A DNA stretch of 64,000 nt from Aeromicrobium sp. Root495 (lineage in GTDB: Bacteria > Actinomycetota > Actinomycetes > Propionibacteriales > Nocardioidaceae): assembly GCF_001426755.1 (NCBI RefSeq), contig NZ_LMFJ01000001.1, positions 1,774,467 to 1,838,466 on the forward strand, in the 5' to 3' direction. The notes below the pieces were generated by a model. It did not search any database. It was not told the DNA's origin and worked only from the letters and a program-made list of their open reading frames with translations. How positions within the stretch are numbered: the stretch's first letter is position 1; each line of letters starts with the position of its first letter. The position numbers were made by a program, and so were the translations under genes. Shown here in pieces: positions 1 to 64,000 of the stretch.

Positions 1-9
1 TGTGAGCTG

Positions 10-48
10 GCGTCCGTTCGAGGGTTGATCCGGACGTCGAACGGACGC
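10..48. repeat. Perfect 12-bp inverted repeat, 15-nt loop
   Basis: GCGTCCGTTCGA at 10-21 pairs with TCGAACGGACGC at 37-48. The symmetry continues imperfectly outwards to about 2-56. It lies downstream of mnmA and could act as a terminator or be part of the adjoining repeat array. No T-tract is visible. Confidence 0.6.
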
Positions 49-155
49 TGACTCACCGCCCACCCGGCCAGACCCACCAGAACAAACGCTGACTCACCGC
101 CCACCCGGCCGGACCCATCGGAACGGACTCTGAGCCACCTCCCACCGGGGGCGGG
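39..155. repeat. Three tandem copies of a 41-bp unit
   Basis: Units begin with GAAC at 39, 80 and 121, an exact 41-base period. Copies 1 and 2 are nearly identical across GCTGACTCACCGCCCACC. Copy 3 is diverged (GGACTCTGAGCCACCTCCCA) and runs into the mnmA terminator region. The array may extend beyond the window start. There are no spacers, so it is not CRISPR. Confidence 0.7.
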
Positions 156-161
156 GGGAGG

Positions 162-1256
162 TCAGGCGGTCGGGGCAGCGCGGTGGGTGCGGGTGATGGT
201 GGCGGATCCGACCACGCGGGTGCCGTCGTAGATCACGCAGGCCTGACCCGGGGCGATGCCCTCGGCCGGGTCCAGGAGGTCGACCCGCACGGTGTCGTCG
301 TCGAGCACCTCCACGACCGCGCGGTGCTCGGCCCCGTGGGCGCGCAGCTGCACGGTGCACTCGAGCCGACCCACGGGCGCGGCGCCGCACCACAGCGGCT
401 TGAACCCCTCGAGCGCGTCGACGCGCAGCTGCTCGCGCGGTCCGACGGTGACCGTCCCCGACACCGGCTCGATGTCGAGGACGAAGCGCGGCTTGCCGTC
501 GTCGGCCGGGACGCCGAGCCGAAGACCCCGACGCTGCCCGATCGTGTAGGCGTAGGCGCCCTCGTGCTCCCGCAGCACAGCACCGTCCTCGTCGACCACG
601 ACGCCCGGCCGGGGTCCGATCTTCTCGGCGAGCCAGCCGGCGTTGTCGCCGTCGGCGACGAAGCAGATGTCGTGGCTGTCGGGCTTGCTGGCCACCTGCA
701 GTCCACGACGCTCGGCCTCGGCCCGCACCTCGGGCTTCACCGAGTCGCCGAGCGGGAAGTGGGAGCGGCTGAGCTGGTCCTGCGTCAGCACGCCCAGCAC
801 GTACGACTGGTCCTTGGCGGCGTCGTGGGCCCGGTGCATCTCGACGACGCCGTCGGCGCCCTCGCGCACCTGGGCGTAGTGGCCCGTCACCACGCCGTCG
901 AAGCCGAGCGCGAGCGCCCGGTCGAGCACGGCGGCGAACTTGATCTTCTCGTTGCAGCGCAGGCACGGGTTGGGCGTGCGGCCCGCCTCGTACTCCGCCA
1001 CGAAGTCGTCGACCACCTCGTCGGCGAACTCCTGGCTCATGTCCCACACGTAGAACGGGATGCCGAGGGTGTCGGCGGCGCGCCGGGCGTCCCCGGAGTC
1101 CTCGATGGAGCAGCAGCCCCGGGCGCCGGACCGGTACGACCGCGGGTTGCGGCTGAGTGCGAGGTGCACGCCCGTGACGTCGTGCCCCGCCTCGACGGCG
1201 CGTGCGGCCGCCACCGCGGAGTCGACGCCACCGGACATGGCGGCCACGAGCCTCAC
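162..1256 (-). CDS. mnmA: tRNA-specific 2-thiouridylase MnmA
   Basis: MnmA adenylates U34 of tRNA-Lys, -Glu and -Gln and inserts sulfur relayed from a cysteine desulfurase. The 364-residue product has the PP-loop SGGVDS at residues 8-13, the catalytic pair Cys98 (NPCLRC) and Cys198 (HDICFV), and the C-terminal beta-barrel with YTIGQRRGL, all normal for the family. The GTG start overlaps the TGA of the upstream cysteine desulfurase (GTGA), so the two are translationally coupled and the desulfurase is the likely sulfur donor. Upstream in-frame codons belong to the shadow of that gene. Identification is secure; only the exact start is inferred. Confidence 0.95.
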
Positions 1257-2455
1257 GAGCGTGCCCTCACGAGGGAGGCCGCGCAGGCCCGCTCGTGCAC
1301 GGCGGGCAGCGCCGCGAGCACGGCATCGACGTCGGCCTCGGTGGAGGTGTGCCCCAGGCTGAAGCGCAGGGACCCCCGGGCCGCGACGTCGTCGTAGCCC
1401 ATGGCCAGCAGGACGTGGCTCGGCTGCGGCACGCCGGCCGCGCAGGCCGAGCCGGTGGACACCTCGATGCCCTGGGCGTCGAGCAGCATGAGCATGGCGT
1501 CGCCCTCGCACCCGGGGAACGTGACGTGCGCGATGTTGGGCAGCCGGTGCTCGGGACCGGGCACGGGATCGCCGTTCACCACGGCGTCGGGAACCGCACG
1601 CAGCACGCCCTCGACCAGGCGCTGGCGCAGCCGCTCGATGCGGGCCGACGACTCCGCCTGACGCGCCAGCGTGACCTCCACCGCTGCCGCGAACGACGCG
1701 ATGAGCGCGACGCCGATGGTGCCGGAGCGGACGTCGCGCTCCTGACCGCCCCCGTGCAGGAGCGGGGTGGGCTCGATCTCGCGTCGGACCACCAGGGCAC
1801 CCACGCCCACGGGCCCGCCGAGCTTGTGCGCCGTGACGGTCATGGCGTCCAGCCCCGAGGCGGCGAAGTCGAGCGGGAGGTAGCCCGCGGCCTGCACGGC
1901 GTCGCTGTGCACGGGGATGCCGTGCTCGCGCGCGATGGCCACGACGTCGCTCACGGGCTGGACGGTGCCCATCTCGTTGTTGGCCCACATCGTGGTGATG
2001 GCCGCGACGCGGGACGGGTCGCGCTCGACGGCGGACCGCAGCGCCTCCAGACGGATGCGTCCGATCTTGTCGACCGGGGTGGTGTCGATCTCCGCGCCCT
2101 CGTGGGCGGCCAGCCACGTGACGGGGTCGAGCAGCGCATGGTGCTCGATGGAGCTGAAGACCACGCGGTTGCGACGCTCGTCCTCGGACCGCCGGGCCCA
2201 GTAGAGCCCCTTGATGGCGAGGTTGTTGGCCTCGGTGCCGCCGGAGCAGAAGACGACCTCGCTGGGACGCGCACCGAGCCGCTCGGCGATGAGCTCGCGC
2301 GACTCCTCCACGACGCGGCGCGCGGCGCGTCCCGAGGCGTGCAGGCTCGAGGCGTTGCCGGTGCGGGCCAGCTCCTCGGTCATCACGGCGATCGCCTCAG
2401 GGACCATGGGCGTGGTGGCCGCGTGGTCGAGGTAGACAGGATCTGGCTGGGTCAT
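1253..2455 (-). CDS. Cysteine desulfurase (IscS/NifS class)
   Basis: This PLP enzyme takes sulfur from L-cysteine and passes it on as a persulfide. The 400-residue product opens with [10 protein letters not shown]. The PLP lysine is Lys211 in TAHKLGG and the persulfide cysteine is Cys338 in STGSACAAG, on the short active-site loop of the IscS group. It overlaps mnmA by 4 bases, which points to tRNA thiolation as its main client. A 40-base gap separates it from the PH-like gene upstream, so it may be the last part of the nad operon or have its own promoter. A second, different desulfurase lies at 3554-4660. Confidence 0.92.
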
Positions 2456-2495
2456 TGCGGTTCCAGCGTAGACGCACGACGGTGGATCGGGCCTC

Positions 2496-3557
2496 TCAGC
2501 GTCCCGGGACCTCGCACTCGGTGGTGGCGTCCAGGGAGACGTACCCGCTGTCGAGGAACGAGATCCTCACGTCACCCGCCCTCGGCGTCCTGAGGAAGGA
2601 GCCCGTCTGGATGGACAGCTCGGCGAGGTCGCCCGAGCGGTAGGGGTCGCGGTGCCCGAACCGGACGAGCTCGGCCTCGAGGGCCTCGGCCATCCTCTCC
2701 GTGGCGCGGACCGGTGTCACGATGATGTCCCTGCCCTCGTCGCTGATCGCCTGGGCGAGACTAACGTCGACACGGCGCTGCCAGCCCTTGTAGTCGTCGT
2801 CGTCCTGGCACGTCGTGAGACTGACCTCCGGGGTCTCCCACCGCCCGCCGACGACGTACTGGAGCGCAGCCACCATGTCGTCCTGGGCCTTGGCTGTGGC
2901 ACCTGAGACGGCACGGGGAGGCTGCTCGTCGAACGGGGGGATGTCCCGCACGTCGAACCAGGCGATGACGCCCACCACGACGGCCGCGATGACCGGGACC
3001 GAGACGAGCGCTCCGAAGGACTTGGGGTGCAGGTAGCGCCATGGCATCGTCCCGGGTGCGATGCGGTCGACGTCGGCGGTCGTGAGCGCGTCGGCGCTCG
3101 TCGCGACGCCGGCGGCCGACGCGATGCGCACGAGGTCGTCCTCGCGCCAGTAGGCGCCGTTGAGCTGGATGCGCGGGCCTCCGGAGCGCGAGCGCAGCAC
3201 GAGCACCTTGCTCAGCCGCCCGACCGGTGACAGGACGATGACCCCCAGCACGCCGACCACGTCGTGGTCGAGCCGGACGGTGGAGCGCCGGAGCCAGCGT
3301 CGGTACTGCACCTCGCCCGGGCCGAGGACGACCCGGCTGGTGGCGATGTACACGGCGATGGTCCCGACGGTCGCCGCGGCGACGCCGAGGACGAACCCGA
3401 GGACCATGAGGAGCCCGATCCCGGACCGTGCGAAGCCCGCGGTCCCGACGCCGACGGCGCCGCCGAGCAGGCCCAGCCCCTGGATGGGCGAGGAGAAGAA
3501 GCGCCGGTAGGCCGCCCAGGACGGCCGCATGACGACCGTCTCCGCGACGCCGCTCAT
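2496..3557 (-). CDS. PH-like membrane protein, function unknown
   Basis: The 353-residue product is not recognised at family level with confidence. Two adjacent hydrophobic segments lie near residues 28-75. They are followed by a beta-rich stretch resembling bacterial PH domains (TSRVVLGPGEVQYRRW), a third membrane segment near residue 205 (VPVIAAVVVGVIAWF), and a soluble C-terminal domain with two cysteines. Its ATG overlaps the stop of the nad-cluster cysteine desulfurase (ATGA), so it is translated as part of that operon. A link to NAD or sulfur metabolism is suggested only by position. Confidence 0.75.
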   Translation of the reverse strand: MSGVAETVVMRPSWAAYRRFFSSPIQGLGLLGGAVGVGTAGFARSGIGLLMVLGFVLGVAAATVGTIAVYIATSRVVLGPGEVQYRRWLRRSTVRLDHDVVGVLGVIVLSPVGRLSKVLVLRSRSGGPRIQLNGAYWREDDLVRIASAAGVATSADALTTADVDRIAPGTMPWRYLHPKSFGALVSVPVIAAVVVGVIAWFDVRDIPPFDEQPPRAVSGATAKAQDDMVAALQYVVGGRWETPEVSLTTCQDDDDYKGWQRRVDVSLAQAISDEGRDIIVTPVRATERMAEALEAELVRFGHRDPYRSGDLAELSIQTGSFLRTPRAGDVRISFLDSGYVSLDATTECEVPGR

Positions 3558-4660
3558 GCCGTGACGTCCCGGAGCGCGTCGGCCGCCTGCTCGAGCTGCT
3601 CGTCGCTCACGGCGCGGCCGAAGGTGAAGCGCAGGGCGGTCTGAGCGACCTCGCGCTCGTACCCCATGGCGGTGAGGACGTGGCTGGGCTCGTCGCTGCC
3701 GGCGTGGCAGGCCGAGCCGCTGGAGCACACGATGCCGCGCCGTTCGAGGTCGAGCAGGACCGATTCGCCCGACCGCCCGGGAAGGACGAACGAGGCGTGG
3801 CCCGGCAGCCGGTTGGTGGGGTGCCCGGTGAGCCGTGCCCCCGGCACCTCGGCCAGCACCCGGGCGACGAACGCGTCGCGCCGGCGCACGACGTCGGAGG
3901 GATCTCCCTTGGCGAGCCGCAGCGCCGCCGCCATGCCCACTGCGTGCGCCACGGCCTCCGTGCCCGAGCGCCGACCGTCCTCCTGGCCGCCGCCGTGGAG
4001 GAGCGGCTCGAACCGCACGCCACGGCGCACCCACAGGACGCCCACGCCCTTGGGCGCGCCGAGCTTGTGGCCCGAGAGGCTCATGGCGTCGACGCCCAGG
4101 GCGCCGACCGAGACGTCGAGCCAGCCGGCGGACTGCACCACGTCGGTGTGGAACGGGACGCCGCGCTCGCGGGCCACCACGGCCAGCCGGGCCACGGGCT
4201 GCACCGTGCCGACCTCGTTGTTGGCGTGCTGGATGCTCACGAGCGTGGTGTCGTCACGCAGGGCCTCGGCCAGCGTCTCGGGGTGCACCACGCCGTGGCG
4301 GTCCACCGCCAGCTCGGTCACCTCGTACCCGATCCGGCCGAGCCAGGCAGCGGACTCCAGCACGGCCGGGTGCTCCACGGAGGACACCACGACGTGCCGA
4401 CCCCGGGGCTGCGCGAGGGCGATGCCCTTGACGGCCGTGTTGTCGGACTCGGTGCCGCCCGAGGTGAACGTGATCTCGCCCGGACGAGCCCCCAGGACCT
4501 GGGCGACGTCGAGCCGGGCCTGGTCGAGCGCACGGCGTGCGGACTCCCCCACCTCGTGGTGGCTCGACGGGTTGCCGAACTCCGGTCCCAGGTACGGCCC
4601 CATGGCGGCGAGCACGTCGCGCCGCAACGGCGTGGTGGCCGCCTCGTCGAGGTACAGCAC
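3554..4660 (-). CDS. Cysteine desulfurase of the nad operon
   Basis: The 368-residue class V aminotransferase-fold desulfurase has YLDEAATTPL at the N-terminus, the PLP lysine at about Lys199 (SGHKLGAP) and the persulfide cysteine at about Cys318 (SSGSACHAG). It starts three bases after nadC ends and overlaps the next gene. In other bacteria NifS-like enzymes are co-encoded with nadA/nadB and help build the oxygen-sensitive [4Fe-4S] cluster of quinolinate synthase, and the same role is inferred here. It is clearly diverged from the desulfurase next to mnmA, so the pair is not a recent duplication. Confidence 0.9.
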   Translation of the reverse strand: MLYLDEAATTPLRRDVLAAMGPYLGPEFGNPSSHHEVGESARRALDQARLDVAQVLGARPGEITFTSGGTESDNTAVKGIALAQPRGRHVVVSSVEHPAVLESAAWLGRIGYEVTELAVDRHGVVHPETLAEALRDDTTLVSIQHANNEVGTVQPVARLAVVARERGVPFHTDVVQSAGWLDVSVGALGVDAMSLSGHKLGAPKGVGVLWVRRGVRFEPLLHGGGQEDGRRSGTEAVAHAVGMAAALRLAKGDPSDVVRRRDAFVARVLAEVPGARLTGHPTNRLPGHASFVLPGRSGESVLLDLERRGIVCSSGSACHAGSDEPSHVLTAMGYEREVAQTALRFTFGRAVSDEQLEQAADALRDVTA

Positions 4661-4663
4661 GGG

Positions 4664-5515
4664 CTAGAGCCCCTGCGGCCCGACGACCACGTCGAGGCCG
4701 AGGTCGAGGGCGCGGACGCTGTGGGTGAGGGCGCCGACGCTGATGACGTCGACACCCGTGGCGGCGACGTCGGCGATGGTCTCCAGCGTGATGCCACCGC
4801 TGGCCTCCACGACGGCCCGGCCGGCGACGAGCTCCACGCCGGCCCGCAGGTCGGCGAGCGAGAAGTTGTCGAGCATGATCGTGTCGACCCCTCCGGCCAG
4901 CACCGGCTCCACCTGCTCGAGGCGGTCGACCTCCACCTCGACGTGGGTGGTGTGCGGGAGGTCCTGGCGGGCCTGACGGATGGCTGCGGTGATGTCGGGC
5001 ACGACGGCCAGGTGGTTGTCCTTGGCCATGACGGCGTCGGAGAGGCTGAACCGGTGGTTGTGGCCACCGCCGCAGCGCACCGCGTGGCGCTCCAGCGCGC
5101 GCAGCCCGGGCGTGGTCTTGCGCGTGTCGACGACCCGGGCGGCCGTGCCGGACACCGCCTCCACGTAGACCGCCGTGAGGGTGGCGATGCCGCTCATCCG
5201 CTGCACGAGGTTCAGGGCGACGCGCTCGCTCGTGAGCACGGCACGCGCCGGGCCGCTGACACGGGCCAACGTCTGGCCGGGCTCGAACCGCTCGCCCTCG
5301 GCGCTCCTGAGCTCCACCTCGACGCGATCGTCGAGGGTCGTCATGGCGATGCGGAAGACGTCGGCCCCCGCCATGACACCGGCTTCGCGCGCCACGAGGT
5401 CGGCGGTGGCCCACACGTCCGCCGGCACGAACGTCTGGGAGGTGAGGTCGCCGAAGGGCGCGTCCTCGTCGAGGGCCATCTCGACGACCCGACGGATCTG
5501 CCGCTCGGTGATCAC
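4664..5515 (-). CDS. nadC: Quinolinate phosphoribosyltransferase (decarboxylating)
   Basis: NadC converts quinolinate and PRPP to nicotinate mononucleotide and CO2, the third de novo NAD step. The 283-residue product has the family signatures TRKTTPGLR followed by HAVRCGGGHNHRF, then EVEV and the phosphate-binding GGI and ISVGALTHS elements near the C-terminus. It overlaps nadB by 4 bases, completing a compact nadA-nadB-nadC block. Length is typical for the family. Confidence 0.96.
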   Translation of the reverse strand: MITERQIRRVVEMALDEDAPFGDLTSQTFVPADVWATADLVAREAGVMAGADVFRIAMTTLDDRVEVELRSAEGERFEPGQTLARVSGPARAVLTSERVALNLVQRMSGIATLTAVYVEAVSGTAARVVDTRKTTPGLRALERHAVRCGGGHNHRFSLSDAVMAKDNHLAVVPDITAAIRQARQDLPHTTHVEVEVDRLEQVEPVLAGGVDTIMLDNFSLADLRAGVELVAGRAVVEASGGITLETIADVAATGVDVISVGALTHSVRALDLGLDVVVGPQGL

Positions 5516-7023
5516 CGCGTCACCACGACGCCGCTGTGGACGGCCCGGCCCGGGTCCGGCTGGGGGAAGTCGGTGCGGAAGTGTCCGCCGCGGGACTCCC
5601 GACGGGCCAGCGCGCTCTGCACGACGGCCTGGGCGACCACGCGCAGGTTGGCGTCCTCGACGGACTTCACGTCGGTGGCGTCCCGCACGGCGCTGCGGCC
5701 GAGCTCGGCGAGCGCGTCCTCGAGTCCCCGGGCGTCACGGGTGAGGCCAGCGGCGTCCCACATGAGCTGCTGCAGGTCGGCGCGGCTCAGCGACGGGCCC
5801 TCCCCGTCGATCGTGGTGGTGACGGGCTCGGCCCAGTCGGCGTCGAACGGCTCGAGCGGCGCGACCTCGGGGTCGAGCACGGCGTCGACCACCCGGCGTC
5901 CGTACACGGCGCCCTCGAGGAGCGAGTTGGACGCGAGCCGGTTGGCTCCGTGCAGGCCGTTGCAGGCCACCTCGCCCACGGCGAAGAGCCCGGGCAGCGA
6001 CGTCCGGGCCCAGAGGTCGGTCCGGACACCGCCCATGAAGTAGTGCGCGGCGGGCGTGACCGGGATGGGCTCGCGGCCCCAGTCCATCCCGTGCGCCCGC
6101 ACGGTGGCGTCGATCGTGGGGAACCGCTCGGCCAGGAACGCCGCTCCGAGCCCCGTGGCGTCGAGCCGCACCGGCTCGCCGCCCTGGCGAGCCATCTGGG
6201 CGGCGATGCCTCGGGCCACGACGTCACGCGGGGCCAGCTCGGCGTCGGGGTGGACGTCGAGCATGAAGCGCCGGCCGTCGCGGTCGACGAGCACCGCGCC
6301 CTCGCCCCGGACCGCCTCCGAGACGAGCGGGTTGCCCGGGACCGCGAGGGACGTGGGGTGGAACTGGTAGAACTCCAGGTCCGACGCCACCGCACCGGCT
6401 CGCAGCGCCATGGCGAGGCCGTCTCCCGTGGCCACCGCGGGGTTGGTCGTGTACGGGTACAGCTGTCCCGCTCCCCCGGTGGCGAGCACGACGGCGTCGG
6501 CCTCGATGCTGCCGCCGTCGAGCAGCGTGGCGCCGGTGACCCGGCCACCCTCCACGACCAGGTCGACCACCATGGTGTTCTCACGGATCACCACGTCGGA
6601 GTCACGCAGACGGGCGATCAGGGCTGCTGCGATGGCGGCTCCCGTGGCGTCGCCGCCCGCGTGCAGGATGCGCTCGTGCGAGTGCGCCGCCTCGAGCCCG
6701 CGAGCGAGCTGCCCGTCGTGGACGTCGAAGAGGACGCCTCGGTCGATGAGGTGCTGGACCGCCTCGGGGCCCTCGGCGCAGAGCACCTCGACGGCCTCGT
6801 CGTCGGAGAGGCCGGCGCCGGCCACGAGCGTGTCGGCCACGTGGGACGCCACGGTGTCGTCGGCCGAGGTGACCACGGCCACGCCGCCCTGGGCGTACCA
6901 GGTGTTGGACTGGTCGAGCGTGGCCTTGGTGACGAGCGTGACCTCGACGCCGGGGCGCGAGTCGGCGTCGAGTGCAGCCGTGAGCCCGGCGACGCCGGAC
7001 CCGATGACGAGGATGTGTGTCAT
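5512..7023 (-). CDS. nadB: L-aspartate oxidase
   Basis: NadB is a flavoenzyme that oxidises L-aspartate to iminoaspartate for NadA. The 503-residue product has the FAD-binding GSGVAGL motif at the N-terminus, the NTWYAQGGVA and HSHERILHAGGDATG elements, the substrate region around FHPTSLAVPG and SEAVRGEGA, and the C-terminal fumarate reductase-like helical domain. It starts nine bases after nadA and overlaps nadC. Length and motifs match the family. Confidence 0.96.
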   Translation of the reverse strand: MTHILVIGSGVAGLTAALDADSRPGVEVTLVTKATLDQSNTWYAQGGVAVVTSADDTVASHVADTLVAGAGLSDDEAVEVLCAEGPEAVQHLIDRGVLFDVHDGQLARGLEAAHSHERILHAGGDATGAAIAAALIARLRDSDVVIRENTMVVDLVVEGGRVTGATLLDGGSIEADAVVLATGGAGQLYPYTTNPAVATGDGLAMALRAGAVASDLEFYQFHPTSLAVPGNPLVSEAVRGEGAVLVDRDGRRFMLDVHPDAELAPRDVVARGIAAQMARQGGEPVRLDATGLGAAFLAERFPTIDATVRAHGMDWGREPIPVTPAAHYFMGGVRTDLWARTSLPGLFAVGEVACNGLHGANRLASNSLLEGAVYGRRVVDAVLDPEVAPLEPFDADWAEPVTTTIDGEGPSLSRADLQQLMWDAAGLTRDARGLEDALAELGRSAVRDATDVKSVEDANLRVVAQAVVQSALARRESRGGHFRTDFPQPDPGRAVHSGVVVTR

Positions 7024-7032
7024 GTCAGGCCC

Positions 7033-8337
7033 CTACTTGGGAAGCGCGGCGAGCATGCGCTCGAGCGCGATCTTGGCATCGGCCGCGACGTCGTCGGACA
7101 CGATGATCTCGTTGCGGACCTCGCCCTCGACGAGGCCGTCGAGGGTCCAGGCGAGGTAGCCGGGGTGGATGCGGTACATCGTGGAGCACGGGCAGATGAC
7201 GGGGTCGAGGCAGAAGATCGTGCGGTCGGGGAACTCCGCCGCGAGCCGGTTGACCATGTTGATCTCGGTGCCGATGGCGATGGTGTCACCGGGCTCCGAC
7301 GCGAGGACGAACTTGCGGATCGCGTCGGTGGAGCCCGCGGCATCCGCGGCGTCGACGACGGGCATCGGGCTCTCGGGGTGCACGATCACCTTGACGCCAG
7401 GGTGCTGCGCGCGGGCCTGCTCGATCTGCGCGACGGTGAAGCGCTTGTGCACGGAGCAGAAGCCGGGCCAGAGCAGGACCTTGGCGTCGAGGAGCACCTG
7501 CGGCTCCTGCCCGAGGCCGGGCTTGCGCGCGTTCACCATGGGCATCTGCTCGAGCGGGACGCCCATGGCCTTGGCCGTGTTGCGCCCGAGGTGCTGGTCG
7601 GGGAAGAACAGGACACGGCGGCCCCGCTCGAAGGCCCACTCGAGCACCGTGGCGGCGTTGCTGGACGTGCACACGATGCCCCCGTGGCGACCGCAGAACG
7701 CCTTGAGCGCGGCGGAGGAGTTCATGTAGGTGACCGGGATGACCGACGCCAGCTCGGACTGGTCCTCGTCGGCGTACAGCTCCATGAGCTCCTCCCACGC
7801 CGACTCCACCGACTCCTCGTCGGCCATGTCGGCCATGGAGCAGCCGGCGGCGAGGTTGGGCAGGATCACGTGCTGCTCCGGGCGGGCCAGGATGTCGGCG
7901 GTCTCGGCCATGAAGTGCACGCCGCAGAAGACGATGGTCTCGGCGTCGGGCTTGGTGAGCGCCGCGTTGGCCAGCTGGAACGAGTCGCCCACGAAGTCGG
8001 CGTACTGGATGACCTCGTCGCGCTGGTAGAAGTGCCCGAGGATGACGAGCTTGCTGCCGAGCGTCTCCTTGGCCGCCTTGATCCGCGCGTGCAGCTCCTC
8101 GTCGCTCATGCGCTGGTAGGCCGCGGGCAGCTGGCCCGTGCGCACGACGGGGTCGGGGATGACGTCGTCCTCCGACGCGCCGGGGCCGTAGCCCGGCACG
8201 AGGTCGAAGATCCACGGCTCGGCCGCGAGCTCGGTGTCGCAGGACGCGGCGGGCGCGGCGACGATCCGGTCGTTGACCGAAGCGGTGTCGGGCCCGGCGG
8301 GGGTTCCGGGCCCGGGGCGGAGATCAGGAACAGTCAT
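7033..8337 (-). CDS. nadA: Quinolinate synthase NadA
   Basis: NadA condenses iminoaspartate with dihydroxyacetone phosphate to quinolinate using a [4Fe-4S] cluster. The 434-residue protein belongs to the longer NadA type. Cysteines expected to bind the cluster are near residues 138 (VFCGVHFMAE), 223 (IVCTSSNAA) and 382/384 (VICPCSTMY). The ATG overlaps the stop of the upstream NUDIX gene (ATGA), which fixes the start and shows the operon begins with that regulator-like gene. The longer in-frame extension upstream is shadow sequence of the NUDIX gene. Confidence 0.95.
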   Translation of the reverse strand: MTVPDLRPGPGTPAGPDTASVNDRIVAAPAASCDTELAAEPWIFDLVPGYGPGASEDDVIPDPVVRTGQLPAAYQRMSDEELHARIKAAKETLGSKLVILGHFYQRDEVIQYADFVGDSFQLANAALTKPDAETIVFCGVHFMAETADILARPEQHVILPNLAAGCSMADMADEESVESAWEELMELYADEDQSELASVIPVTYMNSSAALKAFCGRHGGIVCTSSNAATVLEWAFERGRRVLFFPDQHLGRNTAKAMGVPLEQMPMVNARKPGLGQEPQVLLDAKVLLWPGFCSVHKRFTVAQIEQARAQHPGVKVIVHPESPMPVVDAADAAGSTDAIRKFVLASEPGDTIAIGTEINMVNRLAAEFPDRTIFCLDPVICPCSTMYRIHPGYLAWTLDGLVEGEVRNEIIVSDDVAADAKIALERMLAALPK

Positions 8338-9008
8338 CGGGGCTCCTCGACGGTGAGGGTGGGGCGGGCGTGGGTGGGGTCGAACCGGTAGAGCGCTGGA
8401 GGACGGTGGCTCGTGCCCGACAGGCACTCCCCCGTGGGCTGCAGGGTCTTGGTGGCCAGCACGTGCCGGCGGAAGTTGGCCGGGTCGAGCGTGCGACCCA
8501 GCACCGCCTCGTGCACCTCGCGCAGCTGGGCGAGGGTGAACTCGGGCTGCAGGAACCCGAACGCGATGGGCGAGTACGTGATCTTGGCGCGCAGGCGGTC
8601 GAGCGCGTACTTCACGACGTCGTTGTGGTCGAAGGCCAGCTCGGGCACCTCGTCGGCCACGAACCACTCGACGTTCTCGCCGTCGATGGCCCGGGCGTCC
8701 TCGTCGGGGCGCACGAGCGCCCAGTAGACGATGGAGACGACGCGGTCGGGCGAGCGGTCGACGCGGCCGAAGGCGTAGAGCTGCTCGAGGTAGTGCGGGT
8801 CGAGGCCCGTGGTGCGCTCGAGCGTGTGGCGCGCCGAGGCCACGAGGTCCTCGTCGCTCTCGAGCGGGCCACCGGGCAGGGCCCAGCGACCTTCGTAGGG
8901 CTCGCGGATGCGGCGCACGAGCGGCAGCCAGAGCGTGGACTCACCGGTCTGGGGGTGGGGCCGGAGCGCGAAGATCACGGTCGAGACCGCCAGGTCGATG
9001 CGTTGCAT
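8334..9008 (-). CDS. NrtR-like NUDIX regulator of NAD synthesis
   Basis: The 224-residue protein has an N-terminal NUDIX fold and a C-terminal winged-helix-like region (TLAQLREVHEAVLGRTLDPANFRR). The Nudix box reads GGPLESDE then HTLERTTGL. The catalytic REUXEE glutamates are replaced, as expected for NrtR regulators that bind ADP-ribose or NAD derivatives without hydrolysing them. It is the first gene of the nad operon, so autoregulation and repression of nadABC is the likely role. ATG at 9008 is preferred over the GTG at 9017 because an AAGGAGG site lies 8 bases before the ATG and would collide with the GTG. Confidence 0.82.
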   Translation of the reverse strand: MQRIDLAVSTVIFALRPHPQTGESTLWLPLVRRIREPYEGRWALPGGPLESDEDLVASARHTLERTTGLDPHYLEQLYAFGRVDRSPDRVVSIVYWALVRPDEDARAIDGENVEWFVADEVPELAFDHNDVVKYALDRLRAKITYSPIAFGFLQPEFTLAQLREVHEAVLGRTLDPANFRRHVLATKTLQPTGECLSGTSHRPPALYRFDPTHARPTLTVEEPR

Positions 9009-9010
9009 CC

Positions 9011-9033
9011 GACTCACCTCCTTAAGGTGAGTC
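9011..9033. promoter_or_regulatory. Palindromic operator or hairpin over the nad leader
   Basis: GACTCACC at 9011-9018 and GGTGAGTC at 9026-9033 form a perfect 8-bp inverted repeat with a 7-nt loop. On the transcript the Shine-Dalgarno AAGGAGG sits in the loop and 3' arm. The element could therefore be a DNA operator for the NUDIX regulator or an RNA hairpin that masks the ribosome site. Confidence 0.6.
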
Positions 9034-9035
9034 TG

Positions 9036-9064
9036 ACTCTAACCCGGGCTTAAGGTCGCGTCAA
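9036..9064 (-). promoter_or_regulatory. Sigma-70-type promoter of the nad operon
   Basis: Reading the minus strand, TTGACG (9064-9059), a 17-base spacer and TAGAGT (9041-9036) make a near-consensus promoter. A copy of CTTAAG lies in the spacer and another lies downstream in the palindrome, 28 bases apart. That fits a repressor bridging the -10 box. Confidence 0.7.
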
Positions 9065-9086
9065 CCCTAAGCGGGCGGCGTGTCCG

Positions 9087-12000
9087 TCACTGGAAGTCGC
9101 GGGCCTGGTGGCGGGCCGGCATGGCCCCCGAGGCCTGGGGATACAGGGCCTCCACCCGTTCCACGCGCTGGGCCACGAGGTTGACCACCCCGTCGCCCGT
9201 GACCTCGAGCATCCCCTGGACCACGACCCCGGCTGCCGTGCGGAAGACCCGTCGATGTTCCTCCCACACCGTGGCGAAGACGACGACGTTGAGCATGCCC
9301 GTCTCGTCCTCCAAGTTGAGGAAGGTGACGCCACCTGCGGTCATGGGACGTTGGCGGTGCGTGATGAGTCCGCCCACCCGGACGTAGCGACGCGACGCGC
9401 CCTCCCCCAGGTCCTTGGCCACGCCCTCGGCCATGGCGTCGCCGACGGACCAGACGCCTTCGGAGCGCAGCAGCTCGCGCAGGTGGCTGAACGGGTGCTC
9501 CTCGGGAGAGACCGACGTGGCCCAGAGGTCGGCCACCGTAAGCTCGACGTCGCTCATGCCCGGCAGCGTGGGTGGACGCACGGCCACGGCGGTGCCCTCC
9601 AGGAGGTCGAGGGAGTCGACGTAGCCCGCGTTCCACAGCGCCTCGCGCCGGCTCAGGCCGAAGACGTCGAACGCCCCCGCGGTGGCCAACGCCTCCATCT
9701 GGGCCGTCGTGAGGCCCGTGCGCCGCGCGACGTCGGTCATGTCGGTGAAGGGTCGTTCCTGACGGACCCGGACCACGTGCGCGGCGACGTCGGCACCGAT
9801 GCCCTTGACGTCGGTGAGGCCCATGCGGATGGCCAGGGCCCCGTCGCGGCGATGGTCCTCCAGCGAGTGCCGGGCCCGGCGGTCGAACCGCGGGACCTGC
9901 GGCTGCGTCCCGACGCACGAGTCCAGGCCCGTGGTGCGGACGGCCCCGTCGAGCGCCTCGAGGTCGGCCTGGGCCTGCGAGGCCTGGATGCACGGACGGC
10001 GGGTGACCACGCCGTGACGCCGGGCGTCGGCCACGAGCGACTGCGGAGAGTAGAACCCCATGGGCTGGTTGCGCAGGAGCGCAGCGCAGAACGCTGCCGG
10101 GAAGTGCAGCTTGAGCCAGCTGCTGGCATAGACGAGCAGCGCGAAGCTGAGCGCGTGGCTCTCGGCGAAGCCGAAGTTGGCGAACGACTGGATGCGCACG
10201 TAGATGGCGTCGGCCTCCTCCCCCACGATGCCGTGCTTGGCCATGCCCGCGAAGAGCTTCTCGCGCAACGTCTCGATGCGTTCGAGCCCGCGCTTGGAGC
10301 CCATGGCGCGGCGCAGGAGGTCGGCCTCGTCGGGGGTGCAGTCGCCGATGGCGATGGCCATCTGCATGAGCTGCTCCTGGAACAGCGGCACCCCTTTGGT
10401 GCGCCGCAGGACCGGCTCGAGGACGGGGTGCGGGTACGTGACGGGGTCGACGCCCGTGGCCCTGCGGATGTACGGGTGCACCGCTCCGCCCTGGATCGGC
10501 CCGGGACGGATGAGCGCGATCTCGATGGCGAGGTCGTAGAAGCAGCGCGGCTGGAGCCGGGGCAGCGTGCCGATCTGGGCGCGGCTCTCCACCTGGAAGA
10601 CGCCGATGGAGTCGGCCTTGCAGAGCATGTCGTAGACGCCGGCCTCCTCCTTGGGCATGGTGTCGAGGCTCCACTCCTCGCCGAGGTGCTGCTTCACGAG
10701 GTCGAAGGTGTGCTGCAGGGCGCCGAGCATGCCCAGGCCGAGCAGGTCGAACTTGACCAGACCCATCCAGGCGCTGGCGTCCTTGTCCCACTGCAGCACG
10801 GTGCGGTCGTCCATCCGCGCCCGCTCGATGGGGCAGACCTCGCCCACGGGTCGCTCGGTGAGCACCATGCCGCCGGAGTGGATGCCCAGGTGCCGGGGCG
10901 CACCGAGGAAGGACGCGGCCAGCGCCACGACCGCCTTGGGGATCCCCGAGGACTCGACGTCGTCGGGGTGGATGGCGCCCCAGCGCTCGATGCCCTTGCT
11001 CCACGCGTCCTGCTGGCCCGGTGAGTAGCCGAGCGCCTTGGCGGCGTCGCGCACGGCCGAGCGGGGGCGGTACTGGATGACGTTGGCCACCTGGGCGGCG
11101 TTGCGGCGCCCGTACGTGTCGTAGACCCACTGGATGACCTCCTCGCGGCGGTCGGAGTCGAAGTCGACGTCGATGTCGGGCTCCTCCTCCCGCGTGGCGG
11201 CCAGGAAGCGCTCGAACGGGAGGTCGTAGTAGATGGAGTCGATGGCGGTGATCTTGAGGGCGTAGCAGACCGCGGAGTTGGCCGAGGAGCCTCGGCCCTG
11301 GCAGAGGATGCCCTGCTCGCGGGCGAACGCCACGATGCCGTGGACGATGAGGAAGTAGCCCGGGAAGTCCTTCTCCTCGATGACCGCCAGCTCGCGCTGC
11401 AGGCGTTCCTCCGCCTCCTCCCGGTTGTGGGCGTACCGCTCGTCGGCGCCGAGACGCACGAGCTCGCGCAGCCAGCTCATGGGGGTGTGGCCCTCGGGTG
11501 CCTGCACGGGCAGGCGCGGGCGGGCCTTCTGCAGGTCGAAGCCGATCTCGTCGGCGATGGCCACCGAGCGCGCCACGGCGCCGGGGTAGCGCGCGAACCG
11601 CGCCTGCATCTCGGCGCCCGAGCGCAGGAACGCGCCACCGGCGACGTCGAGCCAGCCGTCCATGTCGGCGAGGCTGCGGCGTGCCCGGACGGCCGCCATG
11701 GCCTGCGCGAGGCGACGGTCGGCGGGGGCCGCGCCATGCACGTTGTTGGTGGCGACGACGGGGAGCCCGTGGTCGTGCGCCAGCTGGGCGAGGACGTCGT
11801 TGACCTCGTCGTCGCGCGGGTTGCCGTGGCGGGTGAGCTCGACGACGACCGACTCGAGCCCGAACAGCGCCGTGAGCCGGTCGAGCTCGCGCGCCGCCGC
11901 CTCCCGGCCGCCCGAGGCGAGCGCGGCACGGACCGAGCCCTTGCGGCAGCCCGTGAGGACGAGCCAGTGGTCGCGCCCCGTGGCGGCCAGCTCCTCGAGG

Positions 12001-12515
12001 TCGTAGAGCGGTCGGCCCTTCTCGTCGCCGCGCAGGTGCGCCTCGGTGAGGGCCGCCGACAGGCGGTGGTAGCCCTCGACGCCCCGCGCCAGGACGAGGA
12101 GGTGGCTCCCCTCGGGGTCGGCCACGCCGTTCTGCGGGCGGTCGAGGCCCAGCGAGAGCTCGCTGCCGTAGACGGTCTGCAGGCCGGGGAACGCCTGGGC
12201 CGCCTCGGCGAACAGCGGAGCGCCGTGGAAGCCGTCGTGGTCGGTGAGGGCGAGGCCGTGCAGACCGAGACGGACCGCCTCCTCCACGAGCGACTCGGGA
12301 CTGCTCGCGCCGTCGAGGAAGCTGTAGTGGCTGTGGACGTGGAGCTCGGCGTACGGCACGACGGCGTCGGGGCGCGGCACCTCCACCTGCTCGGGCGGTG
12401 AGTACCGGGCCCGCTTGCGGCTGAACGCGGGACCGTCGCCGCCGTCGGGGGTGGGTCTCCCGGAGAGCCGGCGCTCCAGCTCGCGCCACGGCATCTCCGG
12501 GTTGTTCCAGTTCAC
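9087..12515 (-). CDS. dnaE2: Error-prone DNA polymerase III alpha, DnaE2
   Basis: DnaE2 is the translesion polymerase of the actinobacterial mutasome. The 1,142-residue product has an N-terminal PHP domain (AELHVHSHYSFLDGAS), the palm with PDIDVDFDSDRRE near residue 448, fingers and OB-fold, and the short RDFQ-type C-terminus typical of DnaE2. I chose the GTG at 12515 (start of NWNNPEMPWRELERR) because GGAGAAGG lies 6 bases upstream and the sequence matches known DnaE2 N-termini. The longer reading to 12572 runs through a palindromic repeat and is rejected. It is downstream of imuB and under the same LexA box. Confidence 0.95.
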   Translation of the reverse strand: MNWNNPEMPWRELERRLSGRPTPDGGDGPAFSRKRARYSPPEQVEVPRPDAVVPYAELHVHSHYSFLDGASSPESLVEEAVRLGLHGLALTDHDGFHGAPLFAEAAQAFPGLQTVYGSELSLGLDRPQNGVADPEGSHLLVLARGVEGYHRLSAALTEAHLRGDEKGRPLYDLEELAATGRDHWLVLTGCRKGSVRAALASGGREAAARELDRLTALFGLESVVVELTRHGNPRDDEVNDVLAQLAHDHGLPVVATNNVHGAAPADRRLAQAMAAVRARRSLADMDGWLDVAGGAFLRSGAEMQARFARYPGAVARSVAIADEIGFDLQKARPRLPVQAPEGHTPMSWLRELVRLGADERYAHNREEAEERLQRELAVIEEKDFPGYFLIVHGIVAFAREQGILCQGRGSSANSAVCYALKITAIDSIYYDLPFERFLAATREEEPDIDVDFDSDRREEVIQWVYDTYGRRNAAQVANVIQYRPRSAVRDAAKALGYSPGQQDAWSKGIERWGAIHPDDVESSGIPKAVVALAASFLGAPRHLGIHSGGMVLTERPVGEVCPIERARMDDRTVLQWDKDASAWMGLVKFDLLGLGMLGALQHTFDLVKQHLGEEWSLDTMPKEEAGVYDMLCKADSIGVFQVESRAQIGTLPRLQPRCFYDLAIEIALIRPGPIQGGAVHPYIRRATGVDPVTYPHPVLEPVLRRTKGVPLFQEQLMQMAIAIGDCTPDEADLLRRAMGSKRGLERIETLREKLFAGMAKHGIVGEEADAIYVRIQSFANFGFAESHALSFALLVYASSWLKLHFPAAFCAALLRNQPMGFYSPQSLVADARRHGVVTRRPCIQASQAQADLEALDGAVRTTGLDSCVGTQPQVPRFDRRARHSLEDHRRDGALAIRMGLTDVKGIGADVAAHVVRVRQERPFTDMTDVARRTGLTTAQMEALATAGAFDVFGLSRREALWNAGYVDSLDLLEGTAVAVRPPTLPGMSDVELTVADLWATSVSPEEHPFSHLRELLRSEGVWSVGDAMAEGVAKDLGEGASRRYVRVGGLITHRQRPMTAGGVTFLNLEDETGMLNVVVFATVWEEHRRVFRTAAGVVVQGMLEVTGDGVVNLVAQRVERVEALYPQASGAMPARHQARDFQ

Positions 12516-12523
12516 GCCCTTCT

Positions 12524-12588
12524 CCGCTGAGTGTGACGTTTGCGGGGTGAGATCGCTGTTCTTACCCCGCAAACGTCACACTCAGCGG
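12524..12588. repeat. 65-bp palindromic repeat, family 1, copy A
   Basis: Perfect 25-bp arms at 12524-12548 and 12564-12588 flank a 15-nt loop, with outer sequence CCGCTGAGTGTGACG. Related copies with the same 65-bp length or the same 51-bp core span occur at 44940-44990 and 47033-47097. This copy lies between imuB and dnaE2, inside the operon, where it may act as a partial terminator or mRNA stabiliser. Confidence 0.85.
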
Positions 12589-12596
12589 GGACGGGG

Positions 12597-14123
12597 CTAG
12601 TCATAGCGGGCCTCGGTCCACCACTGGCCGTTCTCGACGACCATGAGCCACGCGCTGCCGTCGACGCCGACCACCTGGAACCGGGCGACCCGGCGCGCTG
12701 CGGCCTCGTCCCACCACTGCTCGTCGACGGGCCAGGGGCCGGCCCAGGCCGCCACGCGCTGCCACGGGTCGCCCTGCTGGGCGCGGAACCGGGCCGGAGG
12801 GCAGCTGATGCCGCCGCGGCCGTCGACGCCCACGACCTGGTCCTCCGCCCCCACCACGAGCGCCGGGAAGGGCTCGCGATAGACCGTGGCAGGCGCGGGG
12901 GCCGGCACCTGGCCGGGCCAGGGCCGCGCTGCCGGGCGGACGCCGTCGGCCCGCTCGCCCCACGTGACGAGGGCCCGCCGGGAGGCCGGACCACGGCCGC
13001 CCTGCACCGAGGGCGCCACCACGCCGTCGTGGCCCACGAGCGACTGCACGCGCGCCACGCCGCGCTCGACCTGCTCGTCGGCACCGGGGCCGAAGAGGGC
13101 GTCGGCGTGGTCGCCGAGAGGCTCGACGACCTCGGGCACGAGCCGGACCGCCTCGACGGGGCCGTGCGCCGGCTGCGCCGTGAGCTGCCACCGGACCCGG
13201 TCGACGAGGTCGGCGGTGCCGAACCAGCGCGGGTGCGCCCAGCGACGCGAGGAGGAGACGACGCCGTCGACGTCGGCCTCGATGCGCACGGCGGTGCAGA
13301 CCAGGCCGTGGCCGGCGAGGTCGGCCACGAAGCGCTCGGCCGTGGTGCGCAGGCTGAAGGCGATGGGCTCCACGAGCGACAGCGGCGGCTCCAGCGCCAG
13401 CGCGGCCACGAGCTCGGGCGGGGGCTGGCGCCGGCTGATGGGGTGCGGGTCGCCGCCCGAGGCCAGCCGGTGCAGCAGGGCGCCGTGCGTGCCGAACCGG
13501 GTGTGGACGTCGGACTGCGGGAGCCGCGCGAACGCACCCAACGAGGACAGGCCGAGCCTGCGCAGCAGACTCACGAGCTCGGGGTCGTCGAGCACCTCCA
13601 CCGGGAGGTCGGCGAGGAAGTCGCCCGAGCCGCCGGTGGGCACCACGACGACGTCCTGCGGCGCCGCTCGACGGGCCGCCTGCTCGGCGGCGAACAGCCC
13701 GTCGGCCACGCCCAGGCGGACGTCCCAGACCCCGAGCGACACGATGCGCTCGGCGATGACGGCGGCCGCCTCGGCCTCGCCGCCGTAGAACCGGGTGGGC
13801 ACCCGCAGGGCGCACAGACCGGGGCGCAGCGGCGCGACCCCGGGACTGAGCTCCTCGACGGCCTCCAGCACGGCGTCGAAGGCCCGGGCGTCGGCGTCGG
13901 GACGGGAAGGAGCCAGGACGAGCTCGGGGCACCGGGCCTGGGCGTCGCGCCGACGCATCCCGCGGCGCACGCCGTCGACCCGTGCCGCGGGCGAGCACGC
14001 CAGCACGACGTTGTTCTCGAGGACGGCCACCGGGGCATCGGGGCGCAGCTCCTCCAGGGCGGCCATGACCGGCCAGTCGGGGCACCACACCGTCATGGTG
14101 CGCAGCGGCGGCGACACGCTCAC
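12597..14123 (-). CDS. imuB: ImuB, catalytically inactive Y-family polymerase
   Basis: ImuB is the adaptor of the ImuA'-ImuB-DnaE2 mutasome and links DnaE2 to the beta clamp. The 508-residue protein has the Y-family fold but lacks the acidic catalytic residues of the DxD motifs; the N-terminus reads WCPDWPVMAALEE instead. The C-terminal region after residue 350 is Pro/Ala-rich. ALVTWGE there may correspond to a clamp-binding peptide, but this is a weak match. The GTG start overlaps the TGA of imuA' (GTGA). A later ATG nine codons in is an alternative start. Confidence 0.9.
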   Translation of the reverse strand: MSVSPPLRTMTVWCPDWPVMAALEELRPDAPVAVLENNVVLACSPAARVDGVRRGMRRRDAQARCPELVLAPSRPDADARAFDAVLEAVEELSPGVAPLRPGLCALRVPTRFYGGEAEAAAVIAERIVSLGVWDVRLGVADGLFAAEQAARRAAPQDVVVVPTGGSGDFLADLPVEVLDDPELVSLLRRLGLSSLGAFARLPQSDVHTRFGTHGALLHRLASGGDPHPISRRQPPPELVAALALEPPLSLVEPIAFSLRTTAERFVADLAGHGLVCTAVRIEADVDGVVSSSRRWAHPRWFGTADLVDRVRWQLTAQPAHGPVEAVRLVPEVVEPLGDHADALFGPGADEQVERGVARVQSLVGHDGVVAPSVQGGRGPASRRALVTWGERADGVRPAARPWPGQVPAPAPATVYREPFPALVVGAEDQVVGVDGRGGISCPPARFRAQQGDPWQRVAAWAGPWPVDEQWWDEAAARRVARFQVVGVDGSAWLMVVENGQWWTEARYD

Positions 14124-14809
14124 GAGACCACCCGCACAGGATCCGGGACGGCCTCGACGCGCCGGACCTGCTCGGCCTCGACGGGGCGGACCGCGAGGTC
14201 GGCCGCGGGCAGCCACAGCTCACGCTCGCGCGGCGGTGCAGCACCGCGGCGCACCTCGAGCCGGACCCGGCGGGCCTTGAGCCGGCCGTGCCCCTGCTCC
14301 AGGCCCTCCCAGCGGGTCCCGGCCACGGTGAGGCGGGCGTCGCAGCGCGGCCACTCCCCCCACGCCACGAGCACGGCACCGCGCTTGCGCAGGCGGGCCG
14401 CGAGCCGGGCCGCCTCGCCCTGGCGCACTGGACCGGGTGGGCGCACGAGCACGAGGTCGACGACGTCGGCGAGGGCGGCCACGACCTCGAGCCAGCGCTC
14501 CCGCGGCTCGGGCACGACGATGGTGCGCTCGAGCTGGAGACCGTAGGTCTGGGCCGCCTCGACCCCGAGGTCCTGGACCCCCACGATCCCGCACCACGCA
14601 CCGGCCAGCGAGGGACCGGCGGCGAGCAGCAGCGCGGCGCTGGCGGCGTCGACCCCGTAGACCCCGCCGGCGCGCAGCTGCAGCAGGCCAGAGAGCGCGG
14701 GGTGCGTGGCCACGGGCTCGGCGGTGGGCCCGCTCTGGATCCGCTCGACCTTCTGCTGGAGCTCAGCGAGGAGCTCGCTGCGGACGGGATCGAGGGAGGT
14801 GACGCTCAC
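14120..14809 (-). CDS. ImuA'-type RecA-like mutasome protein
   Basis: The 229-residue protein sits first in the SOS mutagenesis operon, where ImuA' is found in mycobacteria. It resembles the RecA/ImuA fold, but the Walker A region (GGVYGVDAASAALLL) has no GKT, so ATP binding is doubtful. Start GTG at 14809 is chosen because it lies 10 bases after a perfect LexA box, without a Shine-Dalgarno site. The reading that continues to 14866 would run through the operator. Confidence 0.85.
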   Translation of the reverse strand: MSVTSLDPVRSELLAELQQKVERIQSGPTAEPVATHPALSGLLQLRAGGVYGVDAASAALLLAAGPSLAGAWCGIVGVQDLGVEAAQTYGLQLERTIVVPEPRERWLEVVAALADVVDLVLVRPPGPVRQGEAARLAARLRKRGAVLVAWGEWPRCDARLTVAGTRWEGLEQGHGRLKARRVRLEVRRGAAPPRERELWLPAADLAVRPVEAEQVRRVEAVPDPVRVVS

Positions 14810-14819
14810 CCACCCATGT

Positions 14820-14835
14820 TCGAACACCTGTTCGA
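14820..14835 (-). promoter_or_regulatory. LexA (SOS) box of imuA'-imuB-dnaE2
   Basis: TCGAACACCTGTTCGA is a perfect match to the actinobacterial LexA consensus TCGAAC-N4-GTTCGA. It lies 10 bases before the imuA' start. Induction on DNA damage is the established behaviour of this operon in mycobacteria. Confidence 0.92.
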
Positions 14836-14867
14836 ACGAGTCAAGTCGTCCGGCGTTTCGTCTCACC

Positions 14868-14911
14868 CCTCGACGGGTTCAGGGAGCAGGCGCTCCCTGG
14901 ACCCGTCGAGG
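14868..14911. repeat. 44-bp palindromic repeat, family 2, copy A
   Basis: Arms of 20 bases beginning CCTCGACGGG and ending CCCGTCGAGG pair with one mismatch around a 4-base loop. It lies just downstream of the ABC transporter ATPase stop and upstream of the SOS operon. A second copy of identical span lies at 49757-49800. It probably acts as a terminator and is of REP-like origin. Confidence 0.75.
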
Positions 14912-14916
14912 ATCCG

Positions 14917-16629
14917 TCAGGACCCGAGGGAGATGGTGCCGCCGGGGATGGCGTCGAGCAGGCGTCGCGTGTACGCCTCGCGCGGCTCGTCGAACACCTG
15001 GGACACGCTCGAGTGCTCCACGACCTTGCCGTTCTGCATGACCAGCACGTCGTCGGCGATCTGGCGCACCACCGCGAGGTCGTGGGTGATGAACAGGTAC
15101 GACAGGCCCAGCTCGGCCTGCAGGTCGTTCAGCAGCTCCAGGATCTGCGCCTGCACCAGCACGTCGAGAGCCGAGACGGCCTCGTCGCAGATGACGACCT
15201 CAGGGTCCAGGGCGAGCGCACGGGCGATGGCCACGCGCTGGCGCTGGCCGCCGGAGAGCTCCGCAGGGAAGCGGCTCATGACCGTGGTGGGCAGGGCGAC
15301 CTTGTCGAGCAGGTCGCGGACCTTGGCCTCGCGCTCCTTCTTGGAGCCGATGTCGTGCGTGCGCAGCGGCTCCTCGATGGACTGGTAGATGGAGTACAAC
15401 GGGTCGAGCGAGGCGTACGGGTTCTGGAACACCGGCTGGAGCTGGCGACGGAACCGCAGACGATCCTTCTTGCTGGTCAGGTCCTTGACGTCGACGCCGT
15501 CGAACAGCACCCGTCCCGACGTGATGGGCAGCAGCCCCAGCACCATGCGGGCCACGGTGGACTTGCCCGAGCCGGACTCCCCCACGATGGCGGTGGTGGT
15601 GCCGCGCTTGAGCCGGAACGAGACGTCGTCGACGGCCGGGAAGTCGACCTTCTGCCACGGGCGGGCACCACGGAGCTGGAAGATCTTGGTGAGGTTCTCC
15701 GCCACGACGATGTCGTCAGCGCCCTCGCCCAGCACGACGTTGCTCTGGGCCACCTCGGCCGCGATCTCGCCGGCGGTCTGCACCGCCTGCTCGCGCACCT
15801 CGGCACGGGCCCGCTGCGACGAGAGCCGCTGCGACGCGATGGAGGGCGCCTTGGAGACGAGCCGCTGCGTGTACGGGTGCTCCGGCTCGCGCAGGATCTC
15901 CAGGGCGGGACCGGACTCCACGACCTTGCCGCGGTACATGACCACGAGGTGGTCGGCCCGCTCCGCCGCGAGACCGAGGTCGTGCGTGATGAGCATGACC
16001 GCGATGCCGAGGTCGTCGGTGAGCATGTCGAGGTGGTCGAGGATCTGCTTCTGGACCGTGACGTCGAGCGCCGACGTGGGCTCGTCGGCGATGAGCAGCT
16101 TGGGGCGGGCCGCCAGGCCCATGGCGATGAGCGCACGCTGGCGCATGCCGCCGGAGAACTCGTGCGGGTACTGGCGGGCTCGACGCTCGGCGTCGGGCAG
16201 GCCGGCCTCCTCGAGGAGCTCGACGACGCGACGGTCGGCCTCCTTGCCCTCGGCCACGCCGTTGGCGACGAGGGCCTCCTTGATCTGGAAGCCCACCTTC
16301 CACAACGGGTTGAGGTTGGACATGGGGTCCTGCGGCACCAGGCCGATGGACGAGCCGCGCAGGGCGAGGATGTCGTCCTTCTTGGCGTGGGCGATGTCCT
16401 GGCCCTCGAACTCGATGGTGCCGCCGGTGACCACGCCGGCACCGGGCAGCAGCCCGATCACGGAGTGGGCCAGCGTGGACTTGCCCGAGCCGGACTCTCC
16501 CACGATGGCCACGGTCTGACCGGGGTAGATGGTGAGGCTGGCGCCGTCGACGGCGGGCAGGATCTTCTTCTTCTCGCCCCGGAACCCGACGTGCAGGTCC
16601 GTGATCTTGAGCAGCGGTGTCTCGGTCAT
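14917..16629 (-). CDS. Peptide ABC transporter, fused double ATPase
   Basis: The 570-residue protein joins two nucleotide-binding domains in tandem (DppD-DppF type). Each has Walker A GESGSGKST (near residues 40 and 345), a signature (FSGGMRQR; LSGGQRQR) and Walker B (LLIADEPTSALD; VVICDEAVSALD). It powers the permease pair encoded just upstream and overlaps the second permease (ATGA). Oligopeptide/dipeptide-family C-terminal extensions (EHPYTQRL) follow the first domain. The substrate cannot be read from sequence. Confidence 0.93.
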   Translation of the reverse strand: MTETPLLKITDLHVGFRGEKKKILPAVDGASLTIYPGQTVAIVGESGSGKSTLAHSVIGLLPGAGVVTGGTIEFEGQDIAHAKKDDILALRGSSIGLVPQDPMSNLNPLWKVGFQIKEALVANGVAEGKEADRRVVELLEEAGLPDAERRARQYPHEFSGGMRQRALIAMGLAARPKLLIADEPTSALDVTVQKQILDHLDMLTDDLGIAVMLITHDLGLAAERADHLVVMYRGKVVESGPALEILREPEHPYTQRLVSKAPSIASQRLSSQRARAEVREQAVQTAGEIAAEVAQSNVVLGEGADDIVVAENLTKIFQLRGARPWQKVDFPAVDDVSFRLKRGTTTAIVGESGSGKSTVARMVLGLLPITSGRVLFDGVDVKDLTSKKDRLRFRRQLQPVFQNPYASLDPLYSIYQSIEEPLRTHDIGSKKEREAKVRDLLDKVALPTTVMSRFPAELSGGQRQRVAIARALALDPEVVICDEAVSALDVLVQAQILELLNDLQAELGLSYLFITHDLAVVRQIADDVLVMQNGKVVEHSSVSQVFDEPREAYTRRLLDAIPGGTISLGS

Positions 16630-17603
16630 GACTTCCTCGCCTTCGGGTCGAGCGCCTCGCGCACGGCCTCGCCGAGCAGGATGAAGCCGAGCACCGTGAC
16701 GGCCAGCGCGGTGGCCGGGACCCACATGACGGTGAGGTGCGTGCCGGACCGGACCTGGTTGGTCGCGCCGGACAGGTCGTTGCCCCACGAGGCGACGTTG
16801 GACGGCAGCCCCAGGCCGAGGAACGAGAGCGAGGTCTCGGCGACGATGAACGTGCCCAGCAGGATCGTGGCGGTCACGATGACCGGCGCGAGCGCGTTGG
16901 GGACGATGTGGCGGCGCAGGTTGACGAGCCGCGAGGCGCCGATGGCGGTCGCGGCGTCGACGAACTCGAGGTTCTTGACCTCGAGCACCGCACCACGCAT
17001 CTGGCGCGTGATCTGCGGCCACGCGAACAACGACAGCGCCATGACGACGACCAGCACGGACCCCCAGAAGCCTCGCTGCGGATAGAGGTTGTTGATGACG
17101 GCGATGACCACGAGGCACGCGAGCAGCAGCGGGATGGAGAAGAAGATGTCGCTGAAGCGCGAGACCAGCGTGTCGACCCAGCCCCCGTAGAAGCCGGCGA
17201 CGGCTCCCGTGACCATGCCGAGGAGCGTGGCGACGATCGTCGTGAGGACGCCGACGGCCACCGAGGCCCGCGCGCCGTACACGGTGCGGGCCCACACGTC
17301 GTAGCCGAGGAAGGTGTAGCCGAACGGGTGGCCCTCGCCGGCGGGCGCGAACTGACGGTCGAGGTCGCCGTCCTGCGGATCGGCGTTCGTGAAGAGGGTC
17401 GGGAAGAAGATCGCGACCATGATGACGACGATGATGGCCGTGGCGAGCCAGAAGAGCGGCGAGCGACGCAGCCTCTTCCAGGCCTCCCGCCACTGGCTCT
17501 CGGGCGCGGCATCGATGACCACGGCATCGATGGCGCGCAGCGGGGTCTCCTCGAGGGGTGCGACGTAGCGCGCCTGTCCGGGACGGGCAGCTGACTCAGA
17601 CAT
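16626..17603 (-). CDS. Peptide ABC transporter permease (DppC-like)
   Basis: The 325-residue membrane protein has the N-terminal OppC extension with a first helix at about residues 52-72. The main transmembrane domain carries the EAA coupling loop (DAATAIGASRLVNLRRHIVPN). It overlaps DppB upstream by 8 bases and the ATPase downstream by 4, a tight operon. It forms the heterodimeric pore with the 309-residue permease. Confidence 0.92.
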   Translation of the reverse strand: MSESAARPGQARYVAPLEETPLRAIDAVVIDAAPESQWREAWKRLRRSPLFWLATAIIVVIMVAIFFPTLFTNADPQDGDLDRQFAPAGEGHPFGYTFLGYDVWARTVYGARASVAVGVLTTIVATLLGMVTGAVAGFYGGWVDTLVSRFSDIFFSIPLLLACLVVIAVINNLYPQRGFWGSVLVVVMALSLFAWPQITRQMRGAVLEVKNLEFVDAATAIGASRLVNLRRHIVPNALAPVIVTATILLGTFIVAETSLSFLGLGLPSNVASWGNDLSGATNQVRSGTHLTVMWVPATALAVTVLGFILLGEAVREALDPKARKS

Positions 17604-18525
17604 AACGGATCCTCGGGTCGAGAACGGCGTAGATGAGGTCGACGACGAGGCTCATGAACACGTAGACCATGACCATGACGGCCACGACGGTGACGGTCAC
17701 GGGGGCGTCGCCACGGTTCACGGCCTGGTAGGCCAGGTTGCCGATCCCCTGGATGTTGAAGATGCCCTCGGTGATGACGGCACCGGCCATGAGAGAGCCG
17801 AGGTTGATGCCGATGTAGGTGACCACCGGGACGAGGGAGTTGCGCAGGACGTGGTTGCGGACCACGGTGCCGTTGCTCAGCCCCTTGGCGCGAGCCGTCC
17901 GGACGTGGTCGGCGCTCAGGTTGTCGGCCACGGAGGTACGGGCGAGCCGCAGCGTGGTGGCGATGTTGGCGATGGCCAGGACGAACGCCGGGAGCAGGAG
18001 CTTCCCGATCGTCCAGTCACCGCCGACCGTGACGGGCGCCAGACCGAACTTGACCCCGAAGAACAGCTGGAGCACGAAGCCCACGACGAAGATGGGGACC
18101 GAGAGCAGCACGAGCGAGACCAGCAGGGTGGCCGAGTCGAACCAGCCGTTGCGACGCAGCCCCGCGAAGGTGCCGACCACGATGCCGATGACGGCGTCGA
18201 GCGCGAGCGCCATGAGCGCCAGGGTGACCGTGACGGGGAAGGCGTTCTGGATCTTCTCGAAGACCGGCTGTCCGTCCAGGCCCACGAAGTCGGGGTTGAA
18301 CGTGACGACGTCCTTGAGGAAGAACAGCCACTGCAGGAGGAACGGGTCGTCGAGGTGGTACTGGTCGCGGAGGGCCTGACGGACCTCGGGCGAGATGGGC
18401 TTGTCGCCGACGAGACCCAGGATCGGGTCACCGGGCCGGAGGAACACCAGCGCGTAGATGATCAGCGTGGCGCCGAGGAACACCGGGATCGTCTGCAGCA
18501 GCCGTTTGCCGACATACCACCACAC
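17596..18525 (-). CDS. Peptide ABC transporter permease (DppB-like)
   Basis: The 309-residue permease begins with the typical MWWYVGKRLLQTIPV membrane segment, then a periplasmic loop with the RPGDP signature. The EAA loop (VRTARAKGLSNGTVVRNHVLRN) contacts the ATPase. It is the first membrane gene after the binding-protein gene, separated by 139 bases holding a strong hairpin. Confidence 0.92.
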   Translation of the reverse strand: MWWYVGKRLLQTIPVFLGATLIIYALVFLRPGDPILGLVGDKPISPEVRQALRDQYHLDDPFLLQWLFFLKDVVTFNPDFVGLDGQPVFEKIQNAFPVTVTLALMALALDAVIGIVVGTFAGLRRNGWFDSATLLVSLVLLSVPIFVVGFVLQLFFGVKFGLAPVTVGGDWTIGKLLLPAFVLAIANIATTLRLARTSVADNLSADHVRTARAKGLSNGTVVRNHVLRNSLVPVVTYIGINLGSLMAGAVITEGIFNIQGIGNLAYQAVNRGDAPVTVTVVAVMVMVYVFMSLVVDLIYAVLDPRIRYV

Positions 18526-18613
18526 GAGAGCCTCCTGGGGTGTGAGAGGGGGTGAGGGACCGAGCCGACTCCCCCGGGTTCAGGGTGCCACGGCCCGGGG
18601 AGCACGGCACGGG

Positions 18614-18649
18614 ACGCGGGGGCAGCCCTGGTGAGGGCGGCCCCCGCGT
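18614..18649. terminator. Hairpin between binding protein and permease
   Basis: ACGCGGGGGC (18614-18623) pairs perfectly with GCCCCCGCGT (18640-18649) around a 16-nt loop. Lying just after the binding-protein stop inside the operon, it probably lowers read-through or protects the upstream message, giving more binding protein than permease. There is no T-tract. Confidence 0.65.
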
Positions 18650-18664
18650 CGTCGTGCGGTCGGG

Positions 18665-20293
18665 CTACTTCGACAGGGCGTAGTAGTCCGGCTTCTGCTG
18701 CCAGTTGAAGACGAAGCCCTTGAGGTCCGTCGACGTGACCGCGGTGGCGTTCTGGTACCACAGCGGGATGGCCGGCAGATCCTTGAGCAGGATCGTCTGC
18801 GCCTCGCCGATGAGCTTGTAGCGCTCGTCGCCGGTGGCGGCCGAGGCCTCGCTGATCAGCTTGTCGAACGTCTTGTTGCTGTAGTCACCGTCGTTCGAGC
18901 CCGCGCCGGTGGCGTAGATCGGGCCGAGGTAGTTCAGCATCGACGGGTAGTCGGCCTGCCAGCCGGTACGGAACGCCGTCTTGATGCTGCGGTCGGTGAC
19001 GACCGTGCGCAGCTCGTCGAAGGTCGGGTAGACCTTGGCCTCGGCATTGATCCCCAGGGTCTTCTTGATCTGGTTCGCCATGGCCTCCGAGAACTCCTTG
19101 TTGCCGGCGCCGTCGTTGTTGAAGGCGATCGTGAACGTGCCTTCCCACTTGCTGATCTTGTCGGCGGCGGCCCACTTGGCCTTGGCGTCGGACGCGTTGA
19201 AGTCGAGGACCTCGTTGCCCTCGACCTTGTCGGTCCAGCCGTCGAGGACGGGCGACGTGAAGTCCTTGGCGGGCGTGCGCGCACCGTTGAACACCTTGTC
19301 GGTGATCTGCTCACGGTTGGTGGCCTCGGAGATGGCCGCGCGACGCAGCTGTCCCTCCTCGCCCTTGAAGTGGGCCAGGCGCTCCGGGATGGTGATCGAG
19401 GAGAAGCTCGAGCCCGGCTCGTTGTACGCCTTGATCTGGTTGTCGGACTCGAACGTCGTGAGGGCGCTCGGCGGGACCTGGTCGAGGACGTCGAGGTTGC
19501 CGCCCTGCACGTCGCTGTAGGCGGCGTCGGTGGAGTTGTAGAACTTGAACGTCAGGCCCTCGTTCTTGGCCTTGCGGTTCCCGTTGTAGTCACCGTTGGG
19601 GACCATGGAGATCTGCTTGTTCTTCTCCCAGCCCTTGGCCGTGAGCTTGTACGGGCCGTTGCCGATGGGCTTGTCGCCGTACTCCTTGGTGATCTTGCCG
19701 TCCGAGCCGTAGGCCTTGGCCGGGACCGGGAAGTAGGCCGAGTAGCCGAGACGCAGCGGGAAGTCCGACTCCGCCGACTTCAGCGAGATCGTGAAGGTGG
19801 AGTCGTCGACCACCTTGAGGCCGGAGACCGTGTCAGCGCCCTTGACCGTGTTGCCGACGTCGTCGGTGCCCTTGATCGGGTAGAAGAAGTAGTTGTTGAG
19901 CTGCTTGTTGGCCGGGTTGGCGCCGTAGTTCCAGGCCTTCACGAAGGACTCAGCCGTGACGGGCTCGCCGTCGGTGAACTTCCAGCCGCTCTTGACCTTG
20001 ACGGTCCAGACGGTGCTGTCCTTGTTGGGCTCGATGGACTCCGCGACCTCGTTCTCGACGGAGCCGTCGGTCTTGTACGACACGAGTCCGGCGAACAGGT
20101 TGTTGAGCGGGTCGCCGCCGCCGACCTCGTTGGTGGCGGTGGGGATGAGGGGGTTCTGGGGGTTCGTGCCGTAGACGGTGATGACATTGCTGTCAGAGCC
20201 GCTGTCGTCACCGCCGCCGCAGGCCGCCAGGATCAGGCTGGCAGCAGCGGCAAGGCCCACTCCCGCAAGGCGTGTACGCCGAGAGAGTCGCAT
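18665..20293 (-). CDS. Peptide-binding lipoprotein (SBP family 5)
   Basis: The 542-residue extracytoplasmic lipoprotein has a short positive N-terminus, a hydrophobic segment and the lipobox LAAC with Cys25. It continues as a Bac_extracellular solute-binding family 5 protein (NPLIPTATNEVGGGDPLNNL; SGWKFTDGEPVTAESFVKAW). It captures peptides or similar solutes for the ABC transporter downstream. A clear AGGAGG ribosome site precedes the ATG by 6 bases. Confidence 0.93.
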   Translation of the reverse strand: MRLSRRTRLAGVGLAAAASLILAACGGGDDSGSDSNVITVYGTNPQNPLIPTATNEVGGGDPLNNLFAGLVSYKTDGSVENEVAESIEPNKDSTVWTVKVKSGWKFTDGEPVTAESFVKAWNYGANPANKQLNNYFFYPIKGTDDVGNTVKGADTVSGLKVVDDSTFTISLKSAESDFPLRLGYSAYFPVPAKAYGSDGKITKEYGDKPIGNGPYKLTAKGWEKNKQISMVPNGDYNGNRKAKNEGLTFKFYNSTDAAYSDVQGGNLDVLDQVPPSALTTFESDNQIKAYNEPGSSFSSITIPERLAHFKGEEGQLRRAAISEATNREQITDKVFNGARTPAKDFTSPVLDGWTDKVEGNEVLDFNASDAKAKWAAADKISKWEGTFTIAFNNDGAGNKEFSEAMANQIKKTLGINAEAKVYPTFDELRTVVTDRSIKTAFRTGWQADYPSMLNYLGPIYATGAGSNDGDYSNKTFDKLISEASAATGDERYKLIGEAQTILLKDLPAIPLWYQNATAVTSTDLKGFVFNWQQKPDYYALSK

Positions 20294-20315
20294 CAGGTTC
20301 CTCCTGTGAATGAGT

Positions 20316-20325
20316 GCACGCGTGC
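20316..20325. promoter_or_regulatory. Palindrome in the binding-protein leader
   Basis: GCACGCGTGC is a perfect 10-bp palindrome within an alternating GTGCGCGTGC stretch, 23 bases upstream of the binding-protein start. It may be an operator; no known regulator is identified. Confidence 0.35.
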
Positions 20326-20426
20326 GCGTGCGCTCGTCATGGATATCACCGGGTAGTCACAAGGGACTAGACCGAACGGGTGATGTCACCGAATTGGAAC
20401 CAAACCTGAACAGCACGTGGACACAG

Positions 20427-20478
20427 CACGAGGCCCCCGCGTCCGACCGGTGAAACCGGCGGTCGCGGGGGCCTCGTG
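20427..20478 (-). terminator. Terminator of etfBA
   Basis: Fifteen-base perfect arms (20427-20441, 20464-20478; CACGAGGCCCCCGCG and its complement) enclose a loop with an inner CCGGT-ACCGG stem. It begins 15 bases after the etfA stop. There is no T-tract, as is common in actinobacteria. Confidence 0.75.
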
Positions 20479-20492
20479 AGGGACCCGGAGGA

Positions 20493-21440
20493 TCAGCCCT
20501 TGCGCTGCGTGATGGCCTCGGTGGCCTGCGGCAGGACCGTCTTGAGGTCGCCCACGACACCGAAGTCGACGAGCTCGAAGATCGGGGCCTCGTCGTCCTT
20601 GTTGACCGCCACGATCGTCTTGGACGTCTGCATGCCGGCGCGGTGCTGGATGGCGCCGGAGATGCCGTTGGCCACGTACAGCTGCGGCGAGACCGTCTTG
20701 CCGGTCTGGCCCACCTGGAACGTGTGCGGCTTCCAGCCGGAGTCGACGGCGGCGCGCGAGGCGCCCACGGCGGCACCGAGGCTGTCGGCGAACGCCTCGA
20801 CCTCGGAGAAGTCGCCGCCGGTGCCACGGCCACCGGAGACCACGATGGCGGCCTCGGTGAGCTCGGGGCGACCGGTGCTCTGACGCGCCTCGGACGAGAC
20901 GATCTTGACCGTCTTGGCCGAGTCGGGGACGTCGAACGAGACGGCCTCGACGGTGCCGGCGCCGGACGCGGCCTCCGGGGTGACGGAGTTGGGCTTGACC
21001 GTGATGATCGGCGCACCCTTGCTCACCTGGGACTGCACGGTGAAGTTGCCGGCGAAGACGGACTGCGTGGTGGTGATGGTGCCACCGTCGACGCTGACGT
21101 CGACGGCGTCGCCGATCCAGCCGGAGTCGGTCTTCAGCGCCACGCGGGCGCTGATCTCCTTGCCCTCGGTCGAGGCCGGGGCCAGGACCGCTGCGGGCGA
21201 CTTCTCCGCGACGAGGGCCGCGAGGGCCTCCGCCTTGGGAGCCACGAGGAAGTCGCCGTAGGCGGCGTCGTCGTAGGTGTAGATCTTCTCGGCGCCGTAC
21301 TCGGCGAGGACCGACGCGTCGGCCTCTCCGAAGACGACGGCCGAGGGCTCGCCGATGCTGCGCGCGATGGTGAGGAGCTCCAGCGAGGGCTTGGTGACCT
21401 TGCCCTGGGGAGCCTCGATCAGGACGAGAACTTCAGTCAT
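20493..21440 (-). CDS. etfA: Electron transfer flavoprotein alpha subunit
   Basis: EtfA binds FAD and, with EtfB, carries electrons from acyl-CoA dehydrogenases to the respiratory chain. The 315-residue product has an N-terminal EtfAB fold and the C-terminal FAD domain signature (IVVSGGRGTGG, LYVANGISGAIQHRAGM, VAVNKDDEAPIFELVDFG). It follows etfB after 15 bases. Length is typical. Confidence 0.96.
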   Translation of the reverse strand: MTEVLVLIEAPQGKVTKPSLELLTIARSIGEPSAVVFGEADASVLAEYGAEKIYTYDDAAYGDFLVAPKAEALAALVAEKSPAAVLAPASTEGKEISARVALKTDSGWIGDAVDVSVDGGTITTTQSVFAGNFTVQSQVSKGAPIITVKPNSVTPEAASGAGTVEAVSFDVPDSAKTVKIVSSEARQSTGRPELTEAAIVVSGGRGTGGDFSEVEAFADSLGAAVGASRAAVDSGWKPHTFQVGQTGKTVSPQLYVANGISGAIQHRAGMQTSKTIVAVNKDDEAPIFELVDFGVVGDLKTVLPQATEAITQRKG

Positions 21441-21455
21441 GTCTGTATCTCCTGC

Positions 21456-22238
21456 TCAGACGAACTTCTTGGAGGCGAGGAACTCGACGAGCTTGCTGCC
21501 GCCGTCGCCCTCGTCGGTGACGATCTCGCCCGCGGTGCGCGGCGGGCGCTCGGTGAAGGACTCGACCTTCGTCCAGGCGGCGTCGAGGCCGACGTCGGAG
21601 GCGTCCACGCCGAGGTCGGACAGGGTCCACTCCTCGACGGGCTTCTTCTTGGCGGCCATGATGCCCTTGAACGACGGGTAGCGAGCCTCGCCGGTCTGGT
21701 CGGTGACCGAGACGACGAGCTTGCCCGTGGCCTCGATCTGCTGCGTGGCGGCGTCGCCGTCGCGACGGATCTTGACGGTGTCGCCGTCGACGCTGACCTC
21801 GGACGCGAACGTCACGGCCGGCAGGCCGAGGCGCTCGGCGACGAGCGTGGGAACGACGCCCAGGCCACCATCGGTGGAGGCCATGCCGAAGAACACGAGG
21901 TCGTAGTCGAGCTTCTCGATGGCCTTGGCCAGCACGAGCGACGTCGCGAAGGCGTCGGACCCGTGGATGGCGTCGTCCTCGACGTGGACGCCCTTGTCGG
22001 CGCCCATCTGGAGCGCCTTGCGGACGGCGTCGGCAGCGTCGGCGGGGCCGACCGTGACGACGGTGACCTCACCCTCGCCTGCCTCGACGACCTGAAGTGC
22101 CTGCTCGACGGCGTACTCGTCGAGCTCGGACAGCAGGCCGTCGACGTTCTCACGGTCGACGGTGTTGTCGGAAGAGTTGAAGGTGCGGTCGGCCGTAGCA
22201 TCCGGCACGTACTTCACCGCGACGACGATGTTGGTCAC
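21456..22238 (-). CDS. etfB: Electron transfer flavoprotein beta subunit
   Basis: EtfB is the AMP-binding partner of EtfA. The 260-residue product opens with NIVVAVKYVPD and carries GPADAADAVRKALQMGADK and the recognition-loop region near residue 195, all family-typical. GTG at 22238 is chosen because an AGGAGGG site lies 5 bases upstream and because the ATG at 22364 would add 42 residues without homology. The leader upstream holds a GTTAC-N6-GTAAC repeat shared with the ccr promoter. Confidence 0.95.
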   Translation of the reverse strand: MTNIVVAVKYVPDATADRTFNSSDNTVDRENVDGLLSELDEYAVEQALQVVEAGEGEVTVVTVGPADAADAVRKALQMGADKGVHVEDDAIHGSDAFATSLVLAKAIEKLDYDLVFFGMASTDGGLGVVPTLVAERLGLPAVTFASEVSVDGDTVKIRRDGDAATQQIEATGKLVVSVTDQTGEARYPSFKGIMAAKKKPVEEWTLSDLGVDASDVGLDAAWTKVESFTERPPRTAGEIVTDEGDGGSKLVEFLASKKFV

Positions 22239-22355
22239 GAAGACCCTCCTTGGTCGTGGCGCGGCCGGGGTGGCCGCGGCAGTCGGAAGACTGTGCAAGG
22301 GACACTGTGCCACCGTCCTGCCTGAGACGGTGAGGCGACCCTTGGTCACTTGCAT

Positions 22356-22371
22356 GTTACCCATGCGTAAC
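22356..22371 (-). promoter_or_regulatory. Inverted repeat overlapping a -10 box, etfB promoter
   Basis: On the minus strand the site reads GTTACGCATGGGTAAC followed by AT, so TAACAT can serve as the -10 box. The same architecture occurs at the ccr promoter (39040-39055), and a relative lies at the ecm promoter. Confidence 0.5.
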
Positions 22372-22436
22372 GAGCGGGGCGACCGCTGGCGGCATGGGCT
22401 GGGTCACAGTGGCCCTTCCGACGGGTCTCCCGGAGA

Positions 22437-22452
22437 TCGAACACGTGTTCTA
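22437..22452 (+). promoter_or_regulatory. Probable LexA box of the small gene at 22463
   Basis: TCGAACACGTGTTCTA differs from the actinobacterial LexA consensus at one position (T for G, second last base). It ends 10 bases before the ATG, the same spacing as the imuA' box. TATCCT at 22451-22456 would be a leaderless -10 box overlapped by the operator. Confidence 0.7.
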
Positions 22453-22462
22453 TCCTGCTCCC

Positions 22463-22708
22463 ATGGCCGATCGCGCACGGAGGGAGCCCGAGCACTCCCC
22501 CGCTCGCCGCGTCCGCCACGTGTGGATCCGGCCCTCGGCCACGTACGGCGACCTCACGCCCTGGCCCGGGGTCATCGTGCAGTGGAAGCACAACGGCGCC
22601 GAGTGGGCCGCGCTCGTGGCCACCGTGGCCTTCGACGGGACGCTCACCGTGCAGTGGGTGGAGTCCGCTCGCATCCGACCGGCCACCTCGAGCACCGACG
22701 GCACGTGA
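22463..22708 (+). CDS. Small LexA-box protein, function unknown
   Basis: The 81-residue protein has no family that I recognise. It has a basic N-terminus, then a compact beta-rich stretch with many aromatic and charged residues (WIRPSATYGDLTPWPGV, VQWKHNGAEWAALVATV) ending in VQWVESARIRP, which looks like an SH3-like or small barrel fold. No membrane segment or signal peptide is visible. The ATG is chosen because it lies 6 bases after a TATCCT box and 10 after the LexA-like box; the longer reading from 22394 would run through the operator. A DNA-damage role is inferred from regulation only. Confidence 0.72.
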   Translation: MADRARREPEHSPARRVRHVWIRPSATYGDLTPWPGVIVQWKHNGAEWAALVATVAFDGTLTVQWVESARIRPATSSTDGT

Positions 22709-22756
22709 CCCGTCCCCAGGACGGTGCCACGTGCCGCGTGCTGTCTGTCGAGGTGC

Positions 22757-23776
22757 TCAGTCCTGGCGCTTCGGCAGGTTCTGCGCCACGAGGCCGACGA
22801 CGAGATAGACGATGGAGCCCAGGCTGTAGGCCAGGAAGAGCTCCTTGGTCTCGGCGTTCTCGCCGCTGAACGACACCAGGCCGCGCGCAGGCGAGACGAG
22901 GACGTCGCACACGGGCGAGACGAGGTCGAAGACGGCGTCGCCGCTCTCCAGCCCCAGAGCCACCGTCATGGCGCCCACGGCGAGCAGCACGGCGCACACG
23001 TAGCCGACGATCCCCACGACCGAGACGATGATGCCCCAGACGCGGCCCGAGCGCTTCTCGTCCTCGGCCCGCGGCGCGCGAGGCTCGGGGACGTCCCACG
23101 CGGTGGCGGCGGACCGGCGCTCCCGGTCGGTGCTGCCGGGCCCCTCGGCCTCGGCGGAGCCGACCGCCGGGAGGGCGGCCGTGCGGTCGCTCTTCTCGGA
23201 CTTCTCGGCGGTCTCGTGCTTGTCGTTCTTGGCGCTCTTCTCCGCCTCGCGGGCCGCTCGCTCCTCCTCACGACGACGGCGCTTGGCCAGCTGGGCCGCA
23301 GCGCGATCGCTGAGCGAGGCCGACACGGCGTCGCGCGGGCGAGCAGGAACGTCCTCGGCCGCTGCCGACCCCTCGGTGTCGGTCTCCGCCTCGGTCTCGA
23401 CCTCGGCCTCGGTCTCGACCTCGGCCTTGGTCTCGGTCTCGGCGTCGTCGCGGTCGAGGGCGTCGGAGGCCACCCGGATGGGGTCCACGAGGCGCGAGAC
23501 GGCCTCGGGACGGGCGGACTCCACCGCCAGGGCCACGGCGGTGTCCTGGTCGATGACCGGCGGCTGATCGGCGTCCTGGTCCGGAGCGACGCCGACCGGG
23601 GTCGCCTGCGCCTCCTCCACGACGGGCGTCTCCTCGACGACCTCGTCCTGGACGAGCTCTGCGTCCTCGGGCTCGACGGCGTCCTGCTCGGGCTCGACGA
23701 CCGGACGTCCGGCCGCAGCCTTCTCCCGCTCGATGCGCGCCTCGATGGAGTGACGCTCACGCCGGGCCTTGGCCAC
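22757..23776 (-). CDS. Charged coiled-coil protein with two C-terminal membrane helices
   Basis: From the GTG at 23776 this reads 339 residues: a basic coiled-coil start (ARRERHSIEARIEREK), an acidic linker rich in Glu/Val/Thr, an Arg/Lys/Glu helix (AKRRRREEERAAREAEK), then two membrane segments (GIIVSVVGIVGYVCAVLL and AYSLGSIVYLVVGLV). No known family is recognised. Coding-quality sequence in the same frame continues upstream for about 104 codons to at least 24088 without any ATG, GTG or TTG, so the true N-terminus is unresolved. The gene lies just downstream of the large coiled-coil gene on the same strand. Confidence 0.7.
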   Translation of the reverse strand: MAKARRERHSIEARIEREKAAAGRPVVEPEQDAVEPEDAELVQDEVVEETPVVEEAQATPVGVAPDQDADQPPVIDQDTAVALAVESARPEAVSRLVDPIRVASDALDRDDAETETKAEVETEAEVETEAETDTEGSAAAEDVPARPRDAVSASLSDRAAAQLAKRRRREEERAAREAEKSAKNDKHETAEKSEKSDRTAALPAVGSAEAEGPGSTDRERRSAATAWDVPEPRAPRAEDEKRSGRVWGIIVSVVGIVGYVCAVLLAVGAMTVALGLESGDAVFDLVSPVCDVLVSPARGLVSFSGENAETKELFLAYSLGSIVYLVVGLVAQNLPKRQD

Positions 23777-24110
23777 GGCACGCGCCTCGTTCTTCTCGCG
23801 ACGACGAGCCTGCTTGGCCTCGGCCTTGGCCTGCTTGGCCTCGCGTCGGGCGGCAGCACGGTCCTCGCGGGACGCGCGACGCTCCTCGGCAGGGTCGGAC
23901 CCGGACCCGACGTCACCCGTCTCGGCGAGCGAGGCAGCCGTGACGGCACCGGCGACCGGGTCGTCGTAGGACGCCGACGTCCAGGACTGGGTGGTCTCGG
24001 ACGAGGTGGGACCGGGCTCGGCGTTCGAGCCACGGGTGGGACGGACCGGCAGGTCTGCGGCGATGTCTCCCGCCGTCAGGACCTCACTTGCGCCGGATGA
24101 TGCTTTTTTT
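23777..24110 (-). other. Start-less coding extension with an upstream A7/T7 tract
   Basis: In frame with the gene at 22757-23776 this stretch reads [17 protein letters not shown] and on through an Arg/Ala/Lys helix, with high GC3 throughout, yet has no standard start codon. It overlaps the stop of the upstream gene (TGA, 24086-24084). A run of seven A on the minus strand (24110-24104) lies just before. A +1 shift there, or one fewer A, would fuse the two genes in frame. Alternatives are a non-standard start, a decayed start codon or a sequencing indel. Confidence 0.55.
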
Positions 24111-26660
24111 GGCCGAACCGGCGAGATCCCCTGACTCGTCGTTCACCTCCGGGGAACCCTCAGCCGGCTTCTCGTCGACGAACTCGTCGACACTCGGCTG
24201 CGACGACACCGCGAGCGGTGTGTCCTTGGCGGACTGGTTGGCCATGACGATGTGGGCCTGAGCGACCCGTTCGGCCTCGGCCTCGGCCGCTGCCACCCAC
24301 TCCATGGCGGTGCGCTCGGCCTCGACCAGCTTCTCCTCGGCGGCGACGCGAGCCGCGGCGACCGCCTGGCTCAGGCGCTCGTGCGCCTCGAGCTTGGAGG
24401 CCTGGGTGAGACGCTCGGCCTCGCGCTGGGCCTCGGCGATGCGCTGCTGCGCGTCGGCCTCGGCCCGCTCGGCCACGGCCTTGGCCTCGGCCTCGGCCTT
24501 GGCGATGCGCTCGGCGGCATCCTTCTCGGCCTGGGCCAGACGCTCCTCGGCGGCGCGACGGGCGGCGTCGGCCTCCTCGGCCTGCTTGCGCGCGGCCTCC
24601 TCACGGGCGGCTGCGGCTGCACGAGCCGCATCAGCGGCCTCGGAGGCCACCCGCTCGGCCTCGGCCTGGGCGTTGCGGACGCGCTCCTCGGCCTCCCGGG
24701 CGGCGTCGGCCAGCTTGGCCTTGGCCTCGGCACGCTCGGCCTCGGCCTCGCGTGCCACACGAGCAGCCTCCTCGGTGACGCGGGCGGCGTCGGCCTTGGC
24801 CTCGTCGCGCTCGCGTGCCAGCTGGGCGGCGGCGTCCTCGTGACGCGCTGCGGCCTCGGACGCGAGGCGCTCGGCCTCGGTGCGGGCCGCCGTGAGCTGA
24901 GCCTCGGCGGCGCGCTCGGCATCCGACAGCTTGACGGCGATCGCGACGCGCTCGGCGGCGACCTCCTGGGCGTACTTCTCGGCCTCGGACTTGGCTGCCT
25001 GGACGTGCTGCTCGGAGGTGGACTTGGCGTCGGCGACGATGCGCTCGGCCTCGGCCTGGACCTCGCGGAGCTTGGCATCGGCCTCGGCACGCTCCTGGGC
25101 GAGCTGTGCCTCGGCGGCAGCGCGCTCCTGCTGGGCCTTGTCCGCGAGGGACTCGGCCAGCGAACGTGCCTCGGCGATCTGGCGCTGCGCGTCCGCCTCG
25201 GCGGCCTCGAGCCGGCGCTGGGCCGCCTCTGACGCTGCCCGCTCGGCCTCGACGAGCTTCTCGGCCGCGGTGCGCTTGGCCTGCTCCTCGGCGGCCTCGA
25301 GACGACGCTCGGCCTCCATCTTGGCCTCGTCGAGACGACGCTGCGCCTCGCGCTCGGCATCTTCCCTGGCCTGGGCGACGCGGTCGTCGGCCTCGCGCTG
25401 GAGCTGGGCGATCTTCTCCGCAGCGGCAGCACGCTCGCGCTCGATCTCGGCGGCGACGCGCTCGGCCTCCTGGCGGGCCGCGTTGACGCGGTCCTCCGCT
25501 GCCTTCTCGGCAGCGGCCAGCTTGGCCTGCAGCGCCACGCGCTGGGAGTTCTCGTCGGCCTCGATGCGCGCGACGGCCTCGGCGCGCTCACGAGCGGCCT
25601 CCTCCATGAGTCGCGCTGCCTCGGCGCGCGCCGCGGCGACGCGCTGCTGGGCGGCGGAGCTGGCCGCGGCCAGCTTCTGGGCGAAGCTCTCGCCCGCGGC
25701 CGGGGCCGGGGTGGGCTCGGCGGCAGGCGTGGGCTCGGCGTAGGACGCGAAGGCGGGGTCGGGCGCGGCCTCGGCCACCGGGGCCGGCTCCGGCTCGGGG
25801 GTCGGCTCGGGCTCGGGCGCGACCTCGGCCACCGGGGCCGGCTCGGGCTCCGGCTCCGGCTCGGGCTCGGGCTCCGGCTCAGGCTCCGGCTCGGGCTCGG
25901 GCTCAGGCTCGGGCTCGGGCGCGACCTCGGCCACGGGGGCCGGCTCAGGCGCGACCTCGGCCACGGGGGCCGGCTCGGGCTCGGCCGACTCGGGCACGGA
26001 GTCGGTGAGCGCGGCCTCGATGTCGGCGTCGCGCGACGGCTCGTCGGCGGCGAAGTCGGCTGCGGACTGTCCGGCGAACTTCTGCGACAGCACGCTCGCC
26101 CAACGCGACGGCGGCTCCTCCGGGACGCTCTCCTGCGCGGGAGCCGCGGGGGGCTCCTCGTTCACGATGGTCTCGACGACGGGCTCCTCGACGACGACCG
26201 GCTCCTCGGCCTGGGCGACCTCGGGGGCGGGCTCCGCCTGCGGCTCCTCGGCCGGGGCCTGCTCGGGCGCGGGCGCCTCGGCCACCGGCTCCTCGATCCG
26301 CGGGATCTCGGCGGTGGGCTCGGGCGTGTCGGAGGACCCCTGGGGGCTCACGACGGGCTGGGGCTCGGGTGCGGCGGCCGTCTCGGGCGTGGGGTCGGCA
26401 TCCTTGGCGCGCTCGGGAGCAGAACCGGAGTCGTTGCCCTGACGGCGACGAGCCAGGGCCCGAGCCGCTGAACGCTCCTCACGACGGCGGTCCGAAGCCG
26501 CCTGGCGTGCGGCGCGCGACGCTGCGCGGCGGCCGCGGCGGTCGTCGCTGCCGGCCTCCTCGGGAGTGTCTGACTCCTCCTGCGCGAGCGTCTCGGCGGC
26601 GACCTGCAACGGGTCGACTCGACGTCGCTCCGCAGGCTTGTTCGATCCTGAGTCGGTCAT
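24084..26660 (-). CDS. Large Ala/Glu coiled-coil protein with Glu-Pro repeats
   Basis: The 858-residue protein has an Arg-rich N-terminus (about residues 1-90), an acidic Pro/Glu/Ala region with a long Glu-Pro run and repeated [10 protein letters not shown] modules (about 225-310), then some 500 residues of continuous Ala/Glu/Arg coiled coil with a heptad-like pattern, and a basic tail ending KKSIIRRK. There is no signal peptide or membrane helix. Long coiled coils of this type organise polar growth or cytoskeletal scaffolds in actinobacteria (Scy, FilP and DivIVA-like), but no family-specific motif is seen. It ends at the A7 tract that leads into the next gene's frame. Confidence 0.85.
25782..25985. 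repeat. Glu-Pro-coding microsatellite and 30-bp tandem repeats
   Basis: Six-base units alternating GGCTCG and GGCTCC encode the Glu-Pro run. Two exact 30-bp copies follow at 25921-25950 and 25951-25980, with a third, slightly diverged copy near 25818. All lie in the reading frame of the coiled-coil gene, so length changes by slippage would keep the frame. Confidence 0.75.
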
Positions 26661-26721
26661 GACTCCCTTTCTCCGACACCGATGGGCGTCCAACGTCGTG
26701 CCCAGTATGCCCCATGCGTCC

Positions 26722-26734
26722 CCTGTGTCACAGG
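26722..26734. promoter_or_regulatory. Palindrome upstream of the coiled-coil gene
   Basis: CCTGTGTCACAGG is a perfect palindrome around a central T. It lies 62-74 bases upstream of the coiled-coil start and just before CATACT, a possible -10 box on the minus strand. It may be an operator, but no regulator is assigned. Confidence 0.4.
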
Positions 26735-26770
26735 ACGTAGGGCTTGGTCCAAGCTCTCTTCGCGGCGGCG

Positions 26771-27550
26771 TCAGCGACCCGTGAAGGTCGCCTTGCCCGG
26801 CCCGTTCTCGACGAACGATGCCATACCTGCGGACTGGTCGTCTGTGGCGAACAGCCCGGTGAACTCGGTGCGCTCGATCTCGAGGCCCGTCTGGAGGTCC
26901 ACCTCGAGGCCCTTGTCGACCGCTCCCTTGGCCGCGCGGAGCGCCAGAGCAGGACCGCCCACGAACTGGCGCGCCCACTCCACGGCCTTGGCGTAGACCT
27001 CGTCGGCGGGGTGCACCTGGTCGACGAGACCGATGCGCAGCGCCTCCTGGGCGTCCACGAAACGGCCGGTGTAGATGAGGTCCTTGGCGGTCACCGGACC
27101 CACGAGCCGGGCGAGACGCTGCGTGCCGCCCGCCCCGGGGATGATGCCGAGCAGGATCTCGGGCTGGCCGAGCCTGGCGTTGTCGGCGGCGAAGCGGAGA
27201 TCCGTGCTGAGGGCGAGCTCACAGCCGCCGCCCAGCGCGAAGCCGGTGATGGCAGAGACGGTGGGCTTGCCGATGGCGGCGACGGCGCGCGTGAACTCCT
27301 GGAGCAGGTGGGCGTGGCGCACCATCTGCTGGTAGCTCATGTCGGCCATCTCCTTGACGTCGGCGCCGGCCGCGAAGACCCTCTCGCCACCGTGCACGAC
27401 CACGGCAGCGACGTCGTCGTCCGCGTCGGCCTGACGAGCGACCTCGAGGATCTCCTGCTGCATCTGGGCGTCGAGGGCGTTCATCTTGGGACGGTCGAGC
27501 CGGATGGTGCCGACCCCGTCCTCGATCTCGAGTCGTACGAGCTCTCCCAC
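26771..27550 (-). CDS. Enoyl-CoA hydratase/isomerase
   Basis: The 259-residue crotonase-fold protein has the oxyanion-hole segment ([12 protein letters not shown]), the GGGCELAL turn and the active-site region with glutamate in [19 protein letters not shown]. It resembles short-chain enoyl-CoA hydratases of fatty-acid oxidation. It could hydrate crotonyl-CoA between the thiolase, dehydrogenase and ccr steps encoded later in the window, but substrate range is not readable from sequence. GTG at 27550 is preferred because homology begins there and GAGAGG lies upstream; the 36 extra N-terminal residues look non-coding. Confidence 0.9.
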
Positions 27551-27695
27551 GGCAGTCCTCTCCTCGGCGACTCGCGAGCCGCGGCCTCGCCGACGGCCTG
27601 CCGCCGGACGCGCCCGAGCATAGTGGGCGGCGTCCGTCCGCTCCCCGATCCCCGCCACGGCCGTCCGGCTGTCCCAGGAACGTGCTTCTGACTAC

Positions 27696-27701
27696 TAGGG
27701 T
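27696..27701 (+). promoter_or_regulatory. Leaderless -10 box of the GlgE-like gene
   Basis: TAGGGT is followed by six bases and the ATG at 27708. There is no Shine-Dalgarno sequence, so transcription probably begins at the start codon. Confidence 0.5.
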
Positions 27702-27707
27702 GCTCGC

Positions 27708-29618
27708 ATGGTCACTCGCGTCCCCGTGTTCGACGTGCGCCCGCAGATCGAGGGCGGACGTCACGCGGTCAAGGTCGTGGAGCACGAGGAGATCACGGTC
27801 CGCGCCCAGGTGTTCGGGGAGGACCACCTGGTGGTCCGGGCCGCGGTCGTCCTGGCCGACCCCGACGGTCACGACCGCCCTGCCGTGCCGCTGCGGCTCG
27901 TGGGCGACGACCTCTGGGCCGCCACCGTCGCGCCCGACCGCACCGGCACCTGGACCTACCGCATCGTCTCGTGGCACGACCCGCTCGCGGCCTGGGTCCG
28001 CGACGCACGCGTCACGATCGAGGCCGGTGTCGACGTCGACCTCACGCTCGCCGAGGGCAGCGCCGTCCTGCGCCGGGCCCAGCACCTCGACCCGGCCGCC
28101 GTCTCCGTGGCGGAGGGGCTCACCGACCCTGCCGTCGAGGCGGTCGAACGACTTGCCATGGCACTCGCCTTCATCGCCACCCTGCCCCGCGACGCCGTGC
28201 GCGAGCACCTCGACACCACGGCGGCCTTCCCGCTCGTGGTCGATCGCGAACGCGCGCTCGTCGGGTCCTGGTACACGCTGTTCCCCCGGTCCGAGGGCGC
28301 AGCCGTCGACGCCGACGGCACCGTCCGGCCCGGCACCCTGCGCACTGCGGCCAAGCGCCTCGAGCAGGTCGCGGCCATGGGCTTCGACGTCGTGCACCTG
28401 CCGCCCGTCCACCCCATCGGCCGTACCGGTCGCCGCGGCCGCGACGGGGCGCTCGTGGCCGCACCCGGCGACCCGGGCTCGCCCTGGGCCGTCGGCGCGG
28501 TCGAGGGCGGTCACGACGCCGTCCACCCCGAGCTCGGCACCTTCGACGACTTCGACGCCTTCGTGGAGCGCGCCCACCAGCTGGGGATCGAGGTGGCACT
28601 CGACCTCGCGCTCCAGTGCTCACCCGACCATCCCTGGGCCCAGGAGCACCCGGAGTGGTTCCGGCCCGGGTCGGCCGGTCCGCTCGCGCCCCAGCAGGAG
28701 GTCAGTCCACTCGACTTCGACGCCGACCCGGTGGGTCTCTACGTCGAGGTGCTCCACGTCCTCAGCACCTGGATCGACCACGGCGTGCGGATCTTCCGGG
28801 TCCACAGCCCGCAGGGCAAGCCGGTGGCGTTCTGGCAGCAGCTCCTGGCCGACGTCCGCGCCATCGACCCCGACGTCATCTTCGTCTCCGACACCACGAG
28901 CGGCGCAGCAGCCGGCCCGGCCATGACGAGGGCCCTGGCCACCGTGGGCTTCCACCAGAGCACCACGTCCCTCATGGTCCACGAGGGCGCGAGCGAGACC
29001 TCGGCGCACCTCGACGAGGTGTCCAACCGCACGAGCGACGTGCTGCGGCCCGCATTCTTCGTCAACACCCCTGAGCTGCTCCCCCGGAACCTGCAGGGCG
29101 CCGAGCCCTCGATGTTCGCCATGCGCGCCGCGCTGGCGGCCACGGGCTCACCCACGTGGGGCATCTCCGCCGGCTTCGAGCTGTGCGAGAACGAGGCGGC
29201 CGGGGCCCACCAGGGCGTCGCCGCCGATGCCTATCGCCATCCCGAGGCCTACGAGGTCAAGCTGCGCGACCACGACTCCGCCGAGTCCATCGCGCCGTAC
29301 GTGGCCCGTCTCAACGAGATCCGTCGCCGGCACGTCGCGCTGCAGAGGCTGCGCAACCTGGTCGTCCACTCCGTCGACCACATGGGCGTCATCGCCTTCT
29401 CCAAGGTGAGTGGCGACGACCTCGTCCTCGTCGTCATCGACCTCTTCCCCGCGTTCCGCAAGCGCGTGGGCATCGAGGTGACGCCGGAGGACCTGGGGCT
29501 CCCGAGCGGCACCGCCCTGCGCATGCGCGACGAGATCGACGGCACGGAGTGCGAGGTCTCCTCGGTCCCGCTCGACCTCGACTCGCCGGCCCGCATCCTG
29601 GTGCTCGCCCACAGCTGA
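27708..29618 (+). CDS. GlgE-like GH13 protein lacking catalytic residues
   Basis: The 636-residue protein aligns along its length with GlgE maltosyltransferases (N-terminal beta domain, VVHLPPVHPIGRT, DLALQCSPDHPW, GFELCEN). The key residues are changed. The nucleophile Asp of RIFRVDNP is His366 (RIFRVHSP). The general acid Glu of LAEAF is Asp395 in VSDTT. The Asp of FVNTPD is Glu456. The donor/acceptor loops (YTYFTWR; the AENPPKKY region) are missing or rewritten. It is probably not a maltosyltransferase. No frameshift is present, so the protein seems maintained. Neither glgB nor treS is adjacent. Confidence 0.85.
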   Translation: MVTRVPVFDVRPQIEGGRHAVKVVEHEEITVRAQVFGEDHLVVRAAVVLADPDGHDRPAVPLRLVGDDLWAATVAPDRTGTWTYRIVSWHDPLAAWVRDARVTIEAGVDVDLTLAEGSAVLRRAQHLDPAAVSVAEGLTDPAVEAVERLAMALAFIATLPRDAVREHLDTTAAFPLVVDRERALVGSWYTLFPRSEGAAVDADGTVRPGTLRTAAKRLEQVAAMGFDVVHLPPVHPIGRTGRRGRDGALVAAPGDPGSPWAVGAVEGGHDAVHPELGTFDDFDAFVERAHQLGIEVALDLALQCSPDHPWAQEHPEWFRPGSAGPLAPQQEVSPLDFDADPVGLYVEVLHVLSTWIDHGVRIFRVHSPQGKPVAFWQQLLADVRAIDPDVIFVSDTTSGAAAGPAMTRALATVGFHQSTTSLMVHEGASETSAHLDEVSNRTSDVLRPAFFVNTPELLPRNLQGAEPSMFAMRAALAATGSPTWGISAGFELCENEAAGAHQGVAADAYRHPEAYEVKLRDHDSAESIAPYVARLNEIRRRHVALQRLRNLVVHSVDHMGVIAFSKVSGDDLVLVVIDLFPAFRKRVGIEVTPEDLGLPSGTALRMRDEIDGTECEVSSVPLDLDSPARILVLAHS

Positions 29619-29687
29619 GGCCGACCTCCCAGCGAGGTCAGTGCACGTCCACAGGGAACGCCCAGGACCGGCGCCTTCCCTGGAGTC

Positions 29688-30830
29688 ATGAGCAGCCGAC
29701 ACGTCATCGTCCGTGGTCTCGGGACCGCACTCGCCTTCGCCCTGGGGGCCGGCGGCATCGCCTATGCCACCACCGGCGCAGGACCCGCGCAGCAGCAGAC
29801 CGCCGTCGCGGTCCAGGGATCACCCTCCCAAGAGGAGGCCGCGCTGCCCACCCGGCCGCGAGGGGCCTGGGGCTCGCTCGACGGCGGCTCGTCGGCCGGG
29901 TCGGGAGGCACCTCGATCCAGTCGCAGGCCACCGACGCCACGACGGAGCAGGAGAAGGGCCTCGTCTACCTCACCTCGACCGTGGCCGGCGGCACCTCGG
30001 CCGGCACCGGCATGGTCCTCACCGCCGACGGCGAGGTCGTGACGAACCACCACGTCGTGGAGGGTGCCGGCTCGATCACCGCCGAGGTCGTCTCCACGGG
30101 CGAGAAGTACCGCGCCACGGTCGTGGGCTACGACGCCACCCACGACGTCGCCGTCCTCGAGCTCACGGATGCCTCCGGGCTGGCCACCGTGACGACCGAC
30201 CCGAGCGGCGACGTCGAGGTCGGCGACGCCGTGGTGGGCGTGGGCAACGCCAACGGCGACGGAGGCGCCGCCAGCGCGGCCGCAGGCACGGTCTCCGCGC
30301 TGGACCGCTCCATCTCCGTCTCCTCGGAGAGCGGCCAGGCCACGGAGCAGCTGAGCGACCTCATCCAGGTCGACGCCGACATCATCTCCGGCGACTCCGG
30401 TGGCGCGCTGTACGACGCCGACGGCGAGGTCATCGGCATGAACACGGCCGCCTCGAGCGGCACCCAGGACGTCACCGGCTACGCGATCCCCATCGCGGAC
30501 GCCCTCGCCGTGGTGGAGCAGGTCGAGTCCGGCGCCGGGAGCGGAACCGTCCGCGTGGGGTCACCCGGGTTCCTCGGCGTGCAGCTGTCGGGGACCGGCG
30601 CAGGAGCCGTCGTGGCCGACGTGGTGGACGGGTCCGCCGCCGACGGTGCCGGCATCACGTCCGGCAGCACCATCACGTCGCTCGACGGTGACCGCGTGAG
30701 CACGGCTGACGCCCTGGCCTCCGCCGTGGCCGACCACCCCGCAGGAGCCCAGGTGGTGGTGGGGTGGACCGACGGGAGCGGAGCCTCCCACCAGGCCGGT
30801 GTCACCCTGGGGACCGGTTCGGCCGGCTGA
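29688..30830 (+). CDS. HtrA-like S1C serine protease with PDZ domain
   Basis: The 380-residue protein has an N-terminal signal or anchor segment (residues about 8-28), a low-complexity linker, and a trypsin-like domain with the triad His122 (TNHHVV), Asp153 (HDVAVL) and Ser237 (SGDSGGAL). A C-terminal PDZ-like domain (GFLGVQLSGTGAGAVVADV) follows. Such proteins act in envelope protein quality control. GGAG lies close upstream of the ATG. It follows the GlgE-like gene on the same strand after 69 bases containing small hairpins, so it is probably separately regulated. Confidence 0.88.
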   Translation: MSSRHVIVRGLGTALAFALGAGGIAYATTGAGPAQQQTAVAVQGSPSQEEAALPTRPRGAWGSLDGGSSAGSGGTSIQSQATDATTEQEKGLVYLTSTVAGGTSAGTGMVLTADGEVVTNHHVVEGAGSITAEVVSTGEKYRATVVGYDATHDVAVLELTDASGLATVTTDPSGDVEVGDAVVGVGNANGDGGAASAAAGTVSALDRSISVSSESGQATEQLSDLIQVDADIISGDSGGALYDADGEVIGMNTAASSGTQDVTGYAIPIADALAVVEQVESGAGSGTVRVGSPGFLGVQLSGTGAGAVVADVVDGSAADGAGITSGSTITSLDGDRVSTADALASAVADHPAGAQVVVGWTDGSGASHQAGVTLGTGSAG

Positions 30831-30897
30831 GCCCGCCCGGTCCTCCGACCCCGCCCGTCCCGCGCACCAGCGGGTGCAGGCCCCTCCCCCACCCGGA

Positions 30898-30903
30898 TAC
30901 GGT
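30898..30903 (+). promoter_or_regulatory. Leaderless -10 box of the GNAT-Nudix gene
   Basis: TACGGT lies six bases before the GTG at 30910. The identical hexamer and spacing precede the Cys-rich mini-protein at 45957. No ribosome site is seen. Confidence 0.5.
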
Positions 30904-30909
30904 GGACGG

Positions 30910-31776
30910 GTGACCGTCCCGCTGCAGCACGACGACCTCGTCCTCGAGCCCACCAGCGGCGCCGACGGACTCGACGGGTGGAGCGTCGTCGTCGACGGCG
31001 AGCGTCGAGGCACCATCGCGCTGCGCGACGACTCCGGACGCACCTTCTCGGTCCGATGGAACACCGGCACCGGCCCGGAGGCCTTCGGCCTGGCCGTCCG
31101 AGCGCTGCGGCTCGTGGTGGAGCATGCCTTCACCGACCTCGGCGCAGTCCGCGTGGAGGCGCGCATCCCCGTGGAGCGCACCGACGACGTCCGCGCCGCG
31201 TCGGTCTCGGGACTGCGGCGAGAGGGCATCGTGCGCGGCGCCGGCACGCTCCCCGACCGGGCCCTCCTGGCCCGGCTCGTCGACGACCCGCCGGCGTCCA
31301 GCCGCGACGGCTTCATCGCTCTGCTCAACGCGGGCCTGCCCACGAAGCGGGTCATCGCCCAAGGCCTGCTGCGCGACGAGCGGGGCCGCGTCCTGCTGTG
31401 CCGGCTCACGTACAAGAGCGAGTGGGACCTCCCGGGCGGCGTCATCGAGGTCGGTGAGGCACCCGGCCTGGGTCTCGTGCGGGAGCTGCAGGAGGAGCTC
31501 GGCGTCACCCTGCCGCTGGGCGACCTCGTCACCGTGAACTGGCTCCCCGCCTGGAGGGGCTGGGACGACGCGTGCATCTTCCTCTTCGACCTCGGCACCG
31601 TCGACTCCTCGTGGTCCGACGACCTCACGTTGCAGCCCACCGAGATCGCGGGGGTGGAGTGGTGCGACGAGGCCACGTGGCGCGAGAAGGCCACGGCGGC
31701 AGCCGTCGAGCTCCTCGCCGACGTCACGGCCGGCACGGTGAGCACCTATCGAGAGGCGCCGCTCGCTCCGGAGTGA
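30910..31776 (+). CDS. GNAT-like and Nudix hydrolase fusion
   Basis: The 288-residue protein combines an N-terminal region resembling RimJ-type GNAT acetyltransferases (residues about 1-125, with GPEAFGLAVRALRLVVEHAF) and a C-terminal Nudix hydrolase (about 150-285). The Nudix box is complete: GVIEVGE, seven residues, then RELQEELGV. The Nudix half is therefore expected to be active on a nucleoside-diphosphate-type substrate. The GNAT half lacks an obvious acetyl-CoA loop and may be degenerate. The GTG start follows a TACGGT box by six bases; the upstream reading to 30799 overlaps the protease gene. Confidence 0.82.
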   Translation: MTVPLQHDDLVLEPTSGADGLDGWSVVVDGERRGTIALRDDSGRTFSVRWNTGTGPEAFGLAVRALRLVVEHAFTDLGAVRVEARIPVERTDDVRAASVSGLRREGIVRGAGTLPDRALLARLVDDPPASSRDGFIALLNAGLPTKRVIAQGLLRDERGRVLLCRLTYKSEWDLPGGVIEVGEAPGLGLVRELQEELGVTLPLGDLVTVNWLPAWRGWDDACIFLFDLGTVDSSWSDDLTLQPTEIAGVEWCDEATWREKATAAAVELLADVTAGTVSTYREAPLAPE

Positions 31777-31841
31777 GCAGGACGTGCCGAGAACGAGTGA
31801 GGTTGGTACCTTCGTCCCACATCTCGGCTCCAGGGGGAACC

Positions 31842-32237
31842 ATGAAGGTCACATCCGTCTCCGTCCGCGCCGCCCTCGTGGTCGGCTCCGCAGCGGCCGC
31901 GGCTGCGCTCGCGATCACGCCGAGCCAGGCGGCCACCGGCTACGCGCGCTGCCCCGCAGGCAAGCTGTGCGTGTTCAGCGGGACCGACGGGAGCGGGGTG
32001 ATCGGCATCTTCTCCACCGGCGACGTCGACCTCGGCGCAGCGCCCGGCCCCAGCGGCCTGAACAACAACATCGAGAGCGTGTGGAACCGCAGCAGCAACA
32101 ACTTCGCGTTCTACCCCGAGCGCAACTACAACGGGGGCAGCGCCGACGGCATCAGCGAGCTCGTGCCGCGCACCGCGAAGGCCACCTTCTACCCGAAGTT
32201 CCGCAACACGACCTCGTCGATCAAGAAGCTCGGCTGA
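31842..32237 (+). CDS. Secreted peptidase inhibitor, I36-like
   Basis: The 131-residue protein has a clear signal peptide (hydrophobic residues about 8-24, cleavage after SQA) and a mature beta/gamma-crystallin-like domain with one Cys pair (ARCPAGKLCVFSG) and SVWNRSSNNFAFYPERNYNGG. This matches the peptidase-inhibitor I36 group of actinobacteria, whose best-known member inhibits metalloproteases. GGGGG lies 4 bases before the ATG. Function is inferred from family resemblance alone. Confidence 0.78.
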   Translation: MKVTSVSVRAALVVGSAAAAAALAITPSQAATGYARCPAGKLCVFSGTDGSGVIGIFSTGDVDLGAAPGPSGLNNNIESVWNRSSNNFAFYPERNYNGGSADGISELVPRTAKATFYPKFRNTTSSIKKLG

Positions 32238-32255
32238 CGGCGGTCCGGTCCAGGG

Positions 32256-33202
32256 TCAGAAGCCCTGGGCCTCCACGACTCCGCCGTACTGGCCCAGCGC
32301 CCGCACGGGCCCGTCGCCCGGCGGGACGCGCAGGAGCACCTGGTGCAGGTAGCGCAGCGTGCCCGACGTGGAGATGCCGCTCTGCAGGAACGCCTGCTGT
32401 GGTGAGTCCTGGGCGAACGTGACCGTCACGCCGTCCTGCACCTCGTAGGCGTCGAGACGCTCGAGCGTCGCGAAGACGAGTGCGCCCCCGTCGGAGGTGC
32501 GCAGCGCGTGGGCGACGGGCTCGGCGCTCCACCTCTGGGAGAACCCCACGCCCTTGAGCGCGCTGTTCTGCTCCGCGGTCCTGGACATCTGCTGGCGGAA
32601 GGTGTCGTCGCTGACGTCGACCGTGCCGCTCTTGGCGCCGGGGACCAGAGCCGCTGCGTAGGCGGCGGCCGCCTTCTGGGGCGAGGCGGCCATGCCGGCG
32701 CCGTTGGCGGCCTTGACCGCCAAGGCATCGCCCTCGCGTCGGCGCAGCTCGGGGAGCTGCGCGCCGGCGGCGATCTCGGGGGTGTCGACCAGGAGCCACG
32801 GGTCCACGGCGGACGTGCGCTCGAAGACCTGGACCCGCTGGGTCTTCTCGTTGCGGGACACCGCCACGAACCACAACGGGTACCGCGTGAAGTACGGGGC
32901 CTCCACCTGGACGACGTCGGAGGGGCCCGGTGCGCGGCTGTCGTCGGATCCGGACCGTTGCGCGACGTCGAAGGAGCCCGTGTCGATGGCGAGGGCGGCC
33001 CCGGTCTCCACGGTGGACAGGGGCTTGGGGTCGAGCACCGCCGACGCGGTGGCCCAGACGTCGCGGTAGTTGTCGAACACCTCGGTGACCTCCGAGGGGC
33101 GGACCGCGCTCTTGCCCAGGGCGGAGTCACCACGACGCGAGGGCACCGTGCACGCCGTGAGGGCGAGCACGAGGACGGCGACGACCAGGATGCGCAGCCG
33201 AC

Positions 33203-33206
<4 letters not shown>
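32256..33206 (-). CDS. Putative lipoprotein, DUF8094-like
   Basis: The 316-residue protein begins with a short signal peptide and lipobox LTAC (Cys19). The mature part is mixed alpha/beta with no catalytic motif seen. It resembles uncharacterised actinobacterial lipoproteins. It overlaps the upstream membrane-protein gene by 4 bases (ATGA), and the pair probably works together at the cell envelope. Confidence 0.78.
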
Positions 33207-34381
<1,175 letters not shown>

Positions 34382-34452
34382 GCGTGCCCTCCAGGTCACC
34401 TGCAGGGAGGGCGACCGTCCTGAACCCTATCCGCCGCAGACACCCGAACGGG

Positions 34453-35379
34453 TCAGAAGAGCGCCGACGCGAGGGCGCGTCGTGCGACGGCCACGCGCTC
34501 GTCGGTGGTGCCGACGACCGTGAAGAGCTCCAGCAGGCGCTCCCGCACGCGGTCGCGCTCGTCTCCGGAGGTACGGCGCACCAGGTCGATGAGGCGGCTG
34601 AACGCGTCGTCGACGTGTCCGCCGCTCACGTCGAGGTCGGCCACGAGCAGCTGGGCGTCGACGTCGTCGGGCGTGTCGGCGGCCGCGGCGCGAGCCGCCT
34701 GGAGGTCGGCGCCCTGGGTCCGGCCGAAGAGCCTGACGCCGGCCAGTCGCTCCGCCACCTCGGTGTCGGCCGGTGCCTGGGCGAGCAGCTTCTCGTACTC
34801 GGCCACGGCGCCCTCGACGTCGCCGGCGCCGAAGGCCGCGTCGGCGGCCGCGAAACGCGGGTCGTCGGCGGGCTCCTCGTCAGCCGCAGGGGCCGCTGCC
34901 GAGCCGACCGGCTCCGCGCGGCCCGTGATCCCCTGCTGCGCACCGAGGGCGAGCAGCTGGCCGAACACCTGCCGGACGTCGGCCTCCTCCGCGGTGCTCT
35001 GGAAGAGCGGGACGAGCTGGCCACCCACCACGGCGGCCACGAACGGCACGCCCTGCACCTGCATGGCCTGGGCGATCCCGGGGTTGGCGTCGACGTCGAC
35101 GTTGGCCAGGAGCACCTGACCCTGCTGCTCGTCGGTCACCCGGGCCAGGAGGTCGTTGAAGTCCTGGGCGTTCTGGGCACGGGGCGACCACAGGTTGAGG
35201 ACCACGAGGTGGCGGGCCGATGCCTCGAGGGCGACGGCCTGGAAGTCGGCCTCGGACACGTCGGTGACCCAGCTGGCGCCACCGGGCGCGGGCGCTCGGC
35301 CGGCCCCGGGCCCGGCTGCGGGCTGCTGCGGACGCGAGAGTGCGGAGAGGTCGATGGCACCGGGGCGCGAGAACGTCAT
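34453..35379 (-). CDS. Thioredoxin-fold and TPR co-chaperone, CnoX/YbbN-like
   Basis: The 308-residue protein has a low-complexity N-terminus, a thioredoxin fold (residues about 50-150; VVLNLWSPRAQNAQDF, GVPFVAAV) and C-terminal TPR-like helices. The CXXC is replaced by SPRA, so it cannot do dithiol chemistry. This is the pattern of CnoX/YbbN holdases that protect proteins from oxidation and hand them to chaperones. The ATG lies six bases after TAGGAT on the minus strand, suggesting a leaderless mRNA. M. tuberculosis has a similar protein near fadA4, from memory. Confidence 0.82.
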   Translation of the reverse strand: MTFSRPGAIDLSALSRPQQPAAGPGAGRAPAPGGASWVTDVSEADFQAVALEASARHLVVLNLWSPRAQNAQDFNDLLARVTDEQQGQVLLANVDVDANPGIAQAMQVQGVPFVAAVVGGQLVPLFQSTAEEADVRQVFGQLLALGAQQGITGRAEPVGSAAAPAADEEPADDPRFAAADAAFGAGDVEGAVAEYEKLLAQAPADTEVAERLAGVRLFGRTQGADLQAARAAAADTPDDVDAQLLVADLDVSGGHVDDAFSRLIDLVRRTSGDERDRVRERLLELFTVVGTTDERVAVARRALASALF

Positions 35380-35423
35380 GGGTCCATCCTATGAACCCCT
35401 GCCAGCAGGAGGACGGACGCCCG

Positions 35424-35975
35424 TCAGTGACCGTCGAGCATCTGGCGGTCGACGGTCGACCGGGTGCGCAGGCCCGAGCGCTGCACGACCCGCTGGATGG
35501 TGAGGTCGCGCTGGTCGGGGTCGCCGATGTAGCGGATGTCGCGCAGCCCCTGGGCCTGGGCCGCGGACTCGAACACGAAGTGCCCGTACCCGAGGACCCG
35601 TCCCAGGAAGGGCTTCTCGACCGTGATGTCGAGGATGCGGGTGATGGGCATCGTGGCGATGCGCACCGAGAAGACGCCCGAGGCCCGGAAGACCCGCATG
35701 TTGGTGATGACGAAGACGTCGCGGTGCTCCCCGGCGATCGTGTAGACGGCGTGGAGCGCAAGCACCGCCCCGCCGACGAGGAAGAACCAGCCCAGCTGGA
35801 TGGGACCCAGCAGGGCGAGCAGCCACAGGAGGGCCACGCCCACGAGCTCGAGGGCCGGGAGCCAGTAGACGATCCAGTGGTGACGCACGAGGTCGATGAC
35901 CTCCTCGCCCTCCTCGCTCAGGAGGTGGCTCTCGACCTCCTGCTCGGGCAGGCGGTCGAGCAGGGCGCGGATCAT
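35424..35975 (-). CDS. PH-domain membrane protein
   Basis: The 183-residue protein has two adjacent membrane helices (residues about 32-78) and a bacterial PH domain (DVFVITNMRVFRASGVFSVRIATMPI) with the TVEKPFLGRVLGYG strand. The function of this group is unknown. It is followed by a 52-residue membrane peptide gene after 22 bases. Confidence 0.82.
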   Translation of the reverse strand: MIRALLDRLPEQEVESHLLSEEGEEVIDLVRHHWIVYWLPALELVGVALLWLLALLGPIQLGWFFLVGGAVLALHAVYTIAGEHRDVFVITNMRVFRASGVFSVRIATMPITRILDITVEKPFLGRVLGYGHFVFESAAQAQGLRDIRYIGDPDQRDLTIQRVVQRSGLRTRSTVDRQMLDGH

Positions 35976-35997
35976 GCTTCCCGGCCCATGGCGGCGC

Positions 35998-36156
35998 TCA
36001 GCTCGTCAGCGAGTCGACGAAGACGCCGATCTGGCTGAAGGCGTCCATGAGCGCGCCGGCGGCATCGCTCACCGCGTCGGCGGCGCCTTGAGGGGTCTGC
36101 AGCAGGTAGTACACCGCGAAGGCGGCCACCAGGAGCACCAAGAGCTTTTTCAGCAC
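35998..36156 (-). CDS. 52-residue single-helix membrane protein
   Basis: The GTG-initiated reading gives a 52-residue peptide: a short basic start, one membrane segment (LLVLLVAAFAVYYLL), and an amphipathic Ala/Asp tail ending GVFVDSLTS. No family is recognised. No ribosome site is evident; TAGAAC lies seven bases upstream, so a leaderless start is possible. Support is its position in line with its neighbours and the clean membrane segment. Confidence 0.6.
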   Translation of the reverse strand: MLKKLLVLLVAAFAVYYLLQTPQGAADAVSDAAGALMDAFSQIGVFVDSLTS

Positions 36157-36211
36157 GTGGTCCGTTCTAGTCCATCCGGGCCATGAACTGCGGGAGCCGC
36201 GCCGAGGCGGG

Positions 36212-37177
36212 TCAGAGTGACGCGACGAGCGTGTCGGCCGCCGCGAAGGGGTCGGACTCTCCCGCCAGCACCTGGGCCGCCAGGTCGCCGAGCCGAGCAT
36301 CACCGGAGACGTGGGCGAACCGCTGCTGGACCGATGCCAGCGCGATGGCCTCGATCTCCCGGCGCGTACGGGCCAGCCGCCTGGTGCGCAGACCCTCCCC
36401 GGACACGAGGTGCACGCGGTGGTTCTCGATCTCCTCCACCACCTCCGCGACCCCCTCGCCGCGGGTGGCGACGGTGAGCACGATGGGCGGCTTCCACGCG
36501 TCCTCGACACGATCGGCCATGGCGATCACGGAGCGGAGCTCGCGACGGGTGGACTGGGCGCCGTCTCGGTCGGCCTTGTTGATGACGAAGACGTCGCCGA
36601 CCTCGAGGATGCCGGCCTTCGCCGCCTGGATGCCGTCGCCCATGCCGGGTGCGAGGAGCACGAGCGTGGTGTCGGCCAGTCCGGCCACCTCCACCTCGGA
36701 CTGCCCCACCCCCACGGTCTCGACCAGGATGACGTCGCAGCCCGCGGCGTCGAGGACGCGCAGGGCCTGGGGCGTGGCCCACGAGAGGCCGCCGAGATGG
36801 CCCCGGCTGGCCATGGAACGGATGTAGACGCGCTCGTCGGTGGCGTGCTCCCCCATGCGGACCCGGTCTCCCAGGAGCGCACCTCCGGAGAACGGGGAGG
36901 ACGGGTCGACCGCCAGGACGCCGACGGTCTTGCCCGCCTCGCGCAGCGCCGTGACGAGCGCAGCCGTGGAGGTGGACTTTCCCACCCCGGGCGAGCCGGT
37001 GAGACCCACCACGTGGGCGCGGCCCGTGTGCGGCGCGAGCGCCGAGCTCACCTGGCGCAGAGCGGGCGACTCGTCCTCGACGAGCGAGATCAGACGCGCG
37101 ACAGCCCGCGCCTGGCCCTCACGGGCCCTCGCGACGAGGTCGTCGACCTGGTCGGACGAGGGGCGTGGAGCAGGCAC
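36212..37177 (-). CDS. meaB: MeaB/ArgK-type G3E GTPase, B12-mutase chaperone
   Basis: MeaB-family GTPases guard adenosylcobalamin mutases, gating cofactor delivery and removing damaged B12. The 321-residue product has the P-loop GSPGVGKST, the LAVDPSSPFSGGALLGDR segment, the ETVGVGQSE switch and the NKAD G4 motif, all family signatures. No mutAB pair is adjacent. The B12 mutase in this window is the ethylmalonyl-CoA mutase at 47103-49094, its likely client. It lies 24 bases from the thiolase gene upstream. The GTG start lacks a good ribosome site. Confidence 0.93.
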   Translation of the reverse strand: MPAPRPSSDQVDDLVARAREGQARAVARLISLVEDESPALRQVSSALAPHTGRAHVVGLTGSPGVGKSTSTAALVTALREAGKTVGVLAVDPSSPFSGGALLGDRVRMGEHATDERVYIRSMASRGHLGGLSWATPQALRVLDAAGCDVILVETVGVGQSEVEVAGLADTTLVLLAPGMGDGIQAAKAGILEVGDVFVINKADRDGAQSTRRELRSVIAMADRVEDAWKPPIVLTVATRGEGVAEVVEEIENHRVHLVSGEGLRTRRLARTRREIEAIALASVQQRFAHVSGDARLGDLAAQVLAGESDPFAAADTLVASL

Positions 37178-37201
37178 GGGCTGTCGGGTGCGCTGGACGG
37201 G

Positions 37202-38392
37202 TCAGGCGGACGCGGGCACGCGGATGATCAGGGCGTCGCCCTGGCCACCGCCGCCGCAGAGGGCCGCCGCACCGATGCCGCCACCGCGACGCTGGAGCTC
37301 CAGCGCGAGGTGGAGCACCACGCGGGCGCCGCTCATGCCGACCGGGTGGCCGAGCGCGATGGCGCCGCCGTTGACGTTGACCTTGTCCGCAGAGATGCCC
37401 AGCTCGGCGGCCGAGGCCAGACCGACGGCGGCGAAGGCCTCGTTGAACTCGACCAGGTCGAGGTCGGAGGCCGCCAGGCCCTCCTTCGAGAGCGCCTTGG
37501 CCGTGGCGGCCGCAGGCTGCAGCTGCAGGGAGGAGTCGGGGCCGGCCACCTGGCCGTGCGCGCCGATCTCGGCGATCCAGGTGAGTCCGAGCTCCTCGGC
37601 CTTGGCCTGGCTCATGACGATGACCGCCGCAGCGCCGTCGGAGATCTGCGAGGCCGAGCCCGCCGTGATGGTGCCCTCCTTGGAGACCGGGCGCAGACGC
37701 GCGAGCGAGTCGACCGTGGTGTCGCCACGGACGCCCTCGTCGGCGCCGACGACGACCGGGTCGCCCTTGCGCTGCGGGATCTCGACGGGGACGATCTCGT
37801 CGTCGAACAAACCGTTCTTCTGCGCGGCGGCCGCACGCTGGTGCGACTCGGCGGCGAAGGAGTCCTGCTCCTCGCGGGAGAACTTGTTGGTGGCGGCGTT
37901 GCAGCCGTCCGTCAGGTTGATCATGGCCTGCTTGGTGAACTGGTCGTACAGGGCGTCGTAGGCCATGGAGTCGACGAGCGCGGTGTCGCCGAACTTGAAG
38001 CCCTCACGCGAGTTGGGCAGCAGGTGCGGCGCGTTGGTCATGGACTCCATGCCACCGGCCACGACGATGTCGAACTCGCCGGCGCGGATCAGCTGGTCGG
38101 CCGTGGCGATGGCGTTGAGGCCCGACAGGCAGACCTTGTTGATCGTGATGGTGGGGACCGACATGGGGATGCCGGCGTTGACGCTCGCGAGGCGGGCCGG
38201 GTTCTGACCTGCTCCGGCCTGGATGACCTGGCCCATGATCACGTACTCGACCTGCTCGGGGCTGACGCCGGCCTTCTCGAGAGCGCCCTTGATCGCTACG
38301 GCGCCGAGGTCGGCGGCCGAGAAGGACTTGAGGCCGCCGAGGAGGCGGCCGATCGGGGTGCGGGCACCCGCGACGATCACGGACTTGGTCAT
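37202..38392 (-). CDS. Acetyl-CoA C-acetyltransferase (thiolase)
   Basis: The 396-residue thiolase carries the nucleophilic Cys in [11 protein letters not shown], the His in [12 protein letters not shown] and the second Cys in [11 protein letters not shown]. It would condense two acetyl-CoA to acetoacetyl-CoA, feeding the hydroxyacyl-CoA dehydrogenase and ccr steps encoded nearby. AAGGAG lies 7 bases before the ATG. The reaction is reversible, so a degradative role is equally possible. Confidence 0.93.
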
Positions 38393-38526
38393 GGTGGAGC
38401 TCCTTCGTGGACGTTGGGGTCACTGTACCCACGGGCTGCCGCCCGATCGGCGCGGTCCTGCCGATGATCTCCCTCACGCGAGGATCCGGCCGCCGACACC
38501 ACCGCGTGCCGACGTCGGGGACGCCC

Positions 38527-38532
38527 TACGCT
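38527..38532 (+). promoter_or_regulatory. Leaderless -10 box of the epimerase gene
   Basis: TACGCT is followed by seven bases and the ATG at 38540; no ribosome site is present. Confidence 0.45.
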
Positions 38533-38539
38533 GTGCCCC

Positions 38540-38986
38540 ATGACCCAGCACGTACCCGCGCACCTGCTCGTCGCGATCGACCACGTCGGCATCGCCGTCC
38601 CCGACCTCGACGCCGCCCTCACGTTCTACGCCGACACCTTCGGCCTCCACGCCATCCACGAGGAGGTCAACGAGGAGCAGGGCGTCCGCGAGGCGATGCT
38701 CGCCGTCGGCGAGTCCGGCTCCTGCATCCAGCTCCTCGCCCCGCTGAGCGACGAGTCCACCATCGCCAAGTTCCTGGACCGCAACGGCCAGGGCATCCAG
38801 CAGCTCGCGTACCGCGTCACCGACATCGACGAGGTGAGCGCCGTCCTGCGCGAGCGCGGCGTCCGGCTGCTCTACGACGCGCCCAAGCGCGGCACCTCCG
38901 ACAGCCGCGTCAACTTCGTCCACCCCAAGGACGCGGGCGGCGTCCTCGTCGAGCTCGTCGAGCCGGCAGCCCCGTCGCACCACTGA
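38540..38986 (+). CDS. mce: Methylmalonyl/ethylmalonyl-CoA epimerase
   Basis: The 148-residue VOC-fold enzyme swaps the (R)/(S) forms of methylmalonyl- or ethylmalonyl-CoA. Expected metal ligands are visible in DHVGIAV (His), SCIQLLAP (Gln) and VLVELVEP (Glu). The usual His in the HHIAF-type motif is replaced by Gln (GIQQLAYRV). EVNEEQGVREAML and NFVHPKDAGG are family signatures. It lies just upstream of ccr on the same strand, as expected for the ethylmalonyl-CoA pathway. The symbol is the epimerase mce, not the Mce transporter. Confidence 0.88.
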   Translation: MTQHVPAHLLVAIDHVGIAVPDLDAALTFYADTFGLHAIHEEVNEEQGVREAMLAVGESGSCIQLLAPLSDESTIAKFLDRNGQGIQQLAYRVTDIDEVSAVLRERGVRLLYDAPKRGTSDSRVNFVHPKDAGGVLVELVEPAAPSHH

Positions 38987-39039
38987 GCACCACCCGTCGC
39001 GACGAGAGCGGTGTCACAGCCGTCTTCGTGGCGGCGCAT

Positions 39040-39055
39040 GTTAACCCTCGGTAAC
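39040..39055 (+). promoter_or_regulatory. Inverted repeat overlapping a -10 box, ccr promoter
   Basis: GTTAACCCTCGGTAAC, followed by AT, has the same 16-base geometry as the etfB site. TAACAT (39052-39057) can act as the -10 box. The site ends 32 bases before the ccr start. The regulator is unknown. Confidence 0.55.
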
Positions 39056-39087
39056 ATCGCCGGGATCCCACCGACCCTGGAGGCCAC

Positions 39088-40428
39088 GTGCAGAACATCC
39101 TCGACGCGATCCTTGCCGGCGACACGCCCGGCGAAGAGTTCGCCAACCTGGATATCCCCGACCACTACCTCGCCGCGACCGTCCACAAGGACGAGGCCAA
39201 CATGTTCGAGGGAGTCGCCAGCAAGGAGAAGGACCCCCGCCAGTCGATCCACGTCGAGGACGTGGCGATGCCCGAGCTCGGCCCGGGCGAGGCCCTCGTG
39301 GCCGTGATGGCCAGCGCCATCAACTACAACACGGTCTGGACCTCGATCTTCGAGCCCGTCTCGACGTTCGGCTTCCTCGAGCGCTACGGCCGCCTCTCCC
39401 CGCTCACGAAGCGCCACGACCTGCCGTACCACGTGGTCGGCTCCGACCTCGCCGGCGTCGTGCTCCGCACGGGCCCCGGTGTCACCAAGTGGAAGCCCGG
39501 CCAGGAGGTCGTGGCCCACTGTCTCTCCGTCGAGCTCGAGAGCCCCGACGGCCACGACGACACGATGATGGATCCCGAGCAGCGCATCTGGGGCTTCGAG
39601 ACGAACTTCGGCGGCCTCGCGCACGTCGCGCTCGTCAAGTCGAACCAGCTGCTGCCCAAGCCCGACCACCTCACGTGGGAGGAGGCGGCGTCGCCCGGTC
39701 TGGTCAACGCCACCGCCTACCGCCAGCTCGTCTCCAAGAACGCCGGCAACATGAAGCAGGGCGACAACGTCCTGATCTGGGGCGCCTCGGGCGGCCTCGG
39801 CGGCTTCGCCACGCAGTACGCGCTCAACGGTGGCGCCAACCCGATCTGTGTCGTCTCCAACGAGGAGAAGGCCAAGATCGTCCGCAGCATGGGTGCCGAG
39901 CACGTCATCAACCGGTCCGAGGAGGACTGGAAGTTCTGGAACGACGAGGGCACCAAGCAGAACCCCAAGGAGTGGCAGCGCCTGGGCAAGAAGATCCGTG
40001 AGCTCACGGGCGGCGAGGACATCGACATCGTCTTCGAGCACCCGGGCCGCGAGACCTTCGGCGCCTCGGTCTACGTCACCCGCAAGGGCGGCACCATCAC
40101 GACGTGTGCCTCCACCACGGGCTTCATGCACGAGTTCGACAACCGCTACCTGTGGATGAACCTCAAGCGGATCATCTCGAGCCACTTCGCGAACTACCGC
40201 GAGGCGTACGAGGCCAACCGCCTCATCGCGCTGGGCAAGATCCACCCCACGCTCTCGCGCACGTACAAGCTCGAGGACGTCGGACAGGCCGCCCTCGACG
40301 TGCACAAGAACCTTCACCAGGGCAAGGTCGGCGTGCTCGCGCTGGCCCCCGAGGAGGGTCTCGGCGTGCGCAACGAGGAGTTCCGCGCCAAGCACCTCGA
40401 CGCGATCAACAGGTTCCGCGGGATCTGA
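39088..40428 (+). CDS. ccr: Crotonyl-CoA carboxylase/reductase
   Basis: Ccr reduces crotonyl-CoA with NADPH and fixes CO2 to give (2S)-ethylmalonyl-CoA. The 446-residue MDR-fold protein keeps the CO2-binding residues at the positions described for the Kitasatospora enzyme: Asn81 (INYN), Phe170 and Glu171 (GFETN), and a His near 366 (ISSHFANY). WGASGGLGGF is the NADPH-binding turn. The GTG start has GGAGG four bases upstream. It is the hallmark enzyme of the ethylmalonyl-CoA pathway and also supplies ethylmalonyl-CoA for polyketides in some actinomycetes. Confidence 0.96.
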   Translation: MQNILDAILAGDTPGEEFANLDIPDHYLAATVHKDEANMFEGVASKEKDPRQSIHVEDVAMPELGPGEALVAVMASAINYNTVWTSIFEPVSTFGFLERYGRLSPLTKRHDLPYHVVGSDLAGVVLRTGPGVTKWKPGQEVVAHCLSVELESPDGHDDTMMDPEQRIWGFETNFGGLAHVALVKSNQLLPKPDHLTWEEAASPGLVNATAYRQLVSKNAGNMKQGDNVLIWGASGGLGGFATQYALNGGANPICVVSNEEKAKIVRSMGAEHVINRSEEDWKFWNDEGTKQNPKEWQRLGKKIRELTGGEDIDIVFEHPGRETFGASVYVTRKGGTITTCASTTGFMHEFDNRYLWMNLKRIISSHFANYREAYEANRLIALGKIHPTLSRTYKLEDVGQAALDVHKNLHQGKVGVLALAPEEGLGVRNEEFRAKHLDAINRFRGI

Positions 40429-40476
40429 GGCACGAAGATCCCGGGAACGATCAGGACAGTCCGCGGGATCTGAGGC
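40404..40476 (+). repeat. 45-base-period duplication of the ccr 3' end
   Basis: GATCA plus TCCGCGGGATCTGAGGC occurs at 40404-40431 (containing the ccr stop) and again at 40449-40476, with a 17-base identical core. The second copy lies outside the gene and looks like a relic of a partial tail duplication. Confidence 0.6.
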
Positions 40477-40527
40477 GGTCCTTCCGAGTCGCTCGGGTTC
40501 CATCGACTGAGACCCGGCGAACGCCCT

Positions 40528-40577
40528 GACGGTGGGCTCTTCATCCTCGCTACAGTGAGGGTGAGGAGCCCACCGTC
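40528..40577. terminator. Hairpin between ccr and the DivIVA-like gene
   Basis: Twelve-base perfect arms, GACGGTGGGCTC and GAGCCCACCGTC, extend inwards through TCATCCTC/GAGGGTGA to about 20 pairs. It ends 50 bases before the next start. It may terminate ccr, and TACAGT (40551-40556) in its loop could be a -10 box for the next gene. Confidence 0.65.
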
Positions 40578-40627
40578 ATGTCGGGCCCTCGTCCTGAGCC
40601 AACGTTCTTCCAGGGAGCCGAGCACGC

Positions 40628-41749
40628 ATGTCTGATCAGTCCGGTCTGTCCATCTTCGACGCCGCGCAGAAGTCGGCCGACGCCTCGTTCCCGCTGGCGC
40701 GCCGCGGCGGGTACGACCCGGACGCGGTCGATGCCTGGGCCCGCACGCAGTCCTCCGAGCTGCAGAGCGCCGCCGAGACCGTCGGCGCGCTCCAGCAGGA
40801 GAACAACGAGCTCCACGACCTCGTGGCCGAGCTCAAGGAGCGGGTCGACTCGGTCGACCGCCCCTCGTACTCGGGCCTGGGCAACCACGCCGCCCAGCTC
40901 CTCGGCCTTGCCGAGCAGGAGGCCGAGGACGTCCGCGCCAAGGCGTCCCGCGAGGCCACCGAGGTCGTCAAGCGGGCCCAGGAGGAGGCGGCGCTCATCC
41001 GCACCGCCGCCACCAAGGAGGCCGAGGACCTGCGCACCCGCGCCGTCTCCGAGCTCGAGGAGAAGCGCCGCACCCTCCTCGACGAGGCCGAGGCCGCCAA
41101 GGCCGACGCCGCTGCCGAGGCCGACGAGGTCCGCGCGGCCGCCGAGCGGGTGGCCAGCCAGCTCCGCGTCGCCGCCGAGCAGGACGTCCAGAACATGCGC
41201 CTCGGCGCCACCCGCGAGGTCGAGCAGGCCCGCGCCGCCGCCGACCGCGAGGTCACCGAGGCTCGCCGCGTGCTCGCCGTGGAGAAGGAGCGCCTCGCCC
41301 GCGAGGCCGCCGACAACCACGCCGCGGCCACGGAGCAGACCTCCAAGCTCGTCCACGACGCCGAGGCTCGCGCCGCGGCGGCCGAGGACCGCGCCCGCAC
41401 CGTCCTGAGCCAGGCCAACGCCGCGCGCGAGAAGGCCACGGCGGAGAACGCCGGCCTCCTCGACAGCGCTCGCAAGGAGGGTGCCGCCCTCGTGGCCAAC
41501 GCCAAGGCCGAGGCCGACCACCTGCGCGCCAGCGCCACCACCGAGGTCGAGCGCGAGACGCGGGCCCTGCGCGCCGAGGTCGAGGACCTCGAGCGCAAGC
41601 GCGACGGCATCCTGTCCCAGATGGGTCAGCTGCGCGACATCGTGGCCACGTTCGCCCCGACGACGCAGGCTGCTCCCGCTGCTGCGGCCGAGACCGCCGA
41701 CGAGACCCCGGCCGAGGCCACGAGCACCGAGACGGCCGAGAAGGCCTGA
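40628..41749 (+). CDS. DivIVA-domain coiled-coil protein
   Basis: The 373-residue protein starts with the DivIVA-type lipid-binding signature (FPLARRGGYDPDAVDAW), then about 290 residues of Ala/Glu/Arg coiled coil and an Ala/Thr/Glu-rich tail. Such proteins mark curved membranes or growth poles. It is shorter and more regular than the 858-residue protein at 24084 but similar in composition. AGGGAG lies upstream of the ATG. I recall coiled-coil genes near ccr in Streptomyces too; a link to metabolism is unproven. Confidence 0.85.
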   Translation: MSDQSGLSIFDAAQKSADASFPLARRGGYDPDAVDAWARTQSSELQSAAETVGALQQENNELHDLVAELKERVDSVDRPSYSGLGNHAAQLLGLAEQEAEDVRAKASREATEVVKRAQEEAALIRTAATKEAEDLRTRAVSELEEKRRTLLDEAEAAKADAAAEADEVRAAAERVASQLRVAAEQDVQNMRLGATREVEQARAAADREVTEARRVLAVEKERLAREAADNHAAATEQTSKLVHDAEARAAAAEDRARTVLSQANAAREKATAENAGLLDSARKEGAALVANAKAEADHLRASATTEVERETRALRAEVEDLERKRDGILSQMGQLRDIVATFAPTTQAAPAAAAETADETPAEATSTETAEKA

Positions 41750-41780
41750 CCCTGGTCGAGCCGGCTGCTCGGCGAGCCCG

Positions 41781-42062
41781 TCAGCGCAGCCGGCGCCAGC
41801 AGTCGTGGTGCCAGTGGCGCCGCTCCTCGGCGGCGTCCTCGCTCAGCAGCGCCTTCTCCACCGGCCAGGCCACGACGTGGGCCGTGCCGGGTGGGATGGG
41901 TCGGTGGCAGGCCGGGCACGTGTAGGTCTTGGCCGACGACGACCCCGTCAGGCGACGCACGAACCACGCCCGTCCGCCGTGCTCCTCCACCACGTCGGGG
42001 CTCTGACGAGGCTCGGGCCGTCCTCCCCGCTCGGGGCGGGGTCGGGGGCGACGGCGGGGCAC
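41781..42062 (-). CDS. Small zinc-ribbon-like protein
   Basis: The 93-residue protein has an Arg/Pro-rich N-terminus and a C-terminal CPACHRPIPPGTAHVV and HWHHDCW arrangement, a CxxC and HxxxC set able to bind zinc. Similar short proteins are common and uncharacterised in actinobacteria. The GTG start lies seven bases after TAGGAT (42075-42070), fitting a leaderless mRNA. The longer reading upstream is shadow sequence. Confidence 0.75.
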   Translation of the reverse strand: MPRRRPRPRPERGGRPEPRQSPDVVEEHGGRAWFVRRLTGSSSAKTYTCPACHRPIPPGTAHVVAWPVEKALLSEDAAEERRHWHHDCWRRLR

Positions 42063-42097
42063 GACGTCGATCCTAGGACCGGGGCCGCGAGCCGGGG

Positions 42098-42463
42098 TCA
42101 GGACCTCGAGCAGTACCGGCGCACCCACACGTCGCCGTCGGCGGACCGACGCAGCGCCTGGTCGAAGGTCACGGTGGACGCCCGGCCCTTCGCGTCCTCC
42201 ACGACCACGTGGTCGGTGAGTGTCGGCGTCCTGCTGCAGACCAGGCCTGCCTTCTCGAGCCGATCCTGCTCCACCCGGACCTCGGGCGACTCGGCGCGGC
42301 AGGAGCCCACGCACGAGCGGTCCACGACGGCGTCGAAGGTCTGGGCATGCGCCTGGTCGAACGCGCGCAGGGCGACGAGCATGGGGAGCACGGTCAGGAT
42401 CGCGACGATGACGCTGAGCCGGACGACGCGCGCCGAGCGGTCCACCAGGGTGACGACCTGCAC
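42098..42463 (-). CDS. Secreted or anchored hypothetical protein
   Basis: The 121-residue protein has one N-terminal membrane segment (VVRLSVIVAILTVLPMLVAL) and an external domain with four cysteines (SCVGSC, LVCSR, RRYCSRS), probably disulfide-linked. No family is recognised. It lies 35 bases upstream of the zinc-ribbon gene on the same strand. Confidence 0.7.
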   Translation of the reverse strand: MQVVTLVDRSARVVRLSVIVAILTVLPMLVALRAFDQAHAQTFDAVVDRSCVGSCRAESPEVRVEQDRLEKAGLVCSRTPTLTDHVVVEDAKGRASTVTFDQALRRSADGDVWVRRYCSRS

Positions 42464-42538
42464 CTGGGCTCCTAGTCAGTAGTGGTCTCCCCCCACTGCC
42501 CAGATCAACGAGCCACGCCTCCACGGGTTACACCGGAC

Positions 42539-42578
42539 GCGCGTGAGCCCCGTCCCACCAGGGACGGGGCTCACGCGC
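42539..42578. terminator. Terminator hairpin after the hydroxyacyl-CoA dehydrogenase
   Basis: An 18-bp perfect stem (GCGCGTGAGCCCCGTCCC and its complement) closes a 4-nt ACCA loop. It lies 19 bases downstream of the stop at 42598 on the minus strand. There is no T-tract. Confidence 0.8.
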
Positions 42579-42597
42579 TGTGGTGTCGTGGCGAGGC

Positions 42598-43767
42598 TCA
42601 GTACGTGTGGAACCCGGCACCGGTCTTGCGACCCAGCTTGCCGTCGGCCACGAGCTTCTCGAGCGTGGGTGCCGGCGTCCAGCCCTCGTGGCCGAAGGTC
42701 TCGACGAGCGTCTTCTGGATGGCGAGCGACACGTCGTTGCCCACCACGTCGAGCAGCTGGAACGGACCCATGGGGAGCTTCGTGGCCTTGAGGGCCTCGT
42801 CGATCTCCTCGAGTGAGCCGCCGCCGGCCTCGTGCAGCTTGACGGCGTCGTTGAGGTACGGGAACAGCAGCGCGTTCACGATGAAGCCGGCCCGGTCACC
42901 GCACGACACGGGGTGCTTGCCGACGTTGAGGCAGATGGCCCGGATGGTCTCGGCGAGCTTCGGGTCCGTGGCCGAGCCCGACACGACCTCGACGAGCTTC
43001 ATGATGGGCGCCGGGTTGAAGAAGTGCATGCCGATGACGTCGGCGGGACGCGCCGTCTCCGCCGCCAGGGCGTCGATGGAGAGCGACGACGTGGTGGTGG
43101 CCAGGATGCCGCCGGGCTTCACGATGCGGTCGAGGTCGCGGAAGAGCTGCTTCTTGATCTCGAGGTCCTCGGCGATGGCCTCGACGACGAGGTCGACGCC
43201 GGCCAGCGCCTCGCGCTCGGTGGAGCCGGACAGGCGACCGAGGACGTCGGACTTGCCGTCCTCGTCGAGCTTGCCCTTGGAGACGGCACGATCGAGGTTC
43301 TTGGTGATGTAGGCGAGGACGCCGTCGAGCTTGTCCTGCGAGCGGCCGACGTAGACGACGTCGTAGCCCGCCTGCGCGAAGACCTGGGCGATGCCGGAGG
43401 CCATGGTGCCCGTGCCGACGACACCGACGGTGGAGACGGGGTGGTGGACCTCGGGCTCGGCGGCGGACGCACCGGCGGCACCGGCGAGGTCGGACAGGAT
43501 GGGGGCCGGCACGTGCAGCGGGTCGCCGGTCTGCGCGTGCAGGTCGTTCAGCCCGTCGATCACCGTCTGCGCGCCGAGGCCCTCGATGAGGGCGATCGGC
43601 CCCACGGGGTAGCCACAGCCGAACCGCATGCCGGCGTCGATGTCCTCACCGGTGGCGTAGCCGCTCTCGAGCATCGTGGCGGCGTGGTTCAGGTACGGCA
43701 GCACCAGCGTGCGTGCGATCTCCGCGCCGCGGTCCGACGCGGTGAGACGGTCGACGATCTCCTGCAT
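42598..43767 (-). CDS. 3-Hydroxyacyl-CoA dehydrogenase with duplicated C-domain
   Basis: The 389-residue protein has an NAD-binding domain (GVVGTGTMASGIAQVFAQAG, residues about 113-290) with the catalytic His in GMHFFNPAPIMKLVEVV, then the usual C-terminal 3HCDH domain (AGFIVNALLFPYLNDAV). Residues 1-75 repeat that helical domain (VLPYLNHAATMLESGYATGE, YPVGPIALIEG) ahead of the NAD domain. It is the likely 3-hydroxybutyryl-CoA dehydrogenase between thiolase and ccr. GAGGAG precedes the ATG. A bounding terminator lies downstream. Confidence 0.9.
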   Translation of the reverse strand: MQEIVDRLTASDRGAEIARTLVLPYLNHAATMLESGYATGEDIDAGMRFGCGYPVGPIALIEGLGAQTVIDGLNDLHAQTGDPLHVPAPILSDLAGAAGASAAEPEVHHPVSTVGVVGTGTMASGIAQVFAQAGYDVVYVGRSQDKLDGVLAYITKNLDRAVSKGKLDEDGKSDVLGRLSGSTEREALAGVDLVVEAIAEDLEIKKQLFRDLDRIVKPGGILATTTSSLSIDALAAETARPADVIGMHFFNPAPIMKLVEVVSGSATDPKLAETIRAICLNVGKHPVSCGDRAGFIVNALLFPYLNDAVKLHEAGGGSLEEIDEALKATKLPMGPFQLLDVVGNDVSLAIQKTLVETFGHEGWTPAPTLEKLVADGKLGRKTGAGFHTY

Positions 43768-43836
43768 GGCTACTCCTCAGTAGGAAAGGGGTCGTGACAC
43801 ACTAGCGTCGATCACGACCACGAGCGAGGGAGCCTC

Positions 43837-44253
43837 ATGAATCGGCGTATGACAGTGGCCACAGCCCTGGGCACGGGTGCCCTGGCGCTCGGCGTCCTGG
43901 CAGGTTGCGGCACCGACGAGAAGCCGTCGCCGCCGCTCACGGAGCCCACGTCCGCCGCCACCCCGTCGGACTCCCCCAGCGAGTCCGCGGCCCCCGAGCA
44001 GGGCTCCCCCGCCACCGCCGACGACCTCGTGGGCGACTGGACCGACGCCGAGGCCGAGTGGACCGTCCACTTCAAGGACGGCGGGCAGTTCACGATGGAC
44101 TACGAGGGCGTCACCGACTTCATGTCGGGCACCTACACGCTCGAGGACGGCAAGGTCACCCTCGAGGGTGGCGACGGGGTCGACGAGGGCACTGTCGAGG
44201 GCAACACCCTGGTCTTCAAGCTCGGCACGCTCGAGCGCGTCGCTGCCGAGTGA
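43837..44253 (+). CDS. Small putative lipoprotein
   Basis: The 138-residue protein has a signal peptide and lipobox LAGC (about Cys25), a Ser/Pro/Glu-rich linker and a small beta domain ([37 protein letters not shown]) of the lipocalin-like META/DUF type. Function is unknown. It overlaps nucS by four bases (GTGA), so the two are co-translated despite unlike roles. Confidence 0.8.
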
Positions 44254-44927
44254 GGATCGTCGTCGCGCGCTGCCAGGTCGACTACGCCGGCCGGCTCAGC
44301 GCCCACCTGCCCATGGCCACCCGGGTCATCATGGTGAAGGCCGACGGCTCCGTGCTCGTGCACTCCGACGGCGGTTCGTACAAGCCCCTCAACTGGATGA
44401 GCCCCCCGTGCACGCTGCGCGAGGGCGTCACCGACGACGGCGTGCCGGAGTGGACGGTGTCGGCCCACAAGTCCGACGACACGCTGCGCATCCTCCTCGA
44501 GGAGGTGCTGCACGACTCCGCCCACGAGCTGGGCGTCGACCCCGGCCTGCAGAAGGACGGCGTGGAGAAGCACCTCCAGGAGCTCCTCGCCGAGCACACC
44601 GCCTCCCTGGGCCCCGGGATGACGCTCGTGCGTCGTGAGTACATGACGGCCATCGGCCCGGTCGACCTCCTGTGCAAGGACGCCACCGGCGCCTCGGTGG
44701 CCGTGGAGATCAAGCGCCGGGGCGACATCGATGGCGTGGAGCAGCTCACCCGCTACCTCGAGCTCATGAACCGCGACCCGCACCTGCGCCCCGTGAAGGG
44801 CATCTTCGCCGCGCAGGAGATCAAGCCCCAGGCCCGCACCCTCGCCCTCGACCGGGGCATCCAGTGCGTCGTCGTGAACTACGACGAGCTGCGCGGCATC
44901 GACGACCCCAGCCTTCGGCTGTTCTAG
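44250..44927 (+). CDS. nucS: Mismatch-specific endonuclease NucS/EndoMS
   Basis: NucS cuts mismatched DNA on both strands and replaces MutS-MutL in most actinobacteria and many archaea. The 225-residue product has the N-terminal dimer domain ([20 protein letters not shown]) and the RecB-like nuclease core ([19 protein letters not shown]) with YLELMNRD downstream. The GTG start overlapping the upstream stop fits the family N-terminus ([14 protein letters not shown]). Confidence 0.96.
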
Positions 44928-44939
44928 CCCCGCCGCGAA

Positions 44940-44990
44940 GTGTGACGGTATCGCTCTCAAACGGCTCGAATGAGGACCGGAACGTCACAC
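44940..44990. repeat. Palindromic repeat, family 1, copy C (degenerate)
   Basis: GTGTGACG (44940-44947) and CGTCACAC (44983-44990) keep the same 51-base span as the cores of copies A and B, but the interior has diverged. It lies between the convergent nucS and SSI-like genes, a natural terminator position. Confidence 0.65.
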
Positions 44991-44999
44991 ATCGGGTGG

Positions 45000-45413
45000 T
45001 CAGGGCTGGCTGTAGGGCAGGGCGTCGAGGACTGGCTTGAAGGCCTCGTAGCGCTTGATCTCGCAGCCGTCGGTGCGCGTCAGCACCGTGTCGACCGCGG
45101 TGCCGCGGATGGTGCCCTTGATCGTCACCTTCTCCGGACCGCCGTAGATCTCGGTGCAGGCCTGGCCGGCGGGAACGTCCGCGAGATCGGCCGGGTCGAG
45201 GTCCTCGAGCTCGTAGCAGCCCGCCTCGACGCGGTCGCACGTGAGCGTCACGACGTCCGAGTCGGCGCCCGGCTTCCTCTGCAGCTCGATCGTCACGTCG
45301 GTGCCATCGGGGTCCGAAGGAAGATCCGAAGTGCCGCAGGCCGTGCAGAGCACGGCCAGCAGGAGGGCTGCGCCGAGCTCAGGCGCCCGCGACCGGAGGC
45401 GCCGTGGGGTCAC
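45000..45413 (-). CDS. Subtilisin-inhibitor-like (SSI) lipoprotein or secreted protein
   Basis: The 137-residue protein has a signal segment ending LCTACG (a poor lipobox, Cys26) and a domain with the SSI cysteine pattern (LTCDRVEAGC, GQACTEIYGG, RTDGCEIKRY). SSI-family proteins (I16) inhibit subtilisin-like proteases. The start overlaps the end of the ferritin gene by 35 bases on the same strand, suggesting co-transcription. Confidence 0.75.
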   Translation of the reverse strand: MTPRRLRSRAPELGAALLLAVLCTACGTSDLPSDPDGTDVTIELQRKPGADSDVVTLTCDRVEAGCYELEDLDPADLADVPAGQACTEIYGGPEKVTIKGTIRGTAVDTVLTRTDGCEIKRYEAFKPVLDALPYSQP

Positions 45414-45903
45414 TGCCCTCGCCCTTGTCCTCGCGCGCCACCCAGTCCTCGATGCGCTCGTAGTCGTTGGCCGAGCGCGTGACGACGGCCAGGAGGTCGC
45501 TCATCTTGGAGATCTCCTCGACCTGCTCCTTGATGAACCACTGCATGAACTGGTCCGAGGCGAAGTCGTTGGCCTCGCGGGCGATGCGCGTGAGCTCGCT
45601 GATCTGGTCGGTGACGCGCTTCTCCTGCTCGAGCGCGAGCTTGACCGGGGCGATGACGTCGCCGAAGCCGGACTGAGGAGCGGCCAGCGCGGGGATCTCG
45701 GGCACCTCGTCGGAGTCGAGGAGGTACTGGACCATCATCATGGCGTGGTCGCGCTCCTCGACCGCCTGGGCGTAGAACAGCGCCGCCATCTGGGGCATCG
45801 TCAGGGCGTCGTAGTAGGTGGCGATGGACACGTACTGCTGGTGCGCCTCGAACTCGTGCCCGATCTGCTCCTGGAGCTTGGCGACGAACGTGGGTGCTGC
45901 CAT
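45379..45903 (-). CDS. Ferritin (BfrB-like)
   Basis: The 174-residue four-helix protein stores iron as a 24-mer. Ferroxidase ligands are visible in GHEFEAHQQYV, VEERDHAMMM and WFIKEQVEEI. The ATG at 45903 has GGAAGGA upstream and a DtxR/IdeR-like palindrome 16 bases away, so control by iron is likely. In mycobacteria IdeR activates the comparable bfrB gene. Confidence 0.92.
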   Translation of the reverse strand: MAAPTFVAKLQEQIGHEFEAHQQYVSIATYYDALTMPQMAALFYAQAVEERDHAMMMVQYLLDSDEVPEIPALAAPQSGFGDVIAPVKLALEQEKRVTDQISELTRIAREANDFASDQFMQWFIKEQVEEISKMSDLLAVVTRSANDYERIEDWVAREDKGEGSDPTAPPVAGA

Positions 45904-45918
45904 GGGGATCAGTCCTTC

Positions 45919-45937
45919 CGAGGTGAGCCTCACCTCA
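45919..45937. promoter_or_regulatory. DtxR/IdeR-type iron box
   Basis: The palindrome AGGTGAGCCTCACCT (45921-45935) matches 14 of 19 positions of TTAGGTTAGSCTAACCTAA. It lies just upstream of ferritin and covers the -35 position of the divergent leaderless promoter for the Cys-rich mini-protein. Confidence 0.65.
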
Positions 45938-45944
45938 CGGATGT

Positions 45945-45950
45945 TACGGT
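45945..45950 (+). promoter_or_regulatory. Leaderless -10 box of the Cys-rich mini-protein
   Basis: TACGGT is six bases before the GTG at 45957, the same hexamer and spacing as at 30898-30903. Confidence 0.5.
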
Positions 45951-45956
45951 CAAAGG

Positions 45957-46124
45957 GTGCCGAAGATGCCCAAGAAGAAGTGCTGCGTCAGCAAGCCGCG
46001 ATGCAAGCGCTGCCCCATCCAGATGTTGAAGGATGGCAAGCTTCCGGAGGGCTACACCGTCAAGAAGCGCAAGCTCGTGAAGGTGAAGAAGGGCTCCAAG
46101 AAGAAGACGGCTCTCGCGGCCTGA
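45957..46124 (+). CDS. Cys-rich basic mini-protein, 55 residues
   Basis: The reading PKMPKKKCCVSKPRCKRCPI continues to a Lys-rich tail (YTVKKRKLVKVKKGSKKK) and a stop at 46122. Four cysteines lie within 12 residues (CC-x6-C-x2-C), a compact metal-binding arrangement. I recall similar KKKCC...RCKRCP mini-proteins in many actinobacteria, without known function. GTG is chosen because TACGGT lies six bases upstream; an ATG three codons later is an alternative. It is divergent from ferritin and shares its iron box. Confidence 0.8.
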   Translation: MPKMPKKKCCVSKPRCKRCPIQMLKDGKLPEGYTVKKRKLVKVKKGSKKKTALAA

Positions 46125-46235
46125 TCGTTCCCTCCTCGGCGTCTCGGTCGACCCGAGCCTAGTGGTCCGCGGTGGCCCGGTTCCAGCAAGGAATGGCTGT
46201 CCTCCGGTCGCCCGGCGCGGTGCCGTGTCCCGCGC

Positions 46236-46241
46236 TACGTT
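46236..46241 (+). promoter_or_regulatory. Leaderless -10 box of the ICL/PEPM-family gene
   Basis: TACGTT is six bases upstream of the ATG at 46248; no ribosome site. Confidence 0.45.
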
Positions 46242-46247
46242 CGGGGT

Positions 46248-47024
46248 ATGAGTGAACTCTCGCATCGCGCCCAGACCCTGCTCGACCTGCACACGGCCCC
46301 GGAGCTGCTCAAGGTCGTGAACGTGTGGGACGCCATCAGCGCCCGCGTCGTCACCGACGTCGAGGGCACCACCGCGCTCGCCACCGCCAGCCACTCCATC
46401 GCCGCGTCCTACGGCTACGAGGACGGTGAGAACATCCCCGTCGACCTCATGATCGAGGCCGTGGGACGCGTCGTCGCCGCCACCCACCTCCCCGTCACGG
46501 CCGACCTCGAGGCCGGCTACGGCGACCCGGGCGAGACCGCCCGCAAGGCGATGGGCGTCGGCATCGTCGGCGCCAACCTCGAGGACCAGATGAAGCCGCT
46601 GCCCGAGGCCGTCGCCGCCGTCGAGGCGGTCGTGAAGGCCGGCGAGGCCGAGGGCATCACGTTCGTCCTGAACGCCCGCACCGACGCCTTCGTGAAGGCA
46701 GGCGACCGCCCGCACGCCGACGTCCTCGCCGACGCCATCGAGCGCGGCAAGGCGTTCCTCGAGGCGGGCGCACCCGTGGTCTTCGTTCCCGGCGCCGTCT
46801 CGGAGGACGACATCGCCGCGTTCGTCGACGCCTGGGGCCCGCAGAGGCTCACGCTCATCGGCGCACCGGGATCGGTCCCGCTCGCGCGGATGGCCGAGCT
46901 GGGCGTGGCCCGGGTCTCCTACGGACCGTTCGCCCAGTCCGTCGCCCTCATGGGCCTGGAGAACCTGGCCAAGGACGTCGTCGCCGGGGGCGGCCTGCCC
47001 TCGGACTTCCGCATGCTCAACTGA
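46248..47024 (+). CDS. Isocitrate lyase/PEP mutase superfamily protein
   Basis: The 258-residue TIM-barrel protein has the superfamily elements NVWDAISARVV, TADLEAGYGD (metal-binding Asp/Glu), ANLEDQ and NARTDAF. It lacks the KKCGH loop of isocitrate and methylisocitrate lyases, so it is not one of those. Members of this subgroup cleave or hydrolyse C-C or C-P bonds in small carboxylates. Neighbouring ethylmalonyl-CoA genes suggest an acid-metabolism role, but no specific reaction can be assigned. Confidence 0.82.
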   Translation: MSELSHRAQTLLDLHTAPELLKVVNVWDAISARVVTDVEGTTALATASHSIAASYGYEDGENIPVDLMIEAVGRVVAATHLPVTADLEAGYGDPGETARKAMGVGIVGANLEDQMKPLPEAVAAVEAVVKAGEAEGITFVLNARTDAFVKAGDRPHADVLADAIERGKAFLEAGAPVVFVPGAVSEDDIAAFVDAWGPQRLTLIGAPGSVPLARMAELGVARVSYGPFAQSVALMGLENLAKDVVAGGGLPSDFRMLN

Positions 47025-47032
47025 CGCACCCT

Positions 47033-47097
47033 CCGCTGGGTGTGACGTCTCGGGGGTGAATCGGACCGATCTCCCCTGCGAACGTCACACCCAGCGG
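47033..47097. repeat. 65-bp palindromic repeat, family 1, copy B
   Basis: Perfect 16-base outer arms (CCGCTGGGTGTGACGT and its complement) at 47033-47048 and 47082-47097, with a partly paired interior. It has the same 65-base length as copy A. It lies between convergent genes and probably terminates both. Confidence 0.85.
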
Positions 47098-47102
47098 GGA
47101 CG

Positions 47103-49094
47103 TCAGACGTCGAGGCCGTTGGCCTTGCGCACCTCGTCGACGATGCGGCCCATGATGTCGGTCATGCCGAAGTCCTTGGGCGTGAACACCGCAGCGATGC
47201 CCGACTCCTCGAGCCGGCGACCGTCGGAGTCGGGGATGATGCCGCCGACGATGAGCGGCACGTTCTCCACGCCTGCCTCGAGCAGACGCTTCTGGACGTC
47301 GGGCACGAGCTCCATGTGCGACCCGGACAGGATAGACAGGCCCACGACGTGGACGTCCTCGGCCACTGCGGCCGCGACGATCTGCTCCGGCGTGAGGCGG
47401 ATGCCCTGGTAGATGACCTCGAAGCCCGCGTCGCGAGCCCGCACGGCGATCTGCTCGGCCCCGTTGGAGTGGCCGTCGAGTCCCGGCTTGCCGACCAGGA
47501 GACGCAGCCGGCTGCCCAGCTCCTCCCCTGTCTTGCGGACGCGCTCACGGACGGCGGTGAGCTCGGCACCGGCCTCGGCGACGCCCACGACGCCCGAGAC
47601 ACCCGTGGGGGCCCGGTACTCCCCGTAGACCTCGCGCAGGGCGCCGGCCCACTCGCCCACCGTGGCTCCGGCGCGCACGGCGTCGAGCGTGGCGGCCATG
47701 AGGTTCTGGTCGGTCTTGGCCTGCTCCTGCAGGGCTGCCAGGGCCGCATCGACGGCTGCCCGGTCCTGCTCGGAGCGCCACTTCTGGACGTCGGCGACGG
47801 CGTTGGCCTCGGCCTGCGGGTCCGCCACCATGATGGCGGCGTCGAGGTCCTCGGTGAGCGGCGACGGCTCGGTCTCGATGTAGCTGTTGACGCCCACGAC
47901 CTTGATCTCGCCGGCCTCGATCTTGGCGCGGCGCTCGGCGTGCGAGCCCACCAGCTCGGACTTCATGTAGCCGGACTCGACGGCCGCGACCGCACCGCCC
48001 ATGGCCTGGACGCGGTCGATCTCGGCCTTGGCGCCCTCGACGAGCTCGGCGACCTTGGCCTCGATGACGTGCGAGCCGTCGAAGATGTCCTCGTACTCGA
48101 GGAGGTCGGACTCGAACGCGAGCACCTGCTGCAGGCGCAGCGACCACTGCTGGTCCCAGGGCCGTGGGAGGCCGAGGGCCTCGTTCCACGCCGGGAGCTG
48201 GACTGCACGCGCCCGGGCACTCTTGCTGAGGGTGACGCCGAGCATCTCCAGCACGATGCGCTGGACGTTGTTCTCGGGCTGCGCCTCGGTGAGACCGAGC
48301 GAGTTCACCTGGACGCCGTAGCGCAGGCGGCGCATCTTGGGGTCCTGCACGCCGTAGCGCTCGCGGGTGATCTCCTCCCACAGCTGACCGAAGGCACGCA
48401 TCTTGCACGTCTCCTCGATGAACCGGACGCCGGCGTTGACGAAGAAGGAGATGCGGCCGACGACCTTCTCGAAGTCCTCGTCGGCCACCTGGCCGGAGGC
48501 CTTGACCGAGTCGAGGACGGCGATGGCGGTGCTCAGCGCGAACGCCAGCTCCTGCGTGGGCGTGGCACCGGCCTCCTGCAGGTGGTAGCTGCAGATGTTG
48601 AGCGGGTTCCACTTGGGGATGTTGTTGACCGTGTACGCGATCATGTCGGTGGTGAGCCGCAGGGAGTGCTCGGGCGGGAACACGTACGTGCCGCGCGAGA
48701 GGTACTCCTTGATGATGTCGTTCTGCGTGGTGCCGGCCAGCTGAGCCGGGTCGACACCCTGCTCCTCCGCGGCCACCTGGTACATCGCGAGCAGCCACAT
48801 GGCGGTCGCGTTGATGGTCATGGAGGTGTTCATCTCCGACAGCGGGATGTCCTGGAACAACCGGCGCATGGCCCCGAGGTGCGGGATGGGCACGCCCACC
48901 TTGCCGACCTCGCCGCGCGAGAGCACGTGGTCGGGGTCGTACCCCGTCTGCGTGGGCAGGTCGAAGGCGACGGACAGGCCGGTCTGGCCCTTGGCGAGGT
49001 TCTTGCGGTAGAGCGCATTGGACTCGGCGGCCGAGCTGTGGCCGGCGTACGTGCGCATCACCCAAGGCTTGTCGGGCGCAGACTTGTCAGGCAT
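47103..49094 (-). CDS. ecm: Ethylmalonyl-CoA mutase (B12-dependent)
   Basis: The 663-residue mutase combines an N-terminal substrate barrel (TYAGHSSAAESNALYRKNLAKG, MNTSMTINATAMWLLAMY) and a C-terminal cobalamin domain with the base-off motif DGHSNG (His542). Sequence style matches Ecm/MeaA rather than methylmalonyl-CoA mutase, so it should convert ethylmalonyl-CoA to methylsuccinyl-CoA. The ATG has no ribosome site; TAACCT lies six bases upstream, suggesting a leaderless start inside a GTTAC repeat. It is divergent from the PduO adenosyltransferase that makes its cofactor. Confidence 0.93.
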   Translation of the reverse strand: MPDKSAPDKPWVMRTYAGHSSAAESNALYRKNLAKGQTGLSVAFDLPTQTGYDPDHVLSRGEVGKVGVPIPHLGAMRRLFQDIPLSEMNTSMTINATAMWLLAMYQVAAEEQGVDPAQLAGTTQNDIIKEYLSRGTYVFPPEHSLRLTTDMIAYTVNNIPKWNPLNICSYHLQEAGATPTQELAFALSTAIAVLDSVKASGQVADEDFEKVVGRISFFVNAGVRFIEETCKMRAFGQLWEEITRERYGVQDPKMRRLRYGVQVNSLGLTEAQPENNVQRIVLEMLGVTLSKSARARAVQLPAWNEALGLPRPWDQQWSLRLQQVLAFESDLLEYEDIFDGSHVIEAKVAELVEGAKAEIDRVQAMGGAVAAVESGYMKSELVGSHAERRAKIEAGEIKVVGVNSYIETEPSPLTEDLDAAIMVADPQAEANAVADVQKWRSEQDRAAVDAALAALQEQAKTDQNLMAATLDAVRAGATVGEWAGALREVYGEYRAPTGVSGVVGVAEAGAELTAVRERVRKTGEELGSRLRLLVGKPGLDGHSNGAEQIAVRARDAGFEVIYQGIRLTPEQIVAAAVAEDVHVVGLSILSGSHMELVPDVQKRLLEAGVENVPLIVGGIIPDSDGRRLEESGIAAVFTPKDFGMTDIMGRIVDEVRKANGLDV

Positions 49095-49102
49095 AGGGGC
49101 AG

Positions 49103-49118
49103 GTTACCGAACGGTTAC
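49103..49118 (-). promoter_or_regulatory. GTTAC repeat over the ecm promoter
   Basis: On the minus strand the site is GTAACCGTTCGGTAAC, followed by CT, placing TAACCT as the -10 box six bases before ecm. The right half matches the ccr and etfB sites and the left half is inverted relative to them. Confidence 0.45.
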
Positions 49119-49163
49119 GTCACACGGCACCAACTCCCGGGGAGGTACCGGTCACAAGGTGGC

Positions 49164-49169
49164 TAGGCT
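49164..49169 (+). promoter_or_regulatory. Leaderless -10 box of the PduO gene
   Basis: TAGGCT lies six bases before the ATG at 49176, without a ribosome site. It is back-to-back with the ecm promoter. Confidence 0.5.
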
Positions 49170-49175
49170 CGGCCC

Positions 49176-49748
49176 ATGGTCAACCTCACGCGGATATACA
49201 CGAAGACCGGCGACGACGGCACCACCAACCTGGTCGACATGTCGCGGACGTCCAAGAACGACCTGCGGCTCATCGCCTACGCCGACGTCGACGAGGCCAA
49301 CAGCCAGATCGGCATGGCGATCTCCTTCGGGGAGCTCGACGACGAGGTCGTGGCCGTGCTGCGCCACATCCAGAACGACCTCTTCGACGTCGGCGCCGAC
49401 CTCGGCGCTCCCGTGGTGGCCGAGCCGCCCTACCCGCAGCTCCGCGTGGAGCCCGACTACGTCAAGCGGCTCGAGGGCTGGTGCGACGACTTCAACGACC
49501 GCATCGAGAAGCTGCGCTCGTTCATCCTGCCGGGCGGAACCCGCTCGGCGTCGGCGCTTCACGTGGCCCGCACGGTGTCCCGACGGGCCGAGCGCTCCGC
49601 GTGGGCCGCGCTCGACGAGCACGGCGACACCATGAACGTGCTCACGGCCAAGTACCTCAACCGCCTGAGCGACCTGCTCTTCATCCTGGGCCGCTACGCC
49701 AACCGTGAGGCCGGCGACATCCTCTGGGTCCCCGGCGGCGAGCGCTGA
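49176..49748 (+). CDS. PduO-type cob(I)alamin adenosyltransferase
   Basis: The 190-residue protein adenosylates cob(I)alamin with ATP to give coenzyme B12. Signatures are IYTKTGDDGTTNLVD (ATP-binding N-terminus), YADVDEANSQIGMA, FILPGGTRSASALHVART and RRAERS, with the closing LNRLSDLLFILGRYAN helix. It is divergent from ecm and would supply that mutase. Length matches the family. Confidence 0.95.
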   Translation: MVNLTRIYTKTGDDGTTNLVDMSRTSKNDLRLIAYADVDEANSQIGMAISFGELDDEVVAVLRHIQNDLFDVGADLGAPVVAEPPYPQLRVEPDYVKRLEGWCDDFNDRIEKLRSFILPGGTRSASALHVARTVSRRAERSAWAALDEHGDTMNVLTAKYLNRLSDLLFILGRYANREAGDILWVPGGER

Positions 49749-49756
49749 GCCGAGGC

Positions 49757-49800
49757 CCTCGACGGGCTCGGGCGGTCCGCCCTGCCTGAGCCCGTCGAGG
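49757..49800. repeat. 44-bp palindromic repeat, family 2, copy B
   Basis: CCTCGACGGGCTCGGGC (49757-49773) pairs with GCCTGAGCCCGTCGAGG (49784-49800) with one mismatch. It has the same span and outer sequence as the copy at 14868-14911. It lies eight bases after the PduO stop and probably serves as its terminator. Confidence 0.75.
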
Positions 49801-49816
49801 ACCGGAGGTCGTGGAC

Positions 49817-49948
49817 CTACTCCCAGTCGATGACCTGGACGACGACCTTGCCCGGCTTGTGCTGGGGCGCGGCGTCGGCGGCGCTGACCGAGAGCGGCAG
49901 GACCGCGACCACCGAGGCGACGGCTGCGACGACAAGACGTTTCATCAT
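49817..49948 (-). CDS. Putative secreted micropeptide, 43-residue precursor
   Basis: The precursor begins MMKRLVVAAVASVVAVLPLS, a textbook signal peptide, with a cleavage site after ADA. The predicted mature peptide is only about 17 residues (APQHKPGKVVVQVIDWE) with no cysteine. AGGAG lies seven bases before the first ATG, which rules out the longer upstream reading. No family is known to me. Confidence 0.65.
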   Translation of the reverse strand: MMKRLVVAAVASVVAVLPLSVSAADAAPQHKPGKVVVQVIDWE

Positions 49949-50043
49949 GATGCTTCTCCTCCGATGACAGCCCAGGGGGTGGCTGCAGTGCAGACCATCA
50001 TCCTCGCCGTCCTCGAGACCGGTCAAGGGAGAGGAGGTTTCAT

Positions 50044-50490
50044 TCAGACAACGGTGTTGACGCCGCGTCCGGGCGGGGAGGCCTCGAGCCAGGACAGCAG
50101 CCCGGTGAGCGAGTCGGGGCTGAGGGCGAGCTGCTGGACACCGCTGGGGTTCCGGGTCGTGACCACGAGGTGTCCGGCGTGCACGGCGTGGGCCTCAGGA
50201 CCGTCGGGCAGTCGTCGGCCCTCCACCATCACCTCGCCACGCACGAAGCGGTACTTGGGCCGCAGCGTAAAGGAGAACGTGCGGTACCACTCCACGACCT
50301 CGCCGCGGTAGACCGCGAGACCCAGGGTCCAGCCCTGGGGGCCGTGCTCGGCGCGCCGGTTGATGCTGAGGTCGAACGACGCCGTCCCCCGCGCGATGTA
50401 GCGCCGACGGAACACGAGGGCCACGAGGGCGAGCGCCGTCATGATGACGACGAACGCGAGGAAGTCGACGAGCCACAGCCACCACGGCAC
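50044..50490 (-). CDS. DUF2550 membrane protein
   Basis: The 148-residue protein has one N-terminal membrane helix (LVDFLAFVVIMTALALVALVF) and a cytoplasmic domain (RRAEHGPQGWTLGLAVYRGE, VEWYRTFSFTLRPKYRF) typical of DUF2550. In actinobacteria this family sits directly behind atpC, as here (36 bases). Function is unknown. Confidence 0.9.
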   Translation of the reverse strand: MPWWLWLVDFLAFVVIMTALALVALVFRRRYIARGTASFDLSINRRAEHGPQGWTLGLAVYRGEVVEWYRTFSFTLRPKYRFVRGEVMVEGRRLPDGPEAHAVHAGHLVVTTRNPSGVQQLALSPDSLTGLLSWLEASPPGRGVNTVV

Positions 50491-50526
50491 TACTCGTCGC
50501 CTCCCTCGCGCACGGTCAGTCTGACG

Positions 50527-50912
50527 TCAGGATGCCTTCTGCGCTGCGAGCCGGGCCTCGGCCCGCAGCACACCCAGCTCGTCGCCGTCGGCCTGGGCCT
50601 GCTCGAGAGCAGACTGGGCCTGGGCGACATCGATCTCGTTGACCAGGGACGCGTCCTCGCTGAGGATCGAGACCCGGTTGTCGGCCACGGAGATGAAGCC
50701 CTCCTCGACGGCCGCGATGACGCGCCCCCCGTCGGTGGACTCGATCCGCACGATGCCGGGGACGAGGAGCGACAGCAGCGGCGCGTGGTCACGCAGGACG
50801 CCGATGTCACCCTCGGCGGTGCGCGCCGAGACCTCGGTGGCCTCGCCGGACCACACGACGCGGTCGGCGGCTACCAGCTCGACGCGCAGCGTCGCGGTGC
50901 TGTCCGAGGCCA

Positions 50913-50913
<1 letters not shown>
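50527..50913 (-). CDS. atpC: ATP synthase epsilon subunit
   Basis: The 128-residue epsilon subunit forms part of the central stalk and regulates hydrolysis. It has the N-terminal beta-sandwich (LRVELVAADRVVWSGEATEV, GDIGVLRDHAPLLSLL) and a C-terminal helical hairpin (LEQAQADGDELGVLRAEARL). The ATG overlaps the atpD stop by one base (TGATG). The 19 residues further upstream in frame are atpD shadow. Confidence 0.94.
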
Positions 50914-52361
<1,448 letters not shown>

Positions 52362-53291
52362 TCAATCCTTCGCAGAGGAGTCGGCGAGCGCGTTCGCGCC
52401 ACCGACGATTTCGCTGATCTCTTGGGTGATGCCGGCCTGGCGGGCCTGGTTGGCGATGCGGGTGTACTTCTCGATGAGGTCCTGCGCGTTGTCCGTCGCG
52501 GACTTCATGGCCTTCTGACGTGCGGCCAGCTCGGAGGCGGCCGCCTGCAGGAGGCAGAAGTAGATCCGGCTGTTGACGTACTTGGGCAGCAGCGCGTCGA
52601 GCACCTCGTGCGCCGACGGCTCGAACTCGTACAGCGGCAGGAGGTCGTCGCTGGACGGCGCCTCCGTGCCCTCGACGACCTCGAGCGGGAGCAGACGGAT
52701 GACGTCGGGCTCCTGCGTCAGCATCGAGCGGAACTGCGTGAACACCACGTGCAGCTCGTCCGCGGCCAGGGCCGGGTCGATGGCGTCCTCGTCGGACTCC
52801 TGCGAGGCGAACGTCTTGGTGAGGGTCTCGCCGATCGTCCGTGCGTCGGAGTACTGCGGCTTGTCCGAGAAGCCCGTCCACGACGTGATGAACTCACGGC
52901 CACGGAAGTTGAAGTACCCCTCGGCCTTGCGGCCGGCGAGGTAGTAGTCGACCTCCTTGCCCTCGGCGCGGAGCTTCTCACCGAGACGCTCCGCCTCCTT
53001 GAGCACGCTGGAGGAGTAGGCCCCGGCCAGGCCGCGGTCGCCCGTGATGACGAGCACCGCAGCCTTCTTGGGGTTCTCCTTCTCCGTCGTGAGCGGGTGC
53101 TCCACGTTGGAGAACGTGGCCACCGCCGAGACGGCGCGCGTCAGCTCGCGCGCGTAAGGCGCAGCAGCAGCGGCGTGCTGCTGGGCCTTGATGATGCGCG
53201 AGGCAGCGATCAGCTCCATGGCGCGCGTGATCTTCTTGGTCGCCTGAGTCGACCTGATCTTGGCGCGGAGCTCGCGTACCGAAGCGGCCAT
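52362..53291 (-). CDS. atpG: ATP synthase gamma subunit
   Basis: The 309-residue rotor-shaft subunit has the N-terminal helix ([25 protein letters not shown]), the [14 protein letters not shown] segment and the C-terminal helix ([19 protein letters not shown]). It is spaced 3 bases from atpA and 6 from atpD. Confidence 0.96.
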
Positions 53292-53294
53292 GGA

Positions 53295-54935
53295 TCAGGA
53301 CCGCTTCTGCTTGACGATCTGCTCCTGGTCGACGTCGGCGTCGTCCAGGGCCTCGTGCTCCTCGTGGCCGGCCTTGATGCTGCCGCCCTCGCTGGTCTCG
53401 AACTGGTCCGTGAAGGACTCGTACGCCGACTCGAGCGCCTGGGCGCTGTCGTCGTCGAACTTGCCCGACTCACGGATGGCGTCCAGGACACCGCCGTGGG
53501 AGCGCTTGACGTAGTCGATGAACTCGGACTCGAACCGGCTGACGTCCTGCACCGGCACGGTGTCGAGCTTGCCCTCCTTGGCCGCCCAGAGCGACACGAC
53601 CTGCAGCTCCATCGAGAAGGGCCGGTACTGGCCCTGCTTGAAGAGCTCCATGATGCGCTGGCCACGGGCGAGCTGGGCCTTGGAGGCAGCGTCGAGGTCG
53701 GAGGCGAACATGGCGAACGCCTCCATGGCGCGGTACTGCGCCAGCTCGACCTTGAGCGAGCCGGTGACGGCCTTCATGGCCTTGGTCATGGCGGCGCCAC
53801 CGACGCGCGAGACCGAGATGCCGACGTCGACCGCGGGGCGCTGGTTGGCGTTGAAGAGGTCGGACTGCAGGAAGATCTGGCCGTCGGTGATGGAGATGAC
53901 GTTGGTCGGGATGTAGGCCGACACGTCGTTGGCCTTGGTCTCGATGATCGGCAGACCGGTCATGGAGCCCGCACCCAGCTCGTCGCTGAGCTTGGCGCAG
54001 CGCTCGAGCAGACGCGAGTGGAGGTAGAAGACGTCGCCCGGGTAGGCCTCGCGGCCCGGCGGACGGCGCAGCAGCAGCGACACGGCGCGGTACGCCTCGG
54101 CCTGCTTGGAGAGGTCGTCGAAGATCACCAGGACGTGCTTGCCCTGGTACATCCAGTGCTGACCGATGGCCGAGCCCGTGTACGGGGCCAGGTACTTGTA
54201 GCCGGCGGAGTCGGAGGCAGGAGCCGCGACGATCGTCGTGTACTCGAGCGCGCCGGCCTCCTCGAGGGCGCCGCGCACCGAGGCGATCGTGGAGCCCTTC
54301 TGACCGATGCCGACGTAGATGCAGCGCACCTGCTTGGTCGGGTCACCCGTCTCCCAGAACTCCTTCTGGTTGATGATCGTGTCGATCGCGATGGCCGTCT
54401 TGCCGGTCTGGCGGTCACCGATGATGAGCTGACGCTGGCCGCGGCCGATGGGCGTGAGCGAGTCGATGGCCTTGATGCCGGTCATGAGCGGCTCGTGGAC
54501 CGACTTGCGCTCCATGACGTTGGGGGCCTGGAGCTCGAGGGCACGACGGCCGTCGGTCTCGAGGTCGCCGAGCCCGTCGATGGGCTTGCCGAGCGGGTCG
54601 ACGACGCGGCCGAGGTAGCCGTCGCCGACGGGGACCGAGAGAACCTCGCCCGTGCGACGGACGGTCTGGCCCTCCTCGATGCCGGCGAAGTCACCGAGGA
54701 TGACGACGCCGATCTCGCGGACGTCGAGGTTCAGCGCGAGGCCGAGCGTGCCGTCCTCGAACTCGAGGAGCTCGTTGGCCATCGCCGAGGGCAGACCCTC
54801 GACGTGCGCGATGCCGTCGGAGGCGTCGGTGACGTGACCGACCTCCTCGGTCTTGCTCGCGGAGGGCGAGTAGTCGGCGACGAACTGCTGCAGCGCGTCG
54901 CGGATGTCGTCCGGACGGATGGAGAGTTCCGTCAT
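53295..54935 (-). CDS. atpA: ATP synthase alpha subunit
   Basis: The 546-residue non-catalytic nucleotide-binding subunit has Walker [14 protein letters not shown] near residue 172, the [16 protein letters not shown] Walker B region and the conserved ALEAAYES-like tail. The C-terminal extension ([20 protein letters not shown]) is acidic, as in other actinobacteria, where an extended alpha C-terminus has been linked to reduced ATP hydrolysis. Confidence 0.97.
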
Positions 54936-54973
54936 GTGGGTGCCTGCCTTCTCTACGGGATGGTCGTGATGCT

Positions 54974-55780
54974 TCAGCCTGCGAGCTGCCGGCGGGCTGC
55001 TTCGAGGCGACTGGACATGGTGCCGTCGACGACCTCGGCTCCGACGGAGACAGCGATGCCTCCGACGACCTCGGGGTCGACGATGATGTTGAGGTGGACG
55101 TCGCGGCCGTACTTGGCCTTGAGCGCCGCGGCGAGACGCGTCTTCTCGTCGTCACCCAGCTCGTAGGCGACACGGGCGACGGCGACGGAGCGCTGTCCCT
55201 GCTCCGCCACGACCTGGCCGAACGAGGCCAGCACACGCTCGAACGAGCCGAGCCGGGCCGACGCGGCCTGCTGCACGAGGGCGAGCGTCTCCGCGGAGAG
55301 CTTGCCCTCGAAGATGCGTCCGAGCAGCGTGACCTTGGGCTCGGTGGGGATGGAACGGTCGCTCACGACCGCCCGGAGCTCGGGGTCCGAGGCGACGATC
55401 TCGCCGGCCTCGAAGAGCTGGGTCTCGACGTCGTCGGCACCCTTCCCCGCGGCCTTGACGAACGCGACCACGCCGGCGGTCTCGATGCCGTCGGGCAGGT
55501 CGCGCCCGGCCGCCCAGCGACCGGCGACGGCCGCCTTGACGACCTCGAGCGCACCGGCCGAGACCTTGCCACCGAAGACGGACTCGGCGAGCTTGACCTT
55601 GGCGTCGGACTCGGTGGACGGATCGGTGAGGACCCGGCGCAGGGCCGGGGCGGAGTCGAGGATGGAGACGACGCCGAAGAGGCCCCGCCCGGTCTCGGCG
55701 GAGTCGCCCTGTGCGGCGGAGACCGCCGACAGGACGTCCTCGAGCGAACGGGCGGAGATGCCTCGGAGCTGGCTCGACAT
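54974..55780 (-). CDS. atpH: ATP synthase delta subunit
   Basis: The 268-residue delta subunit (OSCP) joins the peripheral stalk to the head. It has an N-terminal helical domain and the C-terminal [44 protein letters not shown] signature. It is longer than the E. coli protein but not fused to a b subunit, unlike the mycobacterial b-delta fusion. It overlaps atpF by one base. Confidence 0.94.
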
Positions 55781-56322
55781 CAGTTGGCCGACCCCTCGAG
55801 CTCGGCGATGAACCGCTCGACGGTGCGCTTCTGACGCGCCTCGTCCTCGAGGGACTCACCCACGATGCGTCCGGCGAGGTCGGTCGCCAGGCTTCCGACC
55901 TCGGACTTCAGCTGGGCGAGCACCTGCGAGCGCTCGGCCTCCACCTGCGCGTGCGCGGTGGAGGTGATGCGCTCGGCCTCGGCCTGGGCCTGGGCCCGGA
56001 GCTCGACGATGATCTGCGCGCCCTGCTCCTTGGCCTCCTCGCGGATCTGCGCCGCCTCGTGGCGGGCCTCCGCGAGCTGCGCCGTGTACTTCTCCAGCGC
56101 CGCCTGTGCTTCCTTCTGAGCCTGCTGAGCGTCCTCGATGCCACCTTCGATGGCAGCGGTCCGCTCGGCGTAGGCCTTCTCGAAGGCAGGGACGACGAAC
56201 TTGCGCACCAGGAGGAACAGGATGCCCAGCACCACGAGGGCCAGGACGATCTCTGGCCACTCCGGGATGAGGGGGTTGTGCTCCTCCTCCTCGGCTGCTG
56301 CTGCGAGTAGCAACGCGCTCAT
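55780..56322 (-). CDS. atpF: ATP synthase b subunit
   Basis: The 180-residue peripheral-stalk subunit has one membrane helix (EIVLALVVLGILFLLVRKFV, residues about 24-45) followed by a long charged helix ending near delta-binding residues. A single b gene is present, suggesting a homodimeric stalk. Confidence 0.95.
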   Translation of the reverse strand: MSALLLAAAAEEEEHNPLIPEWPEIVLALVVLGILFLLVRKFVVPAFEKAYAERTAAIEGGIEDAQQAQKEAQAALEKYTAQLAEARHEAAQIREEAKEQGAQIIVELRAQAQAEAERITSTAHAQVEAERSQVLAQLKSEVGSLATDLAGRIVGESLEDEARQKRTVERFIAELEGSAN

Positions 56323-56343
56323 CGCTTAACTCCTTCGAGTCGA

Positions 56344-56556
56344 TCAGTTGTAGCCGAAGACGAATGCCAGGGCGAGGGAGATGATGAAGAACTGCTCGGC
56401 GAGGACGAAGCCGAAGATCGCGATGCCCTGGAGGCGGCTCTGGGCCTCGGGCTGACGGGCGACGCCCGTGACGTAGGCGGCGAAGATGAGGCCGACGGCG
56501 ATGGCCGGGCCGATCGCTGCCAGTCCGAGTCCAACAGTTGCGATGGAACCTTCCAT
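56344..56556 (-). CDS. atpE: ATP synthase c subunit
   Basis: The 70-residue proteolipid has two helices with the RQPE loop and the ion-carrying Glu54 in [10 protein letters not shown]. No Na+-binding signature is seen, so it is proton-type. It lies 66 bases from atpB and 21 from atpF. Confidence 0.96.
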
Positions 56557-56622
56557 GACGGTTCTTTCCTTTCCTGGTGACGCGACTGCGTCATTAGCGG
56601 GAGCTGAGGTGGAGGTGAGGGA

Positions 56623-57423
56623 TCAGTGCTCGTCGGAGATCGCGGTGCCGATGTACATCGCGGTCAGCAGCGTGAAGACGTACGCCTGGAGGAACATGAT
56701 CAGCATGTCGAGGAAGCTCACGCCGATCCCGATCACGAAGGAGAGGATCCCGGCCGGGATCCCGACGGCGGAGTTCGCGTAGTCGGTGACGAGGTACGCG
56801 GCACCGAGCGAGAAGAGCAGGATGAGGAGGTGCCCGGCGAACATCGTGGCGAAGAGTCGCAGCGCCAGCGTGAAGGGGCGCACGATGATGTTGGAGAGGA
56901 ACTCCAGCGGGACCAGGGCGATGAGGATGGGGCCCTTGGCGCCGGCCGGCACGGTCTGGTGCTTGAGGTAGCCGAACACGCCGTGCTGGGCGATGCCCGC
57001 GATGTTGTAGATCAGCCACGTCACCAGGGCGAGAGCCACCGGGAAGGCGAACTTGGACATCGAGGGGAACTGGATCCCGGGGAAGACACCGTAGAAGTTG
57101 TTGATGAGGACGAAGAGGAAGACCGAGAAGAGGTACGGGACGTACTTGGCGTAGTCCTTGCTCCCGATGTTGTCGCGCGCGATGCCGTTGCGGACGAAGT
57201 CGTAGACGAGCTCACCGGCGAACTGCAGACGACTCGGGACGACGGCCGACTTGCGAGCCATGGCGTACACGAGGCCGAAGGCGATGACCGCGGAGAGCGT
57301 CAGGAAGATCTCGGGCTTGTTGACCTCCCAGCCACCGATCGAGAACGCCGGCGGCAGGAGGAAGCTGCCGGGTCCCGGCTCCGGCGGGCCGGAGGCGGCT
57401 GCGAGCGTGGAGGCGAGTGTCAC
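56623..57423 (-). CDS. atpB: ATP synthase a subunit
   Basis: The 266-residue membrane subunit forms the proton half-channels. The stator arginine is in PFTLALRLFATMFAGHLLI, and NFYGVFPG and the final helix are conserved. GTG at 57423 has GAAGG upstream. It is the first structural gene after a 134-base gap that holds the palindrome GGTCGCGCGACC. Confidence 0.95.
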   Translation of the reverse strand: MTLASTLAAASGPPEPGPGSFLLPPAFSIGGWEVNKPEIFLTLSAVIAFGLVYAMARKSAVVPSRLQFAGELVYDFVRNGIARDNIGSKDYAKYVPYLFSVFLFVLINNFYGVFPGIQFPSMSKFAFPVALALVTWLIYNIAGIAQHGVFGYLKHQTVPAGAKGPILIALVPLEFLSNIIVRPFTLALRLFATMFAGHLLILLFSLGAAYLVTDYANSAVGIPAGILSFVIGIGVSFLDMLIMFLQAYVFTLLTAMYIGTAISDEH

Positions 57424-57557
57424 GTGTCACCTTCGGGTTATGGCGCGGTCGCGCGACCTTGAGTCGCGATCCGGGCGTACGGCCAGCGTCATCGTTCTGC
57501 GAGCGGAGGGGCGGTGGGAGCCTCCCTGCCGTTCGCGACGAGATTATCAGGCACGGC

Positions 57558-57950
57558 TCATGGCTTGTTACCCAGGTCATAGATCGGTGTGCGGTCCTTG
57601 CGGAAGGCAACCACCTGCGCGGCGGTCCACACCAGGGACACCGCGATGGCGGTCAGTCCGAGGGTCCTGCGGTCCACCTGACCGGCCGCTCCCCCGACAT
57701 CGAAGAGCACCACGAGCAGCCCCACGACCGCCACCGCCTTGAGGAAGAAGAACCCCAGCGCGGAGGCCGGGGACAGCATGGTGCTGGCCTCGACGGCAGG
57801 GGTCAGGAGCAGCGGCGTGGACCCGAGGAACGCGACGACCACGACCCCTCCCACGAGGGCACCGAGGAGTCCGTCGCGGCCCTCGAGGAGGGCGCCGAGC
57901 ACGGCGCCCACGGCGGTCACGGCAGCAGCACCGAGCAACGCGATCCGCAT
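57558..57950 (-). CDS. AtpI-like membrane protein
   Basis: The 130-residue protein has four hydrophobic helices and ends FRKDRTPIYDLGNKP. It occupies the atpI position between wecA and atpB, where it may aid c-ring assembly. The ATG overlaps the wecA stop by one base (TGATG), so it is translationally coupled. Confidence 0.82.
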   Translation of the reverse strand: MRIALLGAAAVTAVGAVLGALLEGRDGLLGALVGGVVVVAFLGSTPLLLTPAVEASTMLSPASALGFFFLKAVAVVGLLVVLFDVGGAAGQVDRRTLGLTAIAVSLVWTAAQVVAFRKDRTPIYDLGNKP

Positions 57951-59071
57951 CAGCTCCACACCTTCTTCTCGAGTCGGGGCAGCACGAACACGGCGGCCAC
58001 CGTGAGGGCTGCGAGGACGGCGAACCCGGCGAAGGACTGCCATCCGCTGAACAGGCTCACCACGACGCTGCCGAAGGCCACGAGACCGGCCGTGGCGTAC
58101 ATGAGCAGCACCGCGCGGCGGTGCGAGTGACCGATCTCGAGGAGCCGGTGGTGGATGTGCATCTTGTCGGGGCTGAACGGCGAGCGTCCGGCGCGCGTGC
58201 GGCGCACCACGGCGAGGCCCAGGTCCACGAAGGGGACCATCAGGATGGCGAACGGCAGGAAGAGGGGCAGGAGCGCAGGCAGGAAGCTCACCGACGAGCC
58301 GCCCACCCCTTCGGAGATCGTGGTGGCGGGGAACTGGCCGGTGAGGCTGATGGACGAGCACGCCAGGACGCAGCCGATGAGCATGGAGCCCGAGTCGCCG
58401 ATGAACATCCGCGCCGGGAAGAAGTTGTGCGGCAGGATCCCGATGCAGGCGCCGGCCAGCGCGGCGGTGACCAGGGCGGCACCGACCGCGCGCGCCTCGC
58501 CGTTCACGACCGCGAGCACGAAGGCGAACGAGAAGAACGCGACGGCGCCGATGGCCACCATGCCGGCGGCCAGACCGTCGAGACCGTCGACGAAGTTGAC
58601 CGCGTTGGCGGTGCCGACGATGAGCAGGACGGTCAGGATGATCGCCTGCGCGTCGTCGAGCCCCAGGAAGTTGTTGTAGAGCGGGAGGTAGAGGAACTGC
58701 AGGCCCATGGCGACGACCACGAGACCGGCGAGGACCTGCCCGGCGAACTTGCTGAGCGCGTCGAGCTCGAAGAGGTCGTCGACCACCCCCACGAGGCAGA
58801 TGACGGCGCCGCCCACGATGACGGCCCGGGCGTCGCCGAACACGGCGTCCTCCGCCTGGGACAGGAAGGGCAGGTGGGTCGCCACGAGGTAGGCCGACAC
58901 GAGGCCACCCAGCATGGCCGGCCCGCCGAAGTACGGCGTGGGGATGGAGTGGACGTCGCGGTCGCGCACGCGGGCGACCGCGCCGAAGCGGGACGCGAGC
59001 ATGCGCGCGATGGACGCGAGGAGGTACGTGACGCCCAGCGCCACGCCGAAGACCACCAGGTACTCACGCAC
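57950..59071 (-). CDS. wecA: Undecaprenyl-phosphate GlcNAc-1-phosphate transferase
   Basis: WecA/Rfe-type enzymes start polysaccharide linker synthesis on undecaprenyl or decaprenyl phosphate, including the arabinogalactan linker of mycobacteria. The 373-residue polytopic protein has the DDLFELDALSKFAGQ, NAVNFVDGLDGLAAG, FIGDSGSM and HIHHRLLEIGHS motifs. GTG at 59071 has GGAGG eight bases upstream and overlaps sua5. The longer reading to 59293 is sua5 shadow. Confidence 0.93.
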   Translation of the reverse strand: MREYLVVFGVALGVTYLLASIARMLASRFGAVARVRDRDVHSIPTPYFGGPAMLGGLVSAYLVATHLPFLSQAEDAVFGDARAVIVGGAVICLVGVVDDLFELDALSKFAGQVLAGLVVVAMGLQFLYLPLYNNFLGLDDAQAIILTVLLIVGTANAVNFVDGLDGLAAGMVAIGAVAFFSFAFVLAVVNGEARAVGAALVTAALAGACIGILPHNFFPARMFIGDSGSMLIGCVLACSSISLTGQFPATTISEGVGGSSVSFLPALLPLFLPFAILMVPFVDLGLAVVRRTRAGRSPFSPDKMHIHHRLLEIGHSHRRAVLLMYATAGLVAFGSVVVSLFSGWQSFAGFAVLAALTVAAVFVLPRLEKKVWS

Positions 59072-59729
59072 CGGGCGTGCCTCCGTCACCCGGGACGGGC
59101 TCGACGGTGTTGTTGAAGCGGTGGAGCGTGGCCAGGTCGACCGGACCGGCGCGCAGGACGCGCGGCACGGCACCGGTGACGTCGAGGATCGTGGAGGCCA
59201 CTCCCCCGAGGCTGGGTCCGCCGTCGAGGTACACCGCGACCGACTCGCCGAGCATGCGCTCCGCGTCGTCGACCGTGGTGGCCGCCGGCTCACCCGTGCG
59301 GTTGGCGCTGCTCACCGCGAGCGGACCGCTCTGGCGCAGGAGCGCGAGCGTCCGGGCGTCGTCGGGCATGCGCACTGCCACGGTCTGGTGGGTCTCGCCG
59401 AGGTCCCACACGAGGGACGGCTGTTGACGCGCCAGCACCGTGAGTGGCCCGGGCCAGAGCTCCTCGGTGAGGGCGCGCAGCCACGACGGGACCTCCTCGA
59501 GGAGGGCGTCGAGCGTCCCGGCCGCTCCGATGAGGACAGGCGGCGGCATCTGGCGGGTCCGGCCCTTCGCGTCGAGGAGACGCTGGACCGCCTCGGGCGA
59601 GAAGGCGTCGGCCGCGAGCCCGTAGACGGTGTCGGTGGGCACCACGGCGAGCCTGCCGTCGGCGAGAGCCTCCTGAGCGGCGTCGAGCCCGGCCTGGAGC
59701 TGGGCGTCGTCGGAGCAGTCGAATCTCAC
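59064..59729 (-). CDS. L-threonylcarbamoyladenylate synthase (Sua5/YwlC)
   Basis: This enzyme makes threonylcarbamoyl-AMP for t6A37 of tRNA. The 221-residue YrdC-fold protein has VPTDTVYGLAADAF, KGRTRQMPPPVLIG, LWPGPLTVL, VAVRMPDD and SSANRTGEPAATT signatures. It is upstream of wecA and the ATP synthase, the usual actinobacterial order. Confidence 0.94.
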   Translation of the reverse strand: MRFDCSDDAQLQAGLDAAQEALADGRLAVVPTDTVYGLAADAFSPEAVQRLLDAKGRTRQMPPPVLIGAAGTLDALLEEVPSWLRALTEELWPGPLTVLARQQPSLVWDLGETHQTVAVRMPDDARTLALLRQSGPLAVSSANRTGEPAATTVDDAERMLGESVAVYLDGGPSLGGVASTILDVTGAVPRVLRAGPVDLATLHRFNNTVEPVPGDGGTPGA

Positions 59730-59764
59730 CGGGTCAGCGTAGCCGCCTCCCTCCGTGGCCCGGG

Positions 59765-60250
59765 CTACCAGACCTTGTGGATCACGAACGCGATCGCGAG
59801 GAACTGGATCGTGCGACCGAGGAACACCATGAGCTGGAAGAGCCAGTGCGGCTGCTTGGACAACGCGGCCAGGACCGTCACGACCGCGAGCGGTGGCACG
59901 CTCAGGAGCGACGACGCGAAGACCGTCGCTGCCCCCAGGTACGGACGGTCGAGCAGCCCGAGGAGCTGGTCGCCGACCTTACGGACCCAGGCGCCGAAGC
60001 GGGTCCGCGGCTCGCGCCGGTCGACCTTGCTGCTCACGCGCCGCGACCCGCGCCGCACGAGCTCGAACACGATGGCCTTGCCGATCGACGTGCCGATCGT
60101 GAGCGCGAGGATCGAGAGGATCAGGAGGTCCGTGGGGACGGTGGCCGCCATGCCGACGACGTAGACCTCGGCGTTGAGGAAGATCGGCAGGAGTGCCGAC
60201 CCGACGCCGAAGGCGAAGGACGCGCCCAGCAGCGCGATGTCTCCACCCAT
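59765..60250 (-). CDS. VTT/DedA-like small membrane protein
   Basis: The 161-residue protein has about four hydrophobic segments and the stretch PIFLNAEVYVVGMAATVPTD, reminiscent of VTT-domain (DedA) proteins, with a basic cytoplasmic loop (RRGSRRVSSKVDRREPRTR). ATG at 60250 lies seven bases after TAGTGT on the minus strand, consistent with a leaderless transcript, so the longer reading to 60310 is rejected. Confidence 0.75.
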   Translation of the reverse strand: MGGDIALLGASFAFGVGSALLPIFLNAEVYVVGMAATVPTDLLILSILALTIGTSIGKAIVFELVRRGSRRVSSKVDRREPRTRFGAWVRKVGDQLLGLLDRPYLGAATVFASSLLSVPPLAVVTVLAALSKQPHWLFQLMVFLGRTIQFLAIAFVIHKVW

Positions 60251-60316
60251 GGCCGTCACACTATCCACGCTCTCGCGGGCACCCGCCATCAGGACCGTGA
60301 CGTCGGCCACGGGGGG

Positions 60317-60838
60317 TCACCGCAGGTTCACGTCGTCCACGAGCCAGCGCCCGTCGCGCCGGACCATGTCCATCTCCACGCGGCTGTCCTGCTTCATCTG
60401 CTTGCCGGTGGCTCCCTGCGTGACCGTCTGGTCGACGAAGAGCAGGACCGTCACGTGGTCGTCGTCGCGGGCCGAGGCCGACGCGGCCACCACGTCGCCC
60501 TGGGCGCTGGCCTTGACCTTCGTGACGACCTTCTTCAACGGCGCGTTGGCCCGGGCGTACTCCTCGGCGAACGCCGGCGTCGCCCCGGCCTCCGCCCAGG
60601 CGACGTCGCGCTCGTAGGTGCTGGGGGTGTAGGTGGTGATCTGGACGGCCCGCTGGCGCGCGACCTTGGACGCCTCCCGCTCGGCCGCCTCCTGTCCCCC
60701 GGTGCCCACGAGACGCCACGTGAGCACGGCGACCAGAAGCAGCGCGATCCCGAGCAGCACGGCGAGCACCTGCACGAGACGACGCCGCGGGTCCCGCTGG
60801 AGGCGCAGCTGCGCGGGCCGGACCTCGGGCGCGCTCAT
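60317..60838 (-). CDS. Mce-associated membrane protein
   Basis: The 173-residue protein has one membrane helix (RLVQVLAVLLGIALLLVAVL) and an external cystatin-like domain (YTPSTYERDVAWAEAGATP, VTVLLFVDQTVT), typical of Mce-associated (Mas) proteins encoded at the end of mce operons. The ATG overlaps the stop of the last Mce gene. It probably stabilises the Mce complex. Confidence 0.85.
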   Translation of the reverse strand: MSAPEVRPAQLRLQRDPRRRLVQVLAVLLGIALLLVAVLTWRLVGTGGQEAAEREASKVARQRAVQITTYTPSTYERDVAWAEAGATPAFAEEYARANAPLKKVVTKVKASAQGDVVAASASARDDDHVTVLLFVDQTVTQGATGKQMKQDSRVEMDMVRRDGRWLVDDVNLR

Positions 60839-61923
60839 CGTGGCTCCGGGAGCGGCGCGTTGACGGAGCCTCGCTGCTGGCCGTCGAACGAGGCCGGGCA
60901 GCCCCGCCCGTCGACGAGCGGTGAGCGCTCGGGGTCGGTGGGAAGGGGCGAGCCCGCCCCGTAGCTGCACACGTCGCCGTTGGAGATGAGCATCGACGTC
61001 TGGAGACGGCCGTCCTTGACGGCCTCGGAGAAGCGGTTGAAGCCGAGCGGGAAGACCCGCAGGAACTCGCGGAACGCCGCGTCGCGAGGAGTCACGATGT
61101 CGGTGAACCGGATCATCTGCGCCAGCACCGGCGGCAGGTCGCGGGCGACGAGCGCCGTGAAGGAGCGCAGCTCGTCGACCTGGCTCGGCAGGGCGTCCAC
61201 GTGCTGCTCGAGCCGAGGGTCGTAGTCCTTGAGCCAGGCGGTGAGGCTCTTGGCCGACGTCGTGAAGGTCCGCAGGTCGTCACCCACCTCGACCCCCGTC
61301 CTGAGCACCGTGCGGCCGTTGGTGAGCAGCCGCTCGGTCTGGGGCCACATGCGGTCGAGCGACTCCACGATGGACGACGCCGAGGTGATGACGGTCGCCA
61401 GGTCGTCGGGGTCCTCGAACGTCGTGCGGAGCTCGCGCAACGTGGTGCGCAGGTCGTCGTCGTCGATGTCGGACATGAGCCTGTCCACGGAGCGGACGGT
61501 CTCTGCGACCGTGGTGGGCGAGGACGTCCGCGCCCGGGTGATGGTGGAGCCGTCACCGAGGAAGGGACCCTTCTGCGTCGACGGCTGGAGGTCCAGGAAC
61601 TGCTCCCCGGCCGGTGACAGGGTCCGCACCACCGCTGCCGCGGAGGCCGGCACGTCCGTGGACGGCTCGATGCTCAGCCGGGCCTCCACACCGTCGGCGA
61701 CCTGGTCGATGCGCTCGACCCGACCGATCTTGACCCCCCGGTACGTGACGTTGGACCCCGCGAAGAGGCCGCCGGTCTGCTTCATCTGCACCGTCACCTG
61801 GTGGGGCCGGCTGCCGACGGAGCCGCCGAGGACCGAGGTGTACAGGTGGACCGAGATGAGCACGAGCACGGCGATGAGCGCGAAGGCTCCCGTGCGGTGG
61901 CGCAGCGGCAGAGGTCGGCTCAT
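60835..61923 (-). CDS. Mce family protein (MceF-like)
   Basis: The 362-residue protein has an N-terminal membrane helix, an MlaD/Mce domain (TGGLFAGSNVTYRGVKIGRVE) and a helical CHD region. As the last Mce gene before Mas it fits the MceF position. Mce proteins form a hexameric tunnel for lipid import with YrbE permeases encoded upstream, outside the window. It overlaps both neighbours by 4 bases. Confidence 0.9.
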   Translation of the reverse strand: MSRPLPLRHRTGAFALIAVLVLISVHLYTSVLGGSVGSRPHQVTVQMKQTGGLFAGSNVTYRGVKIGRVERIDQVADGVEARLSIEPSTDVPASAAAVVRTLSPAGEQFLDLQPSTQKGPFLGDGSTITRARTSSPTTVAETVRSVDRLMSDIDDDDLRTTLRELRTTFEDPDDLATVITSASSIVESLDRMWPQTERLLTNGRTVLRTGVEVGDDLRTFTTSAKSLTAWLKDYDPRLEQHVDALPSQVDELRSFTALVARDLPPVLAQMIRFTDIVTPRDAAFREFLRVFPLGFNRFSEAVKDGRLQTSMLISNGDVCSYGAGSPLPTDPERSPLVDGRGCPASFDGQQRGSVNAPLPEPR

Positions 61924-63110
61924 CGTCCTCCTCCGAGCAGTCCGCCGAGCCCGAGGTCGAGACCCGTGCCCTGGCCGTCAGGGTCCTCGGCACCGCCGGT
62001 GAGATCGGGCAGATCGAGCGAGGGCAGCCCGGTCAGCCCGCCGCCGTCGTCGCCCGGGGCGTCGGGCGTGAGGTCGGGAGTGTCGATCCGTGGCAGGCCG
62101 GGATCGCCGAGGAGCGGAAGGTTGGGCACGCCGATCGACACCTCGGTCTGGAAGTACAGGTACGTGTTGAGGTACTCCGCGGGAACGGCCTCGTCGATGA
62201 GCTTGGCGAAGCCGATCACGGTCTGGAGACCCGGGCGCAGCTCCTTCTCGACCGTGTTGAGCTCCTCGAAGATGGGTCCGGTCTGGGACAGCATCGATCG
62301 CAGGTCGTCGCCGCTGCGCTCGACGACGTCGACGACCGTCGTGCCGAGGGAGTCGATGCCCTTCAGCAGTGCAGCGAGCTCGTCGGTGTTCTCCCGCAGG
62401 ACCTTGGCCGCGGGACGGACGTCGCGCAGCGCGGCGACCACGACGTCCTTGCGTCGGTCGAGGACCTTGGAGACCCGGGCCAGCGCGTCGAGCGCCGCCG
62501 AGATGTCGTCGTCGCTGTCGTTGAGCGACTTCGCCGTGGCCGCGAGGCGGCGCAGCGCGTCGCGGGCCGTGCCCTCACGACCGCCCAGCACGGCGTTGGC
62601 CTCCTCGACGATCGTCTCGATCTGGCCGAGTCCTCCGCCGTTGACGAGCATCGAGGCCGCCGACATGGTGTCCTCGATCGTCGGGGCCACACTCGTCCGG
62701 TCCCGACCCAGCACGTCGCCGTCGGACAGGGCGGCCGACGTGGTCGAGCTCTCGTCGGGCGCATCGACCTGGACGAAGAGCTCGCCGAGCGGGGTGGTGG
62801 AGCGCAGCCGCGCCGTGGACCCGACCGGCAGCCTCCGGGCGCGCTCGATGTCCATCTGCACGCGAGCCGTGAAGTCCTTCACCGTGATCGACCGGACGCG
62901 TCCGATCGGCACGCCGTTCATCTTGACCGCGGCGCCGTCGGCGAGGTTGAGGGCGTCGGTGAACTCGGCGGTGAGGCGGTACGCGTCGCCCTGCACACGG
63001 CTGCCGGGCAGGGGCAGGTCCTGCGCGGACGTGGAGCACCCGGCCAGCGACCCGACGGCGAGGGCGGCGGTCGACACCAGGACCGCGACGGTCAGCCTCG
63101 AGCGCCTCAC
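61920..63110 (-). CDS. Mce family lipoprotein (MceE-like)
   Basis: The 396-residue protein has a signal peptide and lipobox LAGC (about Cys22), an Mce domain (AVKMNGVPIGRVRSI, TTPLGELFVQVD), helical repeats and a Pro/Gly/Asp-rich tail ending in Gly-Leu repeats. The lipobox identifies the MceE position. GTG at 63110 overlaps the upstream stop (GTGA). Confidence 0.9.
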   Translation of the reverse strand: MRRSRLTVAVLVSTAALAVGSLAGCSTSAQDLPLPGSRVQGDAYRLTAEFTDALNLADGAAVKMNGVPIGRVRSITVKDFTARVQMDIERARRLPVGSTARLRSTTPLGELFVQVDAPDESSTTSAALSDGDVLGRDRTSVAPTIEDTMSAASMLVNGGGLGQIETIVEEANAVLGGREGTARDALRRLAATAKSLNDSDDDISAALDALARVSKVLDRRKDVVVAALRDVRPAAKVLRENTDELAALLKGIDSLGTTVVDVVERSGDDLRSMLSQTGPIFEELNTVEKELRPGLQTVIGFAKLIDEAVPAEYLNTYLYFQTEVSIGVPNLPLLGDPGLPRIDTPDLTPDAPGDDGGGLTGLPSLDLPDLTGGAEDPDGQGTGLDLGLGGLLGGGR

Positions 63111-64000
63111 TGGTCCCTCACTCCCGCCAGGGTGCTCAGCAGGTCCCACACCGGCAGGTCGGCCAGGTCGGCGCACGCCTCCACCTTGACCGCCTCGCAC
63201 AGCTGCAGGGCGGCCTCCTTGCCGGGGACGAGCGAGATGGGCCGCGTGCGGAACGCCAGACGGTCGTTCTCGTCGATCGCCCGCACGAGGTTCTGCAGCA
63301 TGAGCGGTCCGTGGTCGAGCAGCCCCTCGAGCTGCTGCTGGTGGTCGTTGAGCTCGGTGGCGAGCGACACGAAGTCCTTCAGCTGGCCGTCGACCCGGCC
63401 CTGGTGCTTGCTCACGAAGGCGGCCACCTCCTTCACCATGGCGGCGAGCGCGTCGAACGTGGCTCCCACCGCCTCCTTCTGGTCGTCGAGCATCGTCGTG
63501 GCCGACGCCACCTGCTGGGTGAAGCGTCGGACGAGGGCGTCGTGCTCCGCGAGCGTCGTGGTGAGCGTGTCGAGGTCGTCGACGGTGCCCTCCACCTCGC
63601 CCAGGTTGTCGTCCACGGTGCCCAGCACCGTGGCCAGGTCCGAGAGACCGTCGCGCATCGACGCGCCGTTGCCGTCGAGCGTCCTGGCTGTGGCCGCGAG
63701 GAGACGGCCGAGCGGACCCTCGCCCCGCTTGCCTCCCGCGTCGGCCGAGCCGGCGAGGGCGTCCGAGACCTGGCGCAGCGACGCGAGCAGCCCGTCGAAC
63801 TCGACGGGGGTCGCGGTCTTCTCCAGCGGGAGGACGGCGCCGTCGGCGAGCTGCTCACCACCGTCGTACACGGGGGTCAGCTCGACGTAGCGGTCGGTGG
63901 CGACGGACCGCGAGACCACGGCGGCGCCGACGTCGGCGGGAAGCTTCACGTCGGGGTCGTCGACGCGCAGGCTGACCCGCACGTGGTTGCCGGACGGCGT
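63107..64000 (-). CDS. Mce family protein (MceD-like), 5' end outside window
   Basis: The last 297 codons are present; the gene runs past the window edge, in frame at 64000. The visible part has the end of the Mce domain (VRVSLRVDDPDVKLPADVGA, DRYVELTPVYDGGEQL) and a long helical region ending LPVWDLLSTLAGVRDQ. Its place before the lipoprotein gene fits MceD. Confidence 0.88.
   Translation of the reverse strand, partial: TPSGNHVRVSLRVDDPDVKLPADVGAAVVSRSVATDRYVELTPVYDGGEQLADGAVLPLEKTATPVEFDGLLASLRQVSDALAGSADAGGKRGEGPLGRLLAATARTLDGNGASMRDGLSDLATVLGTVDDNLGEVEGTVDDLDTLTTTLAEHDALVRRFTQQVASATTMLDDQKEAVGATFDALAAMVKEVAAFVSKHQGRVDGQLKDFVSLATELNDHQQQLEGLLDHGPLMLQNLVRAIDENDRLAFRTRPISLVPGKEAALQLCEAVKVEACADLADLPVWDLLSTLAGVRDQ

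Follow-up and report, generated by a model that had tools for sequence, protein, structure and literature searches.

The gene at 27708..29618 of the window (the whole 64,000-nucleotide stretch of DNA analysed here) encodes a full-length homologue of the maltosyltransferase GlgE that has lost its three catalytic carboxylates and keeps only 3 of 17 functional residues. Our preferred explanation, held with some reserve, is that this GlgE, though non-catalytic, has been maintained for a role of its dimerisation and C-terminal domains, comparable to that of the plant isoamylase paralogue ISA2. The gene is found at this locus in 7 of 49 genomes of the genus and is thus dispensable within it; one of these copies is intact (genome G015) and six, including that of the window, have a dismantled donor site and are called dead copies below.

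A GlgE homologue with an intact reading frame

The features of the window used in this work are as follows.

26771..27562, - strand: enoyl-CoA hydratase, bounding the probable ancestral glgE operon site on the left
27696..27701, + strand: TAGGGT, leaderless-type -10 hexamer, 6 nt upstream of the ATG, a spacing common to 7/7 locus members
27708..29618, + strand: predicted non-catalytic GlgE homologue (psi-GlgE), 636 aa, assigned from frame, Pfam, alignment and residue census
27717..28247, + strand: GlgE N/S domains (Pfam PF11896)
28803..28805, + strand: H366 codon CAC at the nucleophile position, where the intact copies shown have Asp (GAC)
28890..28892, + strand: D395 codon GAC at the acid/base position, where the intact copies shown have Glu (GAG); a 4-residue insert comes directly after it
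29073..29075, + strand: E456 codon GAG at the third-carboxylate position, where the intact copies shown have Asp (GAC)
29364..29549, + strand: GlgE C-terminal domain (Pfam PF21702)
29688..30830, + strand: trypsin-like/PDZ (HtrA-like) protease gene, directly downstream of the window gene and not at this place in G005, G018, G028 and G065
30910..31773, + strand: NUDIX protein, bounding the probable ancestral glgE operon site on the right
34453: thioredoxin/TPR gene
37202: thiolase gene
38540: epimerase gene
43905-44927: open reading frame containing the NucS domains

The initial annotation, made from the sequence, described a GlgE homologue with an intact frame and a clean leaderless promoter, and each of these points is borne out. 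S. coelicolor GlgEI (Sco) aligns over residues 2-613 (1e-160), with the N, S, A/B and C domains all present. The frame (27708-29618, +) runs through 636 codons without a stop, stops being absent from the other locus copies as well, and its GC content by codon position (0.76/0.48/0.94) is near that of the intact G015 gene. Pfam models PF11896, PF21702 and PF00128 match the protein. Since both GlgE models pass their cut-offs, an annotation based on domains only would call the gene a maltosyltransferase.

Moreover, a TANNNT hexamer lies exactly 6 nt from the ATG in 7/7 locus genes, three of which come from near-identical species. At spacings of 5-7 nt such a hexamer precedes 8 of 1110 ATGs in the window, and it is absent at that spacing from the four A-type glgE starts inspected (the second GlgE type of the genus, described below).

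The gene order proposed for the flank (NucS, epimerase, thiolase, thioredoxin) is correct, but it is stretched across 16 kb; its likeness to the glgE locus of mycobacteria is one that we presume. The left neighbour is the enoyl-CoA hydratase and not NucS, which lies 16 kb off. A long open reading frame further left (24084-26978, -) is ~68-75% conserved beside the locus in G005, G015 and G018 and has no convincing Pfam or NCBIfam match; its identification as a glycogen phosphorylase was discarded, as it gave only a low-complexity Pfam match below cut-off and no NCBIfam match.

Catalytic and substrate-binding residues are missing

The three catalytic replacements first noticed in the sequence hold in the alignment with the characterised enzyme, in which H366 stands against the nucleophile D394, D395 against the acid/base E423, and E456 against D480 (S. 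coelicolor GlgEI numbering throughout for the reference). The catalytic Asp/Glu/Asp is not present at shifted positions either; there is no Asp in residues 360-373 and no Glu in residues 389-405 of the window protein, hence none of the catalytic residues has shifted. The donor and acceptor loops are rewritten, as had also been suggested: Sco residues 349-355, including N352 and K355, are deleted, and the substitutions relative to Sco comprise Y357Q, N395S, K264R, N268G, D359E, K534A, W448V, R449H and H397Q.

For a wider comparison, we took a census of 17 residues involved in catalysis or in phosphate, minus-1, minus-2 or acceptor binding, as described in excerpts of PMC4526890 and PMC5076824; we omitted one residue known only from an engineered variant, one contact made through the backbone, and one residue whose mutation has little effect. 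Positions were assigned by a constant offset from G015 and checked against the numbering of the Sco alignment. The window protein keeps Q324, R392 and Y535. By class, it retains 0/3 catalytic, 0/4 phosphate-binding, 1/5 minus-2-subsite and 0/3 acceptor residues: the phosphate-binding N352, K355, Y357 and N395 are respectively deleted, deleted, Gln and Ser, and the acceptor-site Trp448, Arg449 and His397 are Val, His and Gln. The other dead copies keep seven (G063), three (G018, G005 and G028, each) or one (G065) of the 17, while all 56 other GlgE rows of the 62-row census keep 15-17, and 11 additional GlgEs of the family keep 16-17.

The dead copies differ in how far they have been dismantled. 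The Glu of E423 is retained in 5/6 of them, and D394 also in G063. The nucleophile codon is GAC in G015 and G063, CAC in the window, CAG in G018 and G005, and CGG in G028 and G065. Five stretches are missing from G005 and G018, including Sco-like 259-276, 345-358 and 522-544, which are taken to be elements over the donor site. With donor, acceptor and catalytic residues lost, maltose-1-phosphate (M1P) transfer is not expected of the window protein, and judging from its residues this activity has almost certainly gone.

Probable displacement of the family's own GlgE

The best relative of the window protein in the same genome is a second GlgE of 46% identity, ~420 kb away, in an operon with treS, a maltokinase gene (mak) and glgB. 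The initial annotation had suggested looking for an intact glgE with treS and glgB, and a complete operon was indeed found. It lies at G000 C1:1368000-1387500 (L034), and its GlgE, here called A-type, groups with Corynebacterium/Mycobacteriales and not with the family's own GlgE. An A-type GlgE occurs in 32/49 genomes of the genus and in 5/6 of those with a dead copy; in G063 the A operon runs off the contig at treS. In G015, whose assembly is 87% complete, no GlgE was found besides the locus copy. The co-occurrence of a dead copy with the A-type operon was dropped as a test, because there are too few independent cases.

We placed both types in a tree of 73 GlgE sequences, in which the A-type rows are 30 of the 32 found (without G025 and G064) and only two rows on the A side come from outside the genus. 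The seven locus GlgEs form one clade (100/100), nested in the family's GlgE (97/93) and sister to the intact G086 (100/100). The A-type GlgEs, all 30 from the genus, cluster with those of one Corynebacterium and one Mycobacteriales genome (100/99). A contig scan of close named relatives gave four loci, comprising three intact GlgEs and one fragment.

The position of the gene was compared in eight stretches from the family, picked from sequence matches and not at random. In two of them, from two other genera (L141 and L142), glgE-treS-mak-glgB is enclosed by both the hydratase and the NUDIX gene. The hydratase side is visible in L139 and L143 and the NUDIX side in L137 and L138; in L136, glgE and glgB adjoin NUDIX with no treS or mak match, and L140 has neither boundary gene. 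NUDIX matches in these stretches have 42-53% identity. Within the genus, the site in G015 is split between two contigs, one with the hydratase, the intact glgE and treS, the other with treS, mak, glgB and NUDIX. At the window locus no treS was found above the family cut-off. A family-type operon site together with a second GlgE of Corynebacterium/Mycobacteriales type indicates that the window gene probably represents the family's original GlgE, which has been displaced.

The interval between hydratase and NUDIX (27562-30910 in the window, and L105-L124) is a variable island of ~0.16 kb to ~14 kb, whose gene content differs by species. In the intervals of 20 of the 42 genus genomes without the locus gene, three queries revealed no remnant of it at E 0.1. 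No GlgE at 1e-20 was seen in 11 of the 37 high-quality genomes of the genus, and the pathway therefore seems dispensable there.

Number of losses of catalysis

The whole-protein tree unites the six dead copies (96/90), and the columns of the catalytic part do likewise (95/95). The N/S and C columns place G063 outside G015, and a constraint holding the six together has a p-AU of 0.098; grouping the window with G015 is rejected by neither column set (p-AU 0.30 and 0.12). A tree of the hydratase and NUDIX genes joined the window with G015 (99/92). A single loss was therefore dropped as a settled matter, as neither the N/S and C columns nor the hydratase-NUDIX tree unites the six. Long-branch attraction may contribute to the grouping of the dead copies, and the nucleophile codons GAC, CAC, CAG and CGG could be one path. 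One to three losses of catalysis are possible.

The window's genome and the G005 group fall in separate places in the A-type tree, whereas the hydratase-NUDIX tree unites them (95/91), a conflict which makes movement of either region between species within the genus possible.

Rate of change by domain

We counted branch-unique changes with G086 as outgroup, comparing each dead copy with the intact G015 branch; the domain limits are those of Pfam and not of a structure. The window:G015 changes number 21:17 for N/S, 60:18 for the catalytic part and 8:6 for C (Fisher p 0.013, catalytic versus rest). The catalytic part thus changed 3.3 times more on the window branch than in G015, with N/S and C about equal. 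The corresponding figures are 17:20, 67:17 and 15:10 for G063 (p 0.0006) and 43:21, 114:15 and 11:5 for G018 (p 0.0003), where N/S and C show a smaller acceleration of their own.

A similar pattern was observed when the differences between two dead copies were set against those between the active copies of the same species, in pairs that share sequences and hence are non-independent: the ratios for N/S, catalytic part and C are 1.4, 3.3 and 1.5 for G005-G018 (p 0.005), 1.3, 2.7 and 1.5 for G000-G018 (p 0.004), and 1.5, 2.8 and 1.5 for G000-G005 (p 0.004). For G065-G005 they are 2.8, 4.9 and 0.7, which is not significant (p 0.061). It should be noted that N/S and C already evolve fast in active GlgE, so that an acceleration is harder to see in them.

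These counts bear on one possible role, namely that the protein holds alpha-glucan at the old acceptor site or at a secondary site. The descent from GlgE and the kept C domain, with its 8:6 changes, are consistent with such glycan binding. The window protein, however, has W448V, R449H and H397Q at the acceptor site, and the column of Sco Tyr646 holds Ser in the window and G018, Ala in G005 and a gap in G063; this column was inferred from the NY motif, as the Sco alignment ends short of it. The same column is already Ala in the intact G015 and Arg in the intact G086. With the acceptor Trp gone and Tyr646 absent even from G015, the known glucan sites do not explain retention, and the glycan-binding form of the pseudoenzyme idea raised at the outset is weakened and appears improbable.

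Selection on the dead copies

The synonymous sites of the window copy are saturated relative to its nearest relative, G015, and the dN/dS values given here are those of dead copies in other species. In the comparison across close relatives originally suggested, the three pairs among the dead copies of G005, G028 and G065, the closest trio, gave 0.051, 0.040 and 0.040, with 2dlnL against neutrality of 165, 322 and 333. For these pairs the A-type GlgE gave 0.021, 0.019 and 0.018, and the neighbouring genes 0.003-0.030 (four genes in two pairs, i.e., eight comparisons). Five control simulations with a true dN/dS of 1 returned 0.94-1.19. The dead protein of these three species thus has a dN/dS roughly double that of the active copy, a long way from neutrality. 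From the trio to a fourth related species dN/dS is 0.08 (dS 2.7), and all four lack Asp394 and Asp480; the non-catalytic substitutions are thus held across species.

By part, the dead copies of the trio are about equally constrained in N/S (0.039-0.061) and in the catalytic part (0.037-0.059). Their C domain, at 0-0.041, is more constrained than that of the active copies (0.063-0.087). The present constraint on the catalytic part is what a pocket rebuilt for another reaction would lead one to look for, as are the retention of the Glu of E423 in five of the six dead copies and the replacement of N395 by Asp in the same five. The window copy has neither residue (Asp395 and Ser367 stand there instead), and the substrate-loop deletions differ among the window, G063 and G005/G018 copies; we regard a new enzyme as quite improbable.

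Slow decay has to be weighed as well. Under this reading the window copy is redundant, on its way out and free of stops by chance, and the constraint in the G005 group is a separate case. It would accommodate the acceleration of the catalytic part (60:18), the redundant operon in the genome, the 42 of 49 genus genomes that lack the locus gene, and the hydratase-NUDIX grouping with the intact G015, by which the loss could be recent and independent. Against it, no stop or frameshift occurs in 636 codons; in neutral simulations (substitutions only), 1/200 runs stayed free of stops at the window's divergence, compared with 14/200 at 80% and 49/200 at 90% identity, the cases in which only 20% or 10% of residues would have changed since catalysis was lost. 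The codon-position GC near that of G015, the hardly accelerated N/S and C domains, the kept hexamer and the strong constraint on the dead copies of relatives also argue against decay, which we consider unlikely.

Maintenance, which the initial annotation had proposed over a decayed gene, is favoured by the syntenic dismantled copies in five other species, the low dN/dS in three of them, the hexamer in 7/7 locus genes and the second complete operon. The dead copies of the relatives very probably have a maintained function, and the same is likely for the window's own copy.

A candidate binding protein derived from GlgE

To account for a maintained non-catalytic GlgE, we hypothesize that import of the A-type operon would have made the resident glgE redundant, xenologous displacement being the simplest account. 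The treS, mak and glgB genes of the old operon would then have been lost, and the orphan GlgE would either have vanished or been kept as a non-catalytic protein. Such a protein may work by binding through its N/S domains, which are part of the dimer interface, and its C domain. Excerpts of two structural papers assign the GlgE dimer interface to domain N (PMC5076824) or to domains A, N and S (PMC4526890). The role might be that of a regulatory or scaffold subunit of glucan/trehalose metabolism, as a homodimer or as a mixed dimer with active GlgE. We give binding by way of the N/S and C domains an even chance; active GlgE as the partner, suggested by analogy, is more doubtful.

The closest characterised protein is the GlgE maltosyltransferase itself (S. 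coelicolor GlgEI, PDB 5vsj and 3zss; excerpts of PMC5076824 and PMC4526890), with which the window protein shares full-length homology, nesting in the tree and a probable ancestral operon site. It differs in lacking the catalytic, phosphate-binding and acceptor residues and in having no treS above cut-off at its locus. In ISA2, the plant non-catalytic GH13 isoamylase paralogue, as described in excerpts of PMC12510319, the likeness lies in the GH13 fold, the replacement of catalytic residues including the nucleophile, conservation across species and an active paralogue in the same organism. In plants, ISA2 forms a pair with ISA1. The window protein, in contrast, is bacterial, probably derives from a displaced resident copy beside a xenologue and is known here from six species, and its partner role is a proposal. 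A tentative extension would cast the displaced GlgE as a bacterial analogue of ISA2, a non-catalytic subunit modulating glucan synthesis that arose more than once in the genus, the active site being dismantled differently each time and the dimerisation and C domains kept.

GH13 pseudoenzymes are already known. The SLC3 heavy chains rBAT and 4F2hc are GH13-fold proteins serving as partner subunits; unlike the window protein, they are membrane-anchored animal proteins and not derived from GlgE. No non-catalytic GlgE was found in the open-licence PMC papers searched, many of them judged by title, and the excerpts of PMC11046441 hold nothing on one; within these papers a non-catalytic GlgE is new. 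Why cells keep selecting a non-catalytic carbohydrate enzyme is called an open question for ISA2 in an excerpt of PMC12510319. In this one genus there are an intact relative, a copy that is partly dismantled, copies that are fully dead, sites without the gene, and a xenologue that appears to have replaced it, so that the origin of a pseudoenzyme can be traced and put to the test in bacteria. Should the dead GlgE prove to pair with active GlgE, it would add a new regulator to the GlgE pathway.

Two further GlgEs deserve mention. The A-type GlgE of G005 (L048) extends to 781 aa and exceeds its G028 counterpart by ~125 aa. Moreover, a genome from another family of the order (G057 C1:389512-391371, L039) carries a second, very divergent GlgE on a long branch, which has 16 of the 17 functional residues.
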